Positions 1-64,000 of a stretch of 64,000 nt of DNA are shown piece by piece (positions within the stretch are counted from its first letter, which is position 1; every line of letters begins with the position of its first letter). The DNA comes from an uncultured Eudoraea sp. (GTDB lineage: Bacteria > Bacteroidota > Bacteroidia > Flavobacteriales > Flavobacteriaceae), in assembly GCF_947490415.1 (NCBI RefSeq), contig NZ_CANLGX010000001.1, positions 744,001 through 808,000 of the forward strand, in the 5' to 3' direction. A program made the translations under genes and the position numbers. Under the pieces are notes generated by a model. That model saw only the letters and a list, made by a program, of their open reading frames with translations, made no database searches and had not been told where the DNA came from.

Positions 1-2
1 GT

Positions 3-278
3 GCATATAATTTTGGTGTACAGAGATTGTTCGGCGATGTCCTGTCTCCTGCAATTCGGCTGAAGATTTATGAAAATTTAGAACCAAATGGGTATACTGG
101 AGAAAAAATTAATATTCCAAATCAGGACAGGACAATTGAAAAACTGAAAGACCTGGAAGGGCTAAATGGCTACATAGTTGATATTATTGGAACACGAAAA
201 ACTTCTAATGTTTTTATGCTTGGTCAAATTGAAGGTATGAAAAGCGTTATTACCCTTATTAATAAAGAATTAGAATAA
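3..278 (+). CDS. hypothetical protein, C-terminal part (ORF open to window start)
   Basis: Frame is open upstream of the listed TTG start (AYNFGVQRLFGDVLS...); followed directly by an attC-like element. Confidence 0.5.
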   Translation, partial: AYNFGVQRLFGDVLSPAIRLKIYENLEPNGYTGEKINIPNQDRTIEKLKDLEGLNGYIVDIIGTRKTSNVFMLGQIEGMKSVITLINKELE

Positions 279-280
279 CG

Positions 281-340
281 AAAGGCTAACAACATATATA
301 AATAATTAAAACGGCTCATATACAAATCCGTTGTGTGCAA
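281..340 (+). repeat. attC-like imperfect palindrome
   Basis: AAAGGCTAAC-AACATATATAA ... CATATACAAATCC-GTTGTGTGCA. Confidence 0.55.
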
Positions 341-386
341 TTTAAAAAAATGAACAATAAACAACACTATCTAATCAAAATACAAT

Positions 387-1346
387 ATGAAGATGCTCAA
401 GAAAATCAACTACCCGTATATTGGAATCATTTTACTCGTACTTTTTACAATTGCTTGTAAAACTGATAAAAAACAAGATGTACAAACAGAAGCTGAAAAA
501 AAAGAAAACAACGTTATTGAAGTGATTACCAGAAGCATGGACTTCCAGACAGCAGATACTTTAAAATCTGGGTGGAACACCTTTGCTTATAAAAACCTTT
601 CTGGTGAAGTACATTTTTTCATAATGGATAAATTACCTTCTGACTCCATTGTTGAGAGCGACATTAAGGACCATTTGTTGCCTCCGTTTGATGATGGTAT
701 GAAGTATTTAATTGAAGGGAAAGCAGATAGTGCAATGGCGGCATTTGGTAAAATACCTGCTTGGTTTAATATAGTAAAACGATATGGTGGTACTGGATTA
801 ATATCGCCAGGTAAAACAGCGGTCTCAAGTATCAATCTGGAACCTGGCAAGTATATGATGGAGTGTTACGTAAAGGCTATCAATGGCGAATGGCATACAT
901 CACATGGTATGTGGAAGTTTATAACCGTAGTTGATGAAACTACAAATTTTTCTCCGGATGAAGCCGATCATATTATCAGTGTATCAAGTACGGATGGATA
1001 TGCTTTTGATACACAACCTAAATCAGGAAAAAACAGATTTAAAGTAGAGTTTATTGATCAAGTTCCTCATGAGCATTTTAATGGTCATGATGTTAATTTA
1101 ATTAAATATGACGCTTCAGCAAACATTGATTCTTTAGTATACTGGATGAATTGGATGAATCCCACTGGATTAAGGACACCTACACCAAAAGGCTTTACTT
1201 TTTTGGGCGGAATGAATAATTGTGAAGCCGGCGAAATAGGTTATTTTGAAGTAGATTTAGAGTCTGGCAACTATCTTTTAATTTCCGAAACACCAAAAGC
1301 AGATGAAAAAGGTATGCTAAAAACTTTTTTTGTAAATGATAATTAA
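387..1346 (+). CDS. hypothetical lipoprotein
   Basis: 319 aa ORF with lipobox-like ...LFTIACKTDKK; flanked by attC-like elements. Confidence 0.8.
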   Translation: MKMLKKINYPYIGIILLVLFTIACKTDKKQDVQTEAEKKENNVIEVITRSMDFQTADTLKSGWNTFAYKNLSGEVHFFIMDKLPSDSIVESDIKDHLLPPFDDGMKYLIEGKADSAMAAFGKIPAWFNIVKRYGGTGLISPGKTAVSSINLEPGKYMMECYVKAINGEWHTSHGMWKFITVVDETTNFSPDEADHIISVSSTDGYAFDTQPKSGKNRFKVEFIDQVPHEHFNGHDVNLIKYDASANIDSLVYWMNWMNPTGLRTPTPKGFTFLGGMNNCEAGEIGYFEVDLESGNYLLISETPKADEKGMLKTFFVNDN

Positions 1347-1352
1347 AAAAAC

Positions 1353-1503
1353 TTCACACGACAATGGCTATAAGTATTTGATTGTTCTCGCCTAATTCTG
1401 AAAATCCTCGCGGATTTTCAGTTTGGTTTGTACTTGCAAAGTTAAGTGATATCCCGATAGCTATCGGGACACACAACTACTCATAGCCAAGACCGTTGGC
1501 GGT
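1353..1503 (+). repeat. attC-like imperfect palindrome with CCCGATAGCTATCGGG palindrome in its loop
   Basis: CACACGAC-AATGGCTATAAGTA ... ACTACTCATAGCCAAGACC-GTTGGCGG. Confidence 0.65.
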
Positions 1504-1602
1504 AATTTGGTGACGACAGTATAAATAAATCAGAATAAATTATTGTAAGTATAACACTATAAATTAGAGTATTAATTAATCATTCATTTAAACCATAAAA
1601 TT

Positions 1603-2022
1603 ATGAAAGCTTTTGAAAACGCGACAACATTTTTCCACAATTGTGAATCTGCAAAAGGATGGGAAGCCTGTAAAGATTATGCAATAGAAAATGCTGAATT
1701 TAATGCTCAAAGCGAGCCCCTAACTGATGTTACAAAACTTGAGGATTATGTTAATTGGATGAAAGGGTTAGGGACCATTACAATGCCTGGTTGTTCCTAT
1801 AAAGTGCATTCTTCTGCTTATGATGAAACAACTAATACTGCAATATTTTTTGCCACTTTTACAGGTACACATTCTGGTGATGGAGGACCCATACCACCAA
1901 GCAATAAAACTACAAACACAGATTATGTATATGCTATAAAAATGAATGATGAGGATAAGGTAGAAAGTATGACTAAAATTTGGAATTCCTCGTGGGCATT
2001 ACGAGAACTTGGTTGGATGTAG
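1603..2022 (+). CDS. hypothetical protein, possibly SnoaL/NTF2-like
   Basis: 139 aa ORF; fold assignment is only a pattern guess. Confidence 0.7.
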   Translation: MKAFENATTFFHNCESAKGWEACKDYAIENAEFNAQSEPLTDVTKLEDYVNWMKGLGTITMPGCSYKVHSSAYDETTNTAIFFATFTGTHSGDGGPIPPSNKTTNTDYVYAIKMNDEDKVESMTKIWNSSWALRELGWM

Positions 2023-2071
2023 AGTATTTAAACCTATATGTAATTTTTGATTTTTTGACCAATTATAAAAC

Positions 2072-2204
2072 TGCCGCCAACAACGGCTATACGTAAGGTG
2101 GTTTCATACTAAATATGTAATATATAGTTTTAAACGTAATTAGTAATAAATTGAAAAAATATTGTGCGAAATTCCACACTACATATAGCCAAACCGTTAT
2201 CAGC
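2072..2204 (+). repeat. attC-like imperfect palindrome
   Basis: TGCCGCCAAC-AACGGCTATACGTA ... TACATATAGCCAAACC-GTTATCAG. Confidence 0.65.
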
Positions 2205-2217
2205 AATAACTGTAATT

Positions 2218-2313
2218 ATGTTAAAAAAACTTGTAAATCCAGCTGGATTCCTTTTTTCTATCTTTTTAATTTTTTCCTGTGTGAGACAGGAAGCAGTTAA
2301 ATTATTTAAATGA
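2218..2313 (+). pseudogene. truncated lipoprotein gene start (MLKKLVNPAGFLFSIFLIFSCVRQEAVKLFK*)
   Basis: Lipoprotein-type signal peptide directly followed by a stop; sits just after an attC-like R' end. Confidence 0.4.
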
Positions 2314-2459
2314 GAATCCCTTGATGGTTGGGAAGGATCAACCTCATTTTTTAGAGTGGAGGAAAATGCGATCATAGGAGGTAGTCTAACCCAACCAATT
2401 GATAAAACTTATTCCTCTATTTATCCCTCTATTGTATTTTTAAAAAATAAAAAACCCTT

Positions 2460-2512
2460 AACTATCTATAAATAAGATTATTAAGGGTTAATATTTGTGG
2501 CCCCACCTGGTC
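2460..2512 (-). repeat. tRNA 3'-end-like att remnant with adjacent hairpin
   Basis: ACTATCTATAAATAAGATTATTAAGGGTTAATATTTGTGGCCCCACCTGG; hairpin stem AACCCTTAA begins just upstream. Confidence 0.5.
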
Positions 2513-2671
2513 CATTCGCTTAACAAACGATCCCTGTGTACTCTTCGTAATCACAATTCTGCAAATGACAAATATCATAGTTTGAAGTTCTTAAAATTCA
2601 TTATTTTATCGTAAGTCCGATACACGATATAGCGCTATATTCAAGTGAATTTCACTTAGAATCAGATTTCT

Positions 2672-4426
2672 ATGGATTTGAAAAAACTTTACAGAGAACT
2701 CGTAAGACGCAATGTTTTCAGGGCAATAGTAGCGTACCTGGCAGTATCTTGGGTTTTAATACAAATAGCGTCTACCCTGCTGCCGGTCTTTGAGGCCCCT
2801 GCGTACCTTCTGGAAGGCCTCATTTACCTCCTTGCCATAGGATTAGTATTCTGGACTGGTTTTTCATGGGTATACGACCTAACCCCGAGAGGAATACAGA
2901 AAACCCCAGAAGCACACGACACCAATGGAACCAGACAGTTGAACAGCAAAAGGCTGAATGCCGTTATTGTTGGGGCGGGCATTACGGCTGTATTGATTTT
3001 GTTGGCAGGTAGTTTTTGGGCCGGTTCCCAATGGAAAAGTGGCAAGGAATTCGCCTATAATTCGGGTTTCCGGATTGCCGTTTTGCCTTTTGAAGACAGG
3101 TCTGACAATGCCGAATTTGGATATTTGAGCGAAGGACTTGCCGAAGATGTCATTAGTAAACTATGCAATATCTCGTCCTTATCTGTAATCTCTTCAAGAT
3201 CAACATTCCAATTTAAAGATACCGATAAATCTATCGAACAAATCTCCAGGGAACTCAAGGCTGATATTATACTGATGGGCAGTTATACAATTTATAGTCA
3301 AAATTTGGATGTGAAGGTTGAAGTCATCGATGGAAAGGATAATGAAATTCTGAATTATGCTTCCATATCAGGAAACCTGGCCCGAATGGGGGATGTTATA
3401 ACGAGAATAGGTGACAATATTTATGGGGCTTTAAATATTACAGACAGCGAACAGAAAATAAATGACAATACCGAAATGCGGGATATTAATATAGAAGCCT
3501 ATAAATACAATGCTATGGGAAAGAGTGCCATGCACGATAATAAGGGTCAAATGCTAGAAGAAATAACCCGGTATTTCCAGGCTGCAATTGATTTGGATTC
3601 TACCTATGTTGATCCCAACATTGGTATGGCAGAAGCTTTTATATTTGATGTTAATCGCGGTTATATTTCTCCGACTGAAGGAGCCCAAATGGCTAAAAAA
3701 TATGCCCTTAGGGCGGAAAAATTGAATCCGGGTTCAGGGGAGGTAAGTGGAATATTGGGTTTCATTTATTGTATGGATTTTGATTTTAAAAATGCGATTC
3801 CCTACTTTGAGAAGTCATTGGAGAGAAGTCCAAATTATGGCCTTACCTACCAATGGTATGCATTTGCATTGGAAATATTGGGAGATTTTGATAAAGCTGA
3901 AGCACTGCAAAAAAAAGCGGCTATTTTAGATCCGCTGAACATATTCAATGATATTTTTCTGGCATTGAATTACATTTATCAAGGTAGGCTTTTAAAAGCT
4001 GAAGAAGTGATAGATACCAAGCTGGCCCTTGAGCCTAACCATAAGCAATTCCTATGGTTGAAAGCGGTATTATTGGTTGAAAAAGGATTATACGATGAGG
4101 CTTATGAAGCTTTGTTAAAAAGAAATTTTGGTCTGGAAACAAATTTCATAGCAGGTTATGTCTTCACAAGAATTGGCCAGGAAGACAGGGCAAATGTGGT
4201 TTTAAATAATATGCTGGCGGCTTCAGAAAAGCGTTATGTGCCTCCATCACAAATAGCGATTGTCTTGTGTGGCCTAGAACAATACGATCGGGCATTGGAA
4301 GAGCTCGAGGAGGCTTTCTTAGTACATGATCAATTCATTGGCTGGATAAAATTTACTTCCATGGCGGATCCAATTAAAGAACATCCGAGATATATTTCTT
4401 TAATGGCGCAACTTGATTGGGAATAA
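2672..4426 (+). CDS. TPR-repeat membrane protein with TolB/FlgO-like N-terminal domain
   Basis: 584 aa; N-terminal TM segments, FRIAVLPFEDRSDNAEFGYLSEGLAEDVISKL motif, TPR-like C-terminal half. Confidence 0.85.
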   Translation: MDLKKLYRELVRRNVFRAIVAYLAVSWVLIQIASTLLPVFEAPAYLLEGLIYLLAIGLVFWTGFSWVYDLTPRGIQKTPEAHDTNGTRQLNSKRLNAVIVGAGITAVLILLAGSFWAGSQWKSGKEFAYNSGFRIAVLPFEDRSDNAEFGYLSEGLAEDVISKLCNISSLSVISSRSTFQFKDTDKSIEQISRELKADIILMGSYTIYSQNLDVKVEVIDGKDNEILNYASISGNLARMGDVITRIGDNIYGALNITDSEQKINDNTEMRDINIEAYKYNAMGKSAMHDNKGQMLEEITRYFQAAIDLDSTYVDPNIGMAEAFIFDVNRGYISPTEGAQMAKKYALRAEKLNPGSGEVSGILGFIYCMDFDFKNAIPYFEKSLERSPNYGLTYQWYAFALEILGDFDKAEALQKKAAILDPLNIFNDIFLALNYIYQGRLLKAEEVIDTKLALEPNHKQFLWLKAVLLVEKGLYDEAYEALLKRNFGLETNFIAGYVFTRIGQEDRANVVLNNMLAASEKRYVPPSQIAIVLCGLEQYDRALEELEEAFLVHDQFIGWIKFTSMADPIKEHPRYISLMAQLDWE

Positions 4427-4573
4427 ACAAGAAGCCAAAAGCTGCCCCCATCAGTGAACTACCCCAGTAAGGCTCTCCGGAATGTATTGATATTGACGAG
4501 ATAGTTGGTAAGGTAGAGTTTAAATGCGTTGAGACCTTGGACAAGTACAGTATTGTTCCTAAGGAGATTTGAT

Positions 4574-4807
4574 TTATCCATTACACTTCTCACATTCCCA
4601 ACCAGCGGGCAAAGTTCCTTCTGCCCAAGATTCACATTCAGCTTTTGTTTCAAAACATGGGTGCCTTAAATCAATACTCCACACAGTCCAAGGTATAGAG
4701 GAAGGGCAACTGTCACACACAGCTAGCCAATCTTCATTATCACTACCACAGGTGCTTAAAAAGAAAATTGAAACAAATAGGATTAAAGAGAGTCTACTAG
4801 TTTTCAT
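4574..4807 (-). CDS. small cysteine-rich lipoprotein
   Basis: MKTSRLSLILFVSIFFLSTCGSDNEDW... lipobox; several Cys residues. Confidence 0.5.
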   Translation of the reverse strand: MKTSRLSLILFVSIFFLSTCGSDNEDWLAVCDSCPSSIPWTVWSIDLRHPCFETKAECESWAEGTLPAGWECEKCNG

Positions 4808-4892
4808 CTCTTCTGATTTACGCATAAAAGTATTGCTGGTAGGCGTGATATGCAATGATATGGGTCAGCGCAAGGATATTTCAGGATAGCAA
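4806..4892 (+). repeat. direct repeat copy 1 (upstream region of lipoprotein gene)
   Basis: ATTGCTGGTAGGCGTGATATGCAATGATATGGGTCAGCGCAAGGATATTTCAGGATAGCAA, near-identical to 5431-5496. Confidence 0.8.
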
Positions 4893-5045
4893 CCTTAGAT
4901 GACTACCCTTACCATTGTTTTACCGAGAATGAGAACTACAAATTTAACTACAAGGGAAAGGTTGAGACTGAAGAGGACTCCCACGAAATGTTTTATCCTA
5001 ATCGTTAAACTCAAAGAGTATATAGAGAAACCTAATAGAGGGGGT

Positions 5046-5459
5046 CTAATTACCATCGATGGCAGAACCTACCAACAAAATCACAAATAAACCACCTAAA
5101 ACCATTAGTATCCATGCCCACCAGGGGATTCCTCCATTTTTCATTAATAGATTCGCTACCTCTTCCTTATCGATTGGAAATTTAACATCCTCCCCTGGAT
5201 TGTCTTTTACCCCATAGAACTGTCCGTCTTCGTATACAATATACTTGTACTTGTAGGTGTCGTCATCAACCGTTATAATCTTGACCGCTTTCTCTTCTTG
5301 CGCAGCTTGTTTAAGGGTTACAGGGGTTTTGTAAGTAGCACAACTTTGGAATAAGATTAATGCAGATAAGATTAATGCAATGACCTTCAGACTTTTCTTC
5401 AACTTTTTCACCTCTTCTGAATTTCCAATAAAGCTATTGCCGGTAGGCGTGATGTGCAA
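5046..5459 (-). CDS. small lipoprotein, paralogue of 32648-33028
   Basis: KKSLKVIALILSALILFQSCATYKTPVTLKQAAQEEKAVKIITVDDDTYKYKYIVYEDGQFYGVK; matches the 32648 ORF over most of its length. Confidence 0.75.
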   Translation of the reverse strand: MHITPTGNSFIGNSEEVKKLKKSLKVIALILSALILFQSCATYKTPVTLKQAAQEEKAVKIITVDDDTYKYKYIVYEDGQFYGVKDNPGEDVKFPIDKEEVANLLMKNGGIPWWAWILMVLGGLFVILLVGSAIDGN

Positions 5460-5496
5460 TGATATGGGTCAGCGCAAGGATATTTCAGTATAGCAA
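5409..5496 (+). repeat. direct repeat copy 2
   Basis: Near-identical to 4806-4892. Confidence 0.8.
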
Positions 5497-5568
5497 TGTC
5501 CTTCTACAAACTGTCCTTTTCCTACTATCTCATCTGTCAAGGTTGTTCTTTACTTCCTCTCCGGATTC

Positions 5569-6597
5569 TTAATTTCTAGTCAAATAACCTTCAAAATATA
5601 CTATTATTGGATCTGAATTAGTTATTCTTACATTTCTTATAAGCACATAAAGTCTTTCGTTTTCTGTTCCAAAGTTTTCAAACTCCAGTCCTTCTAAAAC
5701 CCTGTCAGTCCCTATTAGAACTGCTACTGTAAATCCCATCTTGTATGAACTATTACCGGTGGGAATAAACGAAACATCTTCAGCTAGTCTATTGTCCCAT
5801 AAAAAATCAACAAAATAAGTGTTTTCTCCGTTTGATGCGTTAGGAACAAATAATGAATTAAATGTGGTCATTTGTATTGCTGATCCTTGTATTACTTCAT
5901 CTGTAGTCCAAACTCCATTCATATCAACAATATTGTCAGTGCTTTGGCCTTGACAATCTAATCCATTGTACTCCCCATCGCCATTAATATCTTCTTCAGG
6001 ATCAGCAGCGCCGTTACCATTCAAATCCCAACAGCTAACACCGTCTTGTCCATCATAGATTTTCAAGACCTCAATAACTTCATCGGGAACATCCAATACC
6101 CCATTTCTGTTGTAATCTATTCCAATTAGAATTACAGTTTCATTTTCATAGCCTACAATAGTATTCCTGTAAGAATCAAATACAATACTGTAACCATCTT
6201 GACCATTTGACACTTCAAATGATTCAACTACTTCTCCTTCATCAAGTTCACCATTTCCATTAGTATCATGTCCAATGAAGATAATAGTACCCGTTGCGGT
6301 TACCTCGGTAGTAAATAGAACATTCAAGCCATCCTGACCGTCTTCGCCATCTACACCGTTACAAGTAACGATTTCTTCAAATTGAATACCATCTGCAAAC
6401 AATGTAACGATAGAACCACCGTTAGGGCATTCTTCACTACCTACTTCTAGGTTAATAACCGTAGCTGTTATGCTTGCACCATCCTTACCATCTATGCCAT
6501 CTTTACCATCAGCACCTGCTGTGCCTTCGATAATAGTTTCTTTTGTACAGGCTATAAAAATTAAAAATGTCAGGATATAAAGAGAAAAGCGCTTCAT
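5569..6597 (-). CDS. collagen-like / EF-hand-like lipoprotein
   Basis: GADGKDGIDGKDGAS and DTNGNGELDEGE motifs; lipobox FLIFIACTKE. Confidence 0.8.
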   Translation of the reverse strand: MKRFSLYILTFLIFIACTKETIIEGTAGADGKDGIDGKDGASITATVINLEVGSEECPNGGSIVTLFADGIQFEEIVTCNGVDGEDGQDGLNVLFTTEVTATGTIIFIGHDTNGNGELDEGEVVESFEVSNGQDGYSIVFDSYRNTIVGYENETVILIGIDYNRNGVLDVPDEVIEVLKIYDGQDGVSCWDLNGNGAADPEEDINGDGEYNGLDCQGQSTDNIVDMNGVWTTDEVIQGSAIQMTTFNSLFVPNASNGENTYFVDFLWDNRLAEDVSFIPTGNSSYKMGFTVAVLIGTDRVLEGLEFENFGTENERLYVLIRNVRITNSDPIIVYFEGYLTRN

Positions 6598-6825
6598 TTT
6601 AGATAAGTAGGTAAGGTTATAACTAGTCTAACGAGCAGAGTTGTTAAATATTGCTGGGGTTCCCTATTGATAGGTGAAACAGGTAAGCTATTCCCTTCTT
6701 CCTAATAAGACTCAAATTCATTTTTCAGTCCTTAAATAAGTATGCTTGAAATGGGGATAAATGTTAGGTACTTTTATTAAGTAATATCTTACTTTCGTTC
6801 CTTAACTATCTAACAACTGATAAAT

Positions 6826-7053
6826 ATGAAAGCAACAGTAATATTATCCATTCTGATTCTCCTTATTAGTTGTGGAGAAGTAGTTAAGAAGTCACCAGAA
6901 ATGTCTCAAGCCAGAATAGACAGCTTAGAGACTATGATAACTGACCTAGATAGGGAGATAGGGATAATAAGTGATAATGCTGCTGACAGCCATCATCCTA
7001 TCATCATCAAACTGACTGCTCTTAGGGATAGCCTTGAGGCACTCCTTCCATAA
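6826..7053 (+). CDS. small lipoprotein
   Basis: 75 aa, MKATVILSILILLISCGEV. Confidence 0.65.
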   Translation: MKATVILSILILLISCGEVVKKSPEMSQARIDSLETMITDLDREIGIISDNAADSHHPIIIKLTALRDSLEALLP

Positions 7054-7133
7054 TATTCTATTTGACATAGATATAAATATTATTAAATCAAACTTAATGC
7101 ATTATAGGATCGGAAAAGGTCTATCCGCCATGT

Positions 7134-7179
7134 TTAATAATTCCTTACCTTAGGAAGAACAACCAATTGCTTCTTTTCT
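7134..7179 (+). promoter_or_regulatory. conserved DUF6090 leader promoter, class A
   Basis: TAATAATTCCTTACCTTAGGAAGAACAACCAATTGCTTC; TACCTTAG resembles the Bacteroidota -7 box TAnnTTTG; same block upstream of 10338, 12127, 16451, 27037, 30351 and 36812. Confidence 0.6.
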
Positions 7180-8034
7180 ATGATTAAGTTCTTTAGAAAA
7201 ATACGATACAACCTTATGGAAACAGGCAAAACAGCTAAATACCTTAAATACGCTATTGGCGAGATTGTATTAGTAGTCATTGGTATTTTAATAGCGCTGA
7301 GCGTAAATAATTGGGACCTAAATAGAATTGAACAGGTTAAAATTCGGGTGTATGCCAGGTTACTGATCCATGATTTGGAAGAAGATATAGCGATGTCAAA
7401 ATTCTCCATGTATCAGGCAAATGAAGTATTAAATAGAATAGACAGTCTCGCCAGATATGTCCAAAATAAAAACATAGAAAACATCTCTAATCTAGATGTT
7501 CTGTGTTTATCATCCAATTTAAGTTACCGCCCTTTTTCATGGAATAGGGCTACCCTGGAAGAATTAAAAAGTTCCGGAAGTTTACAATCTATAAAAAATG
7601 ATTCGCTAAAAATGAAGATTGCACAATATGATGCCTTTACCCATCATCTTGATCGGGATTATATCAACGACCTGGAGGCAAGAAATAATTGTGATCTATT
7701 AATTTCACAAGTAATTGATAAAAATTATTACAATATTAAAGAGCTATATAAAATGATGGCTCTTTTTGAAACGAAACCTCCTGATTTTGATTCGAAATAT
7801 TACGAGCATAGTAAGTTATCGGGGTTCGATTTATTTGCAACCCCACAGTATGATAAGGCAAAAGCGGAGGGATTGCGCTTAATCACAAATGATATAAATA
7901 AAGTTCATATCGCTATAAACAGTATAATTTCATTACAAAGAGATTTTGAAATTAGAACCGTATATGAATTGCCAAAATTACATCATGATGCAGAAGAGCT
8001 AATTACTTTATTAAAAGAAGCATATTTGAATTAA
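7180..8034 (+). CDS. DUF6090-like membrane protein
   Basis: N-term MIKFFRKIRYNLMETGKTAKYLKYAIGEIVLVVIGILIALSVNNWD. Confidence 0.9.
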   Translation: MIKFFRKIRYNLMETGKTAKYLKYAIGEIVLVVIGILIALSVNNWDLNRIEQVKIRVYARLLIHDLEEDIAMSKFSMYQANEVLNRIDSLARYVQNKNIENISNLDVLCLSSNLSYRPFSWNRATLEELKSSGSLQSIKNDSLKMKIAQYDAFTHHLDRDYINDLEARNNCDLLISQVIDKNYYNIKELYKMMALFETKPPDFDSKYYEHSKLSGFDLFATPQYDKAKAEGLRLITNDINKVHIAINSIISLQRDFEIRTVYELPKLHHDAEELITLLKEAYLN

Positions 8035-8400
8035 AAATTGATTGCTGCATCACCTTCTAAGGCTCTCCTAAATATCCAAATCTTAATTGGAAATAATAAT
8101 AATTCTTTATATCAAAGCAGAACAACTAAAGTCTTTTTTAAAATAGCATAGAATAGGCGCTTTAAAGGTTAATGACCTAATGGTTGAACCAATGAAAAGG
8201 TCGAAGCGACAACAGTATTTATAATATCAAAGAAGAAACTTGTCTGACCGTGAGTTGCAATTAAATTTACTTTATTCTCAAAAACTTCTAATTGAAACTA
8301 TGGATAAAGTCAGAGGCAATACCAATACGTTAATTTGGTGGCTTATAGCAATTCCTATTATAATTGGTGCTATCATTTTTATGACAACCACAAACATTTA

Positions 8401-8503
8401 AATGATACTATACCAATACAAAATGCTTTCCGAAGATGAGCAGTACGACACTGCATTCTCTAAAGACAGGTTCTTGGAAATAGTAATCGGTTTGAAACTT
8501 TAA
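8401..8503 (+). pseudogene. truncated copy of small MTLYEYK(M/I)LxEDEQYDT family
   Basis: MILYQYKMLSEDEQYDTAFSKDRFLEIVIGLKL*; compare 20480-20653 (-) and 10171-10312. Confidence 0.6.
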
Positions 8504-8550
8504 TATATTATTTACTACCTTGGATAGGTAACCACCGACCACTACTACAC

Positions 8551-9339
8551 ATGATCAACTTCTTCCGTAAAATCCGTAAAAAAATGCTCACTGAAAACAA
8601 ATTTAGTAAATATCTGCTTTATGCTATTGGAGAGATTATTTTGGTGGTTATTGGAATTTTAATAGCTCTATCTATTAATAATTGGAATGAGAATAAGAAA
8701 ACTCAAAATCAGTTATCATTAATATTATATAACTTAATTGAGGATTTAAATGATGATTTGGAGTATTTGTATGATGAAGTTGAGCTTCATGAATTTAGGA
8801 TTAGCTGTTTTCAATATCTTCTTGAAAAGTCAGACATTAAAAAATTTGAGTTTAATCGTTTACCCAAACAGAGCGATACCTGGTGGCAAGGCGCATATCC
8901 AGATACAATTAATCTTAAATATGCCGAGAAATGTGTTATGGCTTCCGTATATGATTATAACGTTAATATTCAGACTAGTTCCATCGATGAAATGAAAAAT
9001 CTGGGGATTTTCTCAAACATAAAAAACAATGCGCTCAAAAAAGCCATTAATAAATATTATGGTTTTATGCCCCAAATTAGGCAGGATTGGAATCGAGATT
9101 TAATTACTGATTGGAGAAAATTCTTGCTGGAAAATTATGACATTATCCCATCGGAAGAGATTCTTTCTATGGTAAATCCTATTGAATTTGTTAAAGATAA
9201 CAAGTCAGTATCAACAAGAATCAGAGCATTAGAAGGTCCTGCTCAATATAGATTTTATAATGTAAATATTGCGATCAATTTAGCGGAAGAAGTCATCCAG
9301 CTCATTAAGGAAGAAGTAAGTGCATCTGATACAGAATAA
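8551..9339 (+). CDS. DUF6090-like membrane protein
   Basis: MINFFRKIRKKMLTENKFSKYLLYAIGEIILVVIGILIALSINNWNENKK. Confidence 0.9.
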   Translation: MINFFRKIRKKMLTENKFSKYLLYAIGEIILVVIGILIALSINNWNENKKTQNQLSLILYNLIEDLNDDLEYLYDEVELHEFRISCFQYLLEKSDIKKFEFNRLPKQSDTWWQGAYPDTINLKYAEKCVMASVYDYNVNIQTSSIDEMKNLGIFSNIKNNALKKAINKYYGFMPQIRQDWNRDLITDWRKFLLENYDIIPSEEILSMVNPIEFVKDNKSVSTRIRALEGPAQYRFYNVNIAINLAEEVIQLIKEEVSASDTE

Positions 9340-9350
9340 TAAATAAAACG

Positions 9351-9421
9351 AAAGGCTGACAACATATATAAGCAATTAAAATGGCTCAGTTGGCCATTCG
9401 CTATATCGGATCGTTAGCGAT
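9351..9421 (+). repeat. attC-like imperfect palindrome
   Basis: AAAGGCTGAC-AACATATATAAGC ... CGCTATATCGGATC-GTTAGCGA. Confidence 0.5.
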
Positions 9422-9446
9422 AATCTGAAACCTATTCTATAAAGAA

Positions 9447-10142
9447 ATGAAATGTTTTCCGAAAGCACACCTGTGGCTGATCCTACCCTTTGTAATTGCC
9501 GTTGGAGGTTTTTCATTTTCATATTGGTTTAAATTTTTAGATGTTCCCTTCAGGTATCATGTACACGGACTAACTGCAACTCTTTGGTATATAGTATTAA
9601 TAATTCAACCTTATATCTATAACAAAAAGAACATCCAATTGCATAAAACCATTGGCAAGTTTAGTTTGATTATAGCAGGGGCAGTATTTGCATCATCGTT
9701 ACTAATGTTACCCCATTTATTCTCATTGGGCCTCCCGCTTAGCCGTGTACGAACTATAATATTTCAAGACAGTTGGACAATTATTGGGTTTATAGTTTCT
9801 GTCTCTTTTGCAGTTAAACATTCCAAAAATAAAGCAGTTCATGGCCGATGGATGATTGTATCTGCATTTTGGCCACTCGGGCAAGCTCTTTTCAGACTCT
9901 TATATAACATTTTATCTAAATGGGAAATTGATATAAATTATCCTCTATTGAGTCAAGCCATGATTGTAGTAGCAGTGATTGTTCTGATGATTGATGACTA
10001 TAAAAAAGAGAGTAAAATCTATTCTAGTTACAGTTTTGCCTTAATTTCTTTCATTTTGATATTTTCGCTATCTGGATATATGGCAGAAGCAGCTTGGTGG
10101 AGATATATTATTGAAGCTCTCTTCAAAAATGAAATTACCTAA
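9447..10142 (+). CDS. multi-pass membrane protein (DUF2306-like)
   Basis: 231 aa, multiple hydrophobic segments, FRYHVHGLTATLWYIVLIIQPYIY...LHKTIGK. Confidence 0.7.
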   Translation: MKCFPKAHLWLILPFVIAVGGFSFSYWFKFLDVPFRYHVHGLTATLWYIVLIIQPYIYNKKNIQLHKTIGKFSLIIAGAVFASSLLMLPHLFSLGLPLSRVRTIIFQDSWTIIGFIVSVSFAVKHSKNKAVHGRWMIVSAFWPLGQALFRLLYNILSKWEIDINYPLLSQAMIVVAVIVLMIDDYKKESKIYSSYSFALISFILIFSLSGYMAEAAWWRYIIEALFKNEIT

Positions 10143-10146
10143 CAAT

Positions 10147-10164
10147 CACTAACAAGCGTTAGTC
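10147..10164 (+). repeat. collapsed attC-like site
   Basis: CACTAAC-AAGC-GTTAGTC directly after gene 9447; centre apparently deleted. Confidence 0.35.
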
Positions 10165-10170
10165 TTCATA

Positions 10171-10311
10171 ATGACTCTCTACGAATACAAAATGCTTTCC
10201 GAAGATGAGCAGTACGATACTGTATTCTCTAAAGGCAAGTTCCTTGATATTGTTATAGAAGGCAATACTAAGTATGTCCTTTATGCTATAGATAATAATT
10301 CCTTACCTTAG
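10171..10311 (+). pseudogene. truncated MTLYEYK family gene running into DUF6090 promoter block
   Basis: MTLYEYKMLSEDEQYDTVFSKGKFLDIVIEGNTKYVLYAIDNNSLP*: the last residues are encoded by the TAATAATTCCTTACC promoter block. Confidence 0.65.
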
Positions 10312-10337
10312 GAAGAACAACCAACTACTTCCTTCCT

Positions 10338-11078
10338 ATGATAAAATTCTTTCGGAAAATTAGACAAAATTTGATTTCGGAAGGAAAGAATGGAAAGTAC
10401 TTTAAATACGCCATTGGAGAAATTGTCCTCGTCGTTATTGGGATTCTAATCGCATTAAGCATAAACAATTGGAATGAGGAACGTAAAGCAACAAAAAGAG
10501 AAAAGTTATTCCTAAAAGAATTCAAAACATCAATAAATAGAGATCTTTTTAATTTCGATAAACAATATGGCCCTCGTCTTGAAAGGAAAAAAAAGGGACT
10601 GGACAGTCTTTTTCATTATATACAATACGGCAATGATATTCATAATTCTCTTTTTATAAAATTTTATAATAATATGCGTCAAAGCATCAGGTTAGGACAT
10701 GATAGTGGACCTTATGAAGCACTAAAATCTTCGGGATTGGATTATATAAGAAACGATTCATTAAGAACAGCCATCAATAGAACTTATACCTTGCTACCCT
10801 TCTTTCAATATTTTTCACATCAAATAGATGCTGAAAATAATCCTAGGATATCTGAATTAGAGTATAAAATCTTAAATCTCAAGACCTTTGAACCACAAGA
10901 TGATAGAAAGTATCTTGAACTTGTTGTCAAAGTAGATAAAATTATCGCCAATCAAGATTTTCTTTGGATTTATAATTTGGAACAACAAAAATATAACAGT
11001 TATATATTTCGCTTGGGGACGATGAAAGCTGCCTTGAATGAGTTAAAAACTCAGATTGAAAAAGAGTTAAAAAAATAA
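10338..11078 (+). CDS. DUF6090-like membrane protein
   Basis: MIKFFRKIRQNLISEGKNGKYFKYAIGEIVLVVIGILIALSINNWNEERK. Confidence 0.9.
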   Translation: MIKFFRKIRQNLISEGKNGKYFKYAIGEIVLVVIGILIALSINNWNEERKATKREKLFLKEFKTSINRDLFNFDKQYGPRLERKKKGLDSLFHYIQYGNDIHNSLFIKFYNNMRQSIRLGHDSGPYEALKSSGLDYIRNDSLRTAINRTYTLLPFFQYFSHQIDAENNPRISELEYKILNLKTFEPQDDRKYLELVVKVDKIIANQDFLWIYNLEQQKYNSYIFRLGTMKAALNELKTQIEKELKK

Positions 11079-11080
11079 CG

Positions 11081-11161
11081 AAAGCACAACAATGGCTATA
11101 AGTAATTGCTTGGTAAAGTGCTATCCCTTACAACTAATCATAACCGATACCATTAACTAAG
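11081..11161 (+). repeat. attC-like element
   Basis: AAAGCACAAC-AATGGCTATAAGTAATTGC ... CATAACCGATACC-ATTAACTAAG; near-identical to 17221-17299. Confidence 0.55.
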
Positions 11162-11280
11162 TTTCCTAGAAATCCTCTCCATCACCTCACTAATCCGCTT
11201 CTGAACTACCTTCCCATAATATTCTTGGGTTATCTTCATACTAGAATGCCCTAATAATTCACTTACTATTTCCATACTGC
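11155..11280 (-). pseudogene. tyrosine recombinase 3'-end remnant
   Basis: Antisense of ...SELLGHSSIKITQEYYGKVVQKRISEVMERIS; matches 3' end of 39742-40950. Confidence 0.85.
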
Positions 11281-11481
11281 ACTAGCTCATTCATTTCACC
11301 CAATATCTTTACGGTTCATAGAGTCTTTTAAAAAAGTAAAAATCGATGAGAAGTACATATTTACGGTATCTGTTCGATGAAGTTCACCTTGTCGAAAGAT
11401 TATTAAAGTTGATCTGATATCTTTTGAGAAAACGTCAAACAGTTGGAATTTAGTCCTAGTATAACCCACAAATCTAATGTT

Positions 11482-11652
11482 ATGAAAACAATTTTACTTA
11501 TTAAAAATATTTACAGGGAAGCCTTTATAAATTTGGGGCATTTCCTCACGAAGAACTTCTTCGAGGCATTTGCATGGTTCACTTTTGGTATGTTCGCTGT
11601 GGTAGTCTATGCCTTTGTGTTCAGGCTCATCACAGGTTTTCCGTTTGATTAA
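11482..11652 (+). CDS. small membrane protein
   Basis: MKTILLIKNIYREAFINLGHFLTKNFFEAFAWFTFGMFAVVVYAFVFRLITGFPFD. Confidence 0.6.
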   Translation: MKTILLIKNIYREAFINLGHFLTKNFFEAFAWFTFGMFAVVVYAFVFRLITGFPFD

Positions 11653-11872
11653 ATCATACTAAATAAAAGTTATCAAGAACTTAAAGTTTGTTGATCTTCT
11701 AAAAACGATTGGAGGCGTAATGATATTCTATATAGTTTTATTGTTTTCAGTTTTGATTTTTGGGATTTAAACGGAGCTATTTGTTTGCCATAATTTTCAT
11801 TCCGTTCCGTAAGGATGCTCGCAGGTTCATCCGATATTTTTATCCTCTTATTTTAAGCCAATAAGACCCCTT

Positions 11873-11900
11873 ATCTGATTATAAGGATAGGGGCTTTTAT
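11873..11900 (+). terminator. hairpin terminator
   Basis: AAGACCCCTTATCTGATTATAAGGATAGGGGCTTTTATTT. Confidence 0.6.
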
Positions 11901-11908
11901 TTATCATT

Positions 11909-12080
11909 TCACCTTTTTTGATATCCTTTCCATCTCCTCACTCACCCTTTTCTGGATTTCTTTACCCTAATACTCCTGGGTTATCTTCATGCTGAAATGC
12001 CCTAACAACTTACTCACTATTTCCATTGGAACGTCATTGTAAAGCAGTAGGGTGGATGCAAAGATCTTTCTAGCCATGTG
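11909..12080 (-). pseudogene. tyrosine recombinase 3'-end remnant (from HMAR motif to C-terminus)
   Basis: Antisense of HMARKIFASTLLLYNDVPMEIVSKLLGHFSMKIT...; junction just upstream of the HxxR motif, followed by DUF6090 promoter block. Confidence 0.85.
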
Positions 12081-12126
12081 TAATTATTCATTACCTTAGG
12101 AAGAACAACCAACTACTTACTTTCCC

Positions 12127-12867
12127 ATGATTAATTTCTTTAGAAAAATTAGACTAAACTTACTCGTGGAAAACAATACTGGAAAATATTTCAAATATGC
12201 TATTGGAGAAATAGCCTTGGTTGTAATCGGGATTTTAATTGCTTTAGGTATTAATAATTGGAACTCAAATCGGATACAAAGACAAAGAGAGAGTCTTCTT
12301 TTAAGTGAACTTAACAAAGAGTTTAAATCTAATAAAATTCAATTAGATTCTGTATTGACAAAACATAAATATTCGATGAAATCTGTAGAGTATCTAATGT
12401 CAAGGCTTCCTATAAAAAATTTAAAAATAGAAAATTTAGATTCACTCTCTTATCACATTTATCATTTGGGTACATTCTATACGTTTAACCCTTCAGGAGG
12501 TGTAATTAATTCCTTAATGAACAGTTCCACAATCAACATAATTACTAATAATGAATTACGGAAATTTATTATAGGTTGGAACGATGTGCTTTTAGATTAT
12601 CAAGAAGAAGAAATATTGGCTCGTGACAATTATATTAATCATCTAAAACATTTTGAAAAAAAACATTTTAATTACAATAGTAATTATTATAAATACTTAA
12701 ATGACCCTAGAATAGATTTAAGTATTCTGCAAACTTTGGAATTTGACAATTATGTACAAGACAGGCGATTTGATTTGGATAATATTTTAAATAATTCTTA
12801 CGGTGAATTAGATGCTATAATAAATACCATAGATAAGATCATTGAACTATCAGAAGCTAAAAAATAA
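12127..12867 (+). CDS. DUF6090-like membrane protein
   Basis: MINFFRKIRLNLLVENNTGKYFKYAIGEIALVVIGILIALGINNWN. Confidence 0.9.
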   Translation: MINFFRKIRLNLLVENNTGKYFKYAIGEIALVVIGILIALGINNWNSNRIQRQRESLLLSELNKEFKSNKIQLDSVLTKHKYSMKSVEYLMSRLPIKNLKIENLDSLSYHIYHLGTFYTFNPSGGVINSLMNSSTINIITNNELRKFIIGWNDVLLDYQEEEILARDNYINHLKHFEKKHFNYNSNYYKYLNDPRIDLSILQTLEFDNYVQDRRFDLDNILNNSYGELDAIINTIDKIIELSEAKK

Positions 12868-12894
12868 TGATTAAGTTCATTAGAAGTAATAACC

Positions 12895-13046
12895 AGAGCA
12901 CAACACCAGCTATAAGTAATTGCTTGTTCTTGCATACTTTGCAAATTCCTGCGGAATTTCCAACTTTGTGTGTACTTGCAAGGTTAAGTGATATCCCGAT
13001 AGCTATCGGGACACGCAACTACTCATAGCCGAGAACGTTGGTATCC
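12895..13046 (+). repeat. attC-like imperfect palindrome with CCCGATAGCTATCGGG in loop
   Basis: GAGCACAAC-ACCAGCTATAAGTAATTGC ... GCAACTACTCATAGCCGAGAAC-GTTGGTATCC. Confidence 0.65.
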
Positions 13047-13075
13047 ATTGTCGCATATTTAATAAAACTTAATTC

Positions 13076-14098
13076 ATGCATAAAATTATATTTATAATCA
13101 TTCTACTTTTTTGTTGGTCAACATCTTATTCCCAAAGTACTACAAAACCTCAAGTGCTTATTATCACTACTGGGGGCACAATAGCTAGCAAAACTAATGC
13201 TCCATCAATTGAAGGTCATGATCTTATACAAGCAGTACCTGAACTAAGCAATTATGCAACTATTGAAGTTGATGAGTTTGTAAATATTGGATCTTCAAAG
13301 ATGACCCCGTTACTTTGGCTACAACTCGTTAAGCATATTAGGGATGCCCTAAATTCTAACCCAGAAATTAAGTCCATAGTTATTACCCATGGTACTGACA
13401 CAATGGAGGAAACAGCATTCTTTCTGAATTTAACCCATCAAAGCAAAGTGCCAATTGTTTTAGTCGGCTCAATGAGATCATCTAATGAAGTCTCTGCTGA
13501 TGGACCCGCTAATTTAATCAATGCGGTCAGAGTGGGCATATCTCCCGAAGCAATTGGTAAAGGAGTTATGGTAGTAATGAATGACAACATCAGCGCGGGG
13601 AGAGATTTGTTGAAGATGAATAATAGAAGAGTAGATGCATTTCCTTCTACTGACCTAGGATTTATTGGGTTTTGTGATCCAGAAAAAGTGACTTTTTATC
13701 GTTCCCCTATTAAACCTCACACTTCTGAAAGTGAATTTAATATTTATAACTTAGATAGTTTGCCTAAAGTGGACATAGTTCAGGATTTTGCTGGATTTGA
13801 TTCAAAGATTCTAACTTATTTCACCAATCGATATAATCAAGGATTGGTAATAAGCTCGTTTGCTGGAGGTCGACTTAGCAATGGGTTTAGTGAGATATAC
13901 AATTTGCCTGCAACTCATAAACCAATTGTAATTTCTTCTAGCATCAAAGGGGGCAGAATAATGGGGTCTAATCCTGAAGGTACACCAATTATTATCGCGA
14001 ATGATTTACCGTCAAATAAGGCAAGGATACTACTGATGTTATCTCTCACCATTACGAGTAAGATTAATGAAATTCAGGACTACTTTAATAAATATTAA
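13076..14098 (+). CDS. type II asparaginase
   Basis: Signal peptide, ITTGGTIASK and VITHGTDTMEETAFFLNLT motifs. Confidence 0.92.
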   Translation: MHKIIFIIILLFCWSTSYSQSTTKPQVLIITTGGTIASKTNAPSIEGHDLIQAVPELSNYATIEVDEFVNIGSSKMTPLLWLQLVKHIRDALNSNPEIKSIVITHGTDTMEETAFFLNLTHQSKVPIVLVGSMRSSNEVSADGPANLINAVRVGISPEAIGKGVMVVMNDNISAGRDLLKMNNRRVDAFPSTDLGFIGFCDPEKVTFYRSPIKPHTSESEFNIYNLDSLPKVDIVQDFAGFDSKILTYFTNRYNQGLVISSFAGGRLSNGFSEIYNLPATHKPIVISSSIKGGRIMGSNPEGTPIIIANDLPSNKARILLMLSLTITSKINEIQDYFNKY

Positions 14099-14126
14099 AT
14101 TATTGCGAATAAACGAGAGTAAAAAA

Positions 14127-14262
14127 GACCACCAACAATGGCTATAATTCATAGCTGCCCTCCCCTAAATTGAAAATACTTACTTTTATAAGGCTTGATT
14201 TCTAGATCGAAAAATCCTAACGGATTTCCCGCTACGAAATCATAGCCGAACCGTTGGCGGTA
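14127..14262 (+). repeat. attC-like imperfect palindrome
   Basis: GACCACCAAC-AATGGCTATAATTCATAGC ... GCTACGAAATCATAGCCGAACC-GTTGGCGGTAAT. Confidence 0.7.
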
Positions 14263-14281
14263 ATCCGAATAAAATCAAATT

Positions 14282-15289
14282 ATGAATAAGACTTCCCTGT
14301 TAATCATTATAATATCTCTGGGTGCCGGAGTAATTATTGAAAATCAGTTTGATATATTTCCTAATTTCCTCAGCGAAGAAGACCAAAATGTTGAAATCAG
14401 AGAAGCTCCAAAATGGAGCGATGAATTTAAAATTGTGGAAATTAAATCCCCCATAGATGAAACGCTGCAATCCGCCTATTTTTACAAAACTAAATCGCCT
14501 GACCCACAACCCCTAGTAGTCAGTCTCCACACATGGAGCAATGATTACACTCAGTACGATTCAATTAATGAATTCTCACTTGAAAAAGATTATAACTATA
14601 TCCACCCAAATTTTAGAGGTGTAAACAATACTAAAGATGCCTGTTGCAGTGAACTGGTAATATCAGACATTGATGCTTCAATAGATTTTGCTCTTGAAAA
14701 TGCAAACGTAGATACAACAAGAATATATGTAATTGGGATGAGCGGAGGCGGGTATGCAACTTTAGCAATGTTTATGAAATCGAAACATAAAATTAAAAAA
14801 TTCTCGTCCTGGGTTCCTCTGGTGGATTTGATTCAGTGGTATGATGAAACCAAAATCCTCAAGCTTAAATATGCTCCTGAAATTCTTGTTTGTACCCAAT
14901 CTAAAGACGACGTATTAAATGAGGAAATTGCAAGGCAGAAATCACCAATATTCTGGAAAACACCTGTTGATAAGTTGACTTATTCAACATTAGAAATATC
15001 AACAGGTATCTATGATGGCATGATTGGGAATGGTGTTATTCCAATTACACATTCTATTAACTTCTATAATAAATTACTTACAGATCTCGGCCTGACTGAT
15101 AGTACTAAGTATGTTTCAGATACCGAAAAATTAGCACTTCTTGAATTCAGAAAACCATTGGGTGATTTTGGACAGATTTCAGGAAGAGAAGTAATGCTTC
15201 TTAAGGAAACGAATAATATAAAACTAACATTATTTGAAGGAGGCCATGAAATACTCACAAAATACGCTTTTGAAGAATTAATAAAATAG
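14282..15289 (+). CDS. alpha/beta hydrolase (prolyl oligopeptidase-like)
   Basis: IYVIGMSGGGYATLAMF nucleophile-elbow motif; C-terminal GGHE. Confidence 0.8.
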   Translation: MNKTSLLIIIISLGAGVIIENQFDIFPNFLSEEDQNVEIREAPKWSDEFKIVEIKSPIDETLQSAYFYKTKSPDPQPLVVSLHTWSNDYTQYDSINEFSLEKDYNYIHPNFRGVNNTKDACCSELVISDIDASIDFALENANVDTTRIYVIGMSGGGYATLAMFMKSKHKIKKFSSWVPLVDLIQWYDETKILKLKYAPEILVCTQSKDDVLNEEIARQKSPIFWKTPVDKLTYSTLEISTGIYDGMIGNGVIPITHSINFYNKLLTDLGLTDSTKYVSDTEKLALLEFRKPLGDFGQISGREVMLLKETNNIKLTLFEGGHEILTKYAFEELIK

Positions 15290-15290
15290 C

Positions 15291-15320
15291 TACTGCCAAC
15301 AAAAGATAAAATGCATTAAA
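15291..15320 (+). repeat. truncated attC-like site (R'' half only)
   Basis: TACTGCCAAC-AAAAGATAAAATGCATT, interrupted by the next DUF6090 module. Confidence 0.4.
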
Positions 15321-15335
15321 ACCCACTACTAATAA

Positions 15336-16127
15336 ATGATAAAATTCTTTAGAAAAATTAGACAAAATATGATTAAAGAAAATAAAGCCAGCAAGTATAT
15401 GCTTTATGCCATTGGTGAGATTGTACTAGTAGTTATTGGGATATTAATAGCATTGAGTATTAATAATTGGAATGAATCAAGAATAGATAGAAAACTGGAA
15501 ACCGCAATTTTGAAGCAACTCCGCTCTGAATTTAAAAGCAATCTTAAGCAATTGGATGAAAAAATTGGCATCAGAGATTATATGATGAACTCGGCCATTC
15601 AATTATTAGCAAATATTGATAATCCCTATATCAGAAATGTAGATAGTATAGAAATGCATTTGGCAAAAACAGTCCCATATACAACTTTTGATCCTATAAT
15701 TAACGACTTAGCTACCTCAGGAAATTTAAGGTTGATTAGAAATGATAGCTTGAAACGGCTGCTCTCTAGATGGACCAGTGAAATTGTACAGGTTACTGAA
15801 GGTGAACAAACTTGGGCTAAATACAGAAATGAAATCTATATTCCATTTTTGATTAAGAATTATCAGGTAAGAACACTACGCAACAAGGCAATGAAAACAG
15901 GTATTCTATATACATTTTTGATTGACCAAGAAAATAGGGTTTCAGAAATAAAAGATATAGGAAACTCAAAACACTTTTCTGATTTTAATATACTTTTAGA
16001 TAATCCTGATTACGAAGATCATTTAGTAAGATGTATTGCAACTAATAGAAATACACAACAACAGTCTTTTATATTAAGAGACCGCATTGTTGGAATATTG
16101 GAATTATTAAATAATGAAATAAACTAG
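15336..16127 (+). CDS. DUF6090-like membrane protein
   Basis: MIKFFRKIRQNMIKENKASKYMLYAIGEIVLVVIGILIALSINNWNE. Confidence 0.9.
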   Translation: MIKFFRKIRQNMIKENKASKYMLYAIGEIVLVVIGILIALSINNWNESRIDRKLETAILKQLRSEFKSNLKQLDEKIGIRDYMMNSAIQLLANIDNPYIRNVDSIEMHLAKTVPYTTFDPIINDLATSGNLRLIRNDSLKRLLSRWTSEIVQVTEGEQTWAKYRNEIYIPFLIKNYQVRTLRNKAMKTGILYTFLIDQENRVSEIKDIGNSKHFSDFNILLDNPDYEDHLVRCIATNRNTQQQSFILRDRIVGILELLNNEIN

Positions 16128-16177
16128 AAGGAAGTACAAACAATAAATATGTTATTTATAAAAATGCCAAAATAACC

Positions 16178-16316
16178 AAAGGCTAACAACTTGTATAATT
16201 CATTGCTTAGTCATTTAAGAGTCTCTCGAGGATTTTTGCCGAAATCTCAAACACTCCCCCCTTTTGTTAACTTAGTACGCAATCACAACGAAATCATACA
16301 CGAACAAGTTATCTAA
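16178..16316 (+). repeat. attC-like imperfect palindrome
   Basis: AAAGGCTAAC-AACTTGTATAATTCATTGC ... GCAATCACAACGAAATCATACACGAACAA-GTTATCTAAG. Confidence 0.6.
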
Positions 16317-16411
16317 GTTTTCTAGAAATCCTTTCCATCTCCACACTAACCCTTTTCTGCACAACTCTACCATAATACTCTTGAGTAATCTGAATACTAG
16401 AATGCCCTTAT
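16310..16411 (-). pseudogene. tyrosine recombinase 3'-end remnant
   Basis: TTTTCTAGAAATCCTTTCCATCTCCACACTAACCC...GAATGCCC, antisense of the integrase C-terminus. Confidence 0.8.
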
Positions 16412-16450
16412 AATTCCTTACCTTGGGAGGAACAACCAACCACCAACTAA

Positions 16451-17218
16451 ATGATAAAATTCTTCAGAAAAATTCGCTACGACCTTATGGAGAAAAACAA
16501 AACTGGAAAGTATTTGAAATATGCCATTGGGGAGATAATTTTGGTAGTGATCGGAATTCTTATTGCCCTTCAAATTAATAACTGGAATCAGCAACGTATT
16601 CAGAATAAAAATGAGCAACTGGCTTTAAAAAATTTGAAGCAAGATTTTGAGTATAATTATAGGACTTTGGATAGTATTTTAACCGAAACCAAAAATAATA
16701 TAGAAACGCAATTTCTTATTCTAAATCATACAGGTAATAAGCCAAATACCATGACAAGGGCTGACTTTAATGCCTCACTCAATGATTTAAATGATATAAA
16801 TGAATTTTATCAAAGAAATGGTTACTTGGATGATCTAGTTAACTCTGGAAACTTGGGAATTATTCAAAATCAAAATTTAAGAAATAAGTTGTCTTCTTGG
16901 AATCCGGTATTTGATTTCATCAAATCTCGCGAAAAAGAACTCGAGACTGCAAGAGATAGATTAACTCTTATGATAATAGAAAAAGGCAGTTGGTTAAATG
17001 CCGATGCTGTTTCGACAGCTCAAACTGTTAAAGATAATACATTCCCAAATTCTGGTTTTGATATTGATAATAGAAATCTATTAGATGAACTTGCCTTTGA
17101 AAACAATACAGAGAACATTATTTATCAAAATGACAAGCTAACACGAAGCCATGAAAAGGGTTTATCATTAATTGCTCAAATTCTAGAATTATTCGATAAG
17201 GAAATTATAAAGGAATAA
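16451..17218 (+). CDS. DUF6090-like membrane protein
   Basis: MIKFFRKIRYDLMEKNKTGKYLKYAIGEIILVVIGILIALQINNWN. Confidence 0.9.
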   Translation: MIKFFRKIRYDLMEKNKTGKYLKYAIGEIILVVIGILIALQINNWNQQRIQNKNEQLALKNLKQDFEYNYRTLDSILTETKNNIETQFLILNHTGNKPNTMTRADFNASLNDLNDINEFYQRNGYLDDLVNSGNLGIIQNQNLRNKLSSWNPVFDFIKSREKELETARDRLTLMIIEKGSWLNADAVSTAQTVKDNTFPNSGFDIDNRNLLDELAFENNTENIIYQNDKLTRSHEKGLSLIAQILELFDKEIIKE

Positions 17219-17220
17219 CG

Positions 17221-17299
17221 AAAGCACAACAATGGCTATAAGTAATTGCTTGGTAAAGTGCTATCCCTTACTACTAATCATAACCGACCATTAACTAAG
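17221..17299 (+). repeat. attC-like element
   Basis: AAAGCACAAC-AATGGCTATAAGTAATTGC ... CATAACCGACC-ATTAACTAAG. Confidence 0.55.
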
Positions 17300-17393
17300 T
17301 TTCCTAGAAATCCTCTCCATCACCTCACTAACCCTCTTGTGAACTACCTTGCCATAATACTCCTGGGTAATCTAGATGCCAGAACACTCTAAC
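17291..17393 (-). pseudogene. tyrosine recombinase 3'-end remnant
   Basis: TTAACTAAGTTTCCTAGAAATCCTCTCCATCACCTCACTAACCC... Confidence 0.8.
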
Positions 17394-17448
17394 ATTTACC
17401 TTCAAATCAATTATTTTAATAAATTAGTAGAAACAACCACTACCGCAC

Positions 17449-18249
17449 ATGATCAACTTCTTTAGACGGATACGCAAAAAACTCGCAGACGACAACAAGC
17501 CTTTAAAATACATGAGGTATGCTATTGGGGAGATTGTATTGGTGGTAATTGGGATACTGATTGCCTTGCAGATAAATAATTGGAATGAAAACCGCCAGAT
17601 TCAAAATCAGGTTAATCTGCAATTAAAAAATTTGAAAACTGCAATTCAATCTGATATTGAATCACATGACAGGGTTCTTGGGATGGAAGGGTTTAGATTT
17701 CATGCCATTAAGTATATATTAGAAATGGCTGGTGAAACAGTTAGATTATATGATTACCACTATGATGAATTTCCTAACCAACCGCGGATTTTGTGGAAAA
17801 AACCTATTCCTAAGGGTTGGGATAAAGCATATTTTGATGCATGTTTTTCAGCGATCGATTTGGGCACAGTAGGGTCGTTTATAAATGATAAAGCCATTAT
17901 AGAATTTGGTAATTCGGGTCTGTATTCTGCTTTGAATAACCCACAATTAAAATCGATAATTAACGAATACTATCTTAATGCAGAAATGTGGTTTTCTGGC
18001 ATATTGTGGGATAATAATCTAGAAATAACAATGAAAACTAAAGATTTATTAGAGAATCAGTATCTGATTGATCTTAGAAGGATGAGTGATATAGAAGATC
18101 CTATTAGACTTATTAGAGAAAACAAACTTATTATAATCAGGTTAAATACCTTATTAGATAAGGTTTCTTTGACTTGTGAAACACTTGTTAATAGCCGGAA
18201 AAGGGCTGAACAGGTCATGTTGGCAATAGATCAGGAATTAAAAGAATAA
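17449..18249 (+). CDS. DUF6090-like membrane protein
   Basis: MINFFRRIRKKLADDNKPLKYMRYAIGEIVLVVIGILIALQINNWNENR. Confidence 0.9.
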   Translation: MINFFRRIRKKLADDNKPLKYMRYAIGEIVLVVIGILIALQINNWNENRQIQNQVNLQLKNLKTAIQSDIESHDRVLGMEGFRFHAIKYILEMAGETVRLYDYHYDEFPNQPRILWKKPIPKGWDKAYFDACFSAIDLGTVGSFINDKAIIEFGNSGLYSALNNPQLKSIINEYYLNAEMWFSGILWDNNLEITMKTKDLLENQYLIDLRRMSDIEDPIRLIRENKLIIIRLNTLLDKVSLTCETLVNSRKRAEQVMLAIDQELKE

Positions 18250-18250
18250 C

Positions 18251-18388
18251 GATTGTGCAACAATGGCTATAATTCATTGTGGCATTATTCAAAAAACAAA
18301 AATAGAAACCACCAAACGGCCTGATTTCATAAGTGGAAAAGTCTACTACGTTTCCCACAACGAAATCATAGCCTGGGCGTTATGCACA
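18251..18388 (+). repeat. attC-like imperfect palindrome
   Basis: GATTGTGCAAC-AATGGCTATAATTCATTG ... CAACGAAATCATAGCCTGGGC-GTTATGCACAATT. Confidence 0.65.
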
Positions 18389-18438
18389 ATTAGATGTAAC
18401 AAATCAACCTACAAACAGTCATACTATAAAGTGATGTT

Positions 18439-19242
18439 ATGAAAAGAATATTATCTACTTTATTATTGTTGCCAATTTTCGTTGCCAATTATACTACGGC
18501 ACAAAATACAAACACATCAAACGGTTCTGACCCTTATAAAATATATTATGACCCTAACGATTCCATAGACGCCAAAAGAATAAACCGGTGGTTGGAAGAA
18601 GGACGACAAGAGGTAATTAGTTTTTTTGGTAAAGATTATCCAAGATATTTTGAGGTACACCTTTTTAGCGACAGAGACAGTCTTGACAAGCAATGGCAAA
18701 AAGATTGGAATATGCCTGAATTTAAATCCCAGTGCTGGATGGTCGCTAGTGGCATAGGTCATAGGTTGGATATTTTATCCCCCAGAACATGGGGACATCA
18801 AGCATGTGAACATGATATTTTGGATACTTTAGCTACCAAGAAAATAATAATTCATGAAATGATTCATGTTTTTCATGGGCAACAGAATCCATCACCAACT
18901 TTTGAAAATATTGATAATATAGACTGGTTTGTGGAAGGTATTGCCGTTTATGCTTCAGGACAACTTGATGAAAAAAGATACAAAGACGCTCGAGATTTTA
19001 TCATTAAAAATGGAGGTCCCGATATGCTCTCCGATATTTGGAAAGGAGAAAATAGGTATGGTCTTGCTGGATCCATCGCCCAATATATAGATGATAATTA
19101 TGGAAGATTTATTTTGGTTTATTTGCTTGGATTAACAACAGCTGATGAAATACTAAATTACCTTAAAATATCTGAAGAACAGCTTATTCTAGATTGGAAA
19201 AATAGTGTTATACTAAACGAATCCGTGCAAAACAAAAAATAA
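18439..19242 (+). CDS. secreted HExxH-type putative metallopeptidase
   Basis: Signal peptide; IIHEMIHVFHGQQ and downstream WFVEGIAVYASG (gluzincin-like). Confidence 0.7.
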   Translation: MKRILSTLLLLPIFVANYTTAQNTNTSNGSDPYKIYYDPNDSIDAKRINRWLEEGRQEVISFFGKDYPRYFEVHLFSDRDSLDKQWQKDWNMPEFKSQCWMVASGIGHRLDILSPRTWGHQACEHDILDTLATKKIIIHEMIHVFHGQQNPSPTFENIDNIDWFVEGIAVYASGQLDEKRYKDARDFIIKNGGPDMLSDIWKGENRYGLAGSIAQYIDDNYGRFILVYLLGLTTADEILNYLKISEEQLILDWKNSVILNESVQNKK

Positions 19243-19276
19243 ACGGCATTAAAACGACCGTTTATTCAAAACGTTA
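19222..19276 (+). repeat. compact attC-like site
   Basis: GTGCAAAAC ... AATAAACGG-CATTAAAACGA-CCGTTTATT-CAAAAC-GTTAG; R'' overlaps the end of the CDS. Confidence 0.5.
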
Positions 19277-19365
19277 GTTGGAAATCTTCTTCATCTCCTC
19301 ACTTATCCTCTTCTGAACTATCTTCCCATAATACTCCTGAGTAATTATTATGCTTGAATGCCATA
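19273..19365 (-). pseudogene. tyrosine recombinase 3'-end remnant
   Basis: GTTAGTTGGAAATCTTCTTCATCTCCTCACTTATCCTCTTCTGAAC... Confidence 0.8.
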
Positions 19366-19420
19366 ACATTTCCCATCAAATCAATTATTTAAGTAAATTA
19401 GTAGGAACAACCACTAACTT

Positions 19421-20206
19421 ATGTTCCGCTTCTTCCGACAAATACGTCAAAGACTCCTGACTGAAAAACCGCCTGCCGGACGGGCAGGTAAATTCAGCAA
19501 GTACCTGCTGTATGCGGTTGGGGAGATTTTGCTGGTGGTCATTGGGATTTTAATTGCCCTGCAGGTAAATAATTGGAATGAGTCAAGAAGAAAAGATTAT
19601 TTATTCAGGGATTCAATGGAGCAAATTCTTCTTGGCCTTAAATCTGATGTTAATGAACTTGTGAGCATATCCAAAGGACTCACTAATCAAATAAAACTAA
19701 TAGATATTGTCCTGATTCAACCAGATACATTTAGCCTAATCCAACGTCCCTTTGCCTTGCATTATATCATGTGGGATTATCATGGAGTTAAGTTAAATAC
19801 GGAAACCGAATATTTTATACAAAACCTGACTTATAACCCTGAAAATAAACAGCAAAAAACTTTGGCAAAGGGTTTAACAGATTACGTAATACGCATTAAA
19901 GGGTTCGAATCGGATATCGATATTGATTTCAATGATATTTTGTATCAGCATGGTCTTCCTAGGGCACTAATAACCCCTTATAATGGTCAGGAGCTGGTAG
20001 TTACCGATTCTACGTTTTACACGAAAGATCATATGAAAACAGCAACAGAGCTGATTCATTCAATTGAAATCAAAAACACCCTGAAAACTATAAAAACAAA
20101 GTCTCAATACGACTTGGCAACTATAGTTGGCCTGATCCAGAACTCTGAATCCTTAATAGCTGGAATAAAAGCTTTATATCCCGAAATAGGGGCAATGTAT
20201 AACTAA
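19421..20206 (+). CDS. DUF6090-like membrane protein with in-frame palindrome insertion
   Basis: MFRFFRQIRQRLLTEKPPAGRAGKFSKYLLYAVGEILLVVIGILIALQVNNWNE. Confidence 0.9.
   Translation: MFRFFRQIRQRLLTEKPPAGRAGKFSKYLLYAVGEILLVVIGILIALQVNNWNESRRKDYLFRDSMEQILLGLKSDVNELVSISKGLTNQIKLIDIVLIQPDTFSLIQRPFALHYIMWDYHGVKLNTETEYFIQNLTYNPENKQQKTLAKGLTDYVIRIKGFESDIDIDFNDILYQHGLPRALITPYNGQELVVTDSTFYTKDHMKTATELIHSIEIKNTLKTIKTKSQYDLATIVGLIQNSESLIAGIKALYPEIGAMYN
19469..19489. repeat. GC-rich palindrome (CCGCCTGCCGGACGGGCAGGT) inserted in CDS
   Basis: Adds 7 codons (PPAGRAG) relative to paralogues reading ...LLTENKFSKYLLYA... Confidence 0.7.
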
Positions 20207-20316
20207 CATGAATACACGATAAAAAGAATTAAAGTGCTTCTGGTAGCGATTGAGAGGTCATAGACAAATTTTTATTCCCGCTCACTTATCCTCTAATCCC
20301 GTTGTGGAACTTTAGT

Positions 20317-20440
20317 TTCTAAGAAATCCTTTCCCTCTCCTCACCCACTCTTTTCTGAACAACCTTACCATAATATTCCTGGGTGATTTTAATACTTGAA
20401 TGTCCTAAAAACTGAACTAAATCTCCTTTGGCACATTGCT
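20317..20440 (-). pseudogene. tyrosine recombinase 3'-end remnant
   Basis: TTTCTAAGAAATCCTTTCCCTCTCCTCACCCACTCTTTTCTGAAC... Confidence 0.8.
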
Positions 20441-20479
20441 ATACTTATCCAGGCAATGTCCTTCTTTAAACTGTCCTTA

Positions 20480-20653
20480 GCCTATGATCTCATCCTGTTC
20501 TATATCCCAAATAACCTCAACAAAAAACTTATCCAAGGCATATAGGACAAACTTAGATTTACCTTCTATAACAATATCAAGGAACCTACCTTTGGCAAAT
20601 ACAGTGTCATACTGCTCATCCTCTGTTAGTATTTTGTATTCATAGAGAGTCAT
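20480..20653 (-). CDS. small conserved protein
   Basis: MTLYEYKILTEDEQYDTVFAKGRFLDIVIEGKSKFVLYALDKFFVEVIWDIEQDEIIG*; truncated copies at 8401 and 10171. Confidence 0.7.
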
Positions 20654-20823
20654 CGTCCTAAATTAGAAATGTAGAGTGCAACTATAATGCAAAATAGGAA
20701 TGATTTAAAACAAATTAATTATTAATTTCATATCCCAAAGAATATTACTAAAAAAGATGTACGGATTTACTGTTTTATGTAAAATCGGGGGTCTAAAGAT
20801 GTGTGTTACATCTATATAAATAA

Positions 20824-20833
20824 GTTGTAAGTC
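20824..20833 (+). repeat. attC-like R' end (GTTGTAAGTC) at left edge of cassette
   Basis: Exact reverse complement of R'' GACTTACAAC at 21347-21356. Confidence 0.6.
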
Positions 20834-20850
20834 AATAAAAGAGCAGTATA

Positions 20851-21345
20851 ATGAATTATGAAATAATTATTAATTCTATAGCAAGTATAGGAGTTATCTT
20901 ATCTGTCATCTTTCTTGCATATCAAATAAAGAAAAACACACAAGCTTCGAGGGCTAATTATTATGATTCTCTGAATAAAACCAATATGGAGTTTCTTAGA
21001 CAGCTAGTAGAAAATAGAGAACTTGGAGAATTGCTTGAAAAAGCGACATCCAATTGGGATAATTTAAATGAAGACGATAAGCGAACTTCTAATTATTTAT
21101 TTATTCAGCTTTTTAGACATTGGGAAAATATGTTCTATCAACATAAACTGTCTGTATTGGATAAACAACTTTGGACAAACCACTTGAATACTATGATTGG
21201 ATATTTTCATCACGACGGAACGCAAGAATGGTGGCTTAAGCGTAAAATGGCATTTGCAAAAGATTTTAGAGATTTTCTTGAAAAAACTGAAAAGCCAAAG
21301 CAAATTTATCCTACAATTAAGGATTTAACAATCAAAAACAAATAA
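20851..21345 (+). CDS. hypothetical protein with one N-terminal TM segment
   Basis: 164 aa, SIASIGVILSVIFLAYQIKKNTQASRANYYDSLNKTNMEFLRQLVENRELGEL. Confidence 0.8.
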   Translation: MNYEIIINSIASIGVILSVIFLAYQIKKNTQASRANYYDSLNKTNMEFLRQLVENRELGELLEKATSNWDNLNEDDKRTSNYLFIQLFRHWENMFYQHKLSVLDKQLWTNHLNTMIGYFHHDGTQEWWLKRKMAFAKDFRDFLEKTEKPKQIYPTIKDLTIKNK

Positions 21346-21346
21346 C

Positions 21347-21489
21347 GACTTACAACAAAGTATATAAAAAATTGCTGCTTTTAACTTAACCAAAGTTTGT
21401 TGCTTTGTTTACTAGCTTCTGATTTTCCTTCGGAAAATCCTCGCACACAAACACGCAACTTTCCATATACATAAACGTTGTATGCAATT
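21347..21489 (+). repeat. attC-like imperfect palindrome
   Basis: GACTTACAAC-AAAGTATATAAAAAATTGC ... GCAACTTTCCATATACATAAAC-GTTGTATGC. Confidence 0.7.
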
Positions 21490-21614
21490 TCTTAAAAATC
21501 TATTTGTTCTAGAATTTCAAAATAGATTAGAATTATATCAAGGGTATGCTACAATCCTTTAGGCTCGACTAATTATTTTTTGTTAAATTAGAGTCATTAT
21601 AAGGGATTAAAAAT

Positions 21615-22496
21615 ATGTTTGATTCGTACAAACACTTTTTGGAAACTCCTGATTATAACAAAATAATTGGAGAGGATTATTTAATAGTAGAGTTTAAATG
21701 TCCTATTAAGGAAGAACTTTTTACTGCATGGTCGGAATGTCATAGTGTTGTATATGTATTAAGTGGTCAAAAAAAATGGATAACCCCAGAAGCTGAATAT
21801 CTGGTAAAAGAAAATCAATCAATTTTTGTAAGAAAAGGCGCTTTTAAAAACCAACAGTATTTTGAAGATGGTTTTTGTGTGCTGATGTTTTTTATGAAAG
21901 ACGACTTTATTAAAAGGTGTATTAAAGAAGATATTAATAGGGAAACTACAGGTTTAAAAAAAATAAATCATCCAGATTTTGTTTATAGAATTAATGTTTC
22001 TGAAAGTTTAAATACTTTATACCTCTCTTTTTTTTCATATTTAAAGAAAGGTGAAAAAATTCCTGAGAAAATCATGGAATTAAAGTTCAGAGAAATGCTT
22101 TTAAACATCTGTACTAACCATAACAATTCAGATATTAAAAACGTACTTTATACACTGTCTCAAAATGTAAATGGTGGGATTGAACAAATAATGGAAGAGC
22201 AATATATATATAATTTAAAAGTTGATGAATTTGCAAGATTATGTGGCAAAAGTATATCTTCATTTAAAAGAGAATTTAAAAAGATATACCTAACAACTCC
22301 TGGGAAATGGTTACTCACTAAGCGCTTACATTTAGCTCGTAACCTCATCTTAAATACAGACTTTACAATTCAACAAATATGTTATGATTGTGGGTTCGAA
22401 AGTGATTCTCACTTTATTAGATCTTTTAAAAATCAATTTGGCATGACTCCCAACCAATGGAGAAGTTCAAAAAAATCTTCAATTCTGTTAAATTAA
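21615..22496 (+). CDS. AraC family transcriptional regulator
   Basis: C-terminal AraC HTH: DEFARLCGKSISSFKREFKKIYLTTPGKWLLTKRLHLA...QQICYDCGFESDSHFIRSFKNQFGMTPNQWR. Confidence 0.92.
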   Translation: MFDSYKHFLETPDYNKIIGEDYLIVEFKCPIKEELFTAWSECHSVVYVLSGQKKWITPEAEYLVKENQSIFVRKGAFKNQQYFEDGFCVLMFFMKDDFIKRCIKEDINRETTGLKKINHPDFVYRINVSESLNTLYLSFFSYLKKGEKIPEKIMELKFREMLLNICTNHNNSDIKNVLYTLSQNVNGGIEQIMEEQYIYNLKVDEFARLCGKSISSFKREFKKIYLTTPGKWLLTKRLHLARNLILNTDFTIQQICYDCGFESDSHFIRSFKNQFGMTPNQWRSSKKSSILLN

Positions 22497-22521
22497 AGAG
22501 GGTTGTAAATTAACCCTCTTT
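22495..22521. terminator. bidirectional hairpin terminator between convergent genes
   Basis: AAAGAGGGTTGTAAATTAACCCTCTTT. Confidence 0.75.
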
Positions 22522-22893
22522 AATAATTCCTTTTTTAACTTTTCGTTGCCTGTCCTTTTTTTGAGATATATCCCAATTTTCTCCTTTTAAGTATACAAAT
22601 ATAGTATGGATAATCATTGTAGTTCCACTAAATAAAGATCCAGAAAATAAATAGGTAAAAAATACATTCAAAAAAGAAGGAAACATTTCATTTTCAACAT
22701 TTACTGGACCTCCAATAATAAATGAAACTAACACTCCTACCCAAAAAGGAAGACATTGCATGCAACTTGTTAAGTATTTCCAAAAATTTGGACTTATTTT
22801 CTCAGCTATATCTCTTAATGGTTCAAATATTTTGCTTATAGTAACTATAGCTGATATTCCATAAACTATTAATATAATAATTAAAAATTCCAT
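22510..22893 (-). CDS. small membrane protein with CxxC-like CMQCLPFW
   Basis: 127 aa, several TM segments. Confidence 0.7.
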   Translation of the reverse strand: MEFLIIILIVYGISAIVTISKIFEPLRDIAEKISPNFWKYLTSCMQCLPFWVGVLVSFIIGGPVNVENEMFPSFLNVFFTYLFSGSLFSGTTMIIHTIFVYLKGENWDISQKKDRQRKVKKGIIKEG

Positions 22894-22944
22894 GATTTTG
22901 TCTTTATATTTAGTCTTAAAAATTATAAGCTGTTAGACATCTAG

Positions 22945-23295
22945 CTAAGTCATTTGCAACTTCATCCAAGCTGAATGACCTCCTTCTAAATTGCACACAT
23001 TTTTGACACCTTTTTCTTGGGCTTTAATAGCTGCCATATATGACATTACTCCTCCAGTACAACAAAATAAAAATGGTCCATCACAGTTAAAAATATCATT
23101 ATCTTCTTCAATACTTTTGTCAATTGAATCAAAAGGAATATTAATTGCTCCAGGAATACTACCTTGTGTTTCAATGCCTTTTGAATTCCTTACATCAATA
23201 ATTGTATAACTATTTTCAGCAATAATAGTATCTAAGCCATCAACAGTTATTTGCTCAATGATTTCTTTATACGTTTTATCTTTTTGAATGATCAT
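22945..23295 (-). CDS. rhodanese-like domain protein
   Basis: YTIIDVRNSKGIETQGSIPGAINIPFDSI ... FLFCCTGGVMSYMAA. Confidence 0.88.
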   Translation of the reverse strand: MIIQKDKTYKEIIEQITVDGLDTIIAENSYTIIDVRNSKGIETQGSIPGAINIPFDSIDKSIEEDNDIFNCDGPFLFCCTGGVMSYMAAIKAQEKGVKNVCNLEGGHSAWMKLQMT

Positions 23296-23310
23296 AATTG
23301 AATATTTAAA

Positions 23311-23679
23311 TTAAAGTGATATTACCTCTGCTCCTTCTAATATCAATTGATGTAAGGCCCCAGAGCCAATCATTTCCACTTCATCAATTAAGTTGTCAAC
23401 GGAATAGCCTCTAACTGCTGCACAAGGAGGACAAACCATTATTCTACATTTGTTATTTACAACTGCATCAATCATCTCTTTCATTGTTGGGTCTTTCGGG
23501 TTTAAATGGACATTATCTGCCGCTCCTTTTCTAACCCAATCAACTCCTGAACTAACTAAAAAAATACTTACATCTAATCCAGAATTAATGCCTCCATTTG
23601 CGATGCTCCAAGCTACAGATGCTCTTTCATCATCTAAACCGTAACTTATTAATACTACTACTTTCTTTTTTGTACTCAT
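23311..23679 (-). CDS. DsrE-family sulfur-relay-like protein
   Basis: VVVLISYGLDDERASVAWSIANGGINSGLDVSIFLVSSGV ... CRIMVCPPCAAVRGY. Confidence 0.82.
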   Translation of the reverse strand: MSTKKKVVVLISYGLDDERASVAWSIANGGINSGLDVSIFLVSSGVDWVRKGAADNVHLNPKDPTMKEMIDAVVNNKCRIMVCPPCAAVRGYSVDNLIDEVEMIGSGALHQLILEGAEVISL

Positions 23680-23899
23680 GATTAATTTATTTAAATGATT
23701 AATAATTATTTTGATATGGCAAATGTATGAGCGATTCTAAGGACCAAATTGATTCAAAAGTTCAAAAAATAGACCTCAAGGTTCAAATGGAGAGAAAGAC
23801 TAAAAAAACATTATAATATTAGAATTAGAAGCAAAATTATTCGAAGAATAAAGACGGCTTCTTTCAGTCAATGATGAAATATTAAAATGACTTTAAACA

Positions 23900-24033
23900 G
23901 CATACAACAACTTGTATAATTAATTGCGTCTGAAATTCCGAAAGTAATTTCCTCGCTGCTGAATAATGGGTTTTTGTTTATTTGCTATCTTAGACTAATT
24001 GCAACGAAACCATACAAGAACACGTTAGCCTTC
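23900..24033 (+). repeat. attC-like imperfect palindrome
   Basis: GCATACAAC-AACTTGTATAATTAATTGC ... TTGCAACGAAACCATACAAGAACAC-GTTAGCCTTC. Confidence 0.7.
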
Positions 24034-24088
24034 ATTACTACTTCGCTAAAAAAGCTATGTAGCAGAAACTATGACCAACCAATAACCA

Positions 24089-24820
24089 ATGATCAAATTC
24101 TTTAGAAAAATTCGCTACGACCTTATGGAAAAAAACAAAACTGGAAAGTATTTTAAATATGCGATTGGTGAAATTGTACTTGTTGTTATTGGAATATTAA
24201 TCGCACTGAGTATAAATAATTGGAATGAAGAGAGAAAGAATATCCTAAATGAGTCTCAATTAGTAAAAAATATTGTTGAAGATCTAAGGTTAGATTCAGA
24301 GCATATCAATCAGTCTTTAAACGAATTAACAAATCAATTATATATTATAGACCATTTGATTGCCAAGGTTCTTAACAGTGAAAATGAATTAAATTATGAC
24401 TCAACAGAACTTGTCCGATATTCATCGGATTTCAGGCCAATAACTCAACAAAACCATGCTGAATCTGTAAGCAACTTGAAAAATGAATCCAATAGGGAGC
24501 TACTTCAAAACTATTTTTTAATGGAAGATCGGGTAAGTGACATTTTCTTGGAATACGAAGACATTATTCATAACCAAATTAGACCATATTTACGTGATGT
24601 TGGTATGCACAATCTTAAATCATTATATGAAGCCCAACCTGGTAAATTACCGCTGAATTTTCTTAAACCTCAGATACTTGATCAACATTTGGGAAATATT
24701 AAATTTCAACAGCTTCTCTTCGAACGGCGGCTTAAAACAGAAAGCTTTAAAACATCCTTGACTGAACTAAATATAGAAAATATGGAGCTTATTAATATTC
24801 TTAATAAAAACAGCAAATAA
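24089..24820 (+). CDS. DUF6090-like membrane protein
   Basis: MIKFFRKIRYDLMEKNKTGKYFKYAIGEIVLVVIGILIALSINNWNEERK. Confidence 0.9.
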   Translation: MIKFFRKIRYDLMEKNKTGKYFKYAIGEIVLVVIGILIALSINNWNEERKNILNESQLVKNIVEDLRLDSEHINQSLNELTNQLYIIDHLIAKVLNSENELNYDSTELVRYSSDFRPITQQNHAESVSNLKNESNRELLQNYFLMEDRVSDIFLEYEDIIHNQIRPYLRDVGMHNLKSLYEAQPGKLPLNFLKPQILDQHLGNIKFQQLLFERRLKTESFKTSLTELNIENMELINILNKNSK

Positions 24821-24822
24821 CG

Positions 24823-24852
24823 AAAGCACAACAATGGCTATAAGTAATTGCT
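24823..24852 (+). repeat. attC-like R'' half
   Basis: AAAGCACAAC-AATGGCTATAAGTAATTGC, no full partner. Confidence 0.45.
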
Positions 24853-25037
24853 ACCTATTTCCTACTCCATCTTTATTAAGAAAGACCAAGCACTGCCACA
24901 TCTGTGATTCTCCTTAATGTGTACATATAATGATGTGCCATATAGCTTCCAAGCCCCAACCAACTTTGGGCTTAATCTAAATAAATTATCTTAGTTTGCA
25001 AAAGTGTGATACAGTGCATAATGTGCTATATTCAATT

Positions 25038-25047
25038 GTTAGAAATA
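25038..25047 (+). repeat. attC-like R' end (GTTAGAAATA) at left edge of ggt cassette
   Basis: Exact reverse complement of TATTTCTAAC at 26767-26776. Confidence 0.6.
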
Positions 25048-25052
25048 ATCTT

Positions 25053-26765
25053 ATGAACCGTTTTAAAATTATTGCCCTTATAAGCTATTGTCTTACAATA
25101 GGAAGCCATGTCATTTTAGCTCAAACCTATGCAAGAAATGGCATGGTTGTATCAAGTAGCAAAATCGCATCCGAAGTAGGAATCGAAATTCTAAAAAAAG
25201 GAGGGAACGCTATTGACGCTTCTGTGGCAACGGCCTTCGCATTGGCTGTCACGCATCCAACTGCTGGGAATATTGGAGGCGGGGGATTTTTGGTCTTCAT
25301 GGATTCTTCTGGAACTACTACTACAATTGATTTTCGGGAAAAAGCTCCGATGAATGCATCTTCGGATATGTTTCTTGATGAAGCCGGGAACCTTCCCAAA
25401 GGAATAAACCTTTACGGAAGGGAATCAACAAGTAATCACATCGGTCTGAACTCAGTAGGTGTACCTGGGACGGTAGCGGGCCTTTATCTGGCTCATGAAA
25501 AATACGGGCATTTACCCTGGGCGGATTTGGTTCAACCGGCAATTGACCTGGCAAATAATGGTTTTGAACTCACATGGAGCCTTGCACGTGCTGCAATCTA
25601 TCTCGATACCAACTCCAAAATTCAATTTATAAAAGATTATTTCAGAAAGGACAATGGTAAGCTTATATCTTTTGGGGAAGTTTGGAAGCAACCCGAACTG
25701 GCCAATACATTATCAGAAATCCGGGACAAGGGTCATGACGGTTTCTATAAGGGAGGAGTAGCAAAGGAAATTGCCCGTTATATGAAGGAAAATGGAGGGA
25801 TAATAACGAAAAAAGACCTTCAGAAATACTCAGCTGTGGAAAGAAAACCTATAAAAGGGACCTACAAAGGCTATGACATATACTCCATGCCACCTCCCAG
25901 TTCTGGAGGGGTAGCACTTGTTGAAATGATGAATCTTATGGAATTAGCAGACCTGGATTCCATTGAATTCAATTCTACCGAATATGTCCATTTACTTACG
26001 GAGGTAATGAGAAGAGCTTATGCGGACAGGGCAGAACATTTAGGAGATCCTGATTTTAATCTGAATACTCCTATAAATAAATTGACTTCAAAAAAATTTG
26101 CCAAAAAGCGTTTTGAAAATATTGATTGGTCAAAAGCATCGCCAAGTGACTCGACAAAATTCGGACAAATTTATGATGGCAGCAGCACCACTCACTTTTC
26201 TGTGGTTGATAAAAACAGTAACGCCGTTTCTTTGACTTACACTTTAGAACGTAGCTATGGCTCTGGAATGGGGTCTCCCAAACTTGGCTTTATATTCAAT
26301 AATGAAATGGGGGATTTCAACCCAATACCCAATGAAACTACAAGTTCCGGACTGATAGGAACAAATCCAAATATCATTCAACCGGAAAAAAGAATGCTAT
26401 CAAGTATGACCCCTACGATCGTCGCTAAAGACGGAAAACCGTACCTTGTTATAGGGAGTCCGGGTGGAAAAACCATTATTAATACCGTTTTTCAAACGGT
26501 ATTGAATGTCCTGGAGTATGATATGCAAATAGATAAGGCTATAGAAGCAATGAAAATTAATCATGAGTGGTTACCCAATATAATTGAATACGAAGAACAC
26601 CTGCTATCTCCTGACACAAAGAGAAATCTTGAACTCATGGGCCATCAGTTGATCCCTGTATCGTCTTTAGGTGCCTTAATGGGGATTGTAATTGATCCGA
26701 AGAATACTATTCTGATTGGAGCATCCGATTCATCCAGACCTGAGGGAGCTGCAATTGGTTATTAA
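25053..26765 (+). CDS. ggt: gamma-glutamyltransferase
   Basis: ARNGMVVSSSKIASEVGIEILKKGGNAIDASVATAFALAVTHPTAGNIGGGGF ... TTHFSVVDKNSNAVSLTYTLERSYGSGM; start chosen at MNRFKIIALISYC signal peptide. Confidence 0.93.
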   Translation: MNRFKIIALISYCLTIGSHVILAQTYARNGMVVSSSKIASEVGIEILKKGGNAIDASVATAFALAVTHPTAGNIGGGGFLVFMDSSGTTTTIDFREKAPMNASSDMFLDEAGNLPKGINLYGRESTSNHIGLNSVGVPGTVAGLYLAHEKYGHLPWADLVQPAIDLANNGFELTWSLARAAIYLDTNSKIQFIKDYFRKDNGKLISFGEVWKQPELANTLSEIRDKGHDGFYKGGVAKEIARYMKENGGIITKKDLQKYSAVERKPIKGTYKGYDIYSMPPPSSGGVALVEMMNLMELADLDSIEFNSTEYVHLLTEVMRRAYADRAEHLGDPDFNLNTPINKLTSKKFAKKRFENIDWSKASPSDSTKFGQIYDGSSTTHFSVVDKNSNAVSLTYTLERSYGSGMGSPKLGFIFNNEMGDFNPIPNETTSSGLIGTNPNIIQPEKRMLSSMTPTIVAKDGKPYLVIGSPGGKTIINTVFQTVLNVLEYDMQIDKAIEAMKINHEWLPNIIEYEEHLLSPDTKRNLELMGHQLIPVSSLGALMGIVIDPKNTILIGASDSSRPEGAAIGY

Positions 26766-26766
26766 C

Positions 26767-26825
26767 TATTTCTAACATTGTATAACCTGCATTAAAAACC
26801 AGGTTATACTAAACATTAACTAAAT
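26767..26825 (+). repeat. compact attC-like site
   Basis: TATTTCTAAC-ATTGTATAACCTG-CATTAAAAAC-CAGGTTATACTAAAC-ATTAACTAA. Confidence 0.6.
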
Positions 26826-26989
26826 TTTTTTTGAAATCCTTTCCATCTCCTCGCTAACCCTCTTCTGAACAATCTTCCCTTGGTGCTTTTGGGTAATTTA
26901 ATACTTAAAAGTCCTGACAATTCACTTACTATCTCCATTGTAACGCCCATATAAAGCAACATAATGGACGAAATGGTATATCTGCCATA
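26815..26989 (-). pseudogene. tyrosine recombinase 3'-end remnant
   Basis: ATTAACTAAATTTTTTTTGAAATCCTTTCCATCTCCTCGCTAACCC...CTTACTATCTCCATTGTAACGCCC. Confidence 0.8.
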
Positions 26990-27036
26990 TTTAATAATTC
27001 CTTATCTTAGGAAGAACAACTAACCGCTTCCTTATA

Positions 27037-29241
27037 ATGATCAATTTCTATCGTAAAATCCGTAAGACACGTGCAGACGAGAACAAAGCTTTAAAATACA
27101 TAAGACACCTAATTACAAATAGGCTTCTATTAAACCTAGTTTGGGGCTTCCTCTTTGTGATACTCTCGGGCTGTAATCAAAGTTATGACAAAGGATCCGT
27201 TGAACATATAAAAGCGGTTACCCATGCAGTAGACTATGACCGGTTACTAAATGCAGACAAAACCCCGGAGGATTGGCTCTCTTATGGCAGAAACTACAGT
27301 GAAGACCGCTTTAGTCCATTAACTCAGATTACGAAATTAAACATAGACAGTCTGGGCTTGGCCTGGACTTTAAATCTTGGCACTACCAAAGGGTTTGAAG
27401 CAACACCTTTGGTGGTAGATGGCATAATGTATGTAAGTGGCCCGTGGAGCATTGTATATGCTGTTGATGTCAGAAAAGGAGAACTTATCTGGACTTATGA
27501 TCCCAAAGTGCCCGGCAAATATGGGGAAATAGCCTGTTGTGATGTAGTTAATCGCGGGGTGGCACTGTATAAAGGCCTTGTTTATGTAGGAACATTAGAT
27601 GGCAGGTTAGTTGCCATTAATGCCGTAACCGGTGAAAAGACCTGGGAGGTTTTAACTGTAGATCAAAGTGAAAGTTATACCATTACCGGTGCACCAAGGG
27701 TGTTTGATGGAAAAGTAATCATTGGCAATAGTGGTGCTGAATATGGTGTCAGGGGTTATGTCACAGCCTATGATGCCTTAACAGGCCAACAAAGCTGGAG
27801 GTTTTACACCGTACCCGGAAATCCTGCAAATGGCTTTGAAAATGAAGCAATGCGCAAAGCCGCAGAAACATGGAGCGGTAAGTGGTGGGAATCCGGTGGT
27901 GGTGGAACTGCCTGGGATGCCTATGCCTATGATCCGGAACTCAAGTTAATTTATGTGGGAGTTGGGAATGGCACTTTATGGAATCAGTCATTAAGAAGTC
28001 CTCAGGGAGGTGATAACCTTTATCTTTCTTCCGTTGTTGCTCTTAATTCTGACGATGGAAGTCTGGAGTGGTATTATCAGACTACTCCCGGGGATAACTG
28101 GGACTATACAGCCACACAACACATGATCCTTGCGGAAATTGAGTTCAACAATCAACCCAGGAAGGTTTTGATGCAAGCGCCCAAAAATGGTTTCTTCTAT
28201 GTACTGGATCGCACCGATGGAACCTTAATTTCTGCAGACCCCTATGTTTATACCAATTGGGCAAGCCATGTTGATATGGAAACTGGACGCCCTGTAGAAA
28301 CCGATTACGGGAGATACAAAGAAGTTAATGCCCAGATATTTCCCGGCCCGGCCGGCGGGCATAACTGGCAGCCTATGGCGTACAATCCGGTTACGAATTT
28401 GGTTTACATTCCGGCTAGGGATCTGTCCATGATTTATGGTCAACCATTAAATTGGGAATACAAGGAAGATATCCGAACCTTCAATATTGCCCTTGGCGGA
28501 AATAAAAATGCCATTACCCGTATGGATTCCCTGGCTCCGGATGAAAAAGGGATGTTGATTGCATGGGATCCGATTAAGAAAAAAGAAGTATGGAAGGTAC
28601 CACATAAATCTACCTGGAATGCCGGAGTCCTGAGCCTGGAAGATCTTGTATTTCAGGGAAATGCGGAAGGTTTCCTGGTTGCCTATGACGCAACAGACGG
28701 AACAGAGGAATGGCGTTTCAATGTGGGTTCAGGGGTTGTCGCTTCACCCATCTCTTATATGGTAGACGGCATACAATATATTACCATAATATCTGGCTGG
28801 GGTGGCGTTCTTGGCAGGTATGTACGATTTACTGATCAGCTATATCCCGGCACTATATATACCTTTGCATTAGGCAAAAATGAAGCTGCTCCTGTATACC
28901 CAACCATTAAAAAGGAATTAATTGATCTGGAGGTTACAGCTTCTATGGACAATATAGAACATGGGAAGCTGGTTTTTAACCAATATTGCAACCGGTGTCA
29001 TGGCCCGCCTGGAAGTGGTGGGGGTGCTTATCCGGATATTGCGTATTCAGAAAGAGCAATATTTGGGATGTTTTCCCAAATTGTGGGAGAAGGAGCATTT
29101 CTTACCAAGGGCATGCCTAATTTTGGGGATCGGTTAGATGAAAGTCAGATAACTAATGTTAGGAACTATATCATCCATGCCGCCAAGGTTTTAAGAAATG
29201 GTAAAAAGGAGGAGGATGAAACGGTGCGCAACAATCACTAA
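27037..29241 (+). CDS. PQQ-dependent dehydrogenase (quinoprotein) with C-terminal cytochrome c domain, N-terminus fused to DUF6090 leader
   Basis: PQQ repeats (GDNWDYTATQHMIL, GVLSLEDLVFQGNAEGFLVAYDA), CNRCH heme motif; first ~25 aa MINFYRKIRKTRADENKALKYIRH match the DUF6090 leader, then lipobox WGFLFVILSGCNQS. Confidence 0.9.
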   Translation: MINFYRKIRKTRADENKALKYIRHLITNRLLLNLVWGFLFVILSGCNQSYDKGSVEHIKAVTHAVDYDRLLNADKTPEDWLSYGRNYSEDRFSPLTQITKLNIDSLGLAWTLNLGTTKGFEATPLVVDGIMYVSGPWSIVYAVDVRKGELIWTYDPKVPGKYGEIACCDVVNRGVALYKGLVYVGTLDGRLVAINAVTGEKTWEVLTVDQSESYTITGAPRVFDGKVIIGNSGAEYGVRGYVTAYDALTGQQSWRFYTVPGNPANGFENEAMRKAAETWSGKWWESGGGGTAWDAYAYDPELKLIYVGVGNGTLWNQSLRSPQGGDNLYLSSVVALNSDDGSLEWYYQTTPGDNWDYTATQHMILAEIEFNNQPRKVLMQAPKNGFFYVLDRTDGTLISADPYVYTNWASHVDMETGRPVETDYGRYKEVNAQIFPGPAGGHNWQPMAYNPVTNLVYIPARDLSMIYGQPLNWEYKEDIRTFNIALGGNKNAITRMDSLAPDEKGMLIAWDPIKKKEVWKVPHKSTWNAGVLSLEDLVFQGNAEGFLVAYDATDGTEEWRFNVGSGVVASPISYMVDGIQYITIISGWGGVLGRYVRFTDQLYPGTIYTFALGKNEAAPVYPTIKKELIDLEVTASMDNIEHGKLVFNQYCNRCHGPPGSGGGAYPDIAYSERAIFGMFSQIVGEGAFLTKGMPNFGDRLDESQITNVRNYIIHAAKVLRNGKKEEDETVRNNH

Positions 29242-29350
29242 CTGCACGAACAATCATTACTTTTCATACTATTGTGATCTAATAGGCAATTATGGTATGG
29301 CCTATTTAAGCAGCTTGAATAACTTCTGTTCTATCTGACATTACCATAAA

Positions 29351-29388
29351 AACTAAGACAGGCATTTAAAGAATACCTGTCTTAGTTA
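29351..29388. terminator. hairpin terminator
   Basis: AACTAAGACAGGCATTTAAAGAATACCTGTCTTAGTT. Confidence 0.7.
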
Positions 29389-29436
29389 TTTAAAAGTCAG
29401 AACCGTATATTATGCCATTTTAAATGGCTTTATCCT

Positions 29437-30135
29437 TTACCAGGCGCCCAGGAGTAACCGCAGGCCTGATCCTTTCAATTCTGCGCCTCCGTTACTTGCT
29501 CTTAATTCTTCCCGGGCTTTCTCCCGTGCTTTGAGGGCGTCCCCGTCTAGCAATTTATTTACTCCCCCAATGGCCGTCTTCATGTCTTTAAACCCAACCA
29601 TTACCCAGCGGTTGTAGTTGCCCGTTCCCATTCCTACGCTGGGAGCACCCATGTTTACGAGAACGCCTGCCGGGTTATGTGCAGAATGGAATTTTTTATG
29701 TGCTGCATCAAAGGCTTCTGTATCTTTAACATCAAGGAAATACATCCTTTGGGCACGATAACGCACATTGGTTTCCCCAACTAAGGAAATATTCCTACCC
29801 ATAGCAGAGCCGGACCCGTCCTTAATATGCTGGTTCAGGCGCGTTAAAAAAAGAGAGAAAGAGTCGTTAGGCCCCCCTCCGTACATATTTCCCAGGGCCT
29901 CCTGGGAGCCAGAAAAAACAATGGAATGGGTGGCATCGCCACCTGCAAAGTGGATTTCAAAAAGGCGCACAAAAACCCCCTCAGGCTTGTTCTTGGAATA
30001 ATAGTCTTCCACCAAATTGTAAACGGTGGCCTGGTTCTGTGGTTCTACAACAAATGTATAAACCGTGTAATAGCTGTCCTGGGCGCTTACCGAAAAAGCG
30101 ATAAACATTGCAAATACAAAAATAATTTTTTTCAT
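29437..30135 (-). CDS. secreted hypothetical protein
   Basis: 232 aa, signal peptide MKKIIFVFAMFIAFSVSAQ. Confidence 0.85.
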   Translation of the reverse strand: MKKIIFVFAMFIAFSVSAQDSYYTVYTFVVEPQNQATVYNLVEDYYSKNKPEGVFVRLFEIHFAGGDATHSIVFSGSQEALGNMYGGGPNDSFSLFLTRLNQHIKDGSGSAMGRNISLVGETNVRYRAQRMYFLDVKDTEAFDAAHKKFHSAHNPAGVLVNMGAPSVGMGTGNYNRWVMVGFKDMKTAIGGVNKLLDGDALKAREKAREELRASNGGAELKGSGLRLLLGAW

Positions 30136-30350
30136 AATTGGTTGATTTTTAGGATTAAGTCAATAAGGTAGTGAAAAATTGAACATTCTGAGGAAATTTC
30201 CGAACCTATTAGCCTAAGCCCGGTGTCTGATTTCAGAATCTTATAACCGGCCTGACTGTCAATTAAATGCATTGTAATATCAGAAAAGGTCTGTCTCCCT
30301 TTATTCAATTATTCCTTACCTTAGGAAGGACAACCAACAACTTCCTTTCT

Positions 30351-30728
30351 ATGATTAAGTTCTTTAGAAAAATACGCTATGACCTTATGGAGAAAAATAA
30401 AACTGGAAAGTATTTGAAATATGCAATTGGTGAAATTATACTTGTTGTTATTGGAATATTAATCGCACTGAGTATAAATAATTGGAATGAAGAGAGAAAG
30501 AATATCCTAAATGAGTCTCAATTAGTAAAAAATATTGTTGAAGATCTAATTGAAAAGTATAACAAAGCTGTTGATTCAGGAATTGTTGGGGTCCACGCTC
30601 AGGCGCTGCATCTCCTGGCTTTACGGAAGGTTTTTATAGAAAGATTGGGTAAGAGTCCTATAGTTATTGAAGATGAGTTTATTATCAGTCTTTCAGGTAA
30701 AATAAATTCTGGATATTTTATTCTTTGA
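30351..30728 (+). pseudogene. chimeric DUF6090 leader fused to unrelated small protein
   Basis: DUF6090 N-term to ...NIVEDL then IEKYNKAVDSGIVGVHAQALHLLALRKVFIERLGKSPIVIEDEF...; second half matches ORF at 33200. Confidence 0.85.
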
Positions 30729-31008
30729 AAGCTTGCCAAAGTAATGGGCTTCCGAATTGTATGCCTTATTTTTTTAAATTTCTAATGTTTCCAATGTCTA
30801 CCTTTACTAATTTCCAATGTTTAAGCTTTTGCTGATCTGGAAAATAATGTTTAAAATCATAAATTAATTCAATGCAAAGAGTGAAATAAAAATTTAGCTA
30901 ACAAAAAAGTAGCTATGGTGTTGCAGATCAGACATCTTGAGAGATACCGGTGCTGTCCTCATAATAATTCTTAATACCTGTGCATTTGATACTTAAACAT
31001 AAATTAAG

Positions 31009-32103
31009 ATGAATTCAACTATAAAGTTCTGTTTTCGATACATTTTACTTCATATTACTTTATGTTCATTGTTATTTATGTCCTGTGAACAAAAATCTAC
31101 TGAAACCGCTGAGATCAGGGGTGTTTATGGAGACCCCAAACCTTTCTGGGATAAAGAATTAAATCTCAATAATCTTGGGGTTAATGCTATTTTTGTCCAC
31201 AGCGGATCGATCAATCATGAAATGGTTAACAGGGCCAGATCTGAGGGGTTACTGTTATTTGCTGAATTTGCCACCTTGAATGGTAAAAATTATGTAGAAA
31301 CGCACCCTGAAGCCTGGGCAATAAATGAAAAAGGTGAAAAAGTGCAAGCTGCATCCTGGTTTATGGGAGTTTGTCCTACCGAACCCGGTTTCCGTCAGTA
31401 TCGTTTTGGCCAGCTGCGGGATCTACTTTTGGAGTATGACCTGGATGGTGTTTGGATGGACTATGTGCATTGGCATGCACAGTTTGAAGAACCTGAGCCC
31501 ATCTTGCCCGAAACGTGTTTTTGTAATCATTGTCTTGATGATTTCTCAAAAGATTCAGGAATTGAAATACCGGACGGAATTACCTCAAAGAAGGCACTAT
31601 GGATACTGAACAACCATGATGAATCATGGCGTAATTGGCGATGCAAGGTGATTTATGATTGGACCTATGAAATAAAAAGCATTATCAAGGAAATCAAACC
31701 AGAGGCGCTCCTTGGACTTTATCATTGTCCATGGGACGATCAGGAATTTAATAGTGCAAGGCGTCGCATACTGGGACTCGATTATAATCTATTAAAAGAA
31801 ACTGTCGATGTATTTTCTCCTATGGTATACCATAAGAGAATGGGAAGAGAGCCCGCATGGGTAAAAGAGAATATACGCTGGTTTAGCAATCGACTAAATA
31901 TCAGAAAGGATTCTTATCCAAAAGTATGGCCTATCGTTCAAGCATATAATAACCCGGGTATCATTTCCAATAAGGAATTTGAAACTGTTCTGAAGGGTGG
32001 ACTGGCAGGCAAATCTAGCGGAGTGATGATGTTTACAACTTCTGCCGTAGCTGAAGATGAAGGTAAAACAGAAGTGATGAAAAATGTGTATACACAGAAC
32101 TAA
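31009..32103 (+). CDS. lipoprotein with glycoside-hydrolase-like TIM-barrel features
   Basis: Lipobox LLFMSCEQK; LLLEYDLDGVWMDYVHWH motif. Confidence 0.7.
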   Translation: MNSTIKFCFRYILLHITLCSLLFMSCEQKSTETAEIRGVYGDPKPFWDKELNLNNLGVNAIFVHSGSINHEMVNRARSEGLLLFAEFATLNGKNYVETHPEAWAINEKGEKVQAASWFMGVCPTEPGFRQYRFGQLRDLLLEYDLDGVWMDYVHWHAQFEEPEPILPETCFCNHCLDDFSKDSGIEIPDGITSKKALWILNNHDESWRNWRCKVIYDWTYEIKSIIKEIKPEALLGLYHCPWDDQEFNSARRRILGLDYNLLKETVDVFSPMVYHKRMGREPAWVKENIRWFSNRLNIRKDSYPKVWPIVQAYNNPGIISNKEFETVLKGGLAGKSSGVMMFTTSAVAEDEGKTEVMKNVYTQN

Positions 32104-32198
32104 GCATCCGTGGAGTCTTACTAAATCTTCAAAAACTCTATGACCATTGGATTAAAAAGAAAAAGTCCAACTTAGTAAATAAGCTGGACTTGTAATCT

Positions 32199-32212
32199 TG
32201 TGGTCCCACCCC
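32199..32212 (-). repeat. tRNA 3'-end-like att remnant with adjacent hairpin
   Basis: AGTCCAACTTAGTAAATAAGCTGGACTTGTAATCTTGTGGTCCCACCCC; compare 41131-41190 and 2460-2512. Confidence 0.5.
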
Positions 32213-32647
32213 ACCTCCACTACGTTTCGGCCGGCAGGCTGGGTTAGATCGCTTTGCTCTTGGACCAGGTTCGTTGTTGCGAACAAAAAAACAAATTCCA
32301 AATGACAAATTCCAGGTTCCAAGTTCCAGGCTCCAATTTACAAAGGGGGATGATTGTACTTTGAGATTTGAGATTTGGTGCTTGTAATTTGCCCTTTGTG
32401 TAAATAAAGTTAGTCCCCGTCACACCTATTCTAATCTTACTATTTGGCAACTTGCCAACTTAATAGGTATCCGAATTGTATGCCTTATTCTTTTATTCTT
32501 GATGACAAATACAATTTACAAATTTATCCAGTAGTATATTAATTATCATAGTAGCCTAATGATTCAAATCATTTACTTCCCAGACTGTGTCACCTACCTT
32601 TATGCTTGATAGATTGTCTATTGACATACTGAATAAAATCTACATTT

Positions 32648-33028
32648 ATGAAAGCGCTCAAGAAATGGTTCAAAATTATTGCACTGTTCTTTACGGCATT
32701 GATCCTTTTTCAAAGTTGTGCTACGTATAAAACTCCCACGACTCTGGCGCAAGCCGCTGAACAACAAAAAGAGGTAAAAATTATTACCTCAACTGATGAT
32801 GCCATTAAATATAAATACATTGTACATGAAGATGGGCAGTTTTATGGTGTAAAGGTTGACTATGATACAAGAGAGAATGTAAAATTTCCAATTAATACTG
32901 ATGAAGTGTATGAAGTGCTTCTAAAAACAGGAGGATTACCTACATGGGCATGGATTGTTATAGGGGGAGTTGTTGTAATAGGTATTGTAGCGTTGATCAC
33001 TGTAAATACTATGTCTCTTAGCATTTAG
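32648..33028 (+). CDS. small lipoprotein, paralogue of 5046-5459
   Basis: MKALKKWFKIIALFFTALILFQSCATYKTPTTLAQAAEQQKEVKIITSTDDAIKYKYIVHEDGQFYGVK. Confidence 0.8.
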   Translation: MKALKKWFKIIALFFTALILFQSCATYKTPTTLAQAAEQQKEVKIITSTDDAIKYKYIVHEDGQFYGVKVDYDTRENVKFPINTDEVYEVLLKTGGLPTWAWIVIGGVVVIGIVALITVNTMSLSI

Positions 33029-33199
33029 TAAAGTTATTTAAAATCCTTAAATTTGAAGTGGTATCAGGAACGCAAATAAGCGTACCAACCGAGCACAAAA
33101 GCCACGGTGGTTCAGAATACGGACAGTTCAGTCAAAATAAATGATTATTCACCGTTTATTATTCCCTTCCTGATGCATTAACTTTTAAAATAATGTATT

Positions 33200-33367
33200 A
33201 TGAAACATGTATTTATTTCTCGTGAAGGTGACAAAGCACAATTTGTAAAGAATTTTGAAAGCCTTCAAAAATTATCTAATGAAGATCTAATAGAAAAGTA
33301 TAACAAAGCTGTTGATTCAGGTATTGTTGGAGTCCATAGAGCTTTTAACAAGAGAAGAAACAGCTGA
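33200..33367 (+). pseudogene. truncated small protein (donor of the 30351 chimera's 3' half)
   Basis: MKHVFISREGDKAQFVKNFESLQKLSNEDLIEKYNKAVDSGIVGVHRAFNKRRNS*; diverges after GVH compared with 30351-30728. Confidence 0.6.
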
Positions 33368-33506
33368 ATATCTTAAAATATCCCTTTCAACTCTATGGCA
33401 TTGGTCTAAGAAAGGGATATTACCTTCTTATGGAATTGGGAATAGGGTGTATTACAAGAGAATCGAAATTGAAGAAGCTTTAATTAAACTTACACCTCGT
33501 TGCTGA
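33312..33506 (+). CDS. excisionase-like helix-turn-helix protein
   Basis: ELLTREETAEYLKISLSTLWHWSKKGILPSYGIGNRVYYKRIEIEEAL. Confidence 0.75.
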   Translation: MIQVLLESIELLTREETAEYLKISLSTLWHWSKKGILPSYGIGNRVYYKRIEIEEALIKLTPRC

Positions 33507-33616
33507 ATAGCTAGTTTGTCGGACTAATAATATGGGATATAGGATGAAGACTTTTGCGAATCCGATTCCACCCTGGGATTGGAGGAGAGGTGTGAGAGTA
33601 TAAAAATGTGAATGTT

Positions 33617-34684
33617 TTACTCTATTTTTTTCGCCATTGCCCTGTTTCCATTTATCTCTCTCATATCCAAAATCGTGATCAGACCCAAAACCTTCCCATT
33701 CTCGCCACTTACAACCCTACATATACCCACATTATCCGTTCCTGGTCTATCCTTACTATAGAATAACACATGGGTATTGTCGTATGGATGAATATCCCAT
33801 TCTTCCACAAGTGAATCTTTCACGAATAATTTAAATTTCAATTCATTTTCACCTTGAATAGCCCACTTATTTTCCTCATTGTCATATTTATATACACCTT
33901 TAATATTGTCATATTTTGTAATGTCTTTAAGTAAGAAGGTGTCTTTTTTTATGGTCAGCATCTCTGCAATCCTATTATAGAGATTCAATGCTTTTGTTCT
34001 AAACCAAATTATTCCGTTTAAATGCCCTCCCTCTCTACTCCTAACCTCAGCAAGTTTATTTAAATAGATTGGATCCGTTAAAGCATACTCGATTATTTTA
34101 TCCTTATTTTCATCGGTATATCCCCAGCTTTTTACATAGTTGGACCACCAGGGTTGCTCATTTGCGATTCTATCTCTCCAATCAAGATGGGCGTCATTGA
34201 TCATTCGATCATCTTGGTCCGTATTATACTTTCTTGTGCCATATAAGTCTTTTAGTTCTGAAAACAGCGAATCCTGTAATTCGGTGAGATTATTTTTTTC
34301 TGCAATCAGGGCATCAAAGTCTTCATCCATAAGCCCCGTTCTATACCATTCAAAGGCAAAAAGAAATAACTTCGGATTCGTTTCATAGTCCTCGGGTCCA
34401 ACCTTTCTGTTAAGTACTTTGAAATAAAGAGAATCTTTTGCAAGATTGAGGTCTATCAATCTATCTATATTTTTGATATTCTGCACTAGCTCGTCACTAA
34501 CCTCCTTGAAAAGTTGCTTAGTGTTATCAGCCGCGATTCGTTCATCATTCCAATTATCCACCTGGATGGCTATCAATATCCCGATCACTAAAAGGATAAT
34601 CTCCCCTACAGCATAGAGCAGATACTTGGTAAACCGATTCTCAGTTAAAAGTCGCTGACGGATTTTACGGAAGAAATGAAGCAT
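33617..34684 (-). CDS. DUF6090-like membrane protein, long subfamily
   Basis: MLHFFRKIRQRLLTENRFTKYLLYAVGEIILLVIGILIAIQVDNWNDER; the only copy on the minus strand. Confidence 0.9.
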   Translation of the reverse strand: MLHFFRKIRQRLLTENRFTKYLLYAVGEIILLVIGILIAIQVDNWNDERIAADNTKQLFKEVSDELVQNIKNIDRLIDLNLAKDSLYFKVLNRKVGPEDYETNPKLFLFAFEWYRTGLMDEDFDALIAEKNNLTELQDSLFSELKDLYGTRKYNTDQDDRMINDAHLDWRDRIANEQPWWSNYVKSWGYTDENKDKIIEYALTDPIYLNKLAEVRSREGGHLNGIIWFRTKALNLYNRIAEMLTIKKDTFLLKDITKYDNIKGVYKYDNEENKWAIQGENELKFKLFVKDSLVEEWDIHPYDNTHVLFYSKDRPGTDNVGICRVVSGENGKVLGLITILDMREINGNRAMAKKIE

Positions 34685-34809
34685 AACAGTTGGCTTGACC
34701 TTCAAAGGTAGGGGCAGACCAAATCATATCCTATGATAAATGTCAATGGGGAGAGGGGAGGTTGATGGTCTTCCTCGTTCGTTTGACTTTAGCACTTGCC
34801 CTTAAGAAG

Positions 34810-34965
34810 AGCCAAGTTTTCCTGAAATCCGCTCCATCTCTTCACTAACTTTCTTCTGAACTACTTTGCCATAGTACTTCTGGGGAATCTTTATACTCGA
34901 GTGCCCAAGCAGTTCGCCAATAAGTTCCTTTTGGGGCACAACTGTTGTATTGCCATACAAAATAC
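34810..34965 (-). pseudogene. tyrosine recombinase 3'-end remnant
   Basis: CCAAGTTTTCCTGAAATCCGCTCCATCTCTTCACTAACTTTC...GAGTGCCCAAGCAGTTCGCC. Confidence 0.8.
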
Positions 34966-35035
34966 CTGGTTTCACAACAATTTATTCATGTTTCAATAAT
35001 CTCGTCATAGTTTTAAAAAAAATATCCAACCTATT

Positions 35036-36487
35036 ATGAAACATTCCGTAATTAAAATATTGATTCTTGTCTTAGTATTGAGTAGTTGTTCAGATGACGA
35101 CGCAATACAACGTTATAATCTTAACACAACTATTTCCCCTATCGAAGGAGGCTCTGTTTCTCCTTCCTCAGGAACTTTTGATTCTGGTGAGACTTTTACC
35201 CTAATCGCCACCCCATCTGAAAACTATGATTTCATAAATTGGAGCGGTGATGCAACTGGCACAACAAACACAGTGTCTGTTACTATAGATTCCGATAAAA
35301 ATATCACTGCCACGTTTGTTAAGAGAGATACCGATGGTGACGGGGTCGCTGATGACATAGATATCTGCAGCGATACCCCAAGTGGTGAAACTGTGGATGC
35401 CAATGGGTGTTCTTCAACTCAATCTGATACGGATGGTGACGGAGTGACAGATGATATAGATACCTGTAGTAATACCCCTAGTGGTGAAGCGGTAGATACA
35501 AACGGTTGTTCAACTTCGCAGAAAGACACCGATGAAGACGGAGTGACAGATGACTTAGATACTTGTACCGATACCCCTTCTGGTGAATCTGTTGATTCCA
35601 ATGGTTGTTCTGATTCCCAAAAAGACACAGATGGGGATGGAGTAACTGATGATTTGGATATTTGTCCGAGTACCCCTAGTGGTGAAACAGTTGGTACAGA
35701 TGGATGCTCGGATAATGAAAGAGATACAGATGGAGATGGGGTGCCTGACATATTAGATAAATGCCCAGACACTGCAAGTGGTGCAAATGTGGATAGTAAT
35801 GGATGTGCGTCAAATCAAATTCCAAATTATATTCCCACAAATGGCCTGGCAGCCTGGTATCCCTTTAGCGGAAATTCCAATGACCAAAGCGGAAACGCAA
35901 ATGATGGTACCATCAACGGGCCAGTATTAACCAATGATAGGTTCGATAACACAAACGCTGCTTTCGGTTTTGATGGAGTAGATGATTATATTGAAGTGCC
36001 TGATGATGTATCCCTTCGTCCAGATTATATCTCCGTCTCTGTTTGGTTTAAAACTAGTGAAGTATCTATACAATCATTACTTTATAAAACAGACTTGAAT
36101 ACTGCATTTAATGAGCAATATTCCCTTGCCTTAAACTACAATAGTGTAAATCAAATCGACTGTAGTGTTAAAAACGGTAACAATTGTAATAATCCAGGAC
36201 TGGGTTGGCAACGGAATCAAGTAACAGAAGTTGTCAATGATGATATTTGGCATCATCTTGTTTATGTATATGACGGTAATCAGTCTATTATCTATATTGA
36301 TGGAGCAAATATTTCAACTCAAACATTTGCCTCTGGTGTAATTGACAATTGTACGGGAAGTCCATTACTAATCGGTCGCGGCTGGGATGCTTATGAGTTT
36401 AATGGTTCCATCGACGACATAGCAATTTGGAATCGTCCATTGACTCCAGCAGAGGTTACCAACATTTACCAATCAAGTAATAATTAG
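35036..36487 (+). CDS. secreted lipoprotein with thrombospondin type 3-like repeats and LamG-like domain
   Basis: Five DTDGDGVxDDxDxCxxTPSGExVDxNGC units; LAAWYPFSGNSNDQSGNANDGTINGPV. Confidence 0.88.
   Translation: MKHSVIKILILVLVLSSCSDDDAIQRYNLNTTISPIEGGSVSPSSGTFDSGETFTLIATPSENYDFINWSGDATGTTNTVSVTIDSDKNITATFVKRDTDGDGVADDIDICSDTPSGETVDANGCSSTQSDTDGDGVTDDIDTCSNTPSGEAVDTNGCSTSQKDTDEDGVTDDLDTCTDTPSGESVDSNGCSDSQKDTDGDGVTDDLDICPSTPSGETVGTDGCSDNERDTDGDGVPDILDKCPDTASGANVDSNGCASNQIPNYIPTNGLAAWYPFSGNSNDQSGNANDGTINGPVLTNDRFDNTNAAFGFDGVDDYIEVPDDVSLRPDYISVSVWFKTSEVSIQSLLYKTDLNTAFNEQYSLALNYNSVNQIDCSVKNGNNCNNPGLGWQRNQVTEVVNDDIWHHLVYVYDGNQSIIYIDGANISTQTFASGVIDNCTGSPLLIGRGWDAYEFNGSIDDIAIWNRPLTPAEVTNIYQSSNN
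35329..35815 (+). repeat. in-frame ~93-96 bp tandem repeats (TSP3-like)
   Basis: Five units GATACxGATGGxGACGGxGTxxCxGATGAxxTAGATA... Confidence 0.85.
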
Positions 36488-36510
36488 ATAGCTTTTTGAA
36501 CTTTTTGATT

Positions 36511-36541
36511 AAAGCCTAATGTGGGTTAGACATTAGGCTTT
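36511..36541 (+). terminator. hairpin terminator
   Basis: AAAGCCTAATGTGGGTTAGACATTAGGCTTT. Confidence 0.75.
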
Positions 36542-36547
36542 ATTATT

Positions 36548-36766
36548 TTAACTCTGTCTCTGAATTTTTATTTCATTCTTTATTGAATCTGTATTAATAC
36601 ATTTCTTCGCTATCCTCCCCATCTCCTCACTAAGCCTCTTCTGCACAACTTTACCATAATACTCTTGGGTAATTTTAATGCTTGAATGACCTAATAGATC
36701 ACTGACTATCTCCATTGGAACATCATTATAAAGCATTACAGTAGATGCATATGTCTTTCTAGCCAT
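36548..36766 (-). pseudogene. tyrosine recombinase 3'-end remnant (MARKTY... to C-terminus)
   Basis: MARKTYASTVMLYNDVPMEIVSDLLGHSSIKITQEYYGKVVQKRLSEEMGRIAKK, near-identical to end of 39742-40950. Confidence 0.9.
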
Positions 36767-36811
36767 ATTTTATAATTCATTACCTTGGGAGGAACAACCA
36801 ACCGCTAACCA

Positions 36812-37576
36812 ATGATAAAATTCTTTAGAAAAATCAGACAAAAAATGCTGACTGAAAACAAGTTCAGTAAATACCTACTTTATGCCATCGGAGAAATTGT
36901 ACTTGTCGTTATTGGAATTTTGATTGCCCTTCAAATAAATAATTGGAATGAGAAGAGGAAGATTCAAAGTTTGGAATTTCAATTTTTAAACAGACTAAAA
37001 TCAGACCTGGTTATTGATACCACATATTTTAACAGACGCATTCACGACTCTGAGGAACTTGTGCAATCCCATACTAAATTTATTATCGAAATGCATAAAG
37101 AACAGGAAAATTTGAAGGAAGTGCAAGACCTGTTTAAATTGTTTAGAATGAATTCTGAGCTACTAACGACCCAAAACTCCGCTTTTATTGAATTGATTAG
37201 TTCAGGCAAACTGGATGTAATTAGTAATGTAGTTTTAAAAAATGATTTGATCATGTATTATGGCGAAATTGAAAGGGCTGTAAAACATATTCAGGAATTC
37301 AACGAGTTTTCTGTTGAAGTACTTCTTAATATGTATCGAAATACTCCCTATACTGTTAGAGTATTTCCCGAGAACGACTTTTACGTAAGACATGATTTCA
37401 ATTCGCATGGAGAATGGGATTTTATTAATGATCCGTATTCACCCAAATTTCAATCCCTTGAATTAGATGTATCAACTTACATGGCGAAGCATCAGGTTTT
37501 CCTGGGGTATTTTAATGACTTAAAAAACAGATCATCCGACTTGATTGAGGTCATTGAGGAAGAGATAGAGAATTAA
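36812..37576 (+). CDS. DUF6090-like membrane protein
   Basis: MIKFFRKIRQKMLTENKFSKYLLYAIGEIVLVVIGILIALQINNWNEKRK. Confidence 0.9.
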   Translation: MIKFFRKIRQKMLTENKFSKYLLYAIGEIVLVVIGILIALQINNWNEKRKIQSLEFQFLNRLKSDLVIDTTYFNRRIHDSEELVQSHTKFIIEMHKEQENLKEVQDLFKLFRMNSELLTTQNSAFIELISSGKLDVISNVVLKNDLIMYYGEIERAVKHIQEFNEFSVEVLLNMYRNTPYTVRVFPENDFYVRHDFNSHGEWDFINDPYSPKFQSLELDVSTYMAKHQVFLGYFNDLKNRSSDLIEVIEEEIEN

Positions 37577-37645
37577 TTAAAATGGAATTCTATACATAGT
37601 AAATATGCCTGTCAATAAATAATATTAGCCATCTAATAAATATAA

Positions 37646-38695
37646 ATGATCAACTTCTTTAGAAAAATCCGTAGGAAACTTGCCGACGATAACAAACCTT
37701 TAAAATACATGAGGTATGCTATTGGGGAAATTGTGTTGGTGGTCATTGGAATATTGATTGCTTTACAAATCAATAATTGGAATGAGGAGCAGAAACGGGA
37801 ATTAGTGACAATGGGGTTAATGACTCAGGCACGTAAAGAATTGCTACAAAATATTAAGCGTACGGACATAGTTCTGGATTATTATTTCGAAAGAGATTCC
37901 CTCATTTACAAAGTCATAAAGAAGAAAGTCACTTCTGAGGATTATGAAAATAATCAGTTATACAAGGGATTGCCTTGGGATTACACATTTGCGGATATAG
38001 TGGCTGATGACTTTTTAAATCTACTTGAGAATGGCAAAATTATTTCATCTGATCAGGATTCTTTACTAATAAGGTTGAAGGAGCTCTATTCCATAGACAA
38101 ATTGTCAATTGATAAATTTGAATCCTACACAGCAGATATTGCCAATGCTTTCAAAGATAAAATAAAAGAAGAGCAAAGTTGGTTCTCTGACTATAGAGCT
38201 GAGTTAATAACAGAGGAAATGATAGAATTTTTCCTCAATGAACCTTATTATTTAAATGCAGTTTATGATGTATCAAAAATAAGTTACGAATTACATTTAT
38301 ACAGAATCTCATCATTTAGATACAAAGCAGGTGAAATCTATCAGGCTATATCAGATTTTTTGGGATTGGAAGAAAATCCAATTGTAAAGAGAGATCTTAA
38401 TGATTTCAATCATTATTTAGGGCATTATCAATATCAACATTCAGAGTTGGGAAATATTACTATGGATATTGTTAGGGGTAGTGAAAATAATTTGATTCAA
38501 CATGTTTATCAAAATGACTCTCTCATTCGTACTTCAACCATTTACCCGTATTCAAAAACGCATTTTATTCGTTCAGGATATGTTCCACCATGGCAGTTAG
38601 TTATTGGCAAGACCAATGAAATAGAGGGAGTAATAATGGTTGGTATTTATGGTAATGGAGCTCAAGAAAGACCCTATTTTAATAAAATAGATTAA
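37646..38695 (+). CDS. DUF6090-like membrane protein, long subfamily
   Basis: MINFFRKIRRKLADDNKPLKYMRYAIGEIVLVVIGILIALQINNWNEEQK; C-terminus related to 33617-34684. Confidence 0.9.
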   Translation: MINFFRKIRRKLADDNKPLKYMRYAIGEIVLVVIGILIALQINNWNEEQKRELVTMGLMTQARKELLQNIKRTDIVLDYYFERDSLIYKVIKKKVTSEDYENNQLYKGLPWDYTFADIVADDFLNLLENGKIISSDQDSLLIRLKELYSIDKLSIDKFESYTADIANAFKDKIKEEQSWFSDYRAELITEEMIEFFLNEPYYLNAVYDVSKISYELHLYRISSFRYKAGEIYQAISDFLGLEENPIVKRDLNDFNHYLGHYQYQHSELGNITMDIVRGSENNLIQHVYQNDSLIRTSTIYPYSKTHFIRSGYVPPWQLVIGKTNEIEGVIMVGIYGNGAQERPYFNKID

Positions 38696-38699
38696 AGTC

Positions 38700-38729
38700 A
38701 TGCTCCGCTTCTTTCTCCAAATTACTGCC
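38700..38729 (+). pseudogene. DUF6090 leader relic
   Basis: ATGCTCCGCTTCTTTCTCCAAATTACTGCC (MLRFFLQIT). Confidence 0.45.
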
Positions 38730-38765
38730 TCTGACTACCAGTACAAAATAAGGATATCCTAAGGT

Positions 38766-38863
38766 TATTTGAGCTTCTTTGAAATACGTTTCATCTCTTC
38801 ACTGACCCTTTTCTGTACAATCTTTCCATAATATTCCTGAGTGATCTTAATGCCAGAACACGC
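38766..38863 (-). pseudogene. tyrosine recombinase 3'-end remnant
   Basis: GAGCTTCTTTGAAATACGTTTCATCTCTTCACTGACCCTTTTCTGTACAATC... Confidence 0.8.
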
Positions 38864-38922
38864 TAACATTTCTTTCCAAACCAATTATTTAAGTAAATTA
38901 GTAGGAACAACCACTGCCGCAC

Positions 38923-39681
38923 ATGATCAACTTCTTTAGAAAAATTAGACAACAATTACTTACTGAAAATAAATTCAGTAAATACATGCTTTATGCCATG
39001 GGTGAGATCGTGTTGGTGGTCATTGGGATATTGATCGCTCTGCAGGTCAATAACTGGAATGAAGGAAGGCAGGAGCGTGTCGACGAATTGAAATATTTGT
39101 CAAGACTACGTGAAGACCTAAAAGTTGATAATGCCTATTTCAAAATGCGCATAGATGAAGCCAATCGATATACTGATGCTTGTATAGAATTCCGAGATAA
39201 GCTTTTTGTAAAGCAACAATCCCTGGAGGAGGCAATAGCTCTCTGGGATATATTTCGGGTTTTTAACGAATCAGAAATGTTGACCATACAAAATTCAACA
39301 TACTCCGAAATGCTCAACGCGGGTAAAATGGATTTAATTACAGATCCCGAATTGAAATCATTAATTATAAAGTATTACAGAGAGTGCGAAGAGGCTTCCA
39401 ACCATATTACCGAATTTAATGCCTACACAGTAGACGTGTTAAATGTTATGCATCATAATGCCCCCAATGCTTATGAAATGGAGATATTATCGGAGAAGAC
39501 CGACGTAGGGTTTGAAGAACTGTTTGGATACCTAAACGACCCTACTTCGGATGCTTTTGGAATAATTTTATATGCCTCGGGCATCTATTTGACAAAACAT
39601 GCAGTATTCCGTGATAGGTATTTCGAGGAATTGGAAAAGCTTTCTACAGACTTAATAATCCGCCTTGAAAAGATGGAGTAA
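38923..39681 (+). CDS. DUF6090-like membrane protein
   Basis: MINFFRKIRQQLLTENKFSKYMLYAMGEIVLVVIGILIALQVNNWNEGRQ. Confidence 0.9.
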   Translation: MINFFRKIRQQLLTENKFSKYMLYAMGEIVLVVIGILIALQVNNWNEGRQERVDELKYLSRLREDLKVDNAYFKMRIDEANRYTDACIEFRDKLFVKQQSLEEAIALWDIFRVFNESEMLTIQNSTYSEMLNAGKMDLITDPELKSLIIKYYRECEEASNHITEFNAYTVDVLNVMHHNAPNAYEMEILSEKTDVGFEELFGYLNDPTSDAFGIILYASGIYLTKHAVFRDRYFEELEKLSTDLIIRLEKME

Positions 39682-39702
39682 TTCGTAATGTAAGTTCAAC
39701 CA

Positions 39703-39729
39703 ATGATCTGCTTCTTCCGCTAAATCCCT
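39703..39729 (+). pseudogene. DUF6090 leader relic beside intact recombinase
   Basis: ATGATCTGCTTCTTCCGCTAAATCCC (MICFFR*), compare ATGATCAACTTCTTCCGTAAAATCCG at 8551. Confidence 0.5.
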
Positions 39730-39741
39730 TAAATAGTTTTC

Positions 39742-40950
39742 TCACTTTTGAATCTTGCTAGCTATCCTCCTCATCTCCTCACTAATCCTCTTTTGAACAA
39801 TCTTTCCGTAATACTGCTGGGTAATCTTAATGCTAGAATGCCCTAACAACTCACTCACTATTTCCATAGGAACATCATTATAAAGGAGCACAGTTGAGGC
39901 AAATGTCTTTCTTGCCATGTGGTGGCTAATGGCTTTATTAATGCCTACAATTTCTGCTATTTCCTTTAGATAGGAATTGATCTTTTGATTGCTGAATTTA
40001 GGAAGTGCCAAGTTGCCAACTTCTTTGTAATAATCTACTATGGCCTTTGCCTTGGGCAATAAGGGTACAGATATCATCTTGCCTGTTTTCTGCCTTTTCA
40101 TTTGGATCCATTCATTCCCATCAAAACCTTTAATGATATGCTCCTTTTTTAGATTTGCCATTTCGTTGTATGCCAAGCCCGTATAACAACAAAATATAAA
40201 TAGGTCTTTGACCAGCTGTAGCCTTGGTTGCGAAAAATGATGCTTTTCAAGCTTTTCTAGCTCGTCCTTGGTAAGGAAAACAACGGTTTTTCTGACCCTT
40301 CCTGGTTTGTGTAATACAAATGGGTCCTTTTCCAGGTATCCCTCGCCTAGAGCCTCCTTAATGGGTTTCCTGAAGCGCTGGATGCACTTATTTATGGTTA
40401 CCTGGCTTTGGTTCCTTTCTATTTTTAAATAATATTCAAAATCATGTAGGAACTGGAGCTTTAGTTTACTCAAAGGAAAGTCATGTTTGCAATATTTCCA
40501 TTTAATGAAATCTTGTACTTGAGAGTAGGCATAGTTAAACTTCTTCCATGTGGCTAGCTGAATATCTATCCCAATTAGTTTTTTCTTCTTGTCCAAAAAT
40601 TCCTTGAAATATTCAATTGTTCCAACATCCTTAGCAGTTGGTTTTCCAATGTAGTTGTTAAAAATATCCTCAACTGAAAATTCATCGCCCGCTAATTGTA
40701 ACTGTAAATATGTTCTGCTTATCTCGGCAGTTATAATTTCTAACTGCCGGTTAATCTGACTTCCTCTATTCGATATAGAGATAGCCTTTTGTTGTTTGGA
40801 GTTCCATTCCTTTGGATTAATAAATAAACCTGTTGCAAAAGGTTTTCTTATACCATTTAGGGTTAATCTACATGAAATAGGGCATAAGCCCCTTTTATTC
40901 GTTTTTGCAATACTGATTACATAACGAATGGATAATTTTTGCTTACTCAT
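39742..40950 (-). CDS. tyrosine-type site-specific recombinase (Bacteroidota mobile-element integrase type)
   Basis: N-terminal arm-binding-like region, FCCYTGLAYNEM, HHMARKTFAS, LLGHSSIKITQQYYGK. Confidence 0.93.
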   Translation of the reverse strand: MSKQKLSIRYVISIAKTNKRGLCPISCRLTLNGIRKPFATGLFINPKEWNSKQQKAISISNRGSQINRQLEIITAEISRTYLQLQLAGDEFSVEDIFNNYIGKPTAKDVGTIEYFKEFLDKKKKLIGIDIQLATWKKFNYAYSQVQDFIKWKYCKHDFPLSKLKLQFLHDFEYYLKIERNQSQVTINKCIQRFRKPIKEALGEGYLEKDPFVLHKPGRVRKTVVFLTKDELEKLEKHHFSQPRLQLVKDLFIFCCYTGLAYNEMANLKKEHIIKGFDGNEWIQMKRQKTGKMISVPLLPKAKAIVDYYKEVGNLALPKFSNQKINSYLKEIAEIVGINKAISHHMARKTFASTVLLYNDVPMEIVSELLGHSSIKITQQYYGKIVQKRISEEMRRIASKIQK

Positions 40951-41174
40951 AACCAATTGATTTTAATGTTAAACAATTGGCATACAATTCTGGAAATGGG
41001 AACCTTTTTTTAAAAGTGGGAACCGAATAGGTACCCTTTTTTTACCTAAAAACTTGACAAGTTGACTTTTAGATGGAAAGTGCAGTCAGTGCTTATAATG
41101 CGGTTATGCGCTGTAAATCAACACTTTAAACCAAAAAATCCAATCTAAATAAATAGACTGGATTTCTTTATAAG

Positions 41175-41248
41175 TGGTCCCACCTGGGCTCGAACCAGGG
41201 ACCCCCTGATTATGAGTCAGGTGCTCTAACCAGCTGAGCTATAGGACC
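41175..41248 (-). tRNA. tRNA with CAT anticodon (Met or Ile2)
   Basis: Reverse complement GGTCCTATAGCTCAGCTGGTTAGAGCACCTGACTCATAATCAGGGGGTCCCTGGTTCGAGCCCAGGTGGGACCA; complete cloverleaf. Confidence 0.95.
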
Positions 41249-41276
41249 AATTTCGCAAATGCGCATTTCAAAAAAC

Positions 41277-41300
41277 ATTAACCACCTGAGCTACGAGACC
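41277..41300 (-). pseudogene. tRNA 5'-end fragment
   Basis: Reverse complement GGTCTCGTAGCTCAGGTGGTTAA. Confidence 0.6.
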
Positions 41301-41499
41301 TGAAGTATCTGAGGTTACTTCGGGATAGGACCGGTCAATACCAAATTTTGGACTGCAATATTACTATTTATTTTACTATGCTGCAACTTCTTTGTAGGTA
41401 GAAAACCTGCTGAGTCACACATACACCTTCCCTTCATGAAGGCGACTCTAATTTCGATAAACCGTAATTAAATTCCAAATCTCAAAATCAATGTTACAA

Positions 41500-41562
41500 T
41501 TATGAGTCAGGTGCTCCCTGTCTGCCTTGCCTTCAGGCAGGTAGATAACCAGCTGAGCTACC
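41500..41562 (-). pseudogene. tRNA(CAT) fragment interrupted by a palindromic insertion
   Basis: Reverse complement TAGCTCAGCTGGTTA-[TCTACCTGCCTGAAGGCAAGGCAGACAGG]-GAGCACCTGACTCATAAT. Confidence 0.75.
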
Positions 41563-41620
41563 CGCCTGCCGTACCAACAGGTGGGCAGGCCCGCCTGCCT
41601 TAATTAGGTAGGTAGCACCT

Positions 41621-41881
41621 TTAATTTTTCTGTTTTTTATGAACGTCTGAATATTTCAATTTAAGCCACTGCTTTCCGTAGCCACTTTTTAGATACTTCT
41701 CTCTTTTTCTGGCACTGTCCCTATCTGGATATTCTTCAAGATGTAACAAAACCCATGGGCGATACCCCTTTGTGCTTTTTGTTCTTCCGGAATTAAGAGC
41801 AATAAGCCTTTTTTCAATATCTGAACTCATTCCAACATAATACCTGCCATCCTTTTCGCTTCGAAGAACATATACTTTCAT
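41621..41881 (-). CDS. GIY-YIG nuclease family protein
   Basis: MKVYVLRSEKDGRYYVGMSSDIEKRLIALNSGRTKSTKGYRPWVLLHLEEYPDRDSARKREKYLKSG. Confidence 0.92.
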   Translation of the reverse strand: MKVYVLRSEKDGRYYVGMSSDIEKRLIALNSGRTKSTKGYRPWVLLHLEEYPDRDSARKREKYLKSGYGKQWLKLKYSDVHKKQKN

Positions 41882-41928
41882 ATGTCAAAATTGGTGGATA
41901 AGCCTGCAAGAACAAAACACTACTTCTG

Positions 41929-42330
41929 CTACTTCACCTCCTGGCAAAGTTCCACCAAAACGCCATTACTGCTCTTTGGGTGTAAAAAAGCCACCAGCTT
42001 ATTATCTGCCCCTTTTTTAGGGGTTTCATTCAACACTATAAAGCCTTCGCCCTTAAGGCGCTCAATTTCTTTTGCAATATCCTCTACCTCAAAAGCAATA
42101 TGGTGTATCCCCTCTCCTTTCCTTTCAATATACTTGGCAATGGGACTGTCTTCCCTCGTGGCTTCCAACAACTCAATCTTATTGGGGCCCACCTTAAAAA
42201 ACGAGGTCTTAACCCCTTCTGAGGCCACTTCCTCTAATTTGTAGTGGGGAGCGCCAAATAGTTTTTTAAACACAAGATTTGATGCCTCAAGGTCCTTTAC
42301 GGCAATGCCTATATGTTCTATTTTATTCAT
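41929..42330 (-). CDS. mce: methylmalonyl-CoA epimerase
   Basis: MNKIEHIGIAVKDLEASNLVFKKLFG ... GEGIHHIAFEVEDI. Confidence 0.9.
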   Translation of the reverse strand: MNKIEHIGIAVKDLEASNLVFKKLFGAPHYKLEEVASEGVKTSFFKVGPNKIELLEATREDSPIAKYIERKGEGIHHIAFEVEDIAKEIERLKGEGFIVLNETPKKGADNKLVAFLHPKSSNGVLVELCQEVK

Positions 42331-42390
42331 GGATTACCAACTTGTTCGGGATTGTTTTTTAGTAACCTCTAAAGTACGTATTTTTGCCCT

Positions 42391-42783
42391 ATGGAAACAC
42401 AGCGACAGAAAAAAATTGCCGGGGTCATTCAAAAAGATCTTGCCGAAATCTTACAGCGCGCAGCAACCGATGGCGGCCTGCATGGCACCCTCATTTCTGT
42501 CTCTAAAGTTTATGTAACTACAGACCTCTCTATTGCCAAGGTGTATGTGAGCATCTTCCCTACAAAAAAAGCGGATGAGCTTCTGGAAGGGATCAGATCT
42601 AACCAACCCCTTATAAAACACCAGCTGGCGCAGCTTACCAAACACCAATTAAGGCGCATGCCCGAATTGTCTTTCTTCCTGGATGATTCTCTGGACTATA
42701 TAGAGAACATTGATAAATCTCTGAAAGGCGATGAAAACCCCATTACCAATCCTGATCTGCTGCCAAGAAGAAAAAAATCCTAG
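42391..42783 (+). CDS. rbfA: ribosome-binding factor A
   Basis: METQRQKKIAGVIQKDLAEILQ ... KHQLRRMPELSFFLDDSLDYIENIDKSL. Confidence 0.92.
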   Translation: METQRQKKIAGVIQKDLAEILQRAATDGGLHGTLISVSKVYVTTDLSIAKVYVSIFPTKKADELLEGIRSNQPLIKHQLAQLTKHQLRRMPELSFFLDDSLDYIENIDKSLKGDENPITNPDLLPRRKKS

Positions 42784-42947
42784 TGATTGTTTGGAGTTTT
42801 GTCGTTGGAGTTTTTATAGATTACTTTTGATGGAATACTAGGCAAAATTTTTAAGGATAGCAGGGCTATGGTTTAAAATTTTAACAACGTAGTACGCAAA
42901 AGGAATCACAAAAAAGCAATGAATTAAATTTCAAATAATCACTTAAC

Positions 42948-44153
42948 TTGAATTTTCCCTTCTATATAGCAAAAAGATACGTTCGCTCTAAGAGCAGCCA
43001 GAATGCGGTGAACATTATTAATTTTATAACCTTCCTGGTGATCGTCATAGGGTCTGCAGCCCTTTTTATGGTACTATCAGGCTTTTCCGGACTTAAAACG
43101 TTTAGCCTTTCCTTTAGCAACATCTTTGACCCCGACCTAAAAGCGACTGCACAAAACGGGAAGTTTTTTACCCTTGGCCCGGAAGAAGAACAAAAGCTTT
43201 TAGAGATAGCCGGGGTGGTTTCCTATTCCAAAGAATTGGAAGAGCAGGTATATCTTACGCACAGGCAAAAAAGCTGTGTGGCCTATATAAAAGGCGTGGA
43301 TACCGCCTATAGAGTTGCTACTAAGGTAGATAGTGCTATTTATTGGGGTAATTGGGCCCTAAAAAACCAACAAACCGTTGTGGGCCTTGGTATTGCGAGT
43401 TTGCTTGGCCTAACCATAAACGATTATCAGAACCCTTTACAGATACTGGCACCAAAACCTGGAAAAGGATCGCTTAATCAACAGAACTTTGGTGAAAAAC
43501 CCTATAACGAAATGCCCGTAGTGGTAAGCGGGGTTTATGCTCTTGAAGAAAACCTGGATAATAAATACGTCTTTACAGAACTCGCCCTGGCGCAGGTAAT
43601 CCTGGAAAAAGACAATACCCAAATCTCCGGAATTAATTTCGGCCTGGATCCTCTGGCAGATGTTGCCGATGTCCGAAACCAAATCACTGCTGTACTTGGC
43701 GATAAAATAGTCCTAAAAAACAGGCGTCAGCTCAACAATGCGCTATATCGGATGCTGAATACCGAAAACCTGGCTACCTATTTGATTTTTACGCTGGTTT
43801 TAATCATTGCCCTGTTTAATGTCGTGGGGGCAATTATCATGATGATCCTGGACAAGCAGCAGAATTCCAAAACGCTCTACAACCTTGGTGCGACTATACG
43901 GGAATTGCGTCGTATCTATTTTGTTCAGGGAATACTGGTAACCAGCTTTGGTGGAATTATTGGTTTGCTTCTTGCCTCTCTGCTTATTTGGTCGCAGTTG
44001 GCTTTTGGGTGGTTAAAAATAACCCCCTCTTTGGCCTATCCTGTAGAATACAAACTAATGAATGTGTTAATTGTACTGGCAACTATTGTGGTGTTAGGGA
44101 TTATTGCTTCGAAAATTGCCAGCAGCAGGGTTACCAAAAAACTATTGGCCTGA
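42948..44153 (+). CDS. FtsX-like ABC transporter permease (LolC/E type)
   Basis: MNFPFYIAKRYVRSKSSQNAVNIINFITFLVIVIGSAALFMVLSGFSGLKTFSLSF. Confidence 0.88.
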   Translation: MNFPFYIAKRYVRSKSSQNAVNIINFITFLVIVIGSAALFMVLSGFSGLKTFSLSFSNIFDPDLKATAQNGKFFTLGPEEEQKLLEIAGVVSYSKELEEQVYLTHRQKSCVAYIKGVDTAYRVATKVDSAIYWGNWALKNQQTVVGLGIASLLGLTINDYQNPLQILAPKPGKGSLNQQNFGEKPYNEMPVVVSGVYALEENLDNKYVFTELALAQVILEKDNTQISGINFGLDPLADVADVRNQITAVLGDKIVLKNRRQLNNALYRMLNTENLATYLIFTLVLIIALFNVVGAIIMMILDKQQNSKTLYNLGATIRELRRIYFVQGILVTSFGGIIGLLLASLLIWSQLAFGWLKITPSLAYPVEYKLMNVLIVLATIVVLGIIASKIASSRVTKKLLA

Positions 44154-45146
44154 TTATACAAACTGATAGTTTCCAAATTTCTCCAGCACTTCATCAAAGG
44201 CCGCAAAAACATCCGGGGCCGCATCACTGGTCACCATTTTCATCCGGTATTCTTTAAAGTCCGGGATGCCCTTAAAATAATTGGTGTAATGCCTTCGGGT
44301 TTCAAAAACCCCCAGCTTCTCCCCTTTCCAGTCAATGGCCATCTGCAAATGCCTTCGGGCAGCCTGTACGCGTTCTTCCATCGTGGGAGGCAAAAGCTGT
44401 GACCCTGTTTTCAGGTAGTGTTTTACTTCCTTAAAGAACCAGGGGTAGCCTATGCTTGCACGGCCAATCATAGCCCCATCCAGTCCGTATTCATCACGCA
44501 TGATCCTGGCCGCTTCCGGCGTATTCACATCCCCGTTACCAAAGACAGGAATATACATTCTTGCGTTGTTTTTTACCTCAGCAATAGGTTTCCAGTCTGC
44601 ACTGCCTTTATACATCTGTGCCCGGGTTCTCCCGTGAATAGATATGGCTTTACAGCCCACATCCTGCAGCCGTTCCGCAACCTCAACAATTTTTATGGAA
44701 TCGTGATCCCATCCCAGCCTGGTCTTAACGGTAACAGGTAAGTGGGTATGCTTAACCATGGCCGCCGTAAGGGAGACCATTAAATCTATATCCTTTAAAA
44801 TACCCGCCCCCGCGCCTTTACTAACTACTTTTTTCACAGGACAGCCAAAGTTTATGTCAATGATATCGGGTTTAGATTTCTCCACAATCTCCACCGAACG
44901 CAACATGGAATCCAGGTTTGCTCCAAAAATTTGAATCCCTACAGGCCGCTCTTTTTCATAAATATCCAACTTCATTACGCTTTTGGCCGCATCGCGTATA
45001 AGGCCTTCCGAAGATATAAACTCGGTATACACCAAATCTGCCCCCTGCTCCTTGCAAAGTGCCCGAAAAGGAGGGTCACTCACATCCTCCATGGGAGCGA
45101 GTAATAAGGGAAATTCCGGCAGAACTATGTCACCAATTTTTGGCAT
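44154..45146 (-). CDS. dusB: tRNA-dihydrouridine synthase
   Basis: LLAPMEDVSDPPFRALCKEQGADLVYTEFISSEGL ... DINFGCPVKKVVSKGAGAGIL. Confidence 0.93.
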   Translation of the reverse strand: MPKIGDIVLPEFPLLLAPMEDVSDPPFRALCKEQGADLVYTEFISSEGLIRDAAKSVMKLDIYEKERPVGIQIFGANLDSMLRSVEIVEKSKPDIIDINFGCPVKKVVSKGAGAGILKDIDLMVSLTAAMVKHTHLPVTVKTRLGWDHDSIKIVEVAERLQDVGCKAISIHGRTRAQMYKGSADWKPIAEVKNNARMYIPVFGNGDVNTPEAARIMRDEYGLDGAMIGRASIGYPWFFKEVKHYLKTGSQLLPPTMEERVQAARRHLQMAIDWKGEKLGVFETRRHYTNYFKGIPDFKEYRMKMVTSDAAPDVFAAFDEVLEKFGNYQFV

Positions 45147-45199
45147 CTGTTATCTTTTAACGCGACAAAATTAAAAATAAAGAAGAAACTATTGGAAAT

Positions 45200-47611
45200 T
45201 TATTCGTTTTCCAGTCGTTGTAGCTCACTTTTCTTTATGTTCTGATCGGTTTTGTTAAGTCGGTAATTCCCCAGGTTATAGGTAAAGCCAAGGCGTACAA
45301 ATTGTTTTTCCGGGGCCTCGTATAAGGAATTATCCTGATTGGCATAGCGGGTTGTAAAAGTGTAATTAGCCCGGCGTAAAAGGTCTTCCGCAATAAGGGA
45401 AATCACCGCCCTGTTATCCCATAGAGTTTTGCGCAATCCAATATTCAATGAAATGGTTTCGTCTACTTTATATGCACCATACAGAAACGGGCTTACATAA
45501 GTTAAAGAAAGGTCCCCTGTAAAACTCCCGTCTTTAGATAAAGTAAATGAATTATTCAGATACCCGTAATAACCGGTCACCTGGTTGGTATAGGTTTCAA
45601 TAGTACTTTCCTCAGCCAAAAAGGTCTCGTCTTCATAAAAAAGGGAGTTATAAAAATACATGGACCAAAACGGGGTAATAGAAGTAGAAATAGTAAAATC
45701 CAGTCCATAAGAGGTGCTTTCCTGCACATTCTGCCTGGTCTCTCTTAAGATCTGATTTTGATTGTCCTGGAAAGTCAAACTACTTATATATCGTCCATTA
45801 TCTCTGTAATATAGGCCTATAAAATAAGTGTCTTTGATCGTATAATTTAAGTTAAAATTATGGCTGAAATTGGGAACCAGGTTTGGGTTCCCTTCAATAT
45901 AATTATTCTCGTTAAGAAAATACCGGAATGGGTTCAGGTCGGCGTAGTTAGGCCGGGTAAGTTTTCTGCTATAATCAAAGCTAAGGCTGTTGGCTTTCCC
46001 TAATTTCCTGGAAAGGTAGAAAGACGGAAATAATTCAAAGTAGTTCTGCGTATTGATCTGCAAGGTTGTTTCCGAATTCGATTCTATGTCGGTTTGTTCC
46101 GCCCTCAGGCCAAGTTTAAGAGACCATTTGTTCCAGTCCTGGGAAAGACTGGCATAGCCGGCAAACACCCCTTCTCTGTAATTAAAATTATCGGACAAGG
46201 CGATGTCAAAGGGGGGTTGCGTATCATTTACATCAAAATAATCAATCCCGCTTTTAGATTCAATCCATGAGCCTTTTAGTCCGCTCTCAAAAATGCCCGA
46301 TTTTATGGGCGTAATAAAATCTAATTGCCCTGTAAAAATATTGATGTCCTGAAGGGCATCCGTAGCAAAAGTAAAATTCCGCATAAAGGCTCCGGCAGCA
46401 TCAAAATAATCACTGGATCCCTCTTGCTGGCGAGATAGTTCATAATACGTATAGTGCGCATTAGCCTTTAATGTGGCACCCTCTTTTTTCAGCTTGCGTT
46501 CATAATTGAGATCAAAGGCAAGGTTCACAAGGTCATCTTTAATTGTACTATTATTTTGTAGGGTGGAATCGAGCACTCCGGAGCTGTTACGCATTTCGGT
46601 AGCCAGTTCATTTTCAAATCTTTTATTTGGGGAAAAGGTTAAGTTGGAAGTGAAATTTAGCAGATCGCGCTGACTAGGCCTATAATCAAAGATCAAATTG
46701 GCTTGCTGACCCTGTGAACGGGTAATTTGTTCTAATTCGGTATTCCAGCGTGCAAAAACATCCTCCTGATCATTAATAAAGTTAATTCGGTTGTTTGACC
46801 TTTTAAATTCTTTTCTCGGATTGAACACATAATTGGCAAAAATACTGATTTTGTCATTTTTGTAATAATGACTGGTTCCCAGGTTGTATTTAGCAAAAAC
46901 AGCCTGTGTATACAGACCCCTTATGTTGCCTTTATAACCAGGCACTATATTCTCCTTGGTACGGATATTGAGAATGGAACCATCTTCCGCTTCAAAACTG
47001 GCCGGGGGATTTGGAATGACCTCTACAGAGGAAATCATATCACCGGAAAGTCCCTTTAAAAAATCCTGGATTTCGGTTGGGGATAATTGTATTTTACGAT
47101 CATTAAGATAAACTGTCGCTGGTGTTCCCCGTATTTCCAGATTGTCCTGTGTGAGTATGACCCCCGGGGCATTGCGGAGGATGTCCCAGGAGCTTCCTTC
47201 AGCCATTACTGTATTTTCAACATTGAAAATAATCCGGTCTGCCTTTCGCTCTATCGTAGGCTTCTGACCTGTAACTACTACCTCATTCAGCCATTCGCTG
47301 TCGGGCTCCAGGATAAGAGCGCCAATTTGTATATTTCTTTTTATTTCCAATGCCACCAGGGTAGACTTATACCCGAAGTATTTTGCCTGCAAATAGTATA
47401 CGTCTTCTGGGATGTCCTCCAGAATAAAGTGTCCCGATTCATCCGCTAAAGTTCCATTTACCTGGGTATTATCCAATGCCTTCAGAAGTATCACGTTTGC
47501 ATATGGAAGTGGTTTCCCGTCTGTATCTTTTACAGATCCAACCACATCATAGGTCTGGCTGGCCATGGCTAAGGGTAATATTCCTAAGACAAATAGTATG
47601 GGGAATCTCAC
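45200..47611 (-). CDS. outer membrane beta-barrel / TonB-dependent receptor family protein
   Basis: CarboxypepD_reg-like N-terminus, NEVVVTGQKPTIERKADRIIFNVENTVMAEGSSWDILRNAPGV. Confidence 0.9.
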   Translation of the reverse strand: MRFPILFVLGILPLAMASQTYDVVGSVKDTDGKPLPYANVILLKALDNTQVNGTLADESGHFILEDIPEDVYYLQAKYFGYKSTLVALEIKRNIQIGALILEPDSEWLNEVVVTGQKPTIERKADRIIFNVENTVMAEGSSWDILRNAPGVILTQDNLEIRGTPATVYLNDRKIQLSPTEIQDFLKGLSGDMISSVEVIPNPPASFEAEDGSILNIRTKENIVPGYKGNIRGLYTQAVFAKYNLGTSHYYKNDKISIFANYVFNPRKEFKRSNNRINFINDQEDVFARWNTELEQITRSQGQQANLIFDYRPSQRDLLNFTSNLTFSPNKRFENELATEMRNSSGVLDSTLQNNSTIKDDLVNLAFDLNYERKLKKEGATLKANAHYTYYELSRQQEGSSDYFDAAGAFMRNFTFATDALQDINIFTGQLDFITPIKSGIFESGLKGSWIESKSGIDYFDVNDTQPPFDIALSDNFNYREGVFAGYASLSQDWNKWSLKLGLRAEQTDIESNSETTLQINTQNYFELFPSFYLSRKLGKANSLSFDYSRKLTRPNYADLNPFRYFLNENNYIEGNPNLVPNFSHNFNLNYTIKDTYFIGLYYRDNGRYISSLTFQDNQNQILRETRQNVQESTSYGLDFTISTSITPFWSMYFYNSLFYEDETFLAEESTIETYTNQVTGYYGYLNNSFTLSKDGSFTGDLSLTYVSPFLYGAYKVDETISLNIGLRKTLWDNRAVISLIAEDLLRRANYTFTTRYANQDNSLYEAPEKQFVRLGFTYNLGNYRLNKTDQNIKKSELQRLENE

Positions 47612-47798
47612 AATATTGGTAGGTTAGTCCGTAAAGCTATAAAATAATTTACGTTATACATGTAAAAGGGAGGTGATTGTTTCTAATTATCTCATTGGTT
47701 CGCCCTGCACCATTCCACAGAATTCTTTACGCCATTTACGAGATATGGGCTAGTTGCCCAACCAGCGGGCCCTTTTAATTAGTGTACTTCTGCGGAAA

Positions 47799-49025
47799 TC
47801 AGAATGTGATTGGCGCTTCAAGGGTTTGGTCATTGCGCAATACCTGCACTGTGGTGGTGTCACCCGGCTCAAAAGCAGACAGGGCGCGCATATAACTCAT
47901 CATGTCCACCACGGTACTGTCTCCAAGTTGAACCACAATATCCCCTTTTTGTAAACCTGCTTTTTGTGCCGGTTTATATTCACTTATCCCATCAATACGC
48001 ATCCCTTTCCCTTCAAACATATAATCCGGGATTACCCCTAGCGCTACTTTGAACCTCGGAACTTCTTCACTCTCATTTTTGGTTTTCCTGAATGTTAGTT
48101 TTTCATCGTCATCCAATTCCTGAACAAGGCTTAACAAGTAGGAGCTTATCAGTCGCATCCCCTCATAATTCAATTTCTCTGCATCATCTGAGGGCTTGTG
48201 GTAGTCTTCATGTTGTCCTGTAAAAAAATGTAAGACCGGGATGTCCTGCAGATAGAATGAGGTGTGGTCAGAAGGGCCTACGCCCGATTCTTTTAACACC
48301 AGTTTAAACCCCGGGTTTGAGGCATTCAATACCTGGGGCCAGATGGGAGAAGTTCCGGTACCACTAACTGAAAGGGTTTTGTCTTCCCTTAGCCTTCCCA
48401 CCATATCCAGGTTAAGCATATAGGAAACCCCTCCCAGATCAAGAGTAGGGTTTTTTGTAAAAAAATTGGACCCTAATAATCCCATTTCCTCGCCGGAAAA
48501 AGCGATAAACAGATAGTTTTTAGAAAGTTTTGTGCCCCTGATTTTATTTGCCAGATCCAGGAGTACCGCCACACCACTGGCATTATCATCTGCGCCATTA
48601 TGAACCGCCGGTTCGCCCCTGTATAACGAGCCTTCACCTCCATATCCCAAATGGTCATAGTGGGCGCCAATGACTACGGTAGTTGAAGAATTATTATCGA
48701 TAAAACCAATAACATTAGTCCCGGTTATTGTGCTGTCGCCGGTCTCTTGAAAACCTACTTGCTGATGCGGATCGGTCTTTGGTTTAAAAGTAAAGGTCTG
48801 GTAATAGGTTCCTGCATGTCCTTTAGGCTCCAGTCTCATTTCAGTCATCAGTCCCATGATATATTCCGCAGCCTTGATTTCTTCTTCAGTTCCGGTTTCC
48901 CTTCCTTTAAATTCATCACTAGCGAGGACCTTAACCTCTTCTTCCATAGAGGCTATTTTGGGTTGCTCTGTTTTACATCCGAAGGCAAGTATAAAAAATA
49001 CGCCGAGAATTATTTTTTTCATCAA
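47799..49025 (-). CDS. M28 family peptidase with PDZ domain
   Basis: VVIGAHYDHLGYGGEGSLYRGEPAVHNGADDNASGVAVLLDLA; C-terminal PDZ-like KAGLQKGDIVVQLGD. Confidence 0.92.
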   Translation of the reverse strand: MMKKIILGVFFILAFGCKTEQPKIASMEEEVKVLASDEFKGRETGTEEEIKAAEYIMGLMTEMRLEPKGHAGTYYQTFTFKPKTDPHQQVGFQETGDSTITGTNVIGFIDNNSSTTVVIGAHYDHLGYGGEGSLYRGEPAVHNGADDNASGVAVLLDLANKIRGTKLSKNYLFIAFSGEEMGLLGSNFFTKNPTLDLGGVSYMLNLDMVGRLREDKTLSVSGTGTSPIWPQVLNASNPGFKLVLKESGVGPSDHTSFYLQDIPVLHFFTGQHEDYHKPSDDAEKLNYEGMRLISSYLLSLVQELDDDEKLTFRKTKNESEEVPRFKVALGVIPDYMFEGKGMRIDGISEYKPAQKAGLQKGDIVVQLGDSTVVDMMSYMRALSAFEPGDTTTVQVLRNDQTLEAPITF

Positions 49026-49060
49026 TTTTGCGTCTAATTTTGTTCAAAATTAAACATCCT

Positions 49061-50167
49061 ATGAAAACTTTAGTGGCATTCTTTCTTTTATTAGTGTTTT
49101 TTGGTTGCAAAACCGATTCAAAAAAACCGCTTCCGGAAAAGGAAAATTCCAGCTCCGTAATGGCCGGAGCAGATACGCTGATCTATGAAGAGGAAAGGCA
49201 TTTTAAAGCTATTCGCCAGGTCACTTTTGGCGGGGACAATGCGGAGGCCTATTGGAGTTTTGACGATAGCAAACTTCTTTTTCAGTCGAACAATCCCGGA
49301 TGGGGCATGCAGTGCGATCAGATGTTTCTTATGAATTTTGAAGAGACTTTCAAGGATAGCAAACCCCCTATGATAAGTACAGGAATGGGGCGAACTACCT
49401 GTGGCTATTTTCTCCCCGATAACGAGCAGTTTATATATGCTTCCACACATTTAGTAAACAAAGAATGCCCTGAAGTGCCTTTGCGCAAAAACGGGAAATA
49501 CGTTTGGCCTGTATATGATTCCTTCGACATATTTGTGGCGGATCTCAAGGGCAATATAGTTAAACAACTTACCAACGAGCCGGGTTATGATGCTGAAGCT
49601 ACTGTTTCTCCTCAGGGAAATAAAATAGTGTTTACATCTACCAGAAATGGTGATCTGGAATTGTATACCATGAATTTAGATGGTACAGAAGTTTTACAAA
49701 TAACAGATGAGTTGGGTTATGACGGGGGAGCTTTTTTCTCTCCTGACGGCACAAAAATCATTTTCAGGGCTTCAAGGCCAAAAACGGAGGAAGCCATAAG
49801 AGAATATAAAGAATTACTGGCCCAGGGACTGGTACAACCTACGGAGATGGAACTTTTTATCTGCAATGCGGATGGCAGTGATTTAAAGCAACTGACTTTT
49901 CTTGGAAATGCCAACTGGAGTCCCTTCTTCCACCCTTCCGGGGAAAAGATTCTATTTTCAAGTAACTTTGAAGCCGAAAAAGGTTTCCCTTTTAATCTCT
50001 ATCTTATTGATACGGACGGGAAGAATTTGGAACGGGTTACCCATGGAAAAACTTTTGATGCCTTCCCCGTATTTTCGAATAATGGGAAATTCCTGGCTTT
50101 TTCAAGTAACCGCAACAATGGCGGAACACGCGACACCAATTTGTTTATTGCCGAGTGGCAGGATTAA
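49061..50167 (+). CDS. TolB-like beta-propeller lipoprotein
   Basis: PD40 repeats SPQGNKIVFTSTRNGDLELYTMNLDGTEVLQIT. Confidence 0.88.
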   Translation: MKTLVAFFLLLVFFGCKTDSKKPLPEKENSSSVMAGADTLIYEEERHFKAIRQVTFGGDNAEAYWSFDDSKLLFQSNNPGWGMQCDQMFLMNFEETFKDSKPPMISTGMGRTTCGYFLPDNEQFIYASTHLVNKECPEVPLRKNGKYVWPVYDSFDIFVADLKGNIVKQLTNEPGYDAEATVSPQGNKIVFTSTRNGDLELYTMNLDGTEVLQITDELGYDGGAFFSPDGTKIIFRASRPKTEEAIREYKELLAQGLVQPTEMELFICNADGSDLKQLTFLGNANWSPFFHPSGEKILFSSNFEAEKGFPFNLYLIDTDGKNLERVTHGKTFDAFPVFSNNGKFLAFSSNRNNGGTRDTNLFIAEWQD

Positions 50168-50219
50168 GAAGTAGAAAAATGTATCTTTGCAGCCAATTTG
50201 AAATAGCCAGAGTAAGAAA

Positions 50220-52016
50220 ATGAAACACATTCGTAATTTCTGTATTATCGCTCACATAGACCATGGCAAGAGTACTTTGGCAGACAGGCTGTTAGATTTT
50301 ACAGGTTCTGTAACGGAACGCGAAAAAAAAGAACAGCTTTTAGATAATATGGATCTGGAGCGCGAGCGTGGAATTACCATTAAGAGTCATGCTATTCAGA
50401 TGGAATACGAACATGAAGGCGAGGCGTATATTCTCAATTTAATAGACACGCCCGGCCACGTGGATTTCTCCTATGAAGTGTCTCGCTCAATAGCGGCATG
50501 TGAGGGGGCCCTTTTAGTGGTAGATGCAGCCCAGAGCATACAGGCACAAACCATTTCGAATTTATACCTGGCTCTGGAAAATGATCTTGAAATTATTCCG
50601 GTTTTAAATAAGGTCGATTTGCCTAGTGCCAGTCCCGAAGAAGTAACAGATGATATTGTAGAATTATTAGGGTGCAAACCTGAAGATGTAATCCCGGCCA
50701 GTGCTAAAACAGGGTTTGGGATTCATGAAATTTTAACGGCTATTATAGATCGTATTCCTCCTCCGAAAGGGAATACTGATGAGCCGTTGCAAGCCCTTGT
50801 TTTTGATTCTGTATATAATTCATTCAGGGGGGTGGAAACTTATTTTAAAGTCATAAACGGTGTTATCAAAAAAGGTCAGAAAATTAAATTTGTGGCTACA
50901 GGCAAGACGTATTTTGCTGATGAAGTGGGTACCCTGAAACTTACCCAGGAACCTAAGCCAGAAATTAAAGCGGGAGATGTAGGCTACGTCATTACCGGAA
51001 TAAAGGATGCCAGGGAAGTAAAAGTTGGAGATACCATTACTGATGCAGTCAACCCTACGAAAAACGCTATTGCTGGTTTTGAAGATGTAAAACCTATGGT
51101 TTTTGCCGGTATTTACCCTGTAGATACGGAAGATTACGAAGAATTGCGTTCTTCCATGGAAAAGTTGCAGCTCAATGATGCCTCTTTAGTGTTTACTCCG
51201 GAAAGCAGTGCGGCCCTCGGTTTTGGTTTTCGATGTGGTTTTCTTGGAATGCTTCACATGGAGATAATACAGGAGCGTTTAGAGCGTGAATTTGATATGA
51301 CGGTGATCACTACGGTGCCAAACGTTAGTTATCATGCCTTTACTACAAAAAACCCGGATGTTCCATTGATTGTTAATAACCCGAGCGACCTTCCGGATCC
51401 TTCTACCCTGGCAAGGGTTGAAGAACCTTATATAAAAGCCACAATAATTACCAAATCAGATTTTGTAGGAAATGTAATGTCCCTTTGTATAGATAAGCGG
51501 GGGCAGATTACCAATCAAACCTATCTTACTCCGGAGCGGGTTGAACTAAATTTTGACATGCCCCTAGCAGAGATTGTGTTTGATTTTTATGACAGGCTTA
51601 AAACTGTTTCTAAAGGCTACGCCTCCTTTGATTATTCCCCTATAGGTATGCGGGTTTCCAAACTGGTTCGGGTGGATATTTTGCTGAATGCGCAACCGGT
51701 TGATGCTTTGTCTGCTCTTATACATTTTGATAATGCCCACTACATAGGCAAAAGAATGTGTGAGAAATTAAAGGAATTAATTCCAAGGCAACAGTTTGAT
51801 ATTCCAATACAGGCGGCCATAGGTGCTAAAATTATTTCCCGGGAAACCATAAAAGCATTGCGAAAAGATGTAACCGCCAAATGTTATGGTGGAGACATTT
51901 CAAGGAAAAGAAAGTTATTGGAAAAACAAAAGAAAGGTAAAAAACGCATGCGCCAGGTGGGTAATGTTGAAATTCCACAACAGGCATTTATGGCGGTACT
52001 TAAATTGAACGACTAA
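50220..52016 (+). CDS. lepA: elongation factor 4
   Basis: [29 protein letters not shown] ... full-length LepA. Confidence 0.98.
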
Positions 52017-52105
52017 TTTTCCTCTTTTAACTTACAATATTTATAAGTAAATACAATGTTTTTGACTTGACTTAGTTAATAGTTAAAGTTTAAAATTCCC
52101 CGTCA

Positions 52106-52339
52106 ATGACTACTTATATTGCCGAATTTCGTGCTGTGCATAAGCTGATACAGATAATACAACATTCTGTTTTTACCTGGAAACAGGAAGGTGGCGAAAT
52201 TGATTCGGACCTGCTGCAGGGTAAGATAAAAAGAGAATCAGCGGTTCATTTTTATAAATTAATGGCCGGAGAACAATTTGAAGTTTCTTTGGATGACATT
52301 TCCGTGGAAATTACCAAAACTGCCCCATTTAATGGTTAG
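52106..52339 (+). CDS. hypothetical protein
   Basis: 77 aa ORF. Confidence 0.5.
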   Translation: MTTYIAEFRAVHKLIQIIQHSVFTWKQEGGEIDSDLLQGKIKRESAVHFYKLMAGEQFEVSLDDISVEITKTAPFNG

Positions 52340-52443
52340 TCCATACCATGACTCAAGTATTTATTTATCCATAGTTTAAGGTTCATATAGGCATTCTCGA
52401 CAAATATTTCTAAATTGAGTGTGTTTTAGATTGTACTTTAAAA

Positions 52444-54087
52444 ATGAGAATGCTCCGGCAGTGTATACTTTTTTTCTTCTTATCAACAGTGCTGTTAGCT
52501 CAGGAAAGTATGCTTTCCACAGAGCAATGGACTACGCTTGAAATTACGCTTACCAGCAAAACAGACTACGAAAATCCTTATAAAGACGTTGCGGTTTGGG
52601 CAGATTTTACAAACCAAAAAGACGATACTATAAAAAGGCCTGCTTTTTGGGACGGGGATAATATTTGGAAAATAAGATTTACCTCTCCGGATACAATTAG
52701 TACCTGGAAATGGCTGTCATATGCATCCAATGAACAAGACCTGGGGCTTCATGGGGCAACAGGTGCTGTCAGTGCCAAACCATACAGTGGCGACAACCAA
52801 TTACTGGCTAATGGGTTGCTAAAAATGGCAAAAGGTAACCGAAATGTAATACAGCACTCCGGTAAATCATTTTTAGTTGTAGGAGATACCCCCTGGGCAA
52901 TTCCTTTCAGGGCAACGGTAGACCAGGTTGCTACATATGCCCGCGACAGGCAGAAAAAGGGGTTTAATTCTGCATTGCTTATGAGCTTACAGCCAGACAT
53001 GAATGCCGTGGGGCCCGATGAAAGGAATACTTCGCAAGGTTTCAAAAGAGCTTTTGAGGATTTGTCTGATGGACATATCAATATATTGAATCCTTCATAT
53101 TTTCAAACGTTAGATCAGATAATAGGCGTACTCATTAAGCATGAGATTGTTCCTGTTTATCAGCCGGTATTTCACGGTTTTGGATGGAAGGGTCTGAAAG
53201 TGCTGGGCAATACGATAAACCCTGAAGAATATGTGCGCTATTGCAAATATCTCCTTGCGCGCTACGGCAGCAAACCTGCCATTTGGCTTATTGCAGGAGA
53301 CCATGACGGTAATGATCCAGGTGTAAAAGAAAGTGGAGAAATGTTTCAGGAATGGGACAGTTATGGCCAGCCTACCGGACTGCATTATAATCCATGTGAT
53401 GATTATATGGCTGAGTGGGCGGTAAATGACCCCAGTAAACATTGTATGCACTTTAATAAGACACATCAGGATAAAGAGTGGCTGGATTTTCAATGGGCAC
53501 AAACAGGGCATGATGGAGCACACCAATATCACAAAGTAGAGAAAATGTACGATAATCTTCCCACTAAAGGCGTGGCCAATGGTGAACCTACCTATGAAGG
53601 AATGAACGATGGTAAAAATGGGCTGGGCTGGTGGCAGGGCGAGGAGGCCTGGATGCAATTAATGCATGGGGGAACTATGGGAATTGTATATGGTGCGGCC
53701 AGTCTTTGGCAATGGAAGATAACAGCAGATGAAGAGGGCTGGACTGCCTGGTCTTCTCAACCTAAATCCTGGGAGGAAGCTTTATACATGGAAGGCTCCG
53801 TTTATGCAGGAATGGTGGGTAAAATTTTAGCTTCTTTAGATATGACTAATATAGAAAAACGTTGGGATTTGGCGGGTGGAAAACCATTACTGGCTAAACC
53901 CGGATCTTTATATATTTCATTTTTAAAAGAAGGTGGCGAAATTGAAATTAAATCCTTGCCTAAAGGAAAGGGCCTGCAATTTAATTGGACAAACCCTAAA
54001 AATGGCGAGGTCGTTGATTCCGGAAGTGTTGACTCAGGCAAATTTAACGCTCCGGATAATAACCCCTGGGTTTTGATTATTAATTAG
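52444..54087 (+). CDS. DUF4038/DUF5060-type putative glycoside hydrolase
   Basis: WTTLEITLTSKTDYENPYKDVAVWADFTN N-terminal domain; KSFLVVGDTPWAIPFRATVDQVATYARDRQKKGFNSALLM. Confidence 0.85.
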   Translation: MRMLRQCILFFFLSTVLLAQESMLSTEQWTTLEITLTSKTDYENPYKDVAVWADFTNQKDDTIKRPAFWDGDNIWKIRFTSPDTISTWKWLSYASNEQDLGLHGATGAVSAKPYSGDNQLLANGLLKMAKGNRNVIQHSGKSFLVVGDTPWAIPFRATVDQVATYARDRQKKGFNSALLMSLQPDMNAVGPDERNTSQGFKRAFEDLSDGHINILNPSYFQTLDQIIGVLIKHEIVPVYQPVFHGFGWKGLKVLGNTINPEEYVRYCKYLLARYGSKPAIWLIAGDHDGNDPGVKESGEMFQEWDSYGQPTGLHYNPCDDYMAEWAVNDPSKHCMHFNKTHQDKEWLDFQWAQTGHDGAHQYHKVEKMYDNLPTKGVANGEPTYEGMNDGKNGLGWWQGEEAWMQLMHGGTMGIVYGAASLWQWKITADEEGWTAWSSQPKSWEEALYMEGSVYAGMVGKILASLDMTNIEKRWDLAGGKPLLAKPGSLYISFLKEGGEIEIKSLPKGKGLQFNWTNPKNGEVVDSGSVDSGKFNAPDNNPWVLIIN

Positions 54088-54113
54088 GTTGTTAAGATTA
54101 CCAACCACATGAT

Positions 54114-55949
54114 TTAGGGTATTTTATCCATATCAAACATTTTGCCTAAATAGACCAGTTTGTAGCCATCAGAAATTGTGTTGAAGTTTTCACTGAATGA
54201 AGTAATGATGTGTATCTCCCCGTCAGGAGCTTTTATGAAAATTGGAATTATCTCATCATCTTCATTCGTTATGTCTATTAACTGTTGGTAATGTTTGCCA
54301 TTTTTAAGTTCAATTTCATGAACCGCCGGGTAACTCCTTATGGCTTCCATCAATTTTATGAAATCATCGGTATGGGAGAAGAGGCCTTCCTCAGGATTAT
54401 TCTGAGGATCGTTCATCTCTTCTGCGCTTACCAACCTGAAGGATCCATTTTCTCCAAATTGATGTTTAAACCTTTCTATGACATATTCATTGATTTCCGC
54501 ACTACCTGTTAGTGCCATCAAATACCCCATATCATTAAGTTCAATATTATCTCCTAAGGTATCTGAGTAAACATCTGCTACCATAGCCTCTAATCCAAGT
54601 TTTTTAGCCTGGTTAATATTTGCCTGGTTATTATCTATCAAAACCACATGTCTGTTGTTTTGTTTGAGGTAACTGGCTATAAGTCTTGACATTTTTGAAG
54701 CACCTATTATAAGAATTCCTTCTGAGTGTTTTAAAAATACCCCTAACAATCTGGCTACATAGCGAGCGGTGGTAGCATTTAATAGTACGGTCCCTAATAC
54801 AATCATAAAGACCAGCGGCGTAATATACTCAGCTCCGGGTTCGCCCTTTTGAAGTAATTTGGAACCAAAAAGTGAGGCAATACCGGCAGCTACAATACCC
54901 CTGGGGCCCACCCAGCTAATAAAGAGTTTTTCCTTAAATTTTAAGGAAGAGCCTTTTGTGCTTAAGAATACCCCTATAGGGCGTATAATAAAAACAATGG
55001 CAACAAATAAAATGGCGGTGTTCCAATTATATATCAACTCCATATCACTGATGTTAATATTAGCCGCAAGCAAAATAAAGAGGATAGAAATAAGCAACAC
55101 GCTTAAGGATTCCTTGAAATAAAGCAGCTCTTTAAGGTTTGGCAGGTCCAGATTACCCATAACCATTCCCATAACCACCACCGCAAGAAGTCCGGATTCG
55201 TGCGCCAAAATATCAGATTCCACATATACCAGCAGTACGACAGACAAGGAAACCACATTTAATAAATAGTGAGGCACATAATTCTTTTTAATAACAAACG
55301 CCAAAGCATGGGCAAACGTGAATCCAAAAGTGAATCCAAAAAGTAAAATCTTGCCAAAATCTATCAAGGCCGTTTTCGTATATTCCTGCCCTTCACCTAC
55401 ACTTATAAATTCAAAAACAAGTACTGCCACCAAAGCACCGATAGGGTCTATTAAAATTCCTTCCCATTTTAAAACCGCGGAAATATCCTTTTTCAAAGGA
55501 ATATTTCTCAGGATAGGCGTAATAACCGTTGGGCCGGTAACAATAATTAAGGATGAAAACAAAAATGATAACTGCCAGCTAAGGTCAAAAAGAAAATGTG
55601 CTGCAAACCCGGCGCAAAAAAAAGTAACCAAGGTACCAACCGTTATTAATTTAGAGATTACCGGCCCCACATTTCTAACTTCTGAACGTTTTAGCGTTAA
55701 GCCCCCTTCAAATAATATAATGCTAATTGCAAGTGAAAGAAAATAGTATAGGCCCTCTCCGGGGAAAAGTCCTTTTTCCCCATTCCAAACTGGTTCAATC
55801 AGTTTAGAACCATCCGCGGTATACAAAGTGGATATGGGCCCTACAAGAAGGCCAATTAGAATTAGAGGCAGGATGGCCGGCAGTTTTAAACGCCATGCAA
55901 ACCACTGTGCAATGATTCCTAAAATTATTATCCCGGCCAGCTCTAACAT
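54114..55949 (-). CDS. CPA1-type cation:proton antiporter with TrkA-N-like domain
   Basis: Multiple TM; ILIIGASKMSRLIASYLKQNNRHVVLIDNN. Confidence 0.9.
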   Translation of the reverse strand: MLELAGIIILGIIAQWFAWRLKLPAILPLILIGLLVGPISTLYTADGSKLIEPVWNGEKGLFPGEGLYYFLSLAISIILFEGGLTLKRSEVRNVGPVISKLITVGTLVTFFCAGFAAHFLFDLSWQLSFLFSSLIIVTGPTVITPILRNIPLKKDISAVLKWEGILIDPIGALVAVLVFEFISVGEGQEYTKTALIDFGKILLFGFTFGFTFAHALAFVIKKNYVPHYLLNVVSLSVVLLVYVESDILAHESGLLAVVVMGMVMGNLDLPNLKELLYFKESLSVLLISILFILLAANINISDMELIYNWNTAILFVAIVFIIRPIGVFLSTKGSSLKFKEKLFISWVGPRGIVAAGIASLFGSKLLQKGEPGAEYITPLVFMIVLGTVLLNATTARYVARLLGVFLKHSEGILIIGASKMSRLIASYLKQNNRHVVLIDNNQANINQAKKLGLEAMVADVYSDTLGDNIELNDMGYLMALTGSAEINEYVIERFKHQFGENGSFRLVSAEEMNDPQNNPEEGLFSHTDDFIKLMEAIRSYPAVHEIELKNGKHYQQLIDITNEDDEIIPIFIKAPDGEIHIITSFSENFNTISDGYKLVYLGKMFDMDKIP

Positions 55950-56015
55950 GCAAATGCTTTTTGTTAAATTTAGTGATTATTATAATGAAAAAATGAGGGT
56001 AATTTTACAAAAATA

Positions 56016-58217
56016 TTAATCTTTCATTGTAAGCCGTAAAACGGAGCATGCAGACTTTTCTGCATATTTATCCTTGCCTGTTCCGAAAAGAACACTTATC
56101 CAATTATCTTTTTGCGGCGTTCCTATAATAAGTAAATCATAGCTTGCAGAAGCCTTGGAAATAGCAGCGATGGTATCGTCGCTAACAATTATTTCCACCT
56201 CACTAGCAACATCTACTTTTAGAAGGAGTTTCTTTGAATTTTGCTCCATTTGTTCCACAGCTGTTTTGTCCATATCCTGAGGAACAACATGCAATAATGT
56301 TAGCGAAGCATTGTAATAGTTACATATCCTATCGGCAACTGCAATAAAATTTTTATCCTTTCTTCCCGGCCTCAAAGCAAGAAGTACTTTACTTATATAG
56401 CGCACTCCGTTATCTTTGAACAGCGCAAAATCAGAATTTATATGAGTCAGGAGCCAACCTATTGGATTGCTAACCAAAATACCTGTATGTGCCCGTCCGC
56501 TCCATCCCATAACCAACCAATCGCAATTGGTTTGATTACTCAACTCATGAATAGTATCTGAAATTTCGTGTGTTACCGCAGATTCGAAGTCGATTGAAAT
56601 ATTCCTGGATTCTGCCAATCCCTTTAACCTGCGATGCAGAGAAAGAGTTATAGGGTTTTCTTCAACAAAAGCATCAAGGAAGGTTTGATTGGGAACTTCC
56701 GTTATATTTACGGCTTGCAATATCTTTCTCTTGTTAATTGCGGCACCCATTTCCACAAGCATTTCCGGTGAATTTTCATTGCCTAAAAGCGGAACCACCA
56801 CCCCTGCGTCTGAGGCCAGTTTGCCGTCTAACATTTGATCCGGTAACTCCTGATTGTTTCTATAGGTGATCTCGTTGTTATTCTTTCTCTTGTAGAGTAA
56901 ATAAAGAGCGGGGCGATGTCCGTATTTCCTAAGAATCCCGGTGCGTGTAACATTTTTCCCGAAGTAAGAATAGATGAGCAATCCTATTACAAATATGCTT
57001 ACGACAGCAATAAACGGTACCAGGCCTAAAAATATTAAAAGTATTACACCGCTGATGATCCCGAAAAGTTGAATAAAAGGATATAAAGGTGACCGATAAG
57101 GAGGATTATACCATTGTGCTGCTGTTTCCCGAAGTACAATTACACATAAGTTCACCAAAATAAACATCGTCACCATAAACGCGCTTGCCAGCTTTGCAAT
57201 TTTTTCAACGTCAAGAAAAAGAATAACAAGTGCCATCACCACACAGGTCATGATAATCGTAACCACAGGAGTCAGGTATTTGGAATGTATTTTTCCCATA
57301 AAAGGAGGGAGTAACTCGTCTATGGCCATGGCGAAGGGAAATCTGGAAGCAGCCAATACCCCGGAGTTTGCCATAGAAATTAAGGTAATAATCCCAATTC
57401 CGGCGGCTATGTACCCTAAATAAGTACCTCCCAAAAGATCTGCTATGGTGTAAATTGGTCTGATGTCTGTTTTTAATTCCTCCAACGGTAGGTTACCTAC
57501 CAGAACAAAGGCCACAAAAACATATATTGAAGCCATAATAAATAAGGACAGCAACATGGCCCTTGGTAAGTTTTTACTTGGGTTTTTAATTTCCCCTGCT
57601 ATAGCAGCCACCTTGGTAACCCCTGCATATGAAATATAAACAAAGGCCACTGTAGATATCAATCCAAAATTTCCATTGGACAAAAAAGGATCCAGTAATT
57701 CAGGGGAGACTCTGGGCAGGCCAAAAACCAAAATCAGTCCAAGAGTAATTAAGCTAAAAGTAACAATCACAATTTGAACTTTTCCCACCTTTTTCACCCC
57801 AAAAATATTTAGCAATAAAATTAGAGTGAGAAAAATCAGTGCGATATATTTTGTAAACCCCGGGTCTATATTAACCACAACAGAAAGATAAGCCCCAAAG
57901 CCTACCAGGGCAAAGGCGCTTTTAAGAAGTAAGGATAACCATAAACCTATTCCGGATATCGTGCCCAGCTTTGGGCCAAATGCCCTTTCTATATACACAT
58001 AGGTCCCTCCCGAAGAAGGCATGGCAGTGGCGAGTTCTGATTTTGACAATGCCGCTGGTAAAATACATACGGCAGCCAATAAATATGCGAGCCAAAGGGA
58101 TGATCCGGTTTTTGCTGCAGCTAATCCCGGAAGAACAAAAATTCCGCTGCCCAGCATACCTCCTATACTAATGGCAATTACAGAAGTTAAAGATAAACTG
58201 CGTTCTAATTTCTTCAA
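56016..58217 (-). CDS. APC family amino acid permease with C-terminal universal stress domains
   Basis: GGMLGSGIFVLPGLAAAKTG ... C-terminal UspA-like YDLLIIGTPQ. Confidence 0.9.
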   Translation of the reverse strand: MKKLERSLSLTSVIAISIGGMLGSGIFVLPGLAAAKTGSSLWLAYLLAAVCILPAALSKSELATAMPSSGGTYVYIERAFGPKLGTISGIGLWLSLLLKSAFALVGFGAYLSVVVNIDPGFTKYIALIFLTLILLLNIFGVKKVGKVQIVIVTFSLITLGLILVFGLPRVSPELLDPFLSNGNFGLISTVAFVYISYAGVTKVAAIAGEIKNPSKNLPRAMLLSLFIMASIYVFVAFVLVGNLPLEELKTDIRPIYTIADLLGGTYLGYIAAGIGIITLISMANSGVLAASRFPFAMAIDELLPPFMGKIHSKYLTPVVTIIMTCVVMALVILFLDVEKIAKLASAFMVTMFILVNLCVIVLRETAAQWYNPPYRSPLYPFIQLFGIISGVILLIFLGLVPFIAVVSIFVIGLLIYSYFGKNVTRTGILRKYGHRPALYLLYKRKNNNEITYRNNQELPDQMLDGKLASDAGVVVPLLGNENSPEMLVEMGAAINKRKILQAVNITEVPNQTFLDAFVEENPITLSLHRRLKGLAESRNISIDFESAVTHEISDTIHELSNQTNCDWLVMGWSGRAHTGILVSNPIGWLLTHINSDFALFKDNGVRYISKVLLALRPGRKDKNFIAVADRICNYYNASLTLLHVVPQDMDKTAVEQMEQNSKKLLLKVDVASEVEIIVSDDTIAAISKASASYDLLIIGTPQKDNWISVLFGTGKDKYAEKSACSVLRLTMKD

Positions 58218-58341
58218 ATCGTATTTGTCTAAGCTCTAAAAATAGGCTTTTTTAAATTATATCTTAAAATGATAATATATTCTTAATCTGGAAGTGATTT
58301 CGCATTGTTTTATTAATTTGCGGATCGTTTATTTAGAGTGA

Positions 58342-59202
58342 ATGACTTTATTTCCTATTGAAACCGGAAATTTTAAATTGGATGGAGGTGCAATGTTTGG
58401 CGTAGTGCCCAAATCCCTTTGGAATAAATCGAATCCGGCAGATAACAATAATATGATAGATATTGCAGCCAGAAGCCTTCTTATACAAGATGGAAGCCGG
58501 CTCATTCTTATTGATACCGGCTTAGGGAATAAACAATCCGATAAATTTTTTAGTTATTATTACAGATGGGGAAATCATTCTTTGGATGCTTCTCTGAAGA
58601 GGGCGGGATTCATCCGTGATGATATTACTGATGTGTTTATGACGCACCTTCATTTTGATCATTGTGGCGGGAGCGTTCAATGGAATAAGGATCACACAGG
58701 ATATGAACCGGCATTTAAAAATGCCCGTTACTGGACCAACAAAGATCACTGGAATTGGGCCACCCATCCCAATCTTCGGGAAAAAGCTTCTTTTCTTAAA
58801 GAAAATCTGTTCCCAATGGAAGAAAGCGGCCAGCTAAATTTTATAGATCGTACAGCGGATGCATTTGTTAAAAACTCGGAGATGGGGTTTGGAATTTTAT
58901 TCGCAGACGGGCATACAGATAAACAAATGCTGCCTCATATCTACTATAAAGGCAAGACACTTGTTTTTATGGCAGATTTATTACCTACGGCAGGTCATAT
59001 TCCCGTGCCATATATTATGGGCTATGATACCAGACCCCTATTAACTCTTACGGAAAAGGCAGCTTTTTTAAAAACAGCAGCAGACAACAATTTTTATTTG
59101 TTCATGGAGCACGATGCGCATAATGAAATATGCACCGTAACGCATACCGAAAAGGGTGTCAGACTTAATAAAAGCTATACATTTAATGAGATTTTTGATT
59201 AA
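58342..59202 (+). CDS. MBL-fold metallohydrolase
   Basis: FMTHLHFDHCGGS, GHTDKQMLP, MEHDAHNE. Confidence 0.92.
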   Translation: MTLFPIETGNFKLDGGAMFGVVPKSLWNKSNPADNNNMIDIAARSLLIQDGSRLILIDTGLGNKQSDKFFSYYYRWGNHSLDASLKRAGFIRDDITDVFMTHLHFDHCGGSVQWNKDHTGYEPAFKNARYWTNKDHWNWATHPNLREKASFLKENLFPMEESGQLNFIDRTADAFVKNSEMGFGILFADGHTDKQMLPHIYYKGKTLVFMADLLPTAGHIPVPYIMGYDTRPLLTLTEKAAFLKTAADNNFYLFMEHDAHNEICTVTHTEKGVRLNKSYTFNEIFD

Positions 59203-60082
59203 TATACTAATTGGTTTGTTTTTTGTTTTTACAATTTCCTGCTGTAAAAATCAATCGCTGCAAAGCGAAGATTTTACAGCAGAATTTGCTTTCACAGCGG
59301 GTATTGAGGGACCGGCCGTAAACGGAAATGGAGAACTTTTTGCCGTAAATTTTGCCAAAGAGGGCACAATTGGTAAAGTAAATAACACCGGGGAGGGTGA
59401 GATTTTTATCAGCTTACCGGATGGGAGTATAGGCAATGGCATACGTTTTGATCTTGATGGCAATATGTTTATAGCGGATTATCTGGGTCATAAAGTTTAC
59501 AGAATTAAAAAAGACACAAAAACACCTGAGGTTTGGGCACAGGATTCAACTATGAATCAACCCAATGACCTCGCCATCGGTCGGGGCGGTGTTATATACC
59601 TCAGTGATCCCAATTGGGCTGAAAGCACCGGTAAGCTTTGGATGGTTACCCCTGAAAGAGAAATTTTGTTATTGGAAGAAGGAATGGGAACGACCAATGG
59701 CATAGAAGTCAGTCCTGATAATAAAACCCTTTATGTGAATGAATCTGTACAAAGAATGGTATGGAAATATGATATTCAGGAGGATGGAATGCTAAGCAAC
59801 AAAAGGGAATTTATAAAGTTTACAGATTTTGGACTGGATGGAATGCGTTGTGATATGCAAGGAAATCTTTATCTCACTCGTTATGACAAAGGCACTATAG
59901 CTATTGTTTCTCCGGAAGGTAAGGTTTTAAAAGAGGTGATTTTAAAAGGCAAGAAGCCTTCTAATATTGCCTTTGGGGGGGAAAATGGGCTTAATTGCTA
60001 TGTTACAATGGCAGACAGAGGTTGTCTAGAAACATTTGTAGCTTTGTCGCCCGGAAGTTATTATTCTAAAATACATCACTAA
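59186..60082 (+). CDS. SMP-30/gluconolactonase-like lipoprotein
   Basis: IRFDLDGNMFIADYLGHKVYRI; NQPNDLAIGRGGVIYLSDPNW. Confidence 0.88.
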   Translation: MRFLINILIGLFFVFTISCCKNQSLQSEDFTAEFAFTAGIEGPAVNGNGELFAVNFAKEGTIGKVNNTGEGEIFISLPDGSIGNGIRFDLDGNMFIADYLGHKVYRIKKDTKTPEVWAQDSTMNQPNDLAIGRGGVIYLSDPNWAESTGKLWMVTPEREILLLEEGMGTTNGIEVSPDNKTLYVNESVQRMVWKYDIQEDGMLSNKREFIKFTDFGLDGMRCDMQGNLYLTRYDKGTIAIVSPEGKVLKEVILKGKKPSNIAFGGENGLNCYVTMADRGCLETFVALSPGSYYSKIHH

Positions 60083-60095
60083 ATATAAATCTAAT

Positions 60096-61724
60096 ATGAC
60101 TATTAAACATTTAAAATCGGCTTTTTATATAAGTCTTGTTATGGTTTTTCTTGCCGGATGCGGCAGTACGGCTTTGGTATTAACCCCGCTTGAAAATATT
60201 GATACCATGCCGCTTAAAATATCTGAACTCACAGATGAAGAGAATAAAACCTGGGGGCACGCAGATTTAATTTCGGATACCATCCCAGGGATCAGCCTAA
60301 ACAAAGCTTATGATGATATTATTAAAAATAAAAAAGGTAAAAAAGTTATCGTAGCCGTACTCGATTCAGGAATTGACCTGGATCATGAAGATCTCGATGA
60401 TGTTATCTGGACCAATAAGGATGAACGTCCCGGTAACGGTGTGGACGATGACAATAATGGCTACATTGATGACATACACGGATATAATTTTTTAGGTGAA
60501 GCTTATAATGAGCAATTAGAATATGTGAGAATCATCAAGTTTAAGATGGGCGATAATGCTATTCAGGAAAAAGCGAAAGCAGAACTACAAGAGGAGTTAT
60601 CAAAAATAAAGCAAAACAAAGAGCGCTATGAGCAGATTCTCAGTTCTGTAAAAGATGCTGATGCGGCTATAAAAAATCATTTAGGGAAATCTGAATATTC
60701 CAAAAAAGATGTTATTGCCATTAAAACAGAAGACCAGGCCTTGCTTCAGTCGGCCTCGGCAATTAAGCAGATGTATAATTTTGCTGATAGTATTCCTGAT
60801 GTTTTTAAACAACTAAACGAAGGTATCACCTATTTTACAGAACGTTTGAATTACCATTTGAATGTGGATTTTGATGGCAGGAAAATAGTAGGTGACAATC
60901 CTTATGACCTTATGGATTTGGGTTATGGTGACGGAAATCCTAAAAACAGGGTAATAAGTGAAAGTCATGGAACACATGTTGCCGGGATTATTGCTGCCGA
61001 ACGCGATAACGGGCTCGGGGTAAACGGAGTTGCGAACAATGTGGAAATAATGAGTATTCGGGCTGTGCCCAACGGTGATGAATATGATAAAGATATCGCC
61101 CTGGGAATCCGATATGCCGTTGATAATGGTGCGCAAATTATTAATGCAAGTTTTGGTAAATCCTATTCCCTGAATTCAGATTGGGTTTATGATGCAATTA
61201 AATACGCAGCAGCTAATGATGTGCTAATAGTGCATGCAGCCGGAAACGATGGCTTGGATTTGGATGACCCTAAGAATACTAATTTTCCAAATGATCAGGC
61301 CGATAACAAAGGCACTGAAATTGCAGACAACCTTATCACAATTGGTGCCCTGAATGGTAAATACGGTTCAGAAATGGTTGCTTCATTTTCTAACTACGGA
61401 AAAATGAATGTTGATGTCTTCGCGCCCGGCGGAAATATCTATTCAACAATGCCGGAAAACAATTATGAGTTTCAGGGCGGGACATCAATGGCTGCGCCAA
61501 TGGTTTCAGGAATCGCAGCACTAATTCGCTCTTATTATCCAAAACTTACGGCTTCCGAAGTAAAGCGTGTCTTAATTGAATCCGGGTTAAGTACCAGCGC
61601 TTCAGTTATTTTGGCCGGGGATACTGAAAAAACCAAACCTTTTGATCAGGCTTCTAAATCAGGGAAAATGGTCAACGCTTATAATGCCTTAATAATGGCG
61701 AGTAATATGTCTAAAAGCCTATAA
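60096..61724 (+). CDS. S8 subtilisin-like serine peptidase
   Basis: VIVAVLDSGIDLDHEDL, SHGTHVAGIIAA, GGTSMAAPMVSG. Confidence 0.95.
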   Translation: MTIKHLKSAFYISLVMVFLAGCGSTALVLTPLENIDTMPLKISELTDEENKTWGHADLISDTIPGISLNKAYDDIIKNKKGKKVIVAVLDSGIDLDHEDLDDVIWTNKDERPGNGVDDDNNGYIDDIHGYNFLGEAYNEQLEYVRIIKFKMGDNAIQEKAKAELQEELSKIKQNKERYEQILSSVKDADAAIKNHLGKSEYSKKDVIAIKTEDQALLQSASAIKQMYNFADSIPDVFKQLNEGITYFTERLNYHLNVDFDGRKIVGDNPYDLMDLGYGDGNPKNRVISESHGTHVAGIIAAERDNGLGVNGVANNVEIMSIRAVPNGDEYDKDIALGIRYAVDNGAQIINASFGKSYSLNSDWVYDAIKYAAANDVLIVHAAGNDGLDLDDPKNTNFPNDQADNKGTEIADNLITIGALNGKYGSEMVASFSNYGKMNVDVFAPGGNIYSTMPENNYEFQGGTSMAAPMVSGIAALIRSYYPKLTASEVKRVLIESGLSTSASVILAGDTEKTKPFDQASKSGKMVNAYNALIMASNMSKSL

Positions 61725-61736
61725 TTTATATATTAA

Positions 61737-63602
61737 ATGGTTATAAAGAATAAATTTCCAAAATTCATTTTTGTCTTATTGGTTTGTGTAATGAGCCTTC
61801 AGGCGCAGACAAATCATTCCTACTGGCAACAGCATGTCGATTATAAAATGGAGGTTCTTTTCAATGTTGAAAACTACCAATATACGGGTACTCAAAGTCT
61901 GGTTTATACAAACAATTCCCCGGATGATTTAAATCGTGTGTATTTTCATATGTACTACAACGCATTTCAGCCAGGGAGCGAGATGGATATTAGATTGCAA
62001 AATATTCAGGATCCGGATGGGAGAATGTATGTAAACAGCCAAAGCCGGATTGCCAATCTCAATCCTGATGAGATTGGTTATCTAAGGGCTTCCTCACTTA
62101 CTCAGGATGGTGAAAGTGTTTCTTTTAGTCTTGAGGGTACAGTGCTTGAAGTGCAATTAGCAAAACCAATCCCTTCAGGAGGTAAAAGCACATTTGATAT
62201 GAAATTTGAGGGGCAGGTTCCCTTGCAAATAAGACGTTCTGGCAGAAATAATTCTGAAGGTGTCGCGCTTTCTATGAGCCAATGGTATCCTAAATTGGCT
62301 GAGTATGATTTTGAAGGGTGGCATGCAGACCCTTATATAGGCAGGGAATTTCACGGAGTCTGGGGTGATTTTGATGTTAAACTTACGCTGGATAAAAATT
62401 ACGTTGTAGGAGGAAGTGGCTATTTACAAAACCCTCAGGAAATTGGTCATGGCTACGAAACGCCTGGAAGTAAAGTCAAAAAATCCAGGGGTAAAACACT
62501 TACCTGGCACTTTAAAGCGCCTATGGTACATGATTTTATGTGGGCTGCCGACCCTGAATATATCCATGATTCACTAAAGATGGAAAATGGGCCTACCTTA
62601 CATTTCTTTTATAAGAACAAACCGGAGCTTCTTGAAAACTGGAAAAATTTACAGCCAAAGACTGCCGAAGCCATGGCCTTTTTTAATGAAAATATTGGCC
62701 CCTATCCCTATGATCAATATTCAGTGATTCAGGGTGGAGATGGCGGTATGGAATATGCTATGAGCACGCTTATTACCGGAGAGCGAAAATTTGAAAGCCT
62801 GGTAGGTGTTATGATTCATGAATTAGCACACTCCTGGTTTCAACATGTATTGGCTACCAATGAATTAAAACATGCATGGATGGACGAAGGTTTTACTCAG
62901 TTTATTTCGAGTTTATGCATGAATGAAGTGATGAATCAGGAGAAAGACAATCCGTTTGAAAATACGTATAGCAGCTACTTTTCCCTGGTACAATCAGGGA
63001 AAGAGCAACCCCAGACAACTCATTCCGACAGATATAAGCTTAATACAGCCTATGGTATTTCTGCTTATAATAAAGGATCCATATTTTTATCGCAATTAGG
63101 CTATGTCATAGGCCAGGATAAGTTAATGGAATCACTCAGGTCTTATTATGATAATTTCAAGTTTAAACATCCTATCCCAAACGATATCAAAAGAACGGCT
63201 GAGAAGGTATCCGGGATAGAGTTAGACTGGTATCTTTTGGATTGGACAGAAACCACAAATACTATTGATTATGGTATTAAAGAAGTTCAAGCTGAAGGCA
63301 ATAAAACCAAGATTATTCTGGAAAGAATAGGTCTTATGCCAATGCCCATTGATATTCTACTGGTTTATGAAGACGGAACGAGAGAAACTTTTTATACTCC
63401 ATTACGTATTATGAGAGGGCAAAAAGATAATCCTTATCCAAATATTGAGAGAACAATTTTACCAGATTGGCCATGGGCTTATCCTGTATTTGAATTTGTT
63501 ATTGATAAACCTGTCAGTGCCATCAAAGCGGTAGTAATTGACCCGTCACAGCTAATGGCTGATATTAACCTTGAAAACAATATTTGGCAAGCTTCTGAGT
63601 AA
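61737..63602 (+). CDS. M1 family metallopeptidase
   Basis: GGMEYAMSTLI ... VMIHELAHSWFQHVLATNELKHAWMDEGF. Confidence 0.95.
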   Translation: MVIKNKFPKFIFVLLVCVMSLQAQTNHSYWQQHVDYKMEVLFNVENYQYTGTQSLVYTNNSPDDLNRVYFHMYYNAFQPGSEMDIRLQNIQDPDGRMYVNSQSRIANLNPDEIGYLRASSLTQDGESVSFSLEGTVLEVQLAKPIPSGGKSTFDMKFEGQVPLQIRRSGRNNSEGVALSMSQWYPKLAEYDFEGWHADPYIGREFHGVWGDFDVKLTLDKNYVVGGSGYLQNPQEIGHGYETPGSKVKKSRGKTLTWHFKAPMVHDFMWAADPEYIHDSLKMENGPTLHFFYKNKPELLENWKNLQPKTAEAMAFFNENIGPYPYDQYSVIQGGDGGMEYAMSTLITGERKFESLVGVMIHELAHSWFQHVLATNELKHAWMDEGFTQFISSLCMNEVMNQEKDNPFENTYSSYFSLVQSGKEQPQTTHSDRYKLNTAYGISAYNKGSIFLSQLGYVIGQDKLMESLRSYYDNFKFKHPIPNDIKRTAEKVSGIELDWYLLDWTETTNTIDYGIKEVQAEGNKTKIILERIGLMPMPIDILLVYEDGTRETFYTPLRIMRGQKDNPYPNIERTILPDWPWAYPVFEFVIDKPVSAIKAVVIDPSQLMADINLENNIWQASE

Positions 63603-63640
63603 TTGTGTTTACCTGGCAGGAGAATACGTATAAAAAGGAT

Positions 63641-64000
63641 TTAGTTTTTATACCAAAAGGTATCTTTATACATTTCATTTTTCGCGGTCCGCTCCCGATT
63701 ATTTAAAAGTAAATGTGTTTGATCAACCATCCTGTTCCTATACCCCAGAAGGTGAAAAAAGGGTTTACTAAAGAACCTGGCTATTTTTAAATTGACCTTA
63801 AGCTTATCGCGAGCCTCATTTGACCATGAAACTCCCGGAAGTAATGCCAGAAAAGAATCAAATTTTATTCTGCGCAAAAATGCCGAAAATGATAATATCC
63901 ATCCGGGTATTCTGCGAATAAGAAAAAAGCCCTCTTCACCCTGAACCTGATAAAGAGGCATGAAAACTATAGTGTCTTTATACGCGGCAATCTCTTCTCC
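63641..64000 (-). CDS. hypothetical protein, C-terminal part (ORF open to window end)
   Basis: Frame open beyond the listed Met: EEIAAYKDTIVFMPLYQVQGEEGFFLIRRIPGW. Confidence 0.55.
   Translation of the reverse strand, partial: GEEIAAYKDTIVFMPLYQVQGEEGFFLIRRIPGWILSFSAFLRRIKFDSFLALLPGVSWSNEARDKLKVNLKIARFFSKPFFHLLGYRNRMVDQTHLLLNNRERTAKNEMYKDTFWYKN

Follow-up and report, generated by a model that had tools for sequence, protein, structure and literature searches.

A candidate integron-type platform in Flavobacteriaceae and DUF6090 units joined to tRNA-type integrase tails in an attC-like array

Our analysis of a 64,000-nucleotide stretch (hereafter the window) belonging to the 3.9 Mb genome of an uncultured Eudoraea sp. 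points to a widespread candidate integron-type platform of the Flavobacteriaceae, which represents our main result and lies outside the two DUF6090-encoding units from which the analysis departed. Judging from the sequences compared, it appears likely that in this platform a XerA-like integrase, with an N-terminal region of its own and without the IntI insertion, reads into an array of attC-bounded single-gene cassettes, that DUF6090 membrane proteins are a recurrent cargo, and that the window represents an integrase-less, decaying branch in which promoters were gained through fusion to integrase relics. For the units themselves, we hold it to be fairly probable that they are cassettes in which an integrase relic and a promoter-like leader took the place of the original 5' end, and which lie in an array devoid of its integrase.

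Both units (16308–17230 and 17290–18261) show the same order, namely an R'-like end, an antisense recombinase 3' tail, a leader, a DUF6090 gene and an R''-like end (Table 1), bearing out the anatomy given in a preliminary description of this DNA. In unit 1, GTTATCTAAG at 16308 continues straight into the reverse-strand tail, whose translation ends with GHSSIQITQEYYGRVVQKRVSVEMERISRKLR and a stop, followed by the leader ATAATTCCTTACCTTGGGAGGAACAACC, the DUF6090 gene (16451–17218) and ACGAAAGCACAACAATGGCTATAAGTAATTGC. Unit 2 starts with ATTAACTAAG at 17290 and runs through tail, leader and DUF6090 gene (17449–18249) to AACGATTGTGCAACAATGGCTATAATTCATTG. The two genes score 32.2 and 35.7 bits against PF19578, for which the curated Pfam cut-off is 23.5 bits. 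The -7 promoter element of Bacteroidota has the consensus TAnnTTTG, and on this basis the leader box may be regarded as promoter-like. A SAM-I/IV riboswitch (Rfam RF01725) is encoded at 33056–33149, inside a DUF6090-rich stretch of the window.

Table 1. Features of the two units and of related elements, in window positions
Feature	Position	Strand	Remarks
attC-like site, decayed	16170..16316	+	R'' GGCTAAC, TATAATTCATTGC...CAACGAAATCATACACGAACAAGTTATCT; R' end GTTATCT at 16308 touching tail
Tail of tRNA-type tyrosine recombinase, ~codons 367-402	16311..16411	-	blastn 75% to intact gene; one stop
Unit 1 leader, promoter-like TACCTTGG box	16408..16450	+	aligns to leader profile positions 175-215
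DUF6090 gene, unit 1	16451..17218	+	PF19578 E=1.2e-7, above cut-off
Inter-unit attC-like site, decayed; R' end ATTAACT at 17290 touching tail	17212..17299	+	profile 5e-10
Recombinase 3' tail, degenerate	17293..17394	-	blastn 80%; in-frame stop
Unit 2 leader AATTATTTTAATAAATTAGTAGAAACAACCACT	17395..17448	+	common to units at 19267 and 38770; profile 186-288
DUF6090 gene, unit 2	17449..18249	+	PF19578 E=9.6e-9
attC-like site, right end of unit 2, well preserved	18244..18394	+	bottom-strand fold z -3.1; profile 1e-5
Tail touching R' end ATTAACT	11155..11276	-	
Tail touching R' end CGTTAG	19267..19368	-	
Tail touching R' end ATTAACT; leader and DUF6090 start fused to PQQ-dehydrogenase ORF	26819..26988	-	
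Best-preserved tail, codons 346-401, fused to leader of DUF6090 36812-37576	36595..36766	-	
Intact recombinase, 404 aa, family giving rise to tails	39742..40956	-	Arm-DNA-bind_5, Phage_int_SAM_5, Phage_integrase domains
tRNA-Met(CAT), ~220 bp upstream of intact recombinase	41174..41248	-	ARAGORN; Rfam tRNA

With a left-half profile of the attC-like site, distinct from the published attC covariance model, we obtained nine matches in the window, all on one strand, and nine to ten in the window genome; the left half of the site at 16170–16316 was matched at 2e-4. The attC-like sites had no counterpart in Rfam. When compared to shuffled sequences, the sites at 12886 (z -4.2), 18246 (z -3.1) and 21345 (z -2.7) fold well, and those at 11076 (z +0.8) and 16170 (z +0.7) do no better than the shuffles. 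Since the site at 17216 is a near-copy of the poorly folding one at 11076 (96% identity to 11068–11147 over 80 bp), unit 1 has a decayed site at either end and unit 2 has one at its left end, so that two of the three sites at the units are decayed. Complementarity between left and right halves is moderate, exceeding the 95% level of shuffles in 20 of 57 sites. Across the family, the left-half motif was present in 43 of 251 genomes, with no hit in the reversed control.

The boundaries of DUF6090 genes elsewhere indicate what a regular cassette of this kind looks like. Our set comprised 46 DUF6090 starts, most of them from some 40 other genera, and in 38 of these loci the 5' end is located exactly at an R' core, G^TTGTGCTTCATTAT, behind 36 different left flanks; the 15 bases GTTGTGCTTCATTAT (at least 12 matching) directly precede the gene in 38 of the 46. 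Column information amounts to ~0.15 bits left of position -45 and to ~1 bit from -31 onward. Canonical genes mostly end with TAACGAAAGCACAACA..GGCTATAAGTAATTGC, carry the R'' box GCACAAC after the stop, and belong to cassettes starting at G^TTGTGC. GCACAAC and GTTGTGC are exact complements, as would be expected if the two ends of a cassette join upon circularisation, and this match is lost in the composite units (4/7 and 2/7 agreeing pairs by our count, versus 7/7 in canonical DUF6090 cassettes). By these boundaries, DUF6090 genes are cassette genes. Single-gene cassettes bounded by attC sites, as in integrons, are thereby found in about 40 genera, and three sites in the window fold well. The array of attC-like cassettes proposed in the preliminary description therefore stands, but not the tail and promoter as regular cassette parts, as the canonical DUF6090 cassettes contain neither. 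In the open-licence literature we found no paper on DUF6090 or on flavobacterial or Bacteroidetes attC arrays that describes this system, and both contexts of the DUF6090 5' end, with a canonical cassette start in one and an integrase-tail leader in the other, appear, with due reserve, to be new to that literature.

Cassette-bearing genomes often encode, in addition to XerC and XerD, a third tyrosine recombinase located just upstream of the arrays. This candidate array integrase (372–402 aa) resembles XerA and IntI4, carries ~100 extra N-terminal residues, in most cases terminates in a PLD motif as IntI does, and lacks an equivalent of IntI4 residues 213–246; in a small tree, the candidates cluster separately from XerC/XerD (support 87). 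Nine loci picked from cassette-bearing genomes contained 41 left-half profile matches, all of them downstream of the integrase and co-directional with it. The same holds for all 28 matches, from six loci, among 14 loci picked by the integrase alone, several of which reach the end of their contig just past the integrase and two of which had no match despite more than 4 kb of downstream sequence. In sum, 69 of 69 attC-like halves over 15 loci lie downstream of, and in the same direction as, the candidate integrase, and the same profile had no match in 80 tRNA-type integrase control loci (1.49 Mb) nor in reversed sequences. Such candidate integrases directly upstream of co-directional arrays occur in many Flavobacteriaceae, among them those encoded at L287:2006–3214, L288:12035–13219, L289:12047–13174, L291:3925–5118, L294:4205–5332, L295:3698–4828, L296:4324–5454 and L297:9550–10677.

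The candidate integrases score 183–209 bits with the integron-integrase model TIGR02249, below its 265-bit cut-off, and individual proteins match in two separate stretches at 1e-53 to 1e-61; they would probably escape standard integron searches. The family cannot be said to lack an integrase, as a TIGR02249 search at 1e-40 was empty across the 251 genomes but its control was equally silent. No intact array integrase was found in the window genome, where the only match (C1:56574–56969), covering 132 residues in a broken frame and far from the array, represents a C-terminal piece in a stop-containing frame of 137 aa, with 58% identity to the candidate array integrase. An IntI with the characteristic insertion was found beside the array neither in the window genome nor in the relatives. 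Given that the array integrase has apparently been lost in the window genome, the array would now change mainly through inheritance, duplication and recombination between repeats, and may well be immobile at present.

The tails derive from the C-terminal end of an Arm-DNA-bind_5-type integrase encoded next to a tRNA gene, of which they are relics, and this integrase stands outside the cassette system; such tRNA-associated integrases probably belong to the IntCTnDOT-like group. An 18 bp repeat (41499–41516) is found on the outer side of the tRNA-Met gene next to the intact recombinase of the window, and, in the window, only this intact gene combines the Arm-DNA-bind, SAM-like and catalytic domains with the tRNA neighbour of tRNA-type island integrases. 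By blastn, ~17 places in 160 kb match the intact gene, without any change of strand; those that are clearly partial copies derive solely from its last 60–240 bp. Of 80 loci of this integrase family from other genera and species, 59 have the integrase 187–266 bp from a tRNA gene (Asn, Met, Lys or Asp). Partial integrases (n = 40) were strictly C-terminal in 32 cases and N-terminal in one, most of the remaining seven also falling within the C-terminal third; these loci had partly been fetched with a C-terminal query, and those fetched with the whole gene showed the same bias in small numbers. Since four loci (G107, L149, L157 and L162) carry a single tail ~550–830 bp downstream of an intact integrase, with another gene in between, tails are scars of tRNA-type integrases generally and not a feature of DUF6090. 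Among closely related Flavobacterium tRNA-Asn integrases (L194, L196, L198, L203, L212, L215, L218, L220 and L222), the last 10–60 codons and the downstream flank alternate among a few types, the rest of the gene being 86–96% identical.

Within the window, all tails are antisense 3' ends of 60–240 bp with a varying right-hand edge. Tail junctions spread from codon 329 to codon 370. The best-preserved one (36595–36766) is 85% identical to the intact gene at the amino-acid and 82% at the nucleotide level and contains no stops. As amino-acid identity equals or exceeds nucleotide identity in the best-kept tails, these would have diverged while they were still functional integrases and only later have been truncated. 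That tails are copies of today's integrase is rejected (DNA only 65–82% identical, protein equal or higher in the best tails), and a conserved small gene is not supported, most tails containing stops or deletions. The tail tree, poorly resolved and weak at 78 columns, requires at least two origins, so that a single fusion as the source of all tails is not supported. At 26819–29241, tail, leader and the first ~23 DUF6090 codons are fused to a PQQ-dehydrogenase/cytochrome ORF (27037–29241). A small gene family, MTLYEYK(M/I)L(S/T)EDEQYDT..., has left decayed copies in the array at 20450–20650, 8401–8487 and 10170–10256, and one decayed copy of this family is joined end to end with the tail at 20309–20443.

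Tail, leader and DUF6090 share a common junction at codon 346/347 (between HH and MARKTF), followed by TATAATTATTCATTACCTTAGG, in several units of the window genome (G000), in G003 and G004, and in G061 from another genus, where the same tail-leader also precedes an unrelated repeat-containing gene. As this fusion is common to other Eudoraea species and another genus, it is largely inherited. About 9 of 55 DUF6090 genes in the window genome bear a clear tail; with a profile of the block, many of the tail-less ones align from the leader start (position ~175), and some retain 10–40 bp of tail. Most simply, these alignments would go back to one ancestral fusion, of which copies were made that subsequently eroded, while tail and gene would have come together at least once more from a separate origin.

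The preliminary description had taken tail, promoter and DUF6090 for a single promoter-carrying cassette, which would leave and enter the attC-like sites as a whole, a reading which we now regard as unlikely. Five of the ten tails of the window do touch an R' end, including those reported after 11078, 19242 and 26765, all three of which we recovered, and DUF6090 is itself a cassette gene. Three of the ten tails lie no more than 12 bp from any of the nine attC-like sites detected by profile. By position alone, we estimate that this would be expected about once per million, a figure which is no strict probability because the units are related by descent. In addition, a constant tail start (CTAAG-TTT..) follows differing left attC-like sequences in G000, G003, G004, G008 and G061, which is also what a composite inserting at R' would look like. 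However, the other five tails (~11906, 20309, 34810, 36595 and 38770) make no contact to an R' end, the sites flanking unit 1 are decayed, the R'' and 5' boxes of the composites are mismatched, and the genome contains no intact array integrase. At this point, a mimic of R' formed by the integrase stop codon, given that CTTAGATAAC on the opposite strand reads GTTATCTAAG, looks the same as a true R', which weighs against our preferred reading. The linkage expected in related genomes largely failed as well: tails occur without DUF6090 (G107, L149, L154, L157, L162 and 34810 in the window), and most DUF6090 genes have no tail. Were the composites mobile nonetheless, circular junctions would join TTATCTAAG to R'' ends.

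Serial accretion of islands at tRNA-Met, in which each newcomer leaves the 3' end of the previous integrase as a scar beside the incoming cargo and the cassette ends are coincidental, seems a little less likely still. It would account for the position of the integrase at 187–266 bp from a tRNA in most loci, for the single tail and one cargo gene found before an intact integrase in other genera, and for the resemblance of the tails to formerly functional genes, but on its own leaves unexplained why only the last 35–75 codons persist, why one junction is common across genera, and why five tails contact R'. Some phages restore the tRNA genes into which they insert by means of an incoming copy of the target end, the old end being left behind. 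That the integrase 3' end is itself such an insertion site, restored by the incoming DNA, is very improbable: nearly all remnants are C-terminal and located just downstream of intact integrases, and the last segment, the most conserved overall, is often the most divergent in close Flavobacterium relatives, but breakpoints in these relatives scatter over many codons, often at the stop, as expected from ordinary homologous recombination, and tail junctions vary as described above. Site-specific renewal of the 3' end was thus set aside, suggestive as the divergence is.

According to our preferred reading of replaced cassette starts, the array would represent the cassette part of an integron-type system of flavobacteria, into which the XerA-like co-directional integrase places cassettes in related genera. 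In an ancestor, the normal cassette start G^TTGTGCTTCATTAT would have given way to what remained of the 3' end of a tRNA-targeting island integrase, together with a short promoter-like leader. The fused block of antisense tail, leader, DUF6090 and attC-like end would then have been passed on and amplified within the array next to tRNA-Met, tails and attC-like sites decaying meanwhile. Composite units of this kind may be one way by which promoterless cassettes acquire a leader of their own.

Compared with known systems, both unit genes belong to DUF6090 (PF19578) by their scores above the Pfam cut-off. The recombinase at 39742–40956 shares the domain set and tRNA-adjacent position of tRNA-associated Arm-DNA-bind_5 island integrases, whereas the units hold only decayed 3' pieces in many copies. 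With integrons and CALINs (attC clusters without integrase), the arrays share single-gene cassettes, palindromic sites in R''/L''...L'/R' order, a crossover-like border G^TT, GCACAAC/GTTGTGC boxes that match in canonical cassettes and, in relatives, an adjoining tyrosine recombinase. In contrast to integrons, the integrase of the relatives has ~100 aa of extra N-terminal sequence, lacks the IntI insertion, scores below the TIGR02249 cut-off and faces the array with its 3' end, in the direction of the cassettes, and an intact array integrase is missing from the window genome. For Bacteroidetes proper, a survey made in 2022 with IntegronFinder 2.0 listed a single complete integron, that of Salinibacter ruber (PMC9024848). 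Judged against the open-licence literature, and with the corresponding reserve, the flavobacterial platform appears to be novel; if its arrays work, cassette capture would be common in marine flavobacteria and so far overlooked because the integrase falls under the usual integron-integrase score. As the IntI insertion has been described as essential to integron function (PMC8138268), an integrase without this insertion beside attC arrays offers a direct test of that rule.
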